Source of the DNA: Akkermansiaceae bacterium
GTDB lineage: Bacteria; Verrucomicrobiota; Verrucomicrobiia; Verrucomicrobiales; Akkermansiaceae
NCBI GenBank assembly: GCA_013001695.1
Contig: JABDMC010000158.1
Location: 1-33,792, forward strand
Length of the DNA stretch: 33,792 bases
Direction: 5' to 3'
Part shown: positions 1 through 33,792 of the stretch, piece after piece
Numbering within the stretch: the stretch's first letter is position 1
Layout of the letters: the number at the start of each line of letters is the position of its first letter
Position numbers and translations under genes: made by a program
The notes under the pieces: model-generated
Databases searched by the model: none
What the model was told of the DNA's origin: nothing
What the model saw: only the letters and a program-made list of their open reading frames with translations

Positions 1-133
1 TAGTCACTGCATAACCAGGGGGCAAGGATTGGGGGTGAGGGGTTGGGAGTGAGGGGCTTGCGTGCCGTGACGGGCCGGCGGATTTGTATCATCTGGTTGT
101 AAAGCTGCATAACCCGATTGTTTTGGAACACGA

Positions 134-156
134 AAAGGATGGGAGATCCATCCTTT
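134..156 (-). terminator. Candidate terminator after the haem protein gene
   Basis: A perfect 9-bp inverted repeat (AAAGGATGG at 134-142, CCATCCTTT at 148-156) encloses a 5-nt loop. It begins about 50 nt beyond the stop codon of the minus-strand haem gene. Read on the minus strand, the stem ends in TTTT followed by CGTG, so the U tract is short. This is a plausible intrinsic terminator, but the weak tail leaves doubt. Confidence 0.4.
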
Positions 157-207
157 ACGCGGCTTGGTGCGGGGGAGGGACCGGCGGGGCGCGGGGAAGG
201 CGGGGCA

Positions 208-1485
208 TTAGTGCCAGCAGGCCGGCAAATCTGCGACCGTCTCGCGGAGGATGGCGCGGAGGCGCTTCTTTTCGGAATCCCCGAGGTGGGCGAAGGCATC
301 CTCGTTTCCGTTGAGGATTTCCCAGAGGCGCGCGAGGACGCGGTCGCGGATGGGGGGCGGCAGGGACTTGAAGGCCGTGGAATGGATCATGTACGAGCAG
401 CGGTTTTTGAAGAGGCGGCCGTAGAGGCGGAGTTCGCGGAGGGAATGGCCGTCGGCCGTCGTCACGGCCCCGGCCTCGAAGCGCTCCGCGAAGGACGGGT
501 CGCCCTCCACCCCGTCCCCGAGGTCGGCTTCCCCGCAGAACAACATGTATCGCAGGACCGTCTCGGCACTGTCGCGCCCGGCGCGGGCCGCCATGCCATC
601 CTCCGCTTCGAGGTCGGCCTCCGGGTCGATGGCCTTCTGGAGAAATGCCAGGCGCCGGTATTCCATGCCCGCCTGGATGAGGAGGTTGTGCATCCGGCAT
701 TGGTGCTCGAGGACCATGAGGGCCACGATGTCGCTGGTGGGCCGCAGGTAGTTGGCGGTGTTGATCTTCCCGTCGAGGGTCGTCCAGTTCGCGCCGGCCT
801 CGAAGTCGAACTCGGCGCCGCCATCATCGAGTTCGTCCGCGAGGGTGTTGCCCATATGGCGGAAGTCGCCGTGTTGGCCGGTGACGTACCACCCGCCCCA
901 GCGTTCCTTGAGGGGACTCGCCTGGGTCGTCAGGTAGGTCCCGGCGGCGAGGAGGGCGTGCCCGTCCCGGTTCGGAAAGACGGAGCGCACCAGGACGCCG
1001 GGAACCAGCTCGGTGCGCGAGGTCCCGTGGCATTGCAGGCAGCTGTTGTCGCGCTGCGCCCAGTCGGCCCGGCCGGTGCGGGAGAGATCGATCATGTAGA
1101 ACACGACGCCGAGCACCGGGTCGCTGGCGGTGACCTCGATGTTGCCGCCCGGGACGTAGCCGACGTAGGTGTCCCGCGAAAAGTAGATCGCGCGCGGATT
1201 GCGCGGATGGATGAGGCCGACCTGCTGGCTGGTCTTGGAGAAGACGAGCATCTGGGATTCTTCCGGGACCGCGAGGGCGCGCAAGACGGCCCGCAGGACA
1301 TCCAGCGGCTCCCCATCCGGCAACGGGCGGGCCCCGCTCTTCCAATCGCGGATGAGGCCCGCCATCGGGTCGGTGGCGAGCGTTTCGGAATAGCGGATCG
1401 GCGCGAGTTCGAAGAAGTCGCGCTGCGCCCCCGCCGGCAGCGCACTGGTCACGGCGAGGATCGGAAGCAGAAGGAGGGTCCTCAT
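208..1485 (-). CDS. Secreted single-haem c-type cytochrome-like protein
   Basis: A protein of 425 aa starting at ATG 1485; the frame stays open further upstream, but the first 20 residues from this Met form a typical Sec signal peptide (MRTLLLLPILAVTSALPAGA). One covalent haem c site is visible, CLQCH at residues 149-153, so the mature protein should be periplasmic and carry one haem. I do not recognise a named family around it. The C-terminal half is rich in aromatic residues and in His/Met, any of which might supply the distal haem ligand. Single-haem secreted proteins of this kind are frequent in Planctomycetes and Verrucomicrobia and often remain uncharacterised; a redox or electron-transfer role is inference. 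It stands alone on the minus strand, with a hairpin after its stop. Long plus-strand frames opposite it are GC-driven shadows. Confidence 0.8.
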   Translation of the reverse strand: MRTLLLLPILAVTSALPAGAQRDFFELAPIRYSETLATDPMAGLIRDWKSGARPLPDGEPLDVLRAVLRALAVPEESQMLVFSKTSQQVGLIHPRNPRAIYFSRDTYVGYVPGGNIEVTASDPVLGVVFYMIDLSRTGRADWAQRDNSCLQCHGTSRTELVPGVLVRSVFPNRDGHALLAAGTYLTTQASPLKERWGGWYVTGQHGDFRHMGNTLADELDDGGAEFDFEAGANWTTLDGKINTANYLRPTSDIVALMVLEHQCRMHNLLIQAGMEYRRLAFLQKAIDPEADLEAEDGMAARAGRDSAETVLRYMLFCGEADLGDGVEGDPSFAERFEAGAVTTADGHSLRELRLYGRLFKNRCSYMIHSTAFKSLPPPIRDRVLARLWEILNGNEDAFAHLGDSEKKRLRAILRETVADLPACWH

Positions 1486-1719
1486 GCGGGGGATGTCCCG
1501 TTTACCCTGCGAGACGGTCCATCCTTGCGCAAATGACGCCTTGGGGGGAGGCCGGGGCAATTCCCGGCGGCATTTCGGCAAGTCATGCGGGCTTTCCCCG
1601 CTGGCGGCCTTCCGCTAGCGTCGCCCCCGTGCGCGCCGTCCCCGCCCTGTCCGCGATCCCCGGTGCCGCCCTCGCGGCGGACGGCCGGGAGGCGGGCGGC
1701 CCCCGGGAAGCGACCGCCG

Positions 1720-1803
1720 GCGCTCTTCAACCTTGCCAAGGACCGCGCCGAGTCACACAACCTCGCCATCGCGCCGCCCGATCGCCCCGAACCCCGGCGC
1801 CGG
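1720..1803 (+). pseudogene. Possible decayed C-terminal tail of a sulfatase
   Basis: In the frame starting at 1720 the translation reads ALFNLAKDRAESHNLA, followed by APPDRPEPRRRALAPW. This matches the closing motif of S1 sulfatases, (L/Y)(Y/F)(N/D)LxxDxxExxNLA followed by a charged helix with Trp; the intact sulfatase at 19962-21452 has LYNLAKDPGERFDLAEKLPD near its end. No upstream part of a sulfatase can be read in any frame between 1486 and 1720, so only a fragment remains. The hairpin at 1855-1891 could be its former terminator. The match is short and could be chance, hence the low confidence. Confidence 0.35.
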
Positions 1804-1854
1804 GCCCTCGCCCCATGGGATGCCTCCCTCCACAATTCCGCCCCCCTTCCATGC

Positions 1855-1891
1855 AACGGCCCCGCGACGCTTGCGCGACCGCGGGGCCGTT
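1855..1891 (+). terminator. Perfect 12-bp hairpin upstream of lysS
   Basis: The arm at 1855-1866 (AACGGCCCCGCG) pairs perfectly with 1880-1891 around a 13-nt loop. A run of C and then A follows on the plus strand instead of U, so it is not a canonical intrinsic terminator on that strand; neither is it on the minus strand. It may insulate lysS from upstream transcription or be a relic terminator of the decayed sulfatase. Function is inferred from shape only. Confidence 0.35.
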
Positions 1892-1970
1892 ATCCCCCCC
1901 AAAAAATCTGTTCCCAAATATTGGACGCACCCATCTTTAGACAAGCCTAATCCCGCCTCTCCGCCCGCTT

Positions 1971-1999
1971 TTCCCACCGCGCGAGGCGAGGCGTATACA
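1971..1999 (+). promoter_or_regulatory. Candidate sigma70-type promoter for lysS
   Basis: TTCCCA (1971-1976) and TATACA (1994-1999) are separated by 17 nt, the optimal spacing for a sigma70-type promoter. The -10 box is good and the -35 box is weak. Transcription from about 2006 would give a leader of roughly 38 nt before the lysS ATG. No Shine-Dalgarno sequence precedes that ATG. This is pattern matching only. Confidence 0.25.
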
Positions 2000-2043
2000 C
2001 CCTGTGGTCACAAGCTGCCCATATCCCCTCAAAACCGATTCCC

Positions 2044-3534
2044 ATGAGCCCCACCGAGAACGATTCTAAAACCGCCCCCGGATCCACCGAGGAGGAGCTT
2101 CTCGCCGTCCGGCGGGAGAAGCTGGAGAAGCTGCGCGCCCTCGGGGTCGACCCCTTCGGCGGAAGTTATGTCACCGACACGTCGCCCGCGGAGTTGAAGG
2201 CCGACTTTGCCGACGACCGCAAGGTGCGCCTCGCGGGCCGTCTCCTCGCCATCCGCGACATGGGAAAATCGCAGTTCTTCGTGATCGGCGACGTGCAGGG
2301 ACGCATCCAGGGCTACCTCAACCAGAAGGCCGTCTCCGAGGAGCAATGGGCGGTCTGGAAACTCCTCGACCTCGGGGACTGGATCGGGGTGGAGGGCACC
2401 ACCTTCACCACCCAGAAGGGCGAACCGACCGTGAAGGCCGGGGAGATCACGGTCCTCGCCAAGTCGCTGCGCCCCATGCCCGACAAGTGGCACGGCGTTT
2501 CGGACCGCGAACTGAAGTACCGCAAGCGCCACCTCGACCTGATGTCGAACGAGGACAGCGCGGCCCTCTTCGTGCAACGCTCGCGGATCCTCGCCGAGAT
2601 CCGCAACTTCTTCCACGACCGCGGCTTCCTCGAGGTCGAGACGCCGATGTTGCAGGACATCGCCGGCGGCGCCGCGGCCCGGCCGTTCGAAACCTACCAC
2701 AACGCCCTCGGGATGCCCCTCACCCTGCGCATCGCCCCCGAGTTGTACCTGAAGCGACTTCTCGTCGGCGGCTTCACGAAGGTCTTCGAGCTGAACCGGA
2801 ACTTCCGGAACGAGGGGATCTCCCGCCGTCACAACCCGGAGTTCACCATGCTCGAAGCCTACTGGGCGTTCGCGGACTTCGAACTGATGGCGGAGTTGGT
2901 CGAGGAGTTGGTCTGCACCCTGGCGGAAACCTTCTGCGGGACCCTCCGGATCGAGCACAAGGACGAGGACGGCGAGGTGGTGCGCACCATCGACCTCTCG
3001 CGCCCGTGGAAGCGCGCCCCGTACCACGACCTCATCCGGGAGGCCGCCGGGTCCGACTGGTTCGAGCTCACCGCCGCCCAGCGCCGGCGCAAGGCCCAGG
3101 ACGAGTTCGGCCTCGAGATCGGCGCGGATCTCGAGGATTACGAGGTCACCCAGCAGGTCTTCGAGAAGCTCGTCGAGGAAAAGACCTTCGACCCGCTCTT
3201 TGTGACCCATGTGGCGAGCGAGCTCATCCCGCTCGCCAAGCTCAATCCCGAGGACCCGAAGGTCATCGACGTCTACGAACTCATCATCAACGGCCAGGAA
3301 ATCTCGCCGGGGTACTCGGAACTGAACGATCCCGACGCCCAGCGCGAGCGGTTCGCCCGGCAGTCCGGCGGCGAATCGCAGCTCATCGACCATGACTTCG
3401 TCGAGACCCTCGAGCACGGCATGCCTCCCGCCGGCGGAATCGGCATCGGCATCGACCGCCTCCTGATGCTTCTCACCGGCGCCCCCACCATCCGCGACGT
3501 GGTGCTCTTCCCGCAGCTGAAGCGGAAGGGGTAG
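2044..3534 (+). CDS. lysS: Lysyl-tRNA synthetase, class II
   Basis: Charges tRNA-Lys with lysine in the cytoplasm (ATP + lysine to lysyl-adenylate, then transfer to tRNA). The 496 aa match the usual class II length. An OB-fold anticodon-binding domain spans about residues 60-145. The catalytic core follows, with motif 1 near 186-202 (FFHDRGFLEVETPML), motif 2 at 248-272 (FELNRNFRNEGISRRHNPEF) and motif 3 near 465-475 (GIGIGIDRLLML). The ATG at 2044 is preferred because the N-terminal helix with repeated Glu, Arg and Lys residues follows directly; there is no recognisable Shine-Dalgarno sequence. It is monocistronic as far as can be seen, with a candidate promoter at 1971-1999 and 138 nt to the kinase gene downstream. 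It is a housekeeping gene and a useful phylogenetic marker for this contig. Confidence 0.97.
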   Translation: MSPTENDSKTAPGSTEEELLAVRREKLEKLRALGVDPFGGSYVTDTSPAELKADFADDRKVRLAGRLLAIRDMGKSQFFVIGDVQGRIQGYLNQKAVSEEQWAVWKLLDLGDWIGVEGTTFTTQKGEPTVKAGEITVLAKSLRPMPDKWHGVSDRELKYRKRHLDLMSNEDSAALFVQRSRILAEIRNFFHDRGFLEVETPMLQDIAGGAAARPFETYHNALGMPLTLRIAPELYLKRLLVGGFTKVFELNRNFRNEGISRRHNPEFTMLEAYWAFADFELMAELVEELVCTLAETFCGTLRIEHKDEDGEVVRTIDLSRPWKRAPYHDLIREAAGSDWFELTAAQRRRKAQDEFGLEIGADLEDYEVTQQVFEKLVEEKTFDPLFVTHVASELIPLAKLNPEDPKVIDVYELIINGQEISPGYSELNDPDAQRERFARQSGGESQLIDHDFVETLEHGMPPAGGIGIGIDRLLMLLTGAPTIRDVVLFPQLKRKG

Positions 3535-3672
3535 AACGGCGAAGGTGGAAACCCGCGGCCCGGGGACGGTTGTCGATTTCCGTCACTTCCGGGCAGGACC
3601 GGCCCGCAATTCCCATTTTTTCCATGAGGTCTGGCCCGATCTGGGCTAGTGATTGATCGACGTCCGTCATTC

Positions 3673-5274
3673 ATGACCAACGAGGAACGCTACGAGTTCA
3701 AGGACAAGCTGGGTGAGGGTGGCCGCGGGTCCGTGTATGAGGCTTACGACCACCAGTTGCGCCGCAAGGTCGCCATCAAGCGCCTCCACCCGGGCGACGA
3801 GATCGATCCGGACGAGGCTTACGAGATGGTCCTCAAGGAGTCGCACGCCCTGTCGGCGCTGAACTCCCCGAACATCGTGCGGATCTACGACGTCGGGCAG
3901 GACCAGGAGGGCCCCTTCGCCGTGATGGAACTCATCGACGGCAAGACGCTCGACCAGGTCGTGGAGCGGGCCCCCATGGTGGAAGAGGACTTCTACACGC
4001 TCGCCGAGCAGGCCCTTGAAGCGCTGGTGGCGGCCCACAGCGCCAACCTCCTGCACCGTGACATCAAGCCGGCCAACCTGATCCTCGCGTGGCTTCCGAG
4101 CGGGCGCATCATGGTGAAGCTCCTCGACTTCGGCCTCGCGAAGTTCACCACCACCTCGACGATGGACGGCGGCGGCGGCGGGTCCGTGGTCGGGTCGATC
4201 TATTTCATGGCGCCGGAGCAATTCGACCACCAGCCGCAGGACGAGCGCACCGACCTCTACGCGCTGGGGTGCGTCCTGTACTTCGCGCTCGCGGGCGACT
4301 ATCCGTTCGGCGGCGACAACGCCACCGAGATCATGGCCTCGCACGTCACGGGCAACTGCGTGGACCTGAAGGCCCAGCGTCCCGACCTGCCGCCGGCGCT
4401 CTGCGAGTGGGTCATGAAGCTCATCGCCACCGAACCCGGCGAGCGGCCGGAATCGGCCCACGAGGCCCTGGAGGCGCTCGAGGTTTTGCGCAAGGAGGCC
4501 CTCTCGGGAACATCCGCGGTTTCGGCGCACACCAGCCGGGTGAAGCTCGCCACCGGGCCGGTGACCGAGAAGCCCGCCGGGGAGACTACCGGGCCGGTCC
4601 TCGCGCGGCGCTCGCTGTCGGGCCGTTCGACCGCCGATCACGATTCCTCCGGCCCGCCGCCCCGTCTCGATTCCTCGCCGGGGCTGCCGAAGTGGTTCCT
4701 CCCGACGGCGGGGGCCCTGGTGGTCCTGATCCTCGCGCTGGCGGTGGCCCTGCTCACGCGTTCCGGCTCCGGCGAACCGGAGTCCCCGCCCGGGGCAACC
4801 CCCTCGCCGCCGGCGGGGAAGGTCGTCGTGACCCCCAAGGCGTCCGAGGGGGTCGGCGCCGGCCCGGGACCCGGGGCGCGGGAGCAAGCGCCGGCCAAGA
4901 GCGACGATCTTCCGGAGCGCTTCTTCCGCGAGCGCGACGAGAACGGGGACGGTCGACTGACCTTCAAGGAGTACCTGCCCGTCTTCGACCCGGAGATCCG
5001 CAAGGCCGAGAAGAAGACCTTCAACACCTTCGATACCGACGGGGACGGCGTCCTCAGCCTCGCGGAAGTCCGCCGCAAGGGCGCCGGCATGGCCCAGTTC
5101 CTGGCGCGCGACAAGGACGGGGACCTGCAGCTCAATCTCACCGAGTGGCTCAGCTTCCGCCCCCCGCCGAACCGGCCGGCGCAGACGGAGATATTCAAGA
5201 AGAAGGACACCGATGGAAACGGCATCCTCACCCTGAAGGAATACCGGGTGAGGGCATCCCCCCCGGAGAAGTAG
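3673..5274 (+). CDS. Membrane Ser/Thr protein kinase with C-terminal EF-hands
   Basis: A Hanks-type kinase of 533 aa. The kinase domain covers residues 7-275: glycine loop GEGGRGSV (14-21), ATP-binding Lys36 in VAIK, catalytic HRDIKPANL (128-136), DFG (152-154), APE (180-182). A linker rich in Ser, Pro and Arg leads to one membrane segment (about 344-362). Beyond it, a Pro/Gly-rich spacer is followed by four EF-hand calcium loops at 422-433, 454-465, 480-491 and 512-523. Loops 1, 2 and 4 have Asp/Asn at positions 1, 3 and 5, Gly at 6 and Glu at 12; loop 3 has Leu at position 6. With the kinase cytoplasmic, the EF-hands lie outside the membrane, where PASTA or similar sensors usually sit, suggesting calcium-dependent signalling. 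A GTG start at 3649 would add eight residues; ATG 3673 is chosen because the kinase fold begins right after it. Confidence 0.93.
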   Translation: MTNEERYEFKDKLGEGGRGSVYEAYDHQLRRKVAIKRLHPGDEIDPDEAYEMVLKESHALSALNSPNIVRIYDVGQDQEGPFAVMELIDGKTLDQVVERAPMVEEDFYTLAEQALEALVAAHSANLLHRDIKPANLILAWLPSGRIMVKLLDFGLAKFTTTSTMDGGGGGSVVGSIYFMAPEQFDHQPQDERTDLYALGCVLYFALAGDYPFGGDNATEIMASHVTGNCVDLKAQRPDLPPALCEWVMKLIATEPGERPESAHEALEALEVLRKEALSGTSAVSAHTSRVKLATGPVTEKPAGETTGPVLARRSLSGRSTADHDSSGPPPRLDSSPGLPKWFLPTAGALVVLILALAVALLTRSGSGEPESPPGATPSPPAGKVVVTPKASEGVGAGPGPGAREQAPAKSDDLPERFFRERDENGDGRLTFKEYLPVFDPEIRKAEKKTFNTFDTDGDGVLSLAEVRRKGAGMAQFLARDKDGDLQLNLTEWLSFRPPPNRPAQTEIFKKKDTDGNGILTLKEYRVRASPPEK

Positions 5275-5304
5275 GTCCGGCGGCGCGAAGCGGCCGGCCG
5301 GCCC

Positions 5305-6780
5305 TCAGTCTTTCCACTGCCGAACCAGTTCGACGGCGCGGCTCCAGTCGTCCACCTTTTCGGCGGCCTCGGCGGTGCTGATCGAGGGCTCGAAGATCCG
5401 GTCGACTTCCCAGTCGTCGCGGAGGGCGTCGCGGGAATTCCAGACTCCCGTGGCCAGCCCCGCCAGGGCGGCCGCCCCGAAGGCGGTCGTCTCGATGTTC
5501 TTCGGCCGCACCACCGGGCGCTGCAGGACATCCGCCTGGATCTGCATCAGCAGGTCGCTGCGCGCCGCGCCCCCGTCGGCCCGCATCTCCATGAGCGTCA
5601 CGCCGGAATCCCGCTCCATGCAGTCGAGGACCTCCGCGGACTGCAGGGCCACGGCCTCCAGCGCGGCGCGGCAGAGATGCGCCTTCGACGTCCCCCGCGT
5701 CAGGCCGAACATCGCGCCGCGGGCGTAGGGGTCCCAGTGCGGGGCACCCAGCCCCGCGAAGGCGGGCACCAGCATGCACCCGCCGCTGTCCGGAACCGAT
5801 GCCGCGAGGGCGTCGACCTCCGGGGCGGTTCCCACGATCTGGAGCTCGTCGCGGAGCCACTGGAAGAGCGCCCCCCCGATGAAAACCGACCCCTCGAGGG
5901 CGTAAGCCGTTTCCTTCCCGGCCGTCCACCCGACCGTGGTCAGCAGGCCGTGGCTCGATCGCACCGCCTCCCGCCCGGTGTTCTTCAGGAGGAAGCAGCC
6001 GGTCCCGTAGGTGTTCTTGGCCATGCCCGGCTCGAAGCACGCCTGCCCGAACAAGGCGGCCTGCTGGTCACCCGCAATGCCCGCCACCGGCACCCCGTTC
6101 CACTCGCCGACCACCCCGCTCGACGCAACCACCTTCGGCAACACCGACCCCGGCACCCCGAACTTCTCCAGCAGTTCCTCGTCCCACTCCATCTTGTGGA
6201 TGTCGAAGAGCATCGTGCGCGAGGCATTCGACACGTCGGTGACATGCACCCCGCCCCCGGTCAGGTTCCACACCAGCCAGGCGTCCACGGTGCCGAAGCG
6301 CAGCTTGCCGGCCCGCGCCAGCTCCCCCGCCCCGGGGACGTTCTGCAGGATCCACTCCAGCTTCGTTCCGCTGAAATAGGGATCGAGTCGCAGGCCCGTC
6401 CTGGCGGTCACGACCTCCTCGAACCCGTCGGCCTTGAGCGCCGCGCACCGGTCCGCGGTGCGGCGGTCCTGCCACACGATGGCCCGGCCGACCGCTTCGC
6501 CCGAGGCGGCGTCCCACACCAGCGTCGTTTCGCGCTGGTTGGTGATCCCGATCGCGGCCAGGTCCCCGGCGGCGACCCCGGCCTCCGCCATGGCGGCGGT
6601 CATCACGGCGCTCTGCGTCGACCAGATTTCGTGCGGATCGTGCTCGACCCGTCCGGGTTCCGGATAGTGCTGCGCGAATTCCCGTTGCGCCGATCCCAGC
6701 ACCTTTCCGGACGGATCGAAGATCATCGCCCGCGAACTTGTCGTCCCCTGGTCCAGCGCCAGCACCAACTCACCCGGCAT
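5305..6780 (-). CDS. glpK: Glycerol kinase
   Basis: Phosphorylates glycerol to sn-glycerol 3-phosphate with ATP in the cytoplasm. The protein is 491 aa, close to the family norm of about 500. FGGY-family motifs are present: [16 protein letters not shown] at the start (phosphate-binding loop), [46 protein letters not shown] and [19 protein letters not shown]. The ATG at 6780 follows AGAGG with an 8-nt gap, a usable Shine-Dalgarno sequence. The frame remains open far upstream to 9813, but that part lies antisense to two real genes and is not coding. No glpF, glpD or regulator is nearby, so the gene is isolated. Its stop lies 30 bp from the stop of the convergent kinase gene, and its start is 66 bp from the divergent DUF5722 gene. 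Confidence 0.96.
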
Positions 6781-6846
6781 CCGCCCAGCCTCTTTGGACC
6801 GGCGCATTTTGCAAGAATTCCCTGCCGCGGCCGTTTCCTCCCCCCG

Positions 6847-8442
6847 ATGCCGCGCGCGCTTCTCGTCATCCTCTTGCTCACGCCCGCCGCCTTGGGCGAC
6901 TGGCATGCGAAAGTCGCCGAGGCAGGCGCGATGTTGAAGATACTCGACACGCCTCACCCCACGCCCATCACCAAGGTCGCGGTGCGGAAGGACACGATTC
7001 TCGTCTCCGGAGGCACTCCGGGTGGCGCCGTCCTCCATGAACTGCTCCCGCACGAGCCCTTCGGAGCCATCGGCGAACCTGCCGCGGTGACTCGCACCTC
7101 GATCCGCGACGAGTTCTTCGACCGCTCCCTCCCGCGCTTCGTCAATGGACGGGACCGCCTCTACTCGCGCTGGGTCATCTGCCACGACGGCCAACGCGCC
7201 TCGCAGGAGGCATGGGCCACCGACCTCAGCGCCGTGGATGCCCGCAAGCCGCCAAGGCTCACCTCGAAGACGAAGAAGGGCCTCGGCGGGCTCGACACGC
7301 CCCGCCACCTCGAGGACCTCGTCGCCCTCGGCGTCGGCCACGCCACCGTGAACATCCAGCTCACCGCCCTCCTCCACCCCGAGGCCCGCCCCGGCACCTT
7401 CCCCTGCCTCTTCGAGGGAACGAAGTACCACCTCAACCGGAACATCATCGCGCGCTACGACGAAACGATCGGCTTCCTCTCGAAGCATGACATCATCGTC
7501 AGCGCCATCATCCTCGCGACCCCGCCGCGCAACGGTCAACGGCACCTCCTCACCCATCCCGAAGCCACCGAGGAGGCCACCCTCGCGATGCCGAACCTCG
7601 CGACACCCGACGGCGCCAAGGCCTTCCGCGCCGCCATCGATTTCCTCGCCGAACGCTACAACCGCCCCGACCCGAACCACGGGCGCATCACGAACTGGAT
7701 CGCCTTCAACGAGGTCGACCAGGCATGGACCTGGACGAACATGGGCGAGCAACCGATGCCGCGGCTGCTCGAGACCTACCACCGCGCCATGCGGCTCATC
7801 CATCTCGGCGCCCGGAAGTACGACCCCCACGCCCGCGTCTTCCCGTCGTTCACACACCACTGGTTCGAGGCCGGCGACGGACGGCGCACGTACCGCACGC
7901 GCGAGATGCTCAGGCTGCTCGCCCGCTTCTCCGCCTCCGGCGGCGACTTCGAATGGGGCGTCGCCTACCACCCCTACCCCCAGAACCTCTTCAAGCCGCG
8001 CACCTGGGAGGATCGCCAACCGAACGACACCTTCGACACCCCGAAGATCACCCTCAGGAACATCGAGGTCCTCGACCGCTTCCTGAAACAGCCGCGCTTC
8101 CGCTACGAAAAGTCCCAACGCGCCATCCTCCTCTCGGAGCAGGGCTTCCACACCGCCGGCTACTCCGCCGCGGCCCAGCGCGACCAGGCCGCCGCCCTCG
8201 TCTACGCGTGGCGCAAATGCAACGCCATCCCCGCCATCGAGGCCTTCCACTACCACCGCTGGATCGACCACCCCCGCGAAGGCGGCCTCAAACTCGGACT
8301 TCGGACTCTCCCCGGTCCGGGAAATCCCATCGGAGAACCGAAACAAGCATGGCACGTTTATCGTGCCCTCGGCACACCGGGGGAGGCCGCCGCCACCGCC
8401 TTCGCCGCCAAGATCCTCCCGCCGCCGCAACCCGCGCCTTGA
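6847..8442 (+). CDS. DUF5722 secreted glycosidase-like protein
   Basis: A protein of 531 aa with an N-terminal signal peptide ([17 protein letters not shown]). The rest resembles DUF5722, a family I associate with TIM-barrel glycoside hydrolases. Clan GH-A-like features are visible: [11 protein letters not shown] with Asn288-Glu289 in the position of the acid/base pair at the end of strand 4, and [10 protein letters not shown] with Glu431 in the position of the nucleophile at strand 7. VAYHPYPQN (about 372-380) resembles a conserved strand-6 motif. These residue assignments are inferred from spacing. It should act in the periplasm or outside the cell. It is the first gene of a plus-strand run with galM (36-bp gap), an SGLT-type symporter and galK, so it may release galactose or galactosides. 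ATG 6847 is chosen for the signal peptide; upstream extension would run antisense into glpK. Confidence 0.8.
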
Positions 8443-8478
8443 CCCGGTGCGACCCATCGTGTGGCCTTGCGAACAGCC

Positions 8479-9630
8479 ATGAGAACCCATCTCGCACTCT
8501 CCGCCCTCGTCGCACTCGGCCTCGCCGCCTGCGAATCGGAAACCGGCGGCACCAGCAAGCAAAACGCAAAGACAGTGGAAACCTACGGAAAACTGCCAGA
8601 CGGACGTGAAGTGAAGATCTTCACCATCCAGAACAAGAACGGGATGATCGCCAAGGTCACCGAGTACGGAGCGATCCTCGTCTCGCTCGAGGTCCCCGAC
8701 AAGGACGGCAACGTCCAGGACGTGACCCACGGCTACGACACCCTCGACGGCTGGCTCACCAACACCTCCTATTTCGGAGCGACCGTGGGCCGCTACGGGA
8801 ACCGCATCGCCGGCGGGAAGTTCTCCATCGACGGCAAGGAATACACCCTCGCCACCAACAACGACCCCGGGGGCATGCCCTGTTCGCTGCACGGCGGCAT
8901 CAAGGGCTTCAACAAGGTCCTCTGGAAAGGGAAGGCCATCCCCGGCGGCGTGGAGCTGACCTACACCTCCAAGGACGGCGAGGAGGGGTTTCCCGGGAAC
9001 CTCGAGTGCACCGTGACCTACACGCTCAACGACGACAACGAACTGACCTGGAAGGCGACCGCCACCACCGACAAGGCCACCCCGGTCAACATCGTCCAGC
9101 ATGCCTACTGGAACCTCTCCGGCGACCCCGGGACCTCCATCAACGACCACCAGCTCATGCTGGCCGCCGATCATTTCCTCCCCACCGACCCGGGCCTCAT
9201 CCCGACCGGCGAATTCGGGCCGGTGACGGGCACCCCCTTCGATTTCACGAGCCCCACCACCATCGGCGATCGCGTCGATTCCGGCCATGAGGCCCTCGAG
9301 CTGGCGGGTGGGTACGACCACTGCTGGGTCCTGCGCGACAACCCGGACGGCGGCGTGCGCCTTGCCGCGAAAGTCACCGACCCCGAGACCGGCCGCAGCA
9401 TGGAGGTCCACACCGACCAGCCGGGGATCCAGTTCTACGGCGGGAACTTCCTCGACGGGACCGCCGACGGCAAGGGCGGCGTGAAGTACCAGAAGCGCAC
9501 CGCCCTCTGCCTCGAGACGCAGGTCTTCCCGGATTCCCCCAACAAGGAGGATGTCGAGACCTTCCCGAGCTGCATCCTCAAGCCCGGCGAAACCTACTCG
9601 CACACCATGATCAACAAGTTCGCGTGGTAG
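8479..9630 (+). CDS. galM: Aldose 1-epimerase (mutarotase), lipoprotein
   Basis: Interconverts alpha and beta anomers of aldoses such as galactose. The 383-aa protein starts with a lipoprotein signal ([18 protein letters not shown]), lipobox LAAC with Cys18 as the lipidation site, so it should be anchored in a membrane facing the periplasm; cytoplasmic GalM proteins lack this. Family motifs: [30 protein letters not shown] (His138), [13 protein letters not shown] with catalytic His208, and [12 protein letters not shown] with the catalytic Glu near the C-terminus. A periplasmic mutarotase directly before a sugar symporter and galactokinase suggests it supplies the anomer the transporter or kinase prefers. 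The upstream gene ends 36 bp before it; the symporter starts 124 bp after it. Confidence 0.93.
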
Positions 9631-9754
9631 AACGTGGCGGCGGATTCCATCCGCCCAGCCCAAACCATGCCACCCTCGCCTCCCCGCCGCAGGCAAAGGT
9701 ATCACTCGCGCCCGCCCCGGAGGATCGGGGACAATCCTCGCTACCGCCCTCCCC

Positions 9755-11374
9755 ATGGATCCCCTCACCGTCGTCTCCTTCCTGTTCTTCACCGGCCTCG
9801 TGGCGGTCCTCACCTGGCGGTTGACGCGGGGACGCCTCGGGGACGACGAAACCGGCTACTTCCTCGCGGGCCGCAGCCTCACGGGGGTCTTCATCGCGGG
9901 GTCCCTCCTGCTGACCAACCTCTCCACCGAACAGCTTGTGGGGCTGAACGGCGGGGCCTTCGCCGACGGCCTCGTCGTCATGGCATGGGAGGTGATCGCC
10001 GCCATTTCCCTCGTCGTCCTCGCCCTCTTTTTCCTGCCGCGCTACCTGAAATCGGGCATCGCGACGGTGCCGCAGTTCCTCGAGGAGCGCTACGGGTCCG
10101 GCACGCGTTCGCTGACGACCTTCATCTTCATCGTGGCCTACATGCTCATCCTCCTGCCCTTCGTTCTCTTTCTCGGAGCCAAGGGTCTCGACGGCATGCT
10201 GGGCCTCCAGGACGCCCTGGGCCTCGGGGAAGTCGGAACCATCTACGCCGTGGTGATCTTCATCGGCGTGGTCGGCTCGGCCTACGCCATCTTCGGCGGC
10301 CTGCGCGCCGTGGCGGTGTCCGACACGTTCAACGGCGTCGGCCTGCTCGTCGGCGGATTGATGATCACCGTCCTCGCCCTGCGGGCCGCGGCGGGCGACG
10401 GATCGATCGGGGAGGTCATCTCGGAACTCCGGGAATCGAAGCCGGAGGCCCTCAGCTCGCTCGGCGGCCCCGGGAACGCCCTCCACTGGCCCACGCTCTT
10501 CACCGGCGTCCTGCTGCTCAACTTCTTCTACTGGACGACCAACCAGCAGATCATCCAGCGGACCTTCGGCGCCAAGAACCTCGCCGAAGGCCAGAAGGGC
10601 GTCCTGCTCGCCTCGTTCTTCAAGGTCCTCGCGCCCCTGATCCTCGTGGTCCCCGGGATCCTCGCCTTCCACATCTTCCAGAAGGACCCCGACATCGACG
10701 TCACCACCATCGACCAGGGCGGCGTCTACGGAATGCTGGTGAACCGGGTCCTGCCCGCTCCGCTCACCGGCTTCTTCGCGGCGGTCGTGATGGGCTCCAT
10801 CCTGTCCACCTTCAACTCCGTCCTGAACTCGAGCGCGACCCTCTTTTCCCTGGGCGTCTACCAGAAGATGATCAAGCCGGATGCCTCCCACCATGAAATC
10901 GTGCGCTCGGGGAGGGTCTGCAGTGCCATCGTGATGGTCGGGGCGGTGGCCTTCGGCCCGCTCGTCTTCCTGCGGGTCGAAGGGCTCTTCAACCATTTCC
11001 AATCGTTGAACGGGATCTACTTCATCCCCCTCCTCGCCATCGTCCTCTTCGGCTTCTTCAACCGCACCGCAAGCGGCACCACCGCGATCATCACCATCGT
11101 CGCCGGCCTCCTCGCCATGATCCTCGGCACCTTCGTGTTCAACGACGCCATCAGCGCGGCATGGGGCCCGCCGGGGGGCTTCCACTTCATGGGGGTCGTC
11201 TTCGCGGGCCTCCTCATCCTCCAGCTTGTCCTCGGCCGGTTCATGAAACGCCCGGAGCCCTACGTCCAGCAGGACGCCCGGGCCGTCGACCTCACGCCGT
11301 GGAAGTATGCCAAGCCGACCGGCCTCGGTCTCGTGATTCTCGTGTTGATTATCTACGCGCTCTTTGCAGGGTAG
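9755..11374 (+). CDS. Sodium/sugar symporter, SGLT type (SSS family)
   Basis: An inner-membrane transporter of 539 aa with about 13-14 hydrophobic segments. It belongs to the sodium:solute symporter family and resembles the Vibrio galactose transporter vSGLT more than proline or pantothenate carriers: [18 protein letters not shown] in helix 1, [20 protein letters not shown] with the Asn/Gln pair that binds sugar in vSGLT, and [20 protein letters not shown] with the Ser/Asn cluster at the sodium site. Galactose or glucose import with sodium is therefore likely, supported by galM upstream and galK 30 bp downstream. No Shine-Dalgarno sequence precedes ATG 9755. The exact sugar is inferred from context. 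Confidence 0.92.
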
Positions 11375-11404
11375 GAGTTCCCCGCATCATCGTCACGGAC
11401 CCTC

Positions 11405-12583
11405 ATGCTTCAATCGAACGAGCCCCTCGCCGACCTCGCTGCCGACGCGAAGGCGCACCTGCGCCACTTCTCCGGGAGCGATGCGGCCGTCGTGGCGGCG
11501 GCGCCCGGCCGCGTCAACCTCATCGGGGAGCACATCGATTACTGCGACGGGTTCGTCCTGCCGCTCGCCATCGAGCGCTACATCGTCATCGCCGCGGCGC
11601 CGAATGACCGGCGCGAGGCGCGCATCCGCACCGTCGGCAACGAACACGAGGCCGTCATCCCGCTCGACCAGCCGGTCGAGAAGGGCGATCCGGGCTGGTC
11701 GAATTACCTGCGGGGGGTGCTGGAGGGATTCCGGAAGCGCGGCAACTGGCCGATCCCGGGGTTCGACGCCCACATCGTTTCGAGCGTGCCGCCCGGCGGC
11801 GGGCTCTCCTCCTCGGCGGCCCTGGAACTCGCCACCGCGACGCTTCTCGAGGGGCTGGCCGACACGACCCTCGACACCAAGGAGAAGGCCCTCCTCTGCC
11901 AGAAGGCCGAGCACGATTTCGCGGGCGTCCCGTGCGGCATCATGGACCAGTTCGCCTCGGCCTTCGGCAAGGAGGATCATCTCGTTTTCATCGACTGCCA
12001 GTCGGAGGACCCCGAGCTGATCCCCTTCCACGCCAAGGATCTCACCGTCCTCGTGGCGAACACCATGGTGTCCCACGAGCTGAACGACGGCGCCTACGCG
12101 GACCGCCGCAAGGACACCGAGGAGGCGCTCGCCATGATCGGCAAGCGATCGTGGCGCGCCGTCAACGCCGGTGACATCGAGGCCCGGATGGACGAGATGG
12201 GCGACCGCATCTACCGCCGCTCCCGGCACGTCGTCAGCGAAATCGCGCGGACCGCGACGGCCGCCGCGGCGCTCAAGAACGACGACTACGCCTCGCTCGG
12301 CCCGCTCATGGCGGGCTCCCACCAGTCGCTGCGGGACGACTTTGAAGTGTCGTGCCGGGAACTCGATCTCATGGTGGAAATCGCGGATCGCATCGGGTTC
12401 GAGGGCGGCGTCCTCGGCTCCCGCATGACCGGGGGCGGCTTCGGTGGCTCCACCGTGACCCTTTGCCGGACCGAACAGGTCCGCGCCATCGCCGCGGAAC
12501 TGGCCGATTCCTATCTCGAGCAGACCGGCGTCACCCCCCAGTTGTTCGCCAGCCGGCCGGCGCAGGGCGCCCACCTCCTGTAG
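11405..12583 (+). CDS. galK: Galactokinase
   Basis: Phosphorylates alpha-D-galactose at C1 with ATP in the cytoplasm, the first committed step of the Leloir pathway. The protein is 392 aa, normal for GalK. GHMP-kinase signatures are all present: the galactokinase motif APGRVNLIGEHIDYCDGFVLP, the ATP loop VPPGGGLSSSAALE, FAGVPCGIMDQFASAFG with the catalytic Asp, and GGGFGGSTVTL near the C-terminus. The common GEHTDY is GEHIDY here, a small substitution. It follows the symporter by 30 bp and is probably co-transcribed with it. galT and galE are not in the window, so the rest of the pathway must be elsewhere. Confidence 0.95.
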   Translation: MLQSNEPLADLAADAKAHLRHFSGSDAAVVAAAPGRVNLIGEHIDYCDGFVLPLAIERYIVIAAAPNDRREARIRTVGNEHEAVIPLDQPVEKGDPGWSNYLRGVLEGFRKRGNWPIPGFDAHIVSSVPPGGGLSSSAALELATATLLEGLADTTLDTKEKALLCQKAEHDFAGVPCGIMDQFASAFGKEDHLVFIDCQSEDPELIPFHAKDLTVLVANTMVSHELNDGAYADRRKDTEEALAMIGKRSWRAVNAGDIEARMDEMGDRIYRRSRHVVSEIARTATAAAALKNDDYASLGPLMAGSHQSLRDDFEVSCRELDLMVEIADRIGFEGGVLGSRMTGGGFGGSTVTLCRTEQVRAIAAELADSYLEQTGVTPQLFASRPAQGAHLL

Positions 12584-12653
12584 GCGCCCCGCCCCGGGCC
12601 GCATTCCCGGGATTGCGCCTCCCCCACCCGGGCCGCTACGCTGCGGGCCCGTG

Positions 12654-14117
12654 ATGCGCTTCCTGATCTTGTTCCTCGCCGGCGTGGCGGCGCCCCTTGC
12701 GGCCGCTGAGTACGCGTTCACCGTGAACGGCGAGGCGCGGAACCTGAAGATCCTGCCCGTGCGGAGTGACCGCAAGGGTGACGCCGGCCCGGGCGATGTG
12801 GCCTTCATCGACGGCACGCCGTTCGTTCTCGGCGCTCCCGGCCGCTACCACCTCTCCATTTCGCCCGACGGCGGACCGGTCATCAGCATCGACCCGTCCG
12901 GCGCGAAGATGCTGCGCGGGTTCGCTGCGCGCGGGTCGGTGCCCACCCTGCCCGGCAGCGCCCGCTGGCACGACACCGCCCTCCACCTCGAGCTCGACAC
13001 CCCGCGTCTCCCCGTCCTCCCCGGCACGCTCCGCTACCTGTCGCTGCGGTTCGCGAAGCCGCCCGCCGCCCCGGATCTCGACCCGCTCGCAAACCTCGCG
13101 CACCTGCTCTACCTCTCGGTCGAGGCTCCCGCCGGAGGTGCCATCCCGCTCACCGTGCTGCGCAACGCCCCGGACCTCCGCAACCTCAGCATCGAGGGCG
13201 GCGCGGTCCGCGGCCCCGGCGCGCTCGCCAACCTGGAGCGGCTCCGCTTCCTGAAATTGCGTTCCCTCGACGGCCTCGCCTCGGTCGACTTCGCCCGCGC
13301 CCTCCCCGAGCTTCGCGTCTTGAAAATCGACGGGACCGCCGTTACCGATCTGCGGCCGCTCGAGGGCGCCCGGAACCTCCGCCTCCTCTCCGCGAACCGG
13401 ACGCCCGTTGCATCGCTTCCCGACCTCGCCACCGTCCCCGCCCTCCGGGACCTCCGCCTCCACTCCACCCCCGTGTCGAAGAACAAAGCCCTCATGACGC
13501 CCCTGCGCTCCCGCACCTCCATCCTCGTCAGGAACTGGGACCCCGCCATCAAGGGCTTCGAGCAACACGACGCCGCGCACCCGCCGCCGGAGAACCCGAT
13601 CCTTTTCATCGGCAGCTCCAGCGTCCGCATGTGGGACCTGCAGGCGTCCTTCCCCGGTCACCCCGCCCTGAACCGCGGCTTCGGCGGCTCGGAACTGTCC
13701 GACGCCCTCCGCTACTTCGACCGCATCGTCCTTCCCTACCGGCCCCGCGCCATCCTCCTCTACGCCGGCGACAACGACATCGGGAACGGCGAGACCGCCG
13801 GGCAAGTCGTCGCCGACTACGAGGCCTTCGCGAAACGCGTCCGCTCGCGGCTCCCCAAGACCGACTTCGCCTTCCTCCCCATCAAGCCCAGCCTGAAACG
13901 ATGGGACCTCTGGCCCGAAATGGCCAAGGCCAACGAGGCCATCCGGGAACTCACCGGGACCGACCCGAAACTCCACTACCTCGACACCGCCACCCCGATG
14001 CTCGGCGCCGACGGCGCCCCGCGAAAGGAATTCTTCGTCGCCGACGGCCTGCACCTCAACGCCGACGGCTACCGGCTCTGGACCGGGATCGTCGGCCCGT
14101 GGCTCGCGTCGCTGTAG
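12654..14117 (+). CDS. Secreted LRR-SGNH/GDSL hydrolase fusion
   Basis: A protein of 487 aa with a signal peptide (MRFLILFLAGVAAPLAAA). Residues 120-290 form leucine-rich repeats of the short bacterial type. The C-terminal 190 residues are an SGNH hydrolase: block I FIGSSSV with nucleophile Ser322, block II GFGGSEL with Gly344, block III AGDND with Asn374, and block V DGLHLN with Asp464 and His467. It probably removes acyl groups from a carbohydrate or lipid outside the cytoplasm; the substrate is unknown. The LRR part may bind substrate or a partner. A GTG at 12651 lies directly before ATG 12654 and either may be used. It lies 70 bp after galK. Its stop codon falls within the first unit of the 64-bp repeat array. 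Confidence 0.88.
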   Translation: MRFLILFLAGVAAPLAAAEYAFTVNGEARNLKILPVRSDRKGDAGPGDVAFIDGTPFVLGAPGRYHLSISPDGGPVISIDPSGAKMLRGFAARGSVPTLPGSARWHDTALHLELDTPRLPVLPGTLRYLSLRFAKPPAAPDLDPLANLAHLLYLSVEAPAGGAIPLTVLRNAPDLRNLSIEGGAVRGPGALANLERLRFLKLRSLDGLASVDFARALPELRVLKIDGTAVTDLRPLEGARNLRLLSANRTPVASLPDLATVPALRDLRLHSTPVSKNKALMTPLRSRTSILVRNWDPAIKGFEQHDAAHPPPENPILFIGSSSVRMWDLQASFPGHPALNRGFGGSELSDALRYFDRIVLPYRPRAILLYAGDNDIGNGETAGQVVADYEAFAKRVRSRLPKTDFAFLPIKPSLKRWDLWPEMAKANEAIRELTGTDPKLHYLDTATPMLGADGAPRKEFFVADGLHLNADGYRLWTGIVGPWLASL

Positions 14118-14268
14118 GGCGGGCGCTCCGCCTGCCGAAAACCGGTTCAATCAAGCGCCCCGGAACGCCACCGAATTGTAGGGCGGGCGCCCCGCCTGCC
14201 GAAAACCGGTTCAATCAAGCGCCCCGGAACGCCACCGAGTTGTAGGGCGGGCGCCCCGCCTGCCGAAA
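14114..14268 (+). repeat. 64-bp tandem REP-like repeat, 2.4 copies
   Basis: Units start at 14114, 14178 and 14242 with an exact period of 64 bp; the third ends after 27 nt. The two full copies differ at only a couple of positions. Each unit starts with a palindrome-rich core (GGCGGGCGCCCCGCCTGCCG) followed by an AACCGGTT palindrome. The same 20-nt core recurs at 32973-32992. The TAG stop of the upstream hydrolase lies in the first unit. The structure resembles a repetitive extragenic palindrome cluster. Between it and the next gene start (14375) nothing else is visible. Confidence 0.85.
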
Positions 14269-14374
14269 CCCTCCCGCATGGGAATCCGGGAACGTCCCGC
14301 ACGCCCGTCGATCGAACGCCCCGCGGGCCTCATGCCCCTTGCGCCGTGCCGCTCCGGACCCTAGGTTCTCCGGC

Positions 14375-16225
14375 GTGCGCGGGCTCCTTGCCATTTCCCT
14401 CCTTGTTCTTCCCCTCGCCGCGGCGCCCGAGTTCGGCCGGGACGCGCGCCCCATCCTCGCGAAGTACTGCTTCTCCTGCCACGGCGAGGACAAGCAGGAA
14501 GCCGGCATCGAGTTCCACGAGATGACCAGCGACGAAGATGCCTTCCGGAAGCACCGGCTCCTGGAGCACATCGAACAGCAGGTCGCCGACGACGAGATGC
14601 CGCCGTTCGAGGCCGACGAGCAGCCCACCGAGGCGGAACGCGACCAGCTCCTCGCCGCGATCCGCCACCTCGTCGGACGCGTCGAGCGCGGCGAGGTGCC
14701 GAAAAACCCGGGACGCGTCACCATCCGGCGCCTGAACCGCAACGAGTACAACTACACCGTTCGCGACCTGTTCGGGATCAACTTCCTTCCGGGCCGCGAT
14801 TTCCCCGCCGACGGCGCGGGTGGCGAGGGCTTCGACAACACCGCCGACGCCCTCTTCCTCCCGCCGGTCCTCATGGAGAAGTACCTCGCCGCCGCGGACC
14901 GCGTCGTGGCGGCCCTCTACGCCAACCAGCGGCTCAGGCAGCGCATCCTGTTCGTCAAGCCGGAAGACAAGGTGACTCCCGAAGACGCGGCGCGACGCAT
15001 CCTGAACTACCACGGCGCCCTCGCCTTCCGCCGCCGTCTCACCGACGACGACCTCGCCCCGCTGGTGGCGGCGGTGACCACCGGCGTCGCCGCGGGGAAG
15101 TCCTTCGAGGAGGCCATGCAGGTCCCGTTGAAGGCCATCCTCGTCCACCCGCGCTTCCTGTTCCGCATCCAGCACGACGAGCAGGGCCGCGGCGAATGGC
15201 CGCTGGACGATTTCGAACTCGCGGCGCGCCTCTCCTATTTCCTCTGGTCGTCCATGCCCGACCGCGAACTCTTCCAACTCGCGGATGAGGGGAAGCTCCG
15301 GGACCCGGAGGTCCTGCGCGCCCAGGTGGCCCGCATGATCAAGAACCCGAAATCGAAGTCGTTCGCGCGCCACTTCGCCGGGCAATGGCTCGGTTTCGAC
15401 GACCTCATCGACCGCATCGAGCCCGACAAGGACCGCTTCCCCCGGTTCACCCGCACCCTGCGGGCCGCCATGTACCGCGAGTCGGAGCACTTCTTCGACC
15501 ACCTCATCCGGAACAACCGCCCGGTCACCGACCTCATTCATTCCGATTACACCTTCCTGAACGCCGAGCTCGCCCGCCACTACGGCATCGCGGGCGTGAC
15601 CGGCGCGGAGATGCGGAAGGTCCCGCTCACCGACCCCAACCGCGGGGGCGTCATCGGGATGGGAAGCGTCCTGACCGCAACCTCCCTCCCGCTGCGCACC
15701 AGCCCGGTGAAGCGCGGCAAGTGGATCCTCGAATCGATCCTCGGCGACCCTCCCCCGCCGCCGCTCCCCGACGCGGGCGAGCTCCCCGCCGACGACAAGT
15801 CGCCGGAGGGCCTCAGCTTCCGCCAGCGACTCGAGATCCACCGCCGCAAGCCGGAGTGCGCGTCATGCCACGCCCGGATCGATCCGCTCGGCTTCGGGCT
15901 GGAGAACTTCGACGCCATCGGCCGCTGGCGCACCCACGAGGTCAACGGCAAGCCGGTCGACTCCTCGGCGGTCCTCCCCGGCGACATCGCCTTCTCCACC
16001 CCCGCCGAGCTCAAGGAGCTTCTCATGGGCGCCAAGGACAAGGTCGCCCGGAACCTCTGCCGCAAGATGCTGGCCTACGCCCTCGGCCGTTCCCTCGAAT
16101 ACTACGATGAACCGGTCATCAACGGCCTCCTCCGGGTCCTGCAGCGCCACGACTACCGGATCGAGCCCCTCATCATCGCCATCGCGGAGTCCTACCCGTT
16201 CCAGAATCGCGGCGCCAGGCGGTGA
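14375..16225 (+). CDS. DUF1592/DUF1588 planctomycete-type cytochrome protein
   Basis: A secreted 616-aa protein with the full module order of this PVC family. Signal peptide (1-17), N-terminal cytochrome c-like domain with CFSCH at 32-36, DUF1587 (RLNRNEYNYTVRDLFG), DUF1595 (RRILNYHGALAFRRRL), DUF1592 (ILVHPRFLFRIQ and LSYFLWSSMPD), DUF1588 (GGVIGMGSVLTATSLPLRTS and CASCHARIDPLGFGLENFD, second haem site at 495-499) and DUF1585 to the end. Two covalent haems are therefore expected in the periplasm. The family is regularly paired with DUF1552; a role in oxidative breakdown of polymers has been proposed but not, to my knowledge, shown. The GTG at 14375 is chosen because the signal peptide begins there; the longer open frame would need a TTG and lacks a usable signal start. 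Its DUF1552 partner follows after an inverted gene. Confidence 0.93.
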   Translation: MRGLLAISLLVLPLAAAPEFGRDARPILAKYCFSCHGEDKQEAGIEFHEMTSDEDAFRKHRLLEHIEQQVADDEMPPFEADEQPTEAERDQLLAAIRHLVGRVERGEVPKNPGRVTIRRLNRNEYNYTVRDLFGINFLPGRDFPADGAGGEGFDNTADALFLPPVLMEKYLAAADRVVAALYANQRLRQRILFVKPEDKVTPEDAARRILNYHGALAFRRRLTDDDLAPLVAAVTTGVAAGKSFEEAMQVPLKAILVHPRFLFRIQHDEQGRGEWPLDDFELAARLSYFLWSSMPDRELFQLADEGKLRDPEVLRAQVARMIKNPKSKSFARHFAGQWLGFDDLIDRIEPDKDRFPRFTRTLRAAMYRESEHFFDHLIRNNRPVTDLIHSDYTFLNAELARHYGIAGVTGAEMRKVPLTDPNRGGVIGMGSVLTATSLPLRTSPVKRGKWILESILGDPPPPPLPDAGELPADDKSPEGLSFRQRLEIHRRKPECASCHARIDPLGFGLENFDAIGRWRTHEVNGKPVDSSAVLPGDIAFSTPAELKELLMGAKDKVARNLCRKMLAYALGRSLEYYDEPVINGLLRVLQRHDYRIEPLIIAIAESYPFQNRGARR

Positions 16226-16240
16226 CCGGGGCGCCGCGTC

Positions 16241-17143
16241 TCAGGCCCCGCCGGTGTTGAACGCCCGGGAGGCCTCCTCGATCACCTTCCGCTCCGGCAT
16301 CGGGCCGTCGATGATCAGGAACCGGTAGTTCACCTCGAGCGACTCCCCGTCGCTGATCTCCTTCTCGAAGAAGGAACCAAAGCGGCCATAGTTGCGGTAC
16401 GCCGAGTGCCGCGTCCCCTTGGGATTGTCGCGGTGGTTTATCTGCACCACGCTGTAGGTCTTGCCGTCGAGCACGTAGGTTTCCGCAATCCACGGAAGAT
16501 CGCGGTCCTTCTTCAGGTTCACGTCGTCGTCCGGAAAGAAGTAGGCCGTCTTCTTCACGTCCACCGTATCCGCCGGCCGGTACTGGATGCCGGCGTGCTC
16601 CGGATCCCCCTTCAGGGATACGTCCCCGTGGTTCGCCGCCAGGACACTCCGGAAATCGATCACCACGCGGGCCGGCCCCTTCTTCGGCTCGTGCACCACC
16701 ATGGTGCGGGTCTCCTCGAGAAACGGCTTCTCCCCGTCGTCGTGCCAGTGCGTCTTCGACACGATCGAGGCCCGGTTGCCGGCCGCCTCGTTGCCGGCGA
16801 ACTCCTGGTGCACGATGTCGCCGCCCTTCATGTGCCAGCGGTCGTGCCTCTTCCCTGCGAACTCGATTTTGCTCCACCCGATGAAGATCCCGCGGTGATG
16901 GGTGAACCGCCCGCCCGCTCCCTTCGTGATCGGCTTCTTCCCCTCGGCGTCGAAGACGTGCAGGTACGGCTTGTAGGTCTCGTGGTGCCGCTCCGGCGTC
17001 GAGGTGTCGTGCGCGTACATGTAGCGCACCAGCACCTTGCCGTCCGAGACGACATCGAGATGCTTCCCGGCCTCGTCGACGATCTCGAGATCCGCAAACA
17101 ACGGGGGGGCGAGGGCAAGGAGGGCAAGGGTCGTGAGTCGCAT
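16241..17143 (-). CDS. PmoA-family (DUF6807) secreted protein
   Basis: A protein of 300 aa with a signal peptide (MRLTTLALLALAPPLFA). The body is beta-rich and matches what I know as the PmoA-like/DUF6807 family: YLHVFDAEGKKPITKG, FTHHRGIFIGWSKIEF, DIVHQEFAG and AYRNYGRFGSFFEKEI. The name PmoA in annotations is misleading, since this is not methane monooxygenase. These proteins are frequent in PVC genomes near sugar oxidoreductases and DUF1080 proteins and may act on or bind glycans; the activity is not established. The gene lies between the DUF1592 and DUF1552 genes in opposite orientation, converging on the former (15 bp between stops) and diverging from the latter (136 bp). ATG 17143 is chosen for the signal peptide. 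Confidence 0.85.
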   Translation of the reverse strand: MRLTTLALLALAPPLFADLEIVDEAGKHLDVVSDGKVLVRYMYAHDTSTPERHHETYKPYLHVFDAEGKKPITKGAGGRFTHHRGIFIGWSKIEFAGKRHDRWHMKGGDIVHQEFAGNEAAGNRASIVSKTHWHDDGEKPFLEETRTMVVHEPKKGPARVVIDFRSVLAANHGDVSLKGDPEHAGIQYRPADTVDVKKTAYFFPDDDVNLKKDRDLPWIAETYVLDGKTYSVVQINHRDNPKGTRHSAYRNYGRFGSFFEKEISDGESLEVNYRFLIIDGPMPERKVIEEASRAFNTGGA

Positions 17144-17210
17144 GGCTTGCCACCATACCGGACATTTCGCCCCCGCTTTCAAGCCATTCCGGCCGCCACT
17201 CCAAATTCGC

Positions 17211-17238
17211 TCGAAATCCGGCCCGATCCGCCGATACT
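17211..17238 (+). promoter_or_regulatory. Candidate promoter for the DUF1552 gene
   Basis: In the 136-bp divergent region, TCGAAA (17211-17216) and GATACT (17233-17238) are 16 nt apart and would place transcription start near 17245, about 35 nt before ATG 17280. A weaker minus-strand pair (TTGAAA at 17177-17182 and TATGGT at 17152-17157, 19-nt spacer) could serve the PmoA-like gene. Both are pattern matches only. Confidence 0.2.
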
Positions 17239-17279
17239 TTCCCGCGGGAGTCCCCGATCACCCGCAACCCGCCCCTCCG

Positions 17280-18680
17280 ATGGCCAACATCCAGAGCAAC
17301 CAGTGGCAGATCTCCCGGCGCACCATGCTGCGGGGCGCCGGGGCCACCATGGCCCTCCCGTTTCTCGAGGCCATGCAGCCCCTCGCCGCGGCCCCGGCCG
17401 GCGGCAGCGTGCCGGTCCGGATGGCCTGCCTCTTCATGCCGAACGGCGTGCGCTCCGACAAGTGGACCCCCGAGGGCGGCAACAACATGAAGCTCTCGCC
17501 GATCCTCAAGCCCCTCGAAGCGGTCAAGGACGACATCCTCGTCCTGTCCGGGCTCTCCAACAAGGGGTCCTTCACCGGCGACGGGCACTACGTGAAGACC
17601 TCCGGCTGGCTCACCGGCACCACCATCACCAAGACCACCGGCAGCGACATCAATTGCAACGGCATCTCCATGGACCAGGTCGCCGCGGCCCAGATCGGCC
17701 AGGACACCAAGCTCCCGTCAATGGAACTCGGCTGCGAACCGACCGCCGGCGGGGTCGACACCAACGTCAATTACACCCGCCTCTACGCGTCGCACATCGC
17801 ATGGAAGAAGCCCACCGTCCCCCTCCCGTGCGAGATCAACCCGCGGATCGCCTTCGACCGGCTCTTCCGGAGCCGCTCCCGGCAGGGCAGCCGCCAGGCC
17901 GCCGACGACAAGTCGGTCCTCGACCTCGTCTCGTCGGATGCGAAACGCCTCCAGGGGAAACTCGGCAAGGCCGACCAGCAGAAGCTCGATGAATACCTCG
18001 AGAGCATCCGCGAGGTCGAACGCCGCATCGAACACGAGGCCAACCAGCTCGGCGGCGGCGAAAACCTCCCGCCCGAGATCCTCGCCAACATGGACGCCCT
18101 CGACAAGCGCATCTCCAAAGCGATGGGCAAGGCGAGCCGCGAGGAGGAACTGAATTCCCGCCCGCGCCTCGACCACACCGAGCACGTGCGCCTCATGATG
18201 GATATCATGGTGCTCGGATTCTGGTCGGACTCCACCCGGGTCTCGACGTTCATGTTCGGCAACGCCGTCAGCGGCCGCAATTTCTCGTTCCTCGAGGGCG
18301 TCGACGGGTCGCACCACTCGATATCCCACCATACCGGGAACCAGAAGCAGCTCGACCAGTACCAGCGCATCAACACCTGGCACGTCGCCCAGTACGCCTA
18401 CATGCTGGAACGCATGAAGGAGATCAAGGAGGGCGCGGGCACCCTGCTCGATCATTCCATGGTCCTCTTCGGTTCCGGGATCCGCGACGGCAACAGCCAC
18501 AACCCGCGCAACGTCCCGATCGTGCTCGCCGGCAACGCCAAGGGGCAGATCCGCACCGGCCGGCATCTCGAGTGCGGCGCGGGAACGCCGCTCTGCAGCC
18601 TCTACAAGGGGATGCTCAAGCGCGTCGGCGCCAAGGTCGGCCCCTTCGGCGACGCCACGGCGGAACTGCGCAACCTCTAG
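17280..18680 (+). CDS. DUF1552 Tat-exported protein
   Basis: A protein of 466 aa, typical for DUF1552. A twin-arginine signal is visible at the N-terminus (SRRTMLRGAGATMALPFLE), so it should be exported folded, perhaps with a cofactor. Family motifs include FMPNGVRSDKWTPEGGN near residue 54 and a C-terminal GSGIRDGNSHNPRNVPIVLAG region. In PVC genomes DUF1552 is nearly always next to a DUF1592 protein, and here the partner lies upstream across the inverted PmoA-like gene. The biochemical role is unknown; cooperation in extracytoplasmic oxidation is speculation. ATG 17280 is used because the Tat signal begins there. The UGA-containing gene starts 37 bp after its stop on the same strand and may share its transcript. 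Confidence 0.92.
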   Translation: MANIQSNQWQISRRTMLRGAGATMALPFLEAMQPLAAAPAGGSVPVRMACLFMPNGVRSDKWTPEGGNNMKLSPILKPLEAVKDDILVLSGLSNKGSFTGDGHYVKTSGWLTGTTITKTTGSDINCNGISMDQVAAAQIGQDTKLPSMELGCEPTAGGVDTNVNYTRLYASHIAWKKPTVPLPCEINPRIAFDRLFRSRSRQGSRQAADDKSVLDLVSSDAKRLQGKLGKADQQKLDEYLESIREVERRIEHEANQLGGGENLPPEILANMDALDKRISKAMGKASREEELNSRPRLDHTEHVRLMMDIMVLGFWSDSTRVSTFMFGNAVSGRNFSFLEGVDGSHHSISHHTGNQKQLDQYQRINTWHVAQYAYMLERMKEIKEGAGTLLDHSMVLFGSGIRDGNSHNPRNVPIVLAGNAKGQIRTGRHLECGAGTPLCSLYKGMLKRVGAKVGPFGDATAELRNL

Positions 18681-18717
18681 CCCCGCGGGCCGGGGGATCC
18701 CGCCGCGGCCCCTTGCC

Positions 18718-19905
18718 ATGAAACCACTGCCCGTTCTCCTTCTCCTCGCCGCCCCGGCGCCGGCCGCCCCGGAAGACCAGGTCCCCGGGGCCGGCAACCT
18801 CCGGGCGTGGATCGACCACGTCCGCCCGGCGGAGTCCGAGCGCGGCTGGGAAGCGATCCCGTGGCGCAACGGGTTCCTGCGGGGGGTCGAGGAGGCGAAG
18901 CGCCTCGAGCGCCCCGTCCTCCTGTGGACCATGAACGGCAACCCCTGCGGGGAAACCTGAAACAACGGGGTTGCGGGACGTCGCGAGGTCTGGTCAGACC
19001 CGCGCATCCAGGAGATCGCCGCCGAGTTCGTCTGCTGCACCGACGAATGCGACATCCTCTTTCCGCGCAACGGTTACCTCCTTGAAAAACTCAAGGACGA
19101 TCCGGCTGTGCACCTGTTCCGCGATGTGTTCGGCAGGCAGGTGCCGCCGGCGCAATGGGACCCGGATCCCTCCGTCACCCGCCAGGGCGTTTACTGCATG
19201 ATGCCCGACGGCACCTATCTCGGGGCCAAGCATGCCGGCGCGTGGAGCGGACACGTCCTCCCGCTCCTCCGGGAGGCACAGCAGCGCTGGCTGCGCATCA
19301 AGGAGCAGCGCGGCCTCCACCCGAAGCCCATCCCCCGCCAACGGCCGATGCAACAGTGGATCGCGGAGCGCGCCGGCAAGGCGGGCCTGCTGCTCGCCCT
19401 GCACTACCGCGACCTCCCGCGCGGGGAGGACACCGACCGCGACGGCGGCCGCATCGGCGAATCATGGAACCGGCGCTGGATGGAACTGGACCGGGAGGAA
19501 GCCCGCGCCCTCGTCCCCGAGACCCGCGAGTGGCAGGCGGTGCCCGCGTCCCTGGCGAGGCGCCTGGCCCGCATGGAACTGAAGGATATCGTCCACGGCC
19601 AGAGCCCGGAGTGGTCGGACCAGCACGTCCGGAAGTCCGCCCTCCGGGTGCGGAGAACGGGCGAACAGGGCGGGGTGGTCACGATCGAGCTCCGCGGCGA
19701 TTTCGACCTGCGCGACGGGAAGCGCCGTTTCCGGCCCGCGTTGTACGGCGAGGCGGTCTTCGATTCCAACACCGGGCGCTTCACGTCCTTCCAGGCCTTC
19801 GCGGCCGGTCCCCGCACCGGCGGGACGACCTACAATTTCCGCGGGAAGGACCCGGGCCCCGCCCCGCTCGGTATTTCGCTGGTCATGGAGGACGGCCGCC
19901 CCTGA
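18718..19905 (+). CDS. Candidate selenoprotein, thioredoxin-like, in-frame UGA at codon 81
   Basis: One open frame of 395 codons interrupted only by TGA at 18958-18960. Codons 1-80 start with a signal-like segment (MKPLPVLLLLAAPAPAAP) and reach a thioredoxin-like strand and redox site, RPVLLWTMNGNPCGET, then UGA, then NNGVAGRREVWSDP and FVCCTDEC in the same frame. The UGA would be Sec81, with Cys77 four residues before it. A hairpin at 18976-19009 with a GGUC loop lies just downstream and fits a bacterial SECIS. The C-terminal half (about residue 280 on) looks beta-rich and is not recognised. No frameshift is present and GC-rich third positions continue on both sides, which argues against a decayed gene; a sequencing error or a genuine nonsense mutation remains possible. 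If UGA is read as stop, the products would be an 80-aa peptide and an orphan downstream frame. It lies 37 bp after DUF1552 and 56 bp before a sulfatase. Confidence 0.7.
18976..19009 (+). promoter_or_regulatory. Candidate bacterial SECIS hairpin
   Basis: Directly downstream of the in-frame UGA (18958-18960). The upper stem is GGTCT (18987-18991) with AGACC (18996-19000), loop GGTC (18992-18995). It continues through a single bulged A (18986) into CGCG (18982-18985) with CGCG (19001-19004), 9 bp in all. A weaker lower stem runs out to 18976 and 19009. The loop begins 31 nt after the UGA, and its first two bases are G. Both match general rules for bacterial SECIS elements (loop 16-37 nt from UGA, G at the start of the loop). 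From memory, the E. coli fdhF SECIS also has a GGUC-containing loop and a bulge in the upper stem. Confidence 0.6.
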
Positions 19906-19961
19906 GCGGGACGAAGTTTCCCCTTTTGATCGCGGCGGCGTGCGGCTAGAACCCGCCATTG

Positions 19962-21452
19962 ATGAAAGCGCCGTTCATTCTCCTCGCCGCGTGTTTCGCG
20001 ATCATGGCCCCGTCGGTTTCGGCGCGACCCAACGTGGTCTTCTTTCTCGTCGATGACCTCGGGGTCATGGACCTCGGGTGTTACAACCCGGAAACCTTCT
20101 ACGAAACGCCGAACTGCGACAAGATCGCCGCCTCGGGGTGCCGGTTCACGAACGGCTACGCGGCCAACCCGGTGTGCTCGCCGACCCGTTACTCGATCAT
20201 GACCGGCAAGTACCCGTCGCGCCCGGATGCCACCAACTTCTTCGCGGGCCGGCGCGAGGGCCGGTTCAAGCCGGCGCCGTTGCACGACCGCATGGACCTC
20301 GACGAGGTCACCCTCGCGGAGGCCCTGCAGGAGGCGGGATACAAGACCTGCTTCGCCGGCAAGTGGCACCTCGGCCCCACCGAGGAGTTCTGGCCCGAGA
20401 ACCAGGGATTCGACGTCAACATCGGCGGACACAACCGCGGGTCCCCGCCGGGCGGCTACTTCGCGCCCTACACGAACCCGCGCCTCCCGAGCGGACCGAA
20501 GGGCGAGCACCTCCCGGAACGCCTCGCCCGGGAATCGATCAGGTTCATCGAGGACAACAAGGGCGGACCGTTCCTGCTCTACCTCTCGTTTTACTCGGTG
20601 CACACCCCCCTGCAGGGGCGGCCGGAGCTGATCGAAAAATACACCCGCAAGGCGGCCGCCCTCCCGGCTCCCGATGCCGTGCCGGAATTCGCCGACGAGG
20701 AGCAGATCTGGCACAAGGCCGCCAAGGCGCGCGGCGGCGGGAAAGCCGGCTCCCCCGCCCCGCCGCGCAAGGTGCGGGTCCGCCAGCGCCACGCGACCTA
20801 CGCCGCCATGATGGAGTCCATGGACACCGCCGTCGGCCGGGTGCTCGACGCCCTCGAGTCACACGGCCTCGCCGGCAACACCATCGTCTGCTTCATGTCG
20901 GACAACGGCGGACTCTCCACGTCGGAAGGCAGCCCCACCTCCAACCTTCCCTTCCGGGGCGGGAAGGGGTGGCTCTACGAGGGCGGCATCCGCGAACCCT
21001 TCATGATCTCCGCGCCCGGCGTCACCACGCCGAACTCGGTGTGCGACGTGCCGGTGACCTCGACCGACTTCTACCCGACCCTCCTCGAACTGGCGGGCCT
21101 CGAACCCCGCCCGAAGCAGCACCTCGACGGACTCAGCCTCGTTCCCCTCCTCAAGAACCCCTCCGCCACCGTCGGCCGCAAGGCCCTTTACTGGCACTAC
21201 CCGCACTATTCGAATCAAGGGGGATTCCCCGGCGGCGCCATCCGCATCGGCGACTACAAGCTCATCGAGCGCTACGAAGACGGCCGCACCCACCTCTACA
21301 ACCTCGCCAAGGACCCCGGGGAGCGCTTCGACCTCGCCGAGAAGCTCCCCGACCGCGTCCAGTCGATGCGCCCCAAGCTCCACGCCTGGTACACCGACGT
21401 CGACGCCAAGTTCCTCCAGGCGAAGGACGGGAATACACCGTGGCGCCCCTGA
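19962..21452 (+). CDS. Secreted S1-family sulfatase
   Basis: Hydrolyses sulfate esters outside the cytoplasm. The 496-aa protein has a signal peptide ending near SVSA (residue 21). It has the S1 signature CSPTRYSIMTGKYP with Cys72, which must be converted to formylglycine, plus metal-binding Asp31-Asp32 (FFLVDDLG), GKWHLGP and MSDNGG. The C-terminal LYNLAKDPGERFDLAEKL motif is intact, so the gene is complete. ATG 19962 is preferred to the overlapping TTG at 19959. It starts 56 bp after the UGA-containing gene and ends just before a block of REP-like repeats. Its substrate cannot be told from sequence by eye; a sulfated polysaccharide is likely. No sulfatase-modifying enzyme is in the window. 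Confidence 0.93.
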   Translation: MKAPFILLAACFAIMAPSVSARPNVVFFLVDDLGVMDLGCYNPETFYETPNCDKIAASGCRFTNGYAANPVCSPTRYSIMTGKYPSRPDATNFFAGRREGRFKPAPLHDRMDLDEVTLAEALQEAGYKTCFAGKWHLGPTEEFWPENQGFDVNIGGHNRGSPPGGYFAPYTNPRLPSGPKGEHLPERLARESIRFIEDNKGGPFLLYLSFYSVHTPLQGRPELIEKYTRKAAALPAPDAVPEFADEEQIWHKAAKARGGGKAGSPAPPRKVRVRQRHATYAAMMESMDTAVGRVLDALESHGLAGNTIVCFMSDNGGLSTSEGSPTSNLPFRGGKGWLYEGGIREPFMISAPGVTTPNSVCDVPVTSTDFYPTLLELAGLEPRPKQHLDGLSLVPLLKNPSATVGRKALYWHYPHYSNQGGFPGGAIRIGDYKLIERYEDGRTHLYNLAKDPGERFDLAEKLPDRVQSMRPKLHAWYTDVDAKFLQAKDGNTPWRP

Positions 21453-21455
21453 GCG

Positions 21456-21552
21456 GCGGTTCTCGTGGCCCTTCAGGCCACCGCCCACCCCCGTGACCGA
21501 AGGGACCCCGGCCTGAAGGCCGGGGCTCCGGTATCACGGCCCTTCAGGCCGT
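21456..21552 (+). repeat. 97-bp REP-like repeat, copy 1
   Basis: Nearly identical (94 of 97 bases by eye) to 22155-22251 in the same orientation, so the two copies bracket the RAYT gene. It contains three palindromes: GTGGCC/GGCCAC around CTTCA, CCCCGGCC/GGCCGGGG around TGAA, and ACGGCC/GGCCGT around CTTCA. It begins 3 bp after the sulfatase stop, so its first hairpins may also end that transcript. Confidence 0.9.
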
Positions 21553-21622
21553 TGGCCATCGCTACGAAAGCGCCGTCGTCCAGGCCGGTGGCCATGGTTC
21601 CGGGAGTACGGTCGTTCACGGG

Positions 21623-21686
21623 GCGGGCTGGAGGCCCGCGACATCACAGCCCCGGCCTTCAGGCCGGGGTGGTCCGCGAGAACCGC
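21623..21686 (-). repeat. Inverted REP-like palindromes left of the RAYT gene
   Basis: Contains GCGGGC/GCCCGC (21623-21639) and a perfect 8-bp hairpin CCCCGGCC-TTCA-GGCCGGGG (21650-21669), then CGAGAACCGC (21677-21686). The last 10 nt are the exact reverse complement of the first 10 nt of the 97-bp repeat (22155-22164). The RAYT gene is thus also framed by inverted copies of the REP start. Its stop is 5 bp further on. Confidence 0.8.
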
Positions 21687-22164
21687 ACGCTCAATCCCAC
21701 ACGTATCGCTCGTCGTATTCCACCCCGCGCTCAGCCAGGAACCTTCGAAATTCCTCCTTGAAGGTGACCACCTTGTGATGCTCGGCCTGCTTCGCCACGT
21801 ACTGCGTCACGGTTTCCACATTCGATGCATCGACCGAAAACGCCCCGTAGCCGCCCTGCCACCCGAATCCCGCCAGCATCGGAAACTGTTCCTTCACCCA
21901 CTTCGAACTCTGCCCCTTGATCTCCCCCACGACTTTGCTCGGAACCTTGTTCTTCGAGGCCCGGTAAAGGAGGTGCACATGGTCGAAATGCCCGCCTACC
22001 TTGATGGCGGGGCTGTCCTGGGCGTTGAGGGCGCCCGCGAGGTACGGAAACAACTTGTCCTGCACCTCTGCCGACAACCACGGCTCCCGGTTCTTCGTGC
22101 TGAAGATCAGGTGGACGTAGAATTGCGTGAGGGATTGCGGCAAGGGAAGGAATTGCGGTTCTCG
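21677..22164 (-). mobile_element. RAYT/REP unit with 10-bp inverted ends
   Basis: The interval from CGAGAACCGC (21677-21686) to GCGGTTCTCG (22155-22164) is bounded by a perfect 10-bp inverted repeat and holds only the IS200-like transposase gene. REP-type hairpins lie immediately outside both ends. This is the arrangement expected of a REP-associated tyrosine transposase with its substrate palindromes. No target-site duplication is expected for this mechanism. The exact cleavage points cannot be read by eye. Confidence 0.6.
21691..22143 (-). CDS. REP-associated tyrosine transposase (IS200-like, Y1_Tnp)
   Basis: A 150-aa single-strand DNA transposase of the HUH superfamily. From the TTG at 22143 the protein starts MPQSLTQFYVHLIFSTKNRE, the standard start of this family. 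The HUH motif is HVH (His55, His57) in GGHFDHVHLLYR, and the nucleophilic tyrosine is probably Tyr115 in TVTQYVAKQAEHH. The remaining family features, KGQSSKWVKE and GWQGGYGAFSVD, are present and the length is complete, so it may be active. A longer reading frame from 22236 would run through the 97-bp repeat and is rejected. No Shine-Dalgarno sequence is seen before the TTG. The flanking REP-like palindromes are its likely substrates; such genes are usually single copy and domesticated. Confidence 0.92.
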   Translation of the reverse strand: MPQSLTQFYVHLIFSTKNREPWLSAEVQDKLFPYLAGALNAQDSPAIKVGGHFDHVHLLYRASKNKVPSKVVGEIKGQSSKWVKEQFPMLAGFGWQGGYGAFSVDASNVETVTQYVAKQAEHHKVVTFKEEFRRFLAERGVEYDERYVWD

Positions 22165-22251
22165 TGGCCCTTCAGGCCACCGCTCACCCCCGTGACCGAA
22201 GGGACCCCGGCCTGAAGGCCGGGGCTTTGGTATCACGGCCCTTCAGGCCGT
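22155..22251 (+). repeat. 97-bp REP-like repeat, copy 2
   Basis: Same orientation and order of palindromes as copy 1 at 21456-21552. Three substitutions are visible: C to T in the CCGC(C/T)CACCC segment, and CC to TT after the GGCCGGGGCT hairpin. It begins 11 bp upstream of the RAYT start codon, so it may carry or influence that gene's promoter. Confidence 0.9.
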
Positions 22252-22404
22252 GCAATCCCGCCGGCCACCGCCGCACGGGTTCCGCCTCGGCAAACCGCGC
22301 AATCCCGCCGGCCACCGCCGCACGGTTTCCGCCTCGGCAAACGGTGCAATCCCGCCGGCCACCGCCGCATGGGTTCCGCCTCGGCAAACCGTGCAATCCC
22401 GCGG
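22250..22404 (+). repeat. 47-bp tandem repeat, 3.3 copies
   Basis: Units begin at 22250, 22297, 22344 and 22391 (partial). Copies differ at only one to four positions. Each starts with GTGCAATCCC or GCGCAATCCC and ends with CCTCGGCAAACC or similar. The unit joins directly onto the end of the 97-bp repeat, from which the first GTGCAATCC probably derives. There are no variable spacers, so this is not a CRISPR array. No open frame across it has protein-like content. Confidence 0.88.
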
Positions 22405-22419
22405 GCTGATGGCCCGCGG
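22399..22419 (-). terminator. Hairpin after the Dabb gene
   Basis: CCGCGGGC (22399-22406) pairs with GCCCGCGG (22412-22419) around a 5-nt loop. It lies 8 nt beyond the stop of the minus-strand Dabb gene. No U tract follows, so it could be a REP-like palindrome that blocks or stabilises the transcript end rather than an intrinsic terminator. Confidence 0.35.
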
Positions 22420-22427
22420 CTGGGGCG

Positions 22428-22736
22428 CTAGCGGGGTTCCAGATCCATCACGAGGACCTTCGCCCACCAGTCCTTGAACGACGCCACGAACTCGTTGTGG
22501 TGCGGGTCGTCGCCCTGGTAGGCATCGTGATCGGCGAGGGTGGCGAACTTGAAGGAGATCCCGTAGTCCCAGGAATGATCGGTCACGGGGCGCTCCGGGG
22601 TGGGGGCCGATGTTCCCCACGTTCCCGCGGCGAGATTCCTCGACTGCGCCAGCTTCCGGAGTCCCTCCTCGAACGCCGCCCGGTCGGCATCGTTCTTCCG
22701 CTCGTCCTTGAACCAGAAGTAGACATGGTGTTCCAT
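22428..22736 (-). CDS. Dabb (stress-responsive alpha/beta-barrel) family protein
   Basis: A 102-aa cytoplasmic protein of the dimeric alpha/beta-barrel (Dabb) family. It starts MEHHVYFWFKDE, has a central LRKLAQSRNLAAGTWGT and ends with HDAYQGDDPHHNEFVASFKDW, the usual Dabb pattern of strand, helix and His/Asp-rich turn. Members bind small ligands or protect under stress; some are cyclases or monooxygenase-like, but nothing here says which. Length is normal. No Shine-Dalgarno sequence precedes ATG 22736. The GNAT gene lies 49 bp upstream on the same strand, so the two may be co-transcribed. Confidence 0.9.
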   Translation of the reverse strand: MEHHVYFWFKDERKNDADRAAFEEGLRKLAQSRNLAAGTWGTSAPTPERPVTDHSWDYGISFKFATLADHDAYQGDDPHHNEFVASFKDWWAKVLVMDLEPR

Positions 22737-22785
22737 GCCCGTCGTCTAGCGGCGCCGTCGCGGATGCGCAAGCCCCGGGCGGGCC

Positions 22786-23241
22786 TCAATCCTCCGGACG
22801 GCCGCGGCTGCCCCCGGGATCCTTTTCCATCTTCCAGTGCGGGATCCCGACTTCCTCGAAGCGGCCGCCCACCCGCGTGTATCCGAGTTTCTCGTAGAAT
22901 CCCACCGCCTCTTCCCGGGCGTGGAGCTCGAACCCGGCGGCGCCCTCCTCCACGAGCCGGGCCTCCACCGCGCCCATGATGGCCCGCCCGAGCCCGGACC
23001 GCTGGCGATCCGGCGCCACCGCCATCTGCCGCACCTTCACCCGTCTTCCCTCCAGCCAACGCGCCGACACGCAGGCCACCACCGCCCCGTCGTCGAATCC
23101 GGCGAACTGCCATTCCCCGGGTTCCATGGCCTTCTCTTCCGGCGTCCAGAAAATCCCCAGCGGATCCCGCAGGACCCGGCGGCGCAGGGCGAGGGCCTCC
23201 TCGTACTCGGGCGAGCCGAATTCCAGCTTCTGCACGTCCAC
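22786..23241 (-). CDS. GNAT-family N-acetyltransferase
   Basis: A 151-aa acetyl-CoA-dependent acetyltransferase. Motif A is VRQMAVAPDRQRSGLGRAIM at about residues 69-89 (Q/RxxGxG/A loop binding pyrophosphate of CoA), and motif B includes AVGFYEKLGYTRVGGRFEEVGIPHWKM. The last segment, with the HW pair, resembles YjcF/ElaA-like members. Substrate unknown. The start is GTG at 23241, supported by AAGGAAGGGG directly upstream; a second in-frame GTG lies two codons later. It precedes the Dabb gene by 49 bp. Confidence 0.9.
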   Translation of the reverse strand: MDVQKLEFGSPEYEEALALRRRVLRDPLGIFWTPEEKAMEPGEWQFAGFDDGAVVACVSARWLEGRRVKVRQMAVAPDRQRSGLGRAIMGAVEARLVEEGAAGFELHAREEAVGFYEKLGYTRVGGRFEEVGIPHWKMEKDPGGSRGRPED

Positions 23242-23334
23242 CCCCTTCCTTATCCGCCGCCGGCGCGGATGGGAAGCCTGCGCACCCCGGGGACGATCGC
23301 CACCCCACGAAGGATTCCCCGCCGCCGCTGGGAC

Positions 23335-24078
23335 TCAGGGGCGCCCGTTCGCGGCGGGCTCCTTCCCTTCGATCAGGCGCACCGCCTGCCGGGCCAGCCG
23401 CCTGCCGAAGAGGTCGTACCCCTCCCGCGTGTAATGGAGGTCGTTGTGAGGCTTGCCATCCTTCACCTTGTTGTTGGTGTCATCGGTGTCAACCCACGCC
23501 CCCCGCGGATCCTCGGCCGCCACCTTGACCTGCGCCTGCCGCACCCCCGACCATGACGGCTTCGCGGAATGGTCGCTCAGGCGCCCGATGACCACGTTCA
23601 TCTCCGGGGCGTCGAGGTCCTTGCGCAGCTTGGCGATGAGGTTGCGCAGGGCGACATCGTAAACGGTGTGCAGCCCGGCGTTCGCGTCCCGCTCGCCCTG
23701 CATCCAGAGGAAGGTGATCGTGTCGGGCTTCTTCTCCGCGATGGCTTCCCGCGCCAGCTTCACGACCTCGTCGTAAAACGGCGCCGGATCGTTGAAGCCG
23801 GTGAAGCCCCGCTCCTTGAGCTGCTCCCCGTGCATCGCCAGCAGGATCTCGTCGAAGTCGGACACCCAGCGGCGGATCGGCATCCCGCCCTTCGCAAACT
23901 TCACGTGCCGGATCTCGGCGTCCGGAAGAAGTTTCTCGAGCTCCGGAAGAAAGGACCGCTTCGGGTCCAGGCCCGCCATGTTCGACTGCCCCGAAAGAAT
24001 GAAGAGGTGACGATCGCCCCCGTCGGCGGCCAGGGGGAGAAGGATGGCGGCGGCCAGAAACAGCACGCGGGCGTTCAT
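23335..24078 (-). CDS. Secreted SASA/CE6-type carbohydrate esterase
   Basis: A 247-aa protein with a signal peptide (MNARVLFLAAAILLPLAADG). It has the sialate O-acetylesterase/CE6 signatures: HLFILSGQSNMAG with nucleophile Ser32, FLWMQGERDA (block III) and NDLHYTREGYDLFG with the catalytic Asp-His pair. It likely removes acetyl groups from sugars in plant or algal polysaccharides (acetyl xylan esterase type) or from sialic acid; context favours polysaccharide. ATG 24078 is preceded by AAGGAAGGGG, a strong Shine-Dalgarno sequence. It stands between the GNAT gene and the DUF1080 gene, with gaps of 93 and 161 bp. Confidence 0.92.
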   Translation of the reverse strand: MNARVLFLAAAILLPLAADGGDRHLFILSGQSNMAGLDPKRSFLPELEKLLPDAEIRHVKFAKGGMPIRRWVSDFDEILLAMHGEQLKERGFTGFNDPAPFYDEVVKLAREAIAEKKPDTITFLWMQGERDANAGLHTVYDVALRNLIAKLRKDLDAPEMNVVIGRLSDHSAKPSWSGVRQAQVKVAAEDPRGAWVDTDDTNNKVKDGKPHNDLHYTREGYDLFGRRLARQAVRLIEGKEPAANGRP

Positions 24079-24239
24079 GACCCCTTCCTTAGACCGCACC
24101 CGGCCGATTGTCAGGGGATTTTCCGCGTTCCGAAGTTCCGGGTCGCTTCCCTCCCGACCGGGACGGCAGGTCAAGCGGGGCCGGGCCCGGGCGCACCTTC
24201 GCCGCGGAGAGCGGCGCCCCCCGGAATCCCACGCGCCGG

Positions 24240-25007
24240 TCACCCTTCCGTCCTCCGCCCGGTCTTCCGGATCCGTTCGGCCTCCTCGGCCCCGATTTCA
24301 CGGATGAAGACATTGCGCCAGCGAATCTCGCCGCCGTGCGTCTGGAGCTGGATGGGTCCCTTTTCCGGCAGCGGCCCCTTCCGGTTGAAGTAGTTCTCCA
24401 TCCGCGCGAAGTCGACCACCAGCTTGCCGTTCAGGTAGACGGTCACGTTCTCCCCGACCATGATGATGCGGAAGCGGTTCCACTCGCCGAAGGGCTTGTC
24501 GGCGAGAACGAGCGGGTCCTTTCCGGGCGCCCCCTTGCTGTTGTTCCAGAGCCCGCCGGATCCCTTGTCGGCCCCGATCTTGAACTTGCCCGGATCAGTG
24601 TAGTCCCAGATCTGCACCTGCGGGACCGCGCGGAGGTAAATCCCGCTGTCGGCCTTCGGCACCGTCTTGTAGTCCACCAGCAACTCGAAGTCGGCGTAGT
24701 ACTTGTCGGTCGTGAGATACAGCCCCTGGCCGTCGTTGACCAGCACCCCGTCCTCCACGCTCCAGTGCTTCCGGATATCCTCGAGGCTCTTCTGCTTCTT
24801 CTCCGCGAACTTTTTCGGATCCAGGGCCATCCACTTCGCGGGGTCCTCGGTCTTCAGTCCCCACCAGCCGGTGAGGTCCTTTCCGTTGAACAGCGCGGTG
24901 AACCCCTCCGGGGGCTTCTCCTCCGCGGCGACGGGGGAAACAAGGGCCAGGGCGGACAGGACCACCCAGGCAAGCGGGCGTCGGGAGCGGGGCGGGCGGA
25001 TTCTCAT
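24240..25007 (-). CDS. DUF1080 secreted protein (3-keto-disaccharide hydrolase type)
   Basis: A protein of 255 aa. The signal peptide (residues 1-28) has an Arg-rich n-region, RPPRSRRPLAWVVLSALALV, but not a clear Tat motif. The body is a concanavalin-like jelly roll, DUF1080: FTALFNGKDLTGWWG, DSGIYLRAVPQVQIWD, WNRFRIIMVGENVTVYLNGK and IQLQTHGGEIRWRNVFIRE. Members with known activity cleave 3-keto-glycosides formed by sugar oxidoreductases; others are only predicted. No GFO/IDH/MocA oxidoreductase is in this window. It is divergent from the sulfatase at 25206 (198 bp between), in which I see no convincing promoter. Confidence 0.92.
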   Translation of the reverse strand: MRIRPPRSRRPLAWVVLSALALVSPVAAEEKPPEGFTALFNGKDLTGWWGLKTEDPAKWMALDPKKFAEKKQKSLEDIRKHWSVEDGVLVNDGQGLYLTTDKYYADFELLVDYKTVPKADSGIYLRAVPQVQIWDYTDPGKFKIGADKGSGGLWNNSKGAPGKDPLVLADKPFGEWNRFRIIMVGENVTVYLNGKLVVDFARMENYFNRKGPLPEKGPIQLQTHGGEIRWRNVFIREIGAEEAERIRKTGRRTEG

Positions 25008-25205
25008 GGCTTCGGTGTGGTGCTTCGATCCGTTCTACTACGCGCCCAGTCCATGGCGATTTCAAAATGTTCCCTCTTTGGAGGCACGGACGGAAAGCCC
25101 GGGCCTCTTCCGGCCGTATCCGCGCCACGCTGCCGGTGTCCGGGAGCCCCCGGGAACTAATTCCTTCCCATCCCCGCACCGATTCCCTCAACTCCCAGCA
25201 TCACC

Positions 25206-26990
25206 ATGAACCGTCTCATCATCAACCTTCTCCTGGCATGCGGGATCTGCTCGTTGGCTTCGGCCGCCGCCTCCCCGAACGTCGTGCTCGTCATCACCGA
25301 CGACCAGGGCTACGGCGACCTCGGCTGCAACGGCCACCCGTGGGCGAAGACCCCGCACGTCGACAAGCTCCACGCCGAGTCGGTCGCCCTTGACGACTAC
25401 CACGTCGCCCCGACCTGTTCCCCGACCCGCTGCGGGCTCCTCACCGGCCACTGGACGAACCGCACCGGCGTTTGGCACACCATCTACGGGCGCTCGATGT
25501 TGCGCGAGAACGAGATCACCCTCGGGCAACTCCTGAAGGACAACGGTTATGCCACCGGCATGTTCGGGAAATGGCACCTCGGCGACAACTACCCGTACCG
25601 GCCGGAGGACCGCGGCTTCACCGAAGTCTACCGCCACGGCGGCGGCGGGGTCGGCCAGACGCCCGACCTCTGGGACAACTCCTACTTCGACGGCCACTAC
25701 TTCCACAATGGCAGGATCGTCCCCGCCAAGGGATTCTGCACCGATGTCTTCTTCGACTACGGCATCAAGTTCATCAAGGACAGCGCCGCCAAAAACAAGC
25801 CGTTCTTCGCCTACATCTGCACCAACGCCCCGCACGGGCCGCTCCACTGCCCGCAGAAGTACATCGACATGTACGACGGCCGGTCCGACGCCGAGAAATC
25901 GTACTACGGGATGATCACCAACATCGACGACAACGTCGGGCGCACCCGCAAGGTCCTCGAGGAACTGGGCATCGCGGACGACACCATCTTCATCTTCACC
26001 ACCGACAACGGGACCACCGTCGGCAAGAACATCTTCAATGCCGGGATGCGCGGCTCCAAGGGCAGCGAATACGACGGGGGCCACCGCGTTCCGTTCATCC
26101 TCCACTGGCCGGCCGGGAAGCTCGCCGAGAAGAAGTCCGTCGCGACCCTGACCTCCTTCGTCGACATCGTTCCCACCATCCTCGACCTCTGCGAGGCGAA
26201 GAAGCCGGAGGCTCTCGAGTTCGACGGCAAGTCGATCAGGGACCTCCTCTACAAGGGCGACCACAAGTCATGGCCGGACCGCTTCCTCATCACCGACTCG
26301 CAGCGCGTCGTCGATCCGGTCAAGTGGCGCAAGTCGGCCGTGATGTCCGAGAAGTGGCGGCTCATCAACGGCTCCGAGCTCTACGACATCGACGCCGATC
26401 CCGGCCAGAAGACCGACGTCGCCAAGACCTACCCGGACCAGGTGAAGAAGATGCGCGACTTCTACGAGGCGTGGTGGGCGGAGCTCGAGCCGACGTTCTC
26501 GCAAACGACCGAGATCTACATCGGCCATCCCGATCACCCACGGGTTTCCATGACCGCCCACGACTGGATCGAGGGGCCGACCCCGCCGTGGAACCAGGGC
26601 TCCATCCGCAAGGGGCAGGCGCCCAGGGACGGGACCCACGAAAGCCACTGGGCGGTGAAGGTCCTCGCGGGCGGGAAGTACGCCTTCGAACTGCGGCGCT
26701 GGCCGGCCGAGGCCGACAAGCCGATCAGCGGCGGGCTCCCCGCCGAACCGAACGTCCCCGGGGCCAGCAAGGCGTTCCGGGCCAATCCCGGCAAGGCCCT
26801 CGACATCGAGAAGGCCATCCTCCGCATCGACGGCAAGGCCGTCGCCGACGCCCCGGTCGAGGACGGCCAGACCCACGTCACCTTCACCGCCGATCTCGCC
26901 AAGGGCTCCCACCAGCTGAGCCCCGTCTTCCGCACCGCCGCGGGCAAGGAGGTCGGCGCCTACTATCTCATCGTCACGCCCGCGAAGTAG
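25206..26990 (+). CDS. Secreted S1-family sulfatase with C-terminal extension
   Basis: A 594-aa arylsulfatase-type enzyme. Signal peptide 1-21, then NVVLVITDDQGYGDLGC (metal-binding Asp32-Asp33), CSPTRCGLLTGHW with Cys71 as the formylglycine precursor, FGKWHLGDN and FTTDNGTT (metal-binding Asp-Asn). The usual core ends near residue 430. About 150 extra residues follow (from IYIGHPDHPRVSMTAHDWIEG to YLIVTPAK), predominantly beta-like, probably an appended beta-sandwich that shapes the active site or binds glycan; it resembles tails seen in some PVC arylsulfatases. Sulfated glycans are the likely substrates. It converges on the metallophosphoesterase gene (9 bp between stops). Confidence 0.94.
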   Translation: MNRLIINLLLACGICSLASAAASPNVVLVITDDQGYGDLGCNGHPWAKTPHVDKLHAESVALDDYHVAPTCSPTRCGLLTGHWTNRTGVWHTIYGRSMLRENEITLGQLLKDNGYATGMFGKWHLGDNYPYRPEDRGFTEVYRHGGGGVGQTPDLWDNSYFDGHYFHNGRIVPAKGFCTDVFFDYGIKFIKDSAAKNKPFFAYICTNAPHGPLHCPQKYIDMYDGRSDAEKSYYGMITNIDDNVGRTRKVLEELGIADDTIFIFTTDNGTTVGKNIFNAGMRGSKGSEYDGGHRVPFILHWPAGKLAEKKSVATLTSFVDIVPTILDLCEAKKPEALEFDGKSIRDLLYKGDHKSWPDRFLITDSQRVVDPVKWRKSAVMSEKWRLINGSELYDIDADPGQKTDVAKTYPDQVKKMRDFYEAWWAELEPTFSQTTEIYIGHPDHPRVSMTAHDWIEGPTPPWNQGSIRKGQAPRDGTHESHWAVKVLAGGKYAFELRRWPAEADKPISGGLPAEPNVPGASKAFRANPGKALDIEKAILRIDGKAVADAPVEDGQTHVTFTADLAKGSHQLSPVFRTAAGKEVGAYYLIVTPAK

Positions 26991-26999
26991 GGCCCCGGA

Positions 27000-27923
27000 C
27001 TACCGCCACGCGAGCCGCTTCTCCTCGAGGTGCTGCGGGTGGGCGGCATCGAGGGACCGCAGCGTCAGGCTGATGCCCGTCGCGTCCGCCTCGGCGAGCA
27101 CCCAGCCGCTGGGGAAGCCCTCCTTGAAGACGTAGGCCACCGGCGGAAGGTTGATGAGGTGCAGCCCGCTCTCGTGCCGGCTCGTCCGCCACGTGTGGCT
27201 GTGCCCGTACACCACCGCCTTGACGTGCCCGTGCTTCGCGAGGATCGCGAAGAGCGGATCGGTGTCCTTCACGCCGAAAACCTTGGCGCCGGGCTCGATC
27301 CCGAACTGCGGCGTGTGGTGCATGACGATGATCACGGGGCGGCCCGGGTTGCCCTCCAGCCAGCCGTCGAGCCAGCGTAGCTGGGCGTCTCCGACCTCCC
27401 CGGTCACGACGTCCACTTCCATGAGCGTATCGAGGAAGATCCAGTTCGCCTCCGGGGTTTCCAGGACCTCGACGAGCTTGTGATCGACGAGGCTGTTGGT
27501 GACCTCCGGCCGCTCGTTGAAGGACTTCAGGAAGACGTCGCGATCGTCGTGGTTGCCCATCAGGTAGTGCACCGGGATCCCCGCCTGCGAGATCGGTCCC
27601 ACGAGTTCCTGGAGTTGCGCGTAGTCGCCTGCCAGTCCCTTCGACACGGCGCAATCGCCGTTGATCAGCAGGTGATCCGGCGCCGGTGCCACGGTGAGGA
27701 CATCGGATGCCACCCCCTCGAGGTGCCTCGTGAGGTTCACCCCCCGCAGCTTCCGGGCGGGGTCCTTGTCAATGTGGGTGTCGGCCAGGAGGGCCACGCG
27801 AGTCGGGCCCTCGTCCGCCTGCGCGGCGGCGACACGCAGCGACACCGCGGTCCCCCCGAGCAAGGTGGTGGCCAGGAAGCGCCGGCGCGAACAACCGGAC
27901 GGAGGCGGGCAGAAAAGAGGCAT
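27000..27923 (-). CDS. Tat-exported metallophosphoesterase
   Basis: A 307-aa calcineurin-like phosphoesterase. A twin-arginine signal lies at residues 11-35 (CSRRRFLATTLLGG), so it should be exported folded. Metal-site blocks appear in order: LLADTHID (Asp48, His50), LLINGDCA (Asp90), YLMGNHDDRD (Asn124, His125), IVMHHTPQ and VYGHSHTW. These form the dinuclear metal centre of the family. In family members, a Gly-Asp motif followed by Cys here is a variant of GDxx. Substrate could be a phosphodiester, phosphomonoester or lipid; cannot be decided. The ATG at 27923 is used because the Tat signal follows. It is divergent from the glycosyltransferase gene. Confidence 0.92.
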   Translation of the reverse strand: MPLFCPPPSGCSRRRFLATTLLGGTAVSLRVAAAQADEGPTRVALLADTHIDKDPARKLRGVNLTRHLEGVASDVLTVAPAPDHLLINGDCAVSKGLAGDYAQLQELVGPISQAGIPVHYLMGNHDDRDVFLKSFNERPEVTNSLVDHKLVEVLETPEANWIFLDTLMEVDVVTGEVGDAQLRWLDGWLEGNPGRPVIIVMHHTPQFGIEPGAKVFGVKDTDPLFAILAKHGHVKAVVYGHSHTWRTSRHESGLHLINLPPVAYVFKEGFPSGWVLAEADATGISLTLRSLDAAHPQHLEEKRLAWR

Positions 27924-28089
27924 GAAGCCATGCTAGGCCGCCGGGGGAATCGCCGGCAAGACCCGAAACCCGCATCCCACGGATCCGTCCCCGCCGATGC
28001 TGCTTGGAATCGGCATGGCTCCCGGCTACGGGTAGGGCCACTTGCCCGCCGGGCCGGTTCTCCCGGGCAACCCCCGGCCCTCCTTCCCC

Positions 28090-29388
28090 GTGAACTCCAC
28101 CAAGGTCCTCCGCATCCGGAATGTCGGCTTCATCGCGACGCGCATCGCGGGCACCGACGGGGTGAGCCTCGAAATCGGGAAGTGGGCCCGGATCATCGAG
28201 GACAGCGGTTTCGACTGCTTCTACGTGTGCGCCACCAGCGACCGCCCGGCGGAGCGCACCTTCCTCATCCCGGAGGCCGACTTCTTCCACCCGGAGATCA
28301 GGGAGATCTACGAGGAGGCCTTCGGCCGCACCACCCGCCCCCGTGATCTCAGCCGCCGGGTCGACGATCTGAAACAGCGCATCAAGTCGGGTCTCTACGC
28401 CGCCGTCGAGGAGTTCCAGCTCGACGCCCTCATCGCGGAGAACGTCCTCACCATCCCGATGAACATCCCCTTCGGTCTCGCCCTCACCGAGTTCCTCTTC
28501 GAGACCGGCATCCCCTGCATCGCCCACCACCACGACTTCTACTGGGAACGGTCGCGCTTCACGGTGAATGCCATCCGCGACTACCTGAGCGCCGCCTTTC
28601 CCCCGCGCGACGACGATATCGAGCACGTCGTCATCAATTCCCAGGCCAGCATGGAATTCAGCCGCCGCACCGGCCTCTCGTGCCGTGTCATCCCGAATGT
28701 CATGGACTTCGAGCACCCGCCGGGGCCGCTCGACGACTACGCGAAAGACTTCCGCGAGGCCATCGGGGTCGGTCCGGACGACTTCCTCATCCTCCAGCCG
28801 ACCCGCATCGTGCAGCGCAAGGGGATCACCCACGCCATCGAGCTCGTCCGCCGCCTCGACGACCCGCGGTGCAAGCTCGTCGTCAGCCACGACGGCCGCG
28901 ACGAGGGCGACGCCTACCTGAAGCGCATCCTCAGCTACGCCGAGCTGATGGATGTGGAACTCATCCTTGCCGGCGACCGGATCTCCGCGGCGCGCGGGAC
29001 CGCCGAGGATGGCAGCAAGCGCTACTCGATCTGGGATGTCTACCAGCACGCCGACCTCGTGACCTACCCGTCGACCTACGAGGGCTTCGGCAATGCCTTC
29101 CTCGAGGCCATCTACTTCCGCAAGCCGCTCCTCTGCAACCGCTACTCGATCTTCGAAAGCGACATCCTCCCCTACGGCTTCAAGGTGACCCTCATGGACG
29201 GCTTTCTCGACGAGGAGGCCGTGGATTCCGTTCGCCGCATCCTGGTCGACCGCGAGTTCTGCCAGTCGTGCGTCGACCACAACTACGAACTCGGCCGCCA
29301 GTTCTTCTCCTACGACCGGGTCCGCGACGAACTGCGGACCATCCTCGAGCGACGGCGCCCCGCGGGCACGCCGAACAATCACGGGTAG
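28090..29388 (+). CDS. Glycosyltransferase family 4-type
   Basis: A 432-aa GT-B glycosyltransferase, cytoplasmic. The N-terminal domain begins VGFIATRIAGTDGVSLEIGKW, a donor/acceptor loop seen in retaining GT4 enzymes; I recall a similar start in mannosylglucosylglycerate synthase-like proteins, so compatible-solute synthesis is one option. The C-terminal domain has LILQPTRIVQRKGITHAIEL and the E-x7-E motif in STYEGFGNAFLEAI. The Cys/His-rich CIAHHHDFYWERSRF is also characteristic. The start is GTG at 28090; a TTG at 28042 would add 16 Pro-rich residues and is less likely. No partner genes such as a phosphatase for a solute are adjacent, although the divergent metallophosphoesterase is exported and so not an obvious partner. 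Confidence 0.88.
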   Translation: MNSTKVLRIRNVGFIATRIAGTDGVSLEIGKWARIIEDSGFDCFYVCATSDRPAERTFLIPEADFFHPEIREIYEEAFGRTTRPRDLSRRVDDLKQRIKSGLYAAVEEFQLDALIAENVLTIPMNIPFGLALTEFLFETGIPCIAHHHDFYWERSRFTVNAIRDYLSAAFPPRDDDIEHVVINSQASMEFSRRTGLSCRVIPNVMDFEHPPGPLDDYAKDFREAIGVGPDDFLILQPTRIVQRKGITHAIELVRRLDDPRCKLVVSHDGRDEGDAYLKRILSYAELMDVELILAGDRISAARGTAEDGSKRYSIWDVYQHADLVTYPSTYEGFGNAFLEAIYFRKPLLCNRYSIFESDILPYGFKVTLMDGFLDEEAVDSVRRILVDREFCQSCVDHNYELGRQFFSYDRVRDELRTILERRRPAGTPNNHG

Positions 29389-29415
29389 TTGGAGTGACGC
29401 CTTCAGGCGTTCCAA
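29389..29415 (+). terminator. Hairpin after the glycosyltransferase gene
   Basis: ACGCC-TTCA-GGCGT (29397-29410), flanked by TTGG (29389-29392) and CCAA (29412-29415), starts immediately after the stop codon. The loop TTCA is the same as in the REP-like hairpins around 21650. There is no U tract, so either a REP-like palindrome or a weak terminator. Confidence 0.4.
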
Positions 29416-29855
29416 TGGGGCTTCCCGGATCATTCGCGCTCCTCCAGGCGGCCGAAACCGTCGCTCCTCCCCTCTACCTTGCCGTTACGAAGCCGCGCCG
29501 CGACGATGGCGACCGCGAACTCACCATCAATTTCATCTGCTCGTGCCCGCTCTGCCACCCGGCCTTCGAGGGTTTCCTCGAGCCGGGACTGGACGACTTC
29601 TGCGGCGCAAGGCAGGCCGGGTGGAAGCAAGGTGCGATCTGCGAAGGGGCCGCCGGGACACCCATGACCGGCGAGCAGGCCCCGCCCGTCAGGGCGCCGG
29701 CCCGCCGGTGGGCACCAGGACGTAAAACGCCTCCGGGAGGGAGACGGCCTCCAGCACCACGTCCGTTCCGGGGGCAAGGTCGCTCGCGACCGGGGCGGCC
29801 CCGAAATCCTGCAAGTCGGTCGATCGATACGCGTCCACATTGCCTTCCGCCGTAA
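29415..29855 (+). pseudogene. Possible Cys-rich ORF or gene remnant
   Basis: From ATG 29415 a frame of 146 codons is open. Its first half looks protein-like, with GC-rich third positions and ordinary composition: PPLYLAVTKPRRDDGDRELT, then INFICSCPLCHPAFEGFLEP with a C-x-C-x2-C-H-P cluster, then DDFCGARQAGWKQGAICEG. The second half becomes Pro/Arg/Gly-rich and overlaps the 3' end of the DNRLRE gene on the other strand by 167 bp, as expected if a real frame ends near 29690 and the rest is antisense shadow. I cannot name the family. It could be a truncated or decayed gene or a small metal-binding protein. The interval 29416-29688 holds no other candidate. Confidence 0.3.
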
Positions 29856-30642
29856 AGGTCGCGAGAAAGTTGCCCGCCTCGATCCGCACTCCCGTGATCA
29901 CGATCGGTTCCGGGTCGCTGGAGGTGAACTCCACCGTCAACTTCGGGCGGCTCGCCACCGTCGCGAACTGCTGGCTCGCAAAAGCCCGCGCGTTCTGGAG
30001 TCCCCCTTCGTCGCCGGACAGGATCCAGCCGAAGTTCGTCCCCGGGTTGTCGAGGAAGTCCTGCACGTCCGCCGTGAGCTGCGCCCCGGTCCAGTCGTAG
30101 GTGCCATTGGCGGCCCCCACCGTCGCGGTGGCCGACTTGACCGCCAGAAAGTCGCCGCCGTTCGTCGTCCATGGCGAGGTCCCGAAGAAGTTCTGCGTCC
30201 AGGTGGCATCACCCGGGGCGGCCGCCACGCCCTTCCCGCTCGGTCCGGAATCCGAGGCCCCCTCGCCCCAGTTGGCGCTGAGCCGGTGCAGGAAAAAGTC
30301 GGTGGCCCCCGAATCCGGCGCGGTCTGGACGGAAGTGAGGCTCAACTTCGCCGACACGATGGCGGCGCCCGCCGGAATGTTCCCCGCCACGTCGAAGGCC
30401 ACGAGGCCCCGCCGAAAGGCCCCGATCGGGACCGTATTCAGCCCCGCCACCCCGGCGTAAATCCGATCCCCCATGCCGTTGCTGTTGTCCTCGAAGTCCT
30501 CGAAGATCGAGTTGTCCTTCGACGCCTCGAGCACCACCGTCGTGCCCGCCGGTGCGACCGCCGTCGCGCCCAACATGATCAGTCCCACCGCGAGGCTCCG
30601 CCCCGATCGGACCGCTTGCGGTTCAATCCTCTTCGCCTTCAT
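29689..30642 (-). CDS. Secreted DNRLRE-domain protein
   Basis: A 317-aa secreted protein. An extended signal peptide (about residues 1-33, LAVGLIMLGATAVAPAG) precedes the DNRLRE-type beta domain: TVVLEASKDNSIFEDFEDNS and NGMGDRIYAG, followed by RRGLVAFDVAGNIPAGAAIV, SANWGEGASD and VQDFLDNPGTNFGWILSG. The C-terminal ~80 residues, with YRSTDLQDFG and PEAFYVLVPTG, look like a small beta module often seen at the end of Verrucomicrobia surface proteins. DNRLRE proteins are carbohydrate-binding or adhesin-like surface components; the role here is inferred. ATG 30642 is preferred to the upstream 30681 start. It follows the outer-membrane protein gene by 121 bp on the same strand. Confidence 0.82.
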   Translation of the reverse strand: MKAKRIEPQAVRSGRSLAVGLIMLGATAVAPAGTTVVLEASKDNSIFEDFEDNSNGMGDRIYAGVAGLNTVPIGAFRRGLVAFDVAGNIPAGAAIVSAKLSLTSVQTAPDSGATDFFLHRLSANWGEGASDSGPSGKGVAAAPGDATWTQNFFGTSPWTTNGGDFLAVKSATATVGAANGTYDWTGAQLTADVQDFLDNPGTNFGWILSGDEGGLQNARAFASQQFATVASRPKLTVEFTSSDPEPIVITGVRIEAGNFLATFTAEGNVDAYRSTDLQDFGAAPVASDLAPGTDVVLEAVSLPEAFYVLVPTGGPAP

Positions 30643-30763
30643 TGTCGTTTCCGATTGGGCGCCCCGGCCCCGGCTCTCCACGAATCAATGAGGCGAGAGG
30701 CGCGTTGTTATTCCATGCTTGTTCCTTCAGTAGTCAGTCTCGCCTCGATCGCCCCGGCCGCCA

Positions 30764-31684
30764 TCAAAATTCGTAGGTCAACATGGCCCGCAGGTTGAAG
30801 AGGGAATCGTTCTCGGTGGAAAAGTCCCCACCCTGCACATCGCCTCGCATGACGTCGAGCGGGGCGTAAAAGGCCTCCACCCCGAGGCGGCAATTCTCGC
30901 CGACGGGCCGCGAATAGCCCCCCGTCAGCCCGTAGATCCAGCCGTCGCTCATCTGGCGGGTCCGATCCCGCACGTCGAAGCGGCGCCCTTCGAGGAGGGC
31001 GTTGACCTGGAACTCGAGGTCGAGATACGCCGCATAGAGCCCGAAAAAGAGGGAGCCCCCCACATTCTCCGGCAGCTCGTAGCCGCCGGTCAACGCCAGC
31101 CCGGCATAGTTCAGCTGCACCTCGTCTTCGGAAGGCGCCAGGCAGCCGCCGGTTCCGGTCCGGGCGTCGTCCTCCGAGCAGGTGATGTCCCCCTTCGCGG
31201 TCCCGAGTTGCCCGAAGAGGCGCAGGCCGAGAATAAGGTCGTCGCACCGGTAAATCGGCCGTTCCAGCGCCACCGCCAGGACGTTCGGCTCGATCCCCTC
31301 GATTTCCACCGGCGGGATGTAAGCCAGTTCGAAGGTGGTGTTGAAGCCGATCCCCATCGTAAGGCGGGGCCGCGGCACCACCGGCAGGCGGTTGATGTCC
31401 TCCTCCTTGGTTCCCTTGAAACCCACGGTGCGCTCCCCGCGGCTCAGGCCGGGGTTCCAGATGCCCTCCAGCGAGAATTCCAGCTCCCCGTCTTCGCGAT
31501 CGGCCGGCGGGCCAACGCTGGTGAACATCAGCAGGGCCGCGGTACGCTTCATGGCCCACGCCTCGGGCCGGTCAAAGTCGAGATCCTCCACCGTCGTCAG
31601 GGTGATGACCTGCGCCCCCGCCGCTCCCCGCAGCGCCAGCGCCACCGCGCCTGCCAACCACCCGATTCTCCAAGCGTTCTTCAT
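30764..31684 (-). CDS. Outer-membrane beta-barrel protein, uncharacterised
   Basis: A 306-aa protein with a signal peptide (MKNAWRIGWLAGAVALALRG, cleavage near GAAGAQ). Alternating amphipathic strands run to the C-terminus, which ends LTYEF, an aromatic last residue typical of outer-membrane barrels recognised by BamA. LTMGIGFNTTFELAYIPP and YGLTGGYSRPVGENCRLG are barrel-like segments. I do not recognise the family. ATG 31684 is supported by GGAG 8 nt upstream. The DNRLRE gene lies 121 bp downstream; an 8-bp inverted repeat with a 41-nt loop (30690-30697 with 30739-30746) lies in the gap and may attenuate or punctuate the pair. Confidence 0.78.
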   Translation of the reverse strand: MKNAWRIGWLAGAVALALRGAAGAQVITLTTVEDLDFDRPEAWAMKRTAALLMFTSVGPPADREDGELEFSLEGIWNPGLSRGERTVGFKGTKEEDINRLPVVPRPRLTMGIGFNTTFELAYIPPVEIEGIEPNVLAVALERPIYRCDDLILGLRLFGQLGTAKGDITCSEDDARTGTGGCLAPSEDEVQLNYAGLALTGGYELPENVGGSLFFGLYAAYLDLEFQVNALLEGRRFDVRDRTRQMSDGWIYGLTGGYSRPVGENCRLGVEAFYAPLDVMRGDVQGGDFSTENDSLFNLRAMLTYEF

Positions 31685-31910
31685 GATGCGTTCTCCGCGG
31701 GTCTGCTTCGGGCCCGGGAGGATGGGACCATTTCCCCCCCACATTCGACCGCCATAAAACAAGCCCCTTCCGGGAGTCATTCATCTTTCACCTTCCGGCG
31801 AACGAGTCAAGCCGGCCCAACGCGAGCACCTCCGGGTTTACCCGCAATTCTTCACCACCCGCCAAAAAATTTTCGGTTGGCGCCTCGCCCGGGGCGGATA
31901 GCTTGATGCC

Positions 31911-32474
31911 ATGACGGGCCCCGGCCGACGACGACACCTGCTGGCCGCCACGGTCATGCTGCTCGGCGCGGGCCTGTCCGCCGCCGAAGTCTTCGTTCCC
32001 GACAAGGCCCGGAGCCGCATCGCGGTGGATGCCAGGGCCACCAACCATTCCTTCACCGGGATCCTCACTGCCTATGACCTCAGGATCGAGGGCAGGGACG
32101 GAAGCGCCGAACCGACCAGGGTCGAGCTGAAGTGGGACTTCAAGCATCTCGACACCGCCGACAAGAAGCGGAACAGGAACATGCTCAAGTGGCTCGAGCA
32201 CGCCAGGACGCCAACCGGCTCGTTCGTCATGACGAAGTGGATCCGCGACGCCAAGGGCAGGACCTTCAGCCGCGGCAAGATCACCATCCACGGGGTCACC
32301 CGGGAGGTCACTTTCCCGTGCACGATCCGGCGGGAGGGCCACTCGCTGACCGCCAGCGGGATCGCCGTGCTCAATTACAAGGACTTCGGGTTGCCCATCA
32401 TCCGGCAGCTGGCGATCCTAACGGTGAAGCCCGAGCTGCGGATCTCCTTCCGCCTCGTCGGCACTGCCAAATAA
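31911..32474 (+). CDS. YceI-family secreted protein
   Basis: A 187-aa periplasmic protein of the YceI family, an eight-stranded lipocalin-like barrel that binds isoprenoid-type lipids in known members. A signal peptide ends near GLSA (residue 24). YceI features: VDARATNHSFTGIL at the first strands, LKWDFKHLDTADKKRNRNM with the helix after the first strand group, ITIHGVTREVTFPCTI, and C-terminal LAILTVKPELRISFRLV. No cytochrome b561 partner gene is adjacent, though that pairing is common elsewhere. No Shine-Dalgarno sequence is seen before ATG 31911. Confidence 0.9.
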   Translation: MTGPGRRRHLLAATVMLLGAGLSAAEVFVPDKARSRIAVDARATNHSFTGILTAYDLRIEGRDGSAEPTRVELKWDFKHLDTADKKRNRNMLKWLEHARTPTGSFVMTKWIRDAKGRTFSRGKITIHGVTREVTFPCTIRREGHSLTASGIAVLNYKDFGLPIIRQLAILTVKPELRISFRLVGTAK

Positions 32475-32567
32475 GGCCCCGCTTCACGGGTTCCCTGCGC
32501 ATCCCCGCCCCGGGGCTACCCCCCATGGGTTACAGACGCGGCGGGAGCGCTCTGGCATTCTCATCCC

Positions 32568-32759
32568 ATGCCCATCCGGATGATCGTTGCCCTCCTGGCC
32601 GCCGTGCCTGCTGCCTGGCTGGCGGCAAGTTTCGCGGTTCCGTCCGACGCCACCGACGCCTACGTCCCGCCGCGCGCCCTTTTCAATCCCGCCATCGGCG
32701 CCTCCCCGCAAATCCGCATGGCGCTTGTTCTTCCCCCCCCGGTCGACGAATTGCCCTGA
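32568..32759 (+). CDS. Small secreted peptide, 63 aa
   Basis: Starts MPIRMIVALLAAVPAAWLAA, a good signal peptide or membrane anchor, then a short Pro-rich tail (VPSDATDAYVPPRALFNPAI and ALVLPPPVDELP). Family not recognised. Support for a real gene: a plausible signal, third-position GC, and a rho-independent terminator starting 30 bp after the stop on the same strand. No Shine-Dalgarno sequence is seen. It could be a small periplasmic or membrane-associated protein. Confidence 0.5.
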   Translation: MPIRMIVALLAAVPAAWLAASFAVPSDATDAYVPPRALFNPAIGASPQIRMALVLPPPVDELP

Positions 32760-32788
32760 AGCACCGCCCGCCCCATCCCGCTCTTACC

Positions 32789-32820
32789 AACCCCGCGCCC
32801 TCCCCGGTGCGGGTTTTTTT
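32789..32820 (+). terminator. Rho-independent terminator
   Basis: AACCC-GCGCC pairs with GGTGC-GGGTT across one bulged C and one G-U pair (arms about 32789-32799 and 32806-32815, loop about 6 nt). Seven T residues follow directly (32814-32820). This is the best intrinsic terminator in the window and ends the small peptide gene transcript. Confidence 0.8.
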
Positions 32821-33018
32821 GTGGCCCGCCGCGAACCCCGGCATTCCGGCTGTCCATCCCGCCGCCCCGCCGGTACAGTGCCGGCTTGGTGCCATGATGA
32901 TTGCCTCAAGCTCGGCGCCCCATGGAACGGCCTTCCATGGAAAACCCGCTCCCGCCGGTCCTCCCCTGCCACGGCGGGCGCCCCGCCTGCCGGGAATCCA
33001 CGCACCCCTTCCACTCGA
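32821..33018. other. Intergenic region with hairpin and REP-like core
   Basis: About 200 bp with no gene. It contains a perfect 8-bp hairpin (CCATGGAA-CGGCC-TTCCATGG, 32920-32940) and one exact copy of the 20-nt core of the 64-bp repeats, GGCGGGCGCCCCGCCTGCCG, at 32973-32992. The sulfatase at 33019 begins 26 bp after that core. No clear promoter or Shine-Dalgarno sequence is visible. Confidence 0.6.
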
Positions 33019-33792
33019 ATGAAACTCCTCGCCCTGCTCCCCTCGCTCCTCGTCACCCTCCTCCCGCTCGGCGCCCGGGAGGCGCGGCCCCATCCGAACA
33101 TCGTGATCATCTACGCCGACGATCTCGGCTACGGGGACGTCCAGTGTTACAATCGCGCCCGCGGCAAGATCCCCACCCCGCGCATCGACGCCCTTGCAGC
33201 GCAGGGGATGCGCTTCACCGATGCCCATTCCTCGTCGGGCGTGTGTTCGCCGTCGCGCTACACCCTCCTCACCGGCCGCTACCACTGGCGCTCGCGCCTG
33301 CAGAGCGGGATCGTCGGGCTGTGGGGCGCGCCCCTGATCGCCCCGGACCGCCTCACCATCGGGGGACTCGCCAAGAGCCGCGGATACCGCACCGCGTGCA
33401 TCGGCAAATGGCACCTCGGCTGGGACTGGCCGATCCCCGGGGGATCGAAGAACCTCTTCAGCAGCAAGGCCAGGGATGCCGCCGCCACCGACCGGCACCG
33501 GGCCGCGTGGCGCGAGGCCTTCTCGCAGCGCATTGCCGGCGGCCCGGCGACGCGCGGCTTCGATTCCTACTTCGGCACCGACGTCCCGAACTGGCCGCCG
33601 TTCTGCTTCATCGAGCAGGACCGCACCGTGGGAATCCCCTCGGAGTTCCTCCCGGCCCGCCTCTTCCAGAACAACCAGGCCAGCCGGCAGGGCCCGGCAC
33701 TCGACGGCTGGACCCTCGAACCGATTCTCCCGGCCCTCGGCGAGCGCGTGGCGCGGTTCATCGAACGCGAGGCCAAGACCCCCGCCCCGTTC
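33019..33792 (+). CDS. Secreted S1-family sulfatase, N-terminal part (runs off the end)
   Basis: 258 codons are visible and the frame is still open at the last base. Signal peptide MKLLALLPSLLVTLLPLGA, then PNIVIIYADDLGYGDVQC with metal-binding Asp34-Asp35, SSSGVCSPSRYTLLTGRYHW with Cys76 as the formylglycine precursor (CxPxR; Ser in place of Thr), and CIGKWHLGWDW. The sequence up to LEPILPALGERVARFIEREA shows the usual arylsulfatase layout. As the third sulfatase in the window it adds to the case for sulfated-glycan breakdown. Confidence 0.93.
   Translation, partial: MKLLALLPSLLVTLLPLGAREARPHPNIVIIYADDLGYGDVQCYNRARGKIPTPRIDALAAQGMRFTDAHSSSGVCSPSRYTLLTGRYHWRSRLQSGIVGLWGAPLIAPDRLTIGGLAKSRGYRTACIGKWHLGWDWPIPGGSKNLFSSKARDAAATDRHRAAWREAFSQRIAGGPATRGFDSYFGTDVPNWPPFCFIEQDRTVGIPSEFLPARLFQNNQASRQGPALDGWTLEPILPALGERVARFIEREAKTPAPF

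Follow-up and report, generated by a model that had tools for sequence, protein, structure and literature searches.

A probable exported selenoprotein of an Akkermansiaceae bacterium with a thioredoxin fold and a U-x-N-G motif, from an apparently undescribed family

The in-frame UGA, its conservation and its probable decoding

In 33,792 nt of DNA from an Akkermansiaceae bacterium (the window, by which we mean the whole stretch analysed), the frame that begins with ATG at 18718 ends with a TGA at 19903–19905 and contains exactly one internal stop, a TGA at codon 81. Does the bacterium stop at this codon or read it as selenocysteine (Sec), and what would the resulting protein do? A preliminary description made from the letters of the sequence had proposed a secreted, thioredoxin-like selenoprotein, and its coordinates and residue motif for the single in-frame TGA proved accurate. 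The features discussed in this section are as follows.

18718–19905, plus strand: probable selenoprotein gene, 395 aa with U81, a single frame reading through the TGA at 18958
18946–18948, plus strand: Cys77, candidate resolving residue for Sec81 in subfamily A only (the position differs among subfamilies)
18958–18960, plus strand: probable selenocysteine codon 81 (UGA); TGA in all 148 Sec-type loci; its column corresponds to the leading Cys of CxxC in distant thioredoxin proteins
18980–19005, plus strand: bSECIS-type stem-loop, core GGUCU[GGUC]AGACC at 18987–19000, loop at 18992–18995, 31 nt from UGA to loop

Residues 73–88 read NGNPCGETUNNGVAGR. The third-position GC content is 0.91 before the TGA and 0.88 after it (versus 0.90 in those other window genes that were examined), in line with the equally GC-rich third positions first remarked on both sides. 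As anticipated, automatic annotation would split the gene into two short ORFs. The observation that the downstream part lacks a nearby start holds only loosely, as a GTG start is present at 19108. TGA also serves as the ordinary terminator of at least four window genes, this one and at least three others.

Verrucomicrobiota and Planctomycetota contain 148 distinct homologous loci (pooled and non-redundant) with TGA in the codon 81 column, although identity among the TGA-keeping homologues of the two phyla falls to about 20%. Such recurrence of the stop codon is far beyond chance. Of 97 genomes from the family to which the window belongs, 25 have a member, and a 25-sequence profile (A1) revealed members in 101 of 392 Planctomycetota genomes (~26%). 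The finding is larger than first described, and in both samples about a quarter of the genomes are concerned. Among 388 Verrucomicrobiota sampled across the phylum, the profile added few full-length members, and most of the extra matches were Cys-type thioredoxins. A pattern scan of a contig collection yielded four orthologues with 38–52% identity, all with TGA, from Verrucomicrobiales, Phycisphaeraceae and another planctomycete. Three main motif subfamilies can be distinguished: A, to which the window protein belongs (CGETUNNG), B, the large majority ([GA]C[TV]U[NG]NG), and C (NCUQNG). The window genome itself carries a diverged paralogue on contig C377 with 31% identity and likewise one TGA (L002, G000:C377:2988-4067); it is of subfamily B (GHPLGCTUNNG) and has a DUF2330 gene directly downstream.

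The preliminary description had pointed to selA, selB, selC and selD as a check on the Sec reading, and all four are present in the window genome (97% complete): SelA (482 bits), SelB (286 bits), SelD (378 bits) and a tRNA-Sec with UCA anticodon (69.8 bits). SelD also contains an in-frame TGA (SSCAGUASK; L232, G000:C106:8706-9632, minus strand) at its known Sec site, and this Sec form of SelD serves as a positive control that the genome uses Sec. Family members and tRNA-Sec occur together: in Planctomycetota tRNA-Sec was found in 94 of 101 carriers of the family versus 156 of 291 other genomes (Fisher p = 1.6e-14), and in the window's family in 22 of 25 carriers versus 17 of 72 others (p = 1.6e-8), where tRNA-Sec was counted only at ≥89 nt and >49 bits because tRNA-Ser also matches the tRNA-Sec model. 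Seven planctomycete carriers show no tRNA-Sec, three of which (G559, G636, G758) have Ser or Pro members. TGA-type members without a detected tRNA-Sec occur in the planctomycetes G564, G626, G676 and G742 and in G054, G070 and G083 of the window's genus, which is likely explained by incomplete assemblies.

For bacterial SECIS elements, a loop of 3–9 nt with G in the first two positions, an upper stem of 4–16 bp, a loop located 16–37 nt after the UGA and a minimum free energy of at most -7.5 kcal/mol have been specified (PMC13188914). The window hairpin, with its GGUC loop, 5-bp core stem and 31-nt spacing, agrees with these specifications; the region 18979–19010 folds at -13.5 kcal/mol, within the energy limit, with z = -2.48 against dinucleotide shuffles. 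Four registers of the hairpin relative to the UGA were found in the family (+14..+28, +17..+33, +27..+40, which is that of the window, and +12..+30). Full pairing in one of these registers, which were picked after inspection of the data, was observed in 103 of 147 loci, which are related and thus not independent, compared to 17.5 ± 3.8 (maximum 37 in 200 draws) when synonymous codons were redrawn according to the codon usage of the respective gene, and to 44.6 ± 4.3 (maximum 57 in 500) when codons were permuted among loci within a given position and amino acid. In the other 44 loci, none of the four registers is fully paired. At +15/+27 both partners are third codon positions, and the pair appears as GC, CG, UA, UG, GU and AU. 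All nine subfamily-A loci keep GGTCA in the loop, even though TCA accounts for 1.6% of Ser codons across the counted window genes. When the 57 nt following the UGA were folded as a whole, however, the energy did not fall below the level of synonymous recodings (mean z = -0.05; for the window, z = -0.44 over a 60-nt stretch), so the case for a SECIS element rests on the local hairpin. An Rfam search of 18700–19300 gave a viral frameshift element at 18763 as its only match, below threshold, which we judged to be due to chance. Taken together, the retained UGA, the complete decoding gene set and the covarying hairpin downstream, that is, all the checks on the original proposal that can be computed, support selenocysteine, and the bacterium most probably reads UGA 18958–18960 in this way.

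Replacement of selenocysteine within the family

Homologues with either Cys or UGA at codon 81 had been expected. UGA was found in the 148 loci, but no full-length Cys homologue appeared among some 800 PVC genomes or in the single pattern scan made of a wider contig collection; instead, the eight non-Sec members carry Ser (six), Asp (one) or Pro (one). Cys occupies the Sec column only in distant Thioredoxin_7-like proteins (TGSDWCPPC), whose first Cys aligns with Sec, and in one paralogue of the N-terminal domain in the window genome (L091, G000:C237:21776-22111), which consists of this domain only and has PCCPGG in place of xTUNNG. Sense codons other than Cys had been named as an argument against Sec, and eight sequences have them. 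On a midpoint-rooted FastTree tree of 147 members, however, Sec is the root state and the eight sequences form four small lineages nested among Sec members, so that four changes, apparent losses of Sec to Ser (twice), Asp and Pro, account for all of them. Three genomes with non-Sec members are also without a detected tRNA-Sec, and in view of both observations we do not regard these sequences as refuting Sec. Two tandem or near-tandem pairs, L133 (G572:C37) and L138 (G623:C321), combine in one genome one Sec copy with one Ser or Asp copy and constitute a natural test of the effects of Sec loss.

The Cys77-x3-Sec81 arrangement that had been emphasized holds for the window protein, but not as a constant of the family: relative to Sec, a Cys lies at -2 in 117 of the 148 loci, at -1 in 10 and at -4 in 9, and 12 loci have no Cys within six residues upstream. 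Besides Sec, the nearly fixed residues are Asn at +2 (95%), Arg88 (about 100%), Gln156 (98%) and Gly157 (100%).

19183–19188, plus strand: Gln156-Gly157, with Gln kept by 98% of Sec members and by no non-Sec member

Gln156 is replaced in all eight non-Sec members (by His, Gly, Glu or Asp), while Trp49, Pro66, Gly74, Arg88, Gly157 and Gly165 are retained. The loss of Gln156 in every non-Sec member ties this residue to the function of Sec, and across four apparent losses the link offers a direct test of Sec retention. The conserved motif on the Sec side is U-x-N-G plus a distant Gln-Gly rather than Cys-x3-Sec. We consider it possible, a shade short of an even chance, that this is a widespread, Sec-only family specific to PVC bacteria in which Cys cannot replace Sec, and in which loss of Sec or of its decoding leads to Ser, Asp or Pro, to loss of the Gln partner and to an inactive paralogue.

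Probable export, fold and possible reaction

For the protein and its genomic surroundings, we identified the following features.

18718–18765, plus strand: probable N-terminal signal peptide (MKPLPVLLLLAAPAPA), as read from the sequence
18829–19317, plus strand: thioredoxin-fold domain, residues 38–200 (AlphaFold2 model, VIA-align)
19387–19887, plus strand: mostly beta C-terminal domain, residues 224–390, without Pfam match
14339–16225, plus strand: 'planctomycete cytochrome c' protein (PSCyt1/DUF1587/1592/1595/1588/1585)
17037–18680, plus strand: DUF1552 (HXXSHH) protein, 37 nt upstream of the selenoprotein gene
19959–21452, plus strand: sulfatase, downstream of the selenoprotein gene

A hydrophobic leader also starts most homologues of the 25-sequence profile, and the window protein is probably exported. 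An AlphaFold2 model calculated from five sequences (pLDDT 77, pTM 0.70) bore out the proposed thioredoxin-like nature: residues 38–200 match 3f9u_B with a VIA-align Z of 11.8 (rmsd 2.6, 109 residues aligned), with further matches to DsbH (2ju5, Z 9.5), DsbD gamma (2fwf, Z 8.9) and AGR3. At the sequence level, Pfam gave only a sub-threshold match to Thioredoxin_7 (PF13899; 13.1 bits versus a cut-off of 27, and 14.0 for the paralogue), and a profile search of PDB sequences gave no match. In the model, Sec81 lies in a loop between strand 67–72 and helix 82–92 (residues 75–86 have pLDDT < 50), and thioredoxins carry their first active-site Cys in the corresponding loop. A CxxC active site is absent; U81-N-N-G84 takes its place, with Sec aligned to the first Cys. 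From the downstream DG turn and the strand order of the model, Gln156-Gly157 would stand in place of the thioredoxin cis-Pro loop, before strand 4. For the C-terminal domain, which was modelled only within the whole protein, Foldseek gave no convincing fold match.

We propose that SelB and Sec-tRNA(UCA) would decode UGA 18958–18960, directed by the hairpin at 18980–19005, and that the hydrophobic leader would direct export. Outside the cytoplasm, the Sec81 selenolate, held or assisted by Gln156 and perhaps by Asn83 and Trp70, could then serve as the nucleophile that attacks a substrate (a peroxide or a disulfide), and Cys77 may resolve it as a selenylsulfide. In the catalytic tetrad of glutathione peroxidases (GPx), Sec is held by Gln, Asn and Trp. 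We hold this overall reading of an exported selenoprotein, with hairpin-directed decoding, Sec81 in a thioredoxin fold as the proposed nucleophile together with Gln156, and Cys77 as the candidate resolving residue, with high confidence. We infer an extracytoplasmic seleno-oxidoreductase or peroxidase, and peroxidase and disulfide oxidoreductase would deserve roughly equal weight.

The genomic neighbourhood was considered as a clue to function and set aside, as PSCyt, DUF1552, DUF1501, DUF1553 or sulfatase neighbours were seen again at just 10 of 100 loci, whose flanks were limited. The adjacency to DUF1552 recurs at one non-Sec homologue (L131) and is not general. Elsewhere in the window, about 3.7 kb (21453–25205) contain short ORFs only, four of which (21775–22212, 22497–22976, 22837–23553 and 23569–24390) had no Pfam match, and 3649–5274 encodes a Ser/Thr protein kinase with EF-hand repeats at its C-terminus.

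An ordinary split or decayed gene, or a sequencing error, would produce the two short ORFs of an automatic annotation, but its probability is practically negligible, given that 148 loci share the TGA with frames intact on both sides and that the C377 paralogue has one too. Together with the normal TGA stops in the window, the conserved loci rule out sequencing error, pseudogene and change of the genetic code. UGA still acts as a normal stop here, which would suit a programmed or regulatory stop yielding mostly an exported peptide of 80 aa, with another amino acid inserted upon read-through. We regard this as very improbable: the family is strictly linked to tRNA-Sec, the bSECIS-type hairpin shows synonymous compensation, Sec sits at the redox position of a thioredoxin fold, and a regulatory stop would need neither the tRNA-Sec nor the Gln156 link.

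If the protein is a selenoprotein, it need not be a peroxidase and could instead serve exported proteins as a thiol-disulfide oxidoreductase or isomerase, with the wandering Cys and Sec as the redox couple, as the closest thioredoxin folds (DsbH, DsbD gamma, AGR and Thioredoxin_7-type proteins) and the Cys within four residues upstream of Sec in 136 of 148 loci suggest. However, U-N-N-G has no second downstream redox residue, unlike CxxC, the cis-Pro is apparently replaced by Gln-Gly, the Cys is missing in 12 loci, and the link to Gln would recall glutathione peroxidases; we give this alternative somewhat less than an even chance. A role of Sec as a ligand for a metal or metalloid (handling of Hg, As, Cu or Se) instead of a redox catalyst is unlikely: metal binding has been suggested for some bacterial selenoproteins (review PMC13188914), but the neighbours examined include no metal-handling genes and the protein has no recognisable ligand set.

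Relation to known selenoproteins and thioredoxin-like proteins

The window protein has no significant match in Pfam or in NCBIfam release 20.0 (June 2026), including the NCBIfam models that PMC13188914 lists for Haft's families, and no such motif occurs in the 119-family selenoprotein inventory of that review. The open-access literature searched contains no description of the family, with a small chance of an earlier informal planctomycete listing; the family is apparently previously undescribed. The homology step of deep-Sep filters out selenoproteins without Cys homologues, and all known selenoproteins are said there to have such homologues (PMC12013277). The family, for which no full-length Cys homologue was found in the genomes searched, would have been filtered out and missed for this reason, and it challenges that statement. 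It also provides a concrete selenoprotein, with predicted export, for Sec-decoding PVC bacteria, many of which are without cultured relatives. Beyond the family, six very distant thioredoxin-like loci have an in-frame TGA beside Cys or Thr (L092 at G024:C23:56423, L148 in G648, L149 in G526, L150 in G506, L090 in G461 and L228 in G526; motifs among them include EEFCUANG, VGVCUAAG, DERCUVFA and LGRTUGAC), and these may represent further undescribed selenoprotein families.

The only named selenoprotein model matched even faintly was NF041199 (trx7_PDZ_seleno; 2 of 25 members, best E 0.024), with no match to the window protein itself at E 1. This Trx7/PDZ domain-containing (seleno)protein likewise has a Thioredoxin_7-like domain with Sec, but combines CxxU, where Sec is second, with PDZ, whereas our family has U-x-N-G, where Sec is first, no PDZ match and another C-terminal domain. 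The VPGUxxT thioredoxin-like (seleno)proteins NF041382 and NF041383 (single members only, E 0.07–0.09) are also thioredoxin-like with Sec leading, but their listed motif is VPGU without a Cys before Sec, compared to [TV]U-x-N-G here. Thioredoxin_7 (PF13899), DsbH, AGR2/AGR3 and DsbD gamma have the thioredoxin fold in common with the window protein (structural Z 8.9–11.8), and DsbH, AGR and DsbD gamma are exported or extracytoplasmic; they carry CxxC or CxxS, whereas the window protein has U-N-N-G, an extra loop before the active site and, at the C-terminus, an additional beta domain. No match to glutathione peroxidase was obtained in Pfam or NCBIfam, and GPX8 was among the Foldseek matches. 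GPx and the selenoprotein family described here both combine Sec and Gln in a thioredoxin-type fold, and Gln, Trp and Asn, the residue types that join Sec in the GPx Sec-Gln-Trp-Asn tetrad, are conserved here in the primary sequence; motif and domain layout differ, however, and any common tetrad would represent convergence.

Follow-up and report, generated by a model that had tools for sequence, protein, structure and literature searches.

A conserved GGUC hairpin behind an in-frame UGA as the probable selenocysteine signal of a thioredoxin-fold protein family in Akkermansiaceae

The window analyzed here is a stretch of 33,792 nucleotides from an Akkermansiaceae bacterium (assembly GCA_013001695.1, contig JABDMC010000158.1, positions 1 to 33,792, forward strand), and it contains a candidate selenoprotein gene in which standard gene calling terminates at an internal UGA. 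Past this codon the frame continues for 314 further codons to a TGA at 19903-19905, and the product read through it has 395 aa, with putative selenocysteine (Sec) at residue 81 (U81). The features of the gene are as follows.

18718-19905, plus strand: candidate selenoprotein gene, delimited by the frame open through the TGA, homologue similarity on both sides of it and a predicted fold
18946-18948, plus strand: codon of Cys77, near invariant in clade A and the likely redox partner of Sec81 (CxxxU)
18958-18960, plus strand: UGA codon, putatively selenocysteine U81, in a genome with Sec machinery
18982-19004, plus strand: full hairpin as drawn by the first-pass annotation, with a lower 4 bp (18982-18985/19001-19004) and A18986 bulged, from a computed fold
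18987-19000, plus strand: conserved putative SECIS hairpin, 5 bp (18987-18991/18996-19000) around the loop GGUC (18992-18995), from RNAalifold, covariation and a synonymous null
18994-18996, plus strand: TCA codon for Ser, invariant in clade A, whose A18996 pairs with U18991 and closes the loop

Upstream (14339-18680) are a gene for a planctomycete-type cytochrome with PSD/PSCyt domains and a DUF1552 gene, and on the other flank (19959-21452) is a sulfatase gene. A conserved operon was considered and rejected, as the flanking genes differ at three homologous loci (L067, L069 and L070). Further along, at 21506-22250, three matches to the Acido-Lenti-1 RNA (Rfam RF01687) flank an IS200-like Y1 transposase gene (21694-22236, minus strand), with a 97-nt direct repeat of 97% identity on each side of the transposase gene. 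This organization resembles a mobile element of the REP/RAYT type and, if it is one, Acido-Lenti-1 would be a palindrome tied to a transposon and not an independent sRNA.

Comparison with homologues bears directly on how the UGA is read. Homologous sites were extracted with a pattern that did not fix the Sec residue, and the aligned residue was U, encoded by TGA, in all 84 distinct sites once they were extracted and translated; the site pattern in homologues is W-x(2,3)-G-x-P-x(4)-U-[NQ]-N-G. Every listed match spanning the site contains TGA, both in the search of 142 relatives and in that of 386 genomes of the order, and protein similarity extends on both sides of it. The family was found in 73 of the 386 sampled genomes of the order and none was seen outside the order in a phylum sample, while two Planctomycetota records have the same UGA arrangement. 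The genome of the window itself holds a second family member, of clade B (G000:C377:2964-4142), with its own TGA and a hairpin placed differently. That the UGA might be a normal stop codon, or a nonsense mutation of recent origin, with the hairpin a chance fold in GC-rich sequence, would agree with the behavior of standard gene calling and with an unremarkable folding energy (see below), but it is contradicted by a TGA at the same codon in all 84 sites, many of them in proteins with only 30-50% identity, and by the conservation of coding sequence beyond the UGA; we consider this explanation already refuted and give it practically no weight.

The genome also encodes what would be needed to insert selenocysteine. 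A tRNA-Sec (69.8 bits) with anticodon UCA (ARAGORN) is present, together with SelA (482 bits), SelB (285.7 bits; cut-off 242.25) and SelD (378 bits; G000:C106, L137). Across the 142 relatives, a selA match occurs in 34 of the 36 that carry the family versus 30 of the 106 that do not (Fisher p = 8e-13, an optimistic value because related genomes are not independent), and the two family-bearing genomes without selA are 70% and 83% complete. The selD gene is itself interrupted in frame by a TGA, within the motif CAGUASK, and the stem-loop CUCGCGCA-GGUCU-UGCGCGGG comes ~32 nt further downstream (a distance taken from the printed sequence); selD therefore probably encodes a selenoprotein as well. 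The loop of the E. coli fdhF element is similar to this one. The SelD gene thus resembles the window gene in having an in-frame TGA and then a GGUC-containing loop at nearly the same distance, but its protein is unrelated and its stem is longer. Readthrough by itself would account for the open frame, and one could imagine the UGA being decoded without any SECIS, as Trp or by a near-cognate tRNA. We judge this very improbable, since Trp is encoded by UGG (18991-18993), a codon fixed in clade A, since the genome holds a complete Sec system and selA tends to be present where the family is, and since three clades show selection on a SECIS-legal hairpin.

Attention to the hairpin itself came from a reading of the window sequence alone, which had proposed a SECIS-like element with a GGUC loop 31 nt after the UGA, a 9-bp upper stem with one bulged A, and a fit to published bacterial rules. 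Fold and coordinates bear out the geometry: the GGUC loop sits exactly 31 nt after the UGA, and the stem totals 9 bp (18982-18985 and 18987-18991 against 18996-19004). Compared with the bacterial SECIS rules (PMC13188914), the distance from UGA to apical loop lies within the permitted 16-37 nt, the upper stem (permitted range, 4-16 bp) has 5 conserved pairs and 9 bp in the window sequence, the loop is GGUC in 17 of 17 clade A sequences, and the structure is kept by compensatory change. The likeness to bacterial elements thus comprises a hairpin within the coding region, a 4-nt loop starting with G, a distance of 31 nt and a stem of at least 5 bp; the differences are that no SECIS model of Rfam matches, either at the gathering threshold or at E up to 10, and that the distance in this family's sister clades may be 18, 22 or 31 nt.

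Thermodynamically, the window sequence gives nothing to separate this hairpin from its background. Its minimum free energy of −13.7 kcal/mol is well within the −7.5 kcal/mol rule, but so are 99.7% of synonymous shuffles (300 recodings drawn from the codon usage of the window), 134 of which hold a SECIS-legal hairpin of equal or greater stability, and the 66-nt region shows no extra folding stability over its own dinucleotide shuffles (z = −0.28). The expectation that the element would be more stable than shuffled controls therefore failed, and folding energy was dropped as evidence. Codon usage tells a more mixed story. The four codons singled out as disfavored, GTT, GGA, CGT and TCA, are indeed rare in the neighboring genes (4/103, 15/165, 4/151 and 3/100 among their respective synonymous codons), and the 12-codon window at 18961 is the 7th lowest among 383 in the gene; the suggestion that a constrained RNA structure explains this shift stands for TCA, which is conserved, and falls for GTT, GGA and CGT, which show no conservation in homologues and were rejected as SECIS-driven codons.

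What decides the matter is the comparative test, and a single-sequence test alone would fail this hairpin. Among the 17 closest homologues (clade A), pairing at the upper five positions of the stem holds in 97.6% of cells, whereas recoding each sequence synonymously by its own gene's codon usage gives 65.6% (sd 3.9, maximum 76.5); covariation in the upper stem is higher than in any of 500 column shuffles, and slid registers all fall far short. The lower four pairs, at 41% paired, are at chance, so that the conserved element is 5 bp plus GGUC and not the 9 bp first described, even though all nine pairs and the bulged A are present in the window. Serine in the hairpin is encoded by TCA in 17 of 17 clade A sequences, compared with 30 of the 295 Ser codons of clade A genes, and Val and Ile are always GTC and ATC. 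The Asp codon follows them, being GAC with Val-GTC (nine sequences) and GAT with Ile-ATC (six), with one exception each (15/17, Fisher p = 0.004). The covariation in homologues that was called for at the outset is thus present, and the proposal that the hairpin serves the UGA, which is no simple nonsense mutation, is upheld by the invariant UGA, the Sec machinery and a hairpin conserved with compensatory changes, although the arguments by which it was first reached are weaker than the conclusion, because energy does not discriminate, the lower stem is unconserved and the constraint takes in only one of the four rare codons.

The same codons could in principle be kept for the protein or for some other RNA signal, with the true SECIS elsewhere after the UGA. 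Clade A does conserve Trp, Ser and Asp at the amino acid level, and the sister-clade hairpins lie at 18 and 22 nt instead of 31, both of which would suit such a reading; but for a 54-nt stretch from the UGA, taken from the 17 clade A sequences, RNAalifold predicts the 5-bp GGUC-loop hairpin and no other, and protein constraint does not predict the coupling of GAC to GTC and of GAT to ATC, nor a TCA that is fixed despite commoner Ser codons. We hold a SECIS at some other position to be highly unlikely. The hairpin at 18987-19000 is very probably the signal by which the in-frame UGA of this thioredoxin-fold family would be read as selenocysteine.

Outside clade A, local sequence differs, and clades B and C each appear to carry an equivalent, SECIS-legal hairpin of their own. 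Clade B (60 sequences, motif P-L-G-C-[TV]-U) has its hairpin 18 nt after the UGA, with a 5-nt loop that is mostly AGGUU, CGUGA or CGUGC; pairing at its four inner positions holds in 99.6% of cells versus a synonymous expectation of 60%, and its stem shows G-C/C-G exchange between third codon positions. Clade C (five sequences, motif N-C-U) has the loop AGUU(G/C/A) at 22 nt, and two of its five stems are only partly paired in the 22-nt register. The two sequences of clade D (L051 and L127; motif GNPxGCTUNNGQR) keep the TGA, and their two-sequence consensus contains no clear SECIS-like hairpin. Relative to the invariant Sec, the partner Cys differs in position as well, at −4 in clade A, −2 in B and −1 in C, and one clade A member (L032) is without it. 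Evolutionarily, clades A, C and D are each confined to one side of a branch, with D placed among B; the deep branches are long, and the tree does not fix which way the SECIS moved.

Structurally, the protein consists of a hydrophobic N-terminus, a thioredoxin-fold domain at residues ~38-200 and a C-terminal beta-rich domain, as predicted by AlphaFold2 from a five-sequence alignment (mean pLDDT 77, pTM 0.70). Residues ~38-200 match 3f9u with a VIA-align Z of 11.8 (rmsd 2.6 over 109 residues), followed by 2lst (11.2), 1sen (11.1) and the C-terminal domain of DsbD (~8.9), while the Foldseek ranking is weaker (best E 3e-4) and sequence-profile searches of solved structures found none at E up to 1. 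In the model, Sec sits in a low-confidence loop that joins a strand (67-72) to a helix (82-92), which places it where thioredoxins carry their active-site Cys. The fold is thus predicted to be common to the exported domain of 3f9u and the C-terminal domain of DsbD, from which the window protein differs in that Sec replaces the CxxC pair, in its 8-18% identity, and in its extra C-terminal beta-rich domain. Judging from the hydrophobic N-terminus, the protein is probably exported, and fold and motif together suggest a likely role as a thiol/selenol oxidoreductase.

Taken together, we consider an exported thioredoxin-fold selenoprotein, with export itself probable, and with a GGUC hairpin bound by SelB and Sec inserted at the UGA, to be the best explanation of the locus, with a probability of about 0.95. 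Weighing against it are the unremarkable single-sequence fold, the failure to find a Cys orthologue or an Rfam SECIS match, and clade D with its lack of a clear hairpin. A ribosome reaching the UGA at 18958-18960 would have SelB, carrying Sec-tRNA-Sec (UCA), bound to the 5-bp GGUC hairpin 31 nt downstream, and delivery of selenocysteine by SelB would prevent termination. Lying inside the codons for VWSD(P), the hairpin would lead selection to fix GUC/AUC UGG UCA GAC/GAU, and Sec, together with its nearby Cys (CxxxU here), would probably be the redox-active residue.

No Pfam or NCBIfam model reaches its cut-off for this family. Thioredoxin_7 (PF13899, gathering cut-off 27 bits) scores 13.1 with the window protein and 23.8 with the best homologue, and NF041199 (curated cut-off 300 bits) scores at most 13.9 among homologues and does not match the window protein. 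The latter, a Trx7/PDZ (seleno)protein, is like this family in its Thioredoxin_7-like N-terminal domain and a Sec near a Cys; it differs in its motif, CxxU, where the family has CxxxU, CxU or CU, and its profile match to two clade A members is weak and covers ~60 residues. A 2026 review lists 119 prokaryotic selenoprotein families or subfamilies, with no CxxxU family among them and NF041199 as the nearest entry. The selenoprotein family thus appears to be new, with no entry in the selenoprotein catalogues and family libraries searchable here, and it may be named elsewhere.

For selenoproteins, homologues with Cys at the Sec position are the usual case, though not a universal one. Here, Cys orthologues were found neither in the genomes of the order nor in the phylum sample, and viral contigs yielded no relative. 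Two candidates were rejected. A distant paralogue in this genome (G000:C237) aligns a Cys with the Sec (hhalign probability 95.9%) and was not counted because its genus relatives carry Gly there, and the matches from one genus (g3, ~1e-7) came, at the two loci that were read, only from conventional CxxC thioredoxins. A genus-limited family of distant non-Sec paralogues (L149-L163) aligns over 68 columns and has the N-terminal domain in common; it has the motif E-[PAG]-C-[GC], with a conserved Cys one position before the Sec column and Gly in the Sec column of most members. We find it reasonably likely, short of confident, that this thioredoxin-fold family is effectively obligate for Sec, with no Cys orthologues and with SECIS elements at 31, 18 and 22 nt and partner Cys at −4, −2 and −1 in clades A, B and C arranged around an invariant Sec.

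The mechanism is already known; what is new is the family and the shift in SECIS position between sister clades. Routine gene prediction would end the genes of this family at the UGA, and methods that depend on Cys homologues would miss the family of the window, the authors of deep-Sep stating that their own tool misses families without Cys homologues (PMC12013277). If the family is indeed effectively obligate for Sec, it would be invisible to discovery based on Cys/Sec pairs and would show SECIS relocation within one gene family. One probable family is thereby added to the bacterial selenoproteome, and with it may come a natural series in which the SECIS moved between sister clades while Sec stayed fixed, one that would allow a direct test of the spacing tolerance of a single SelB.
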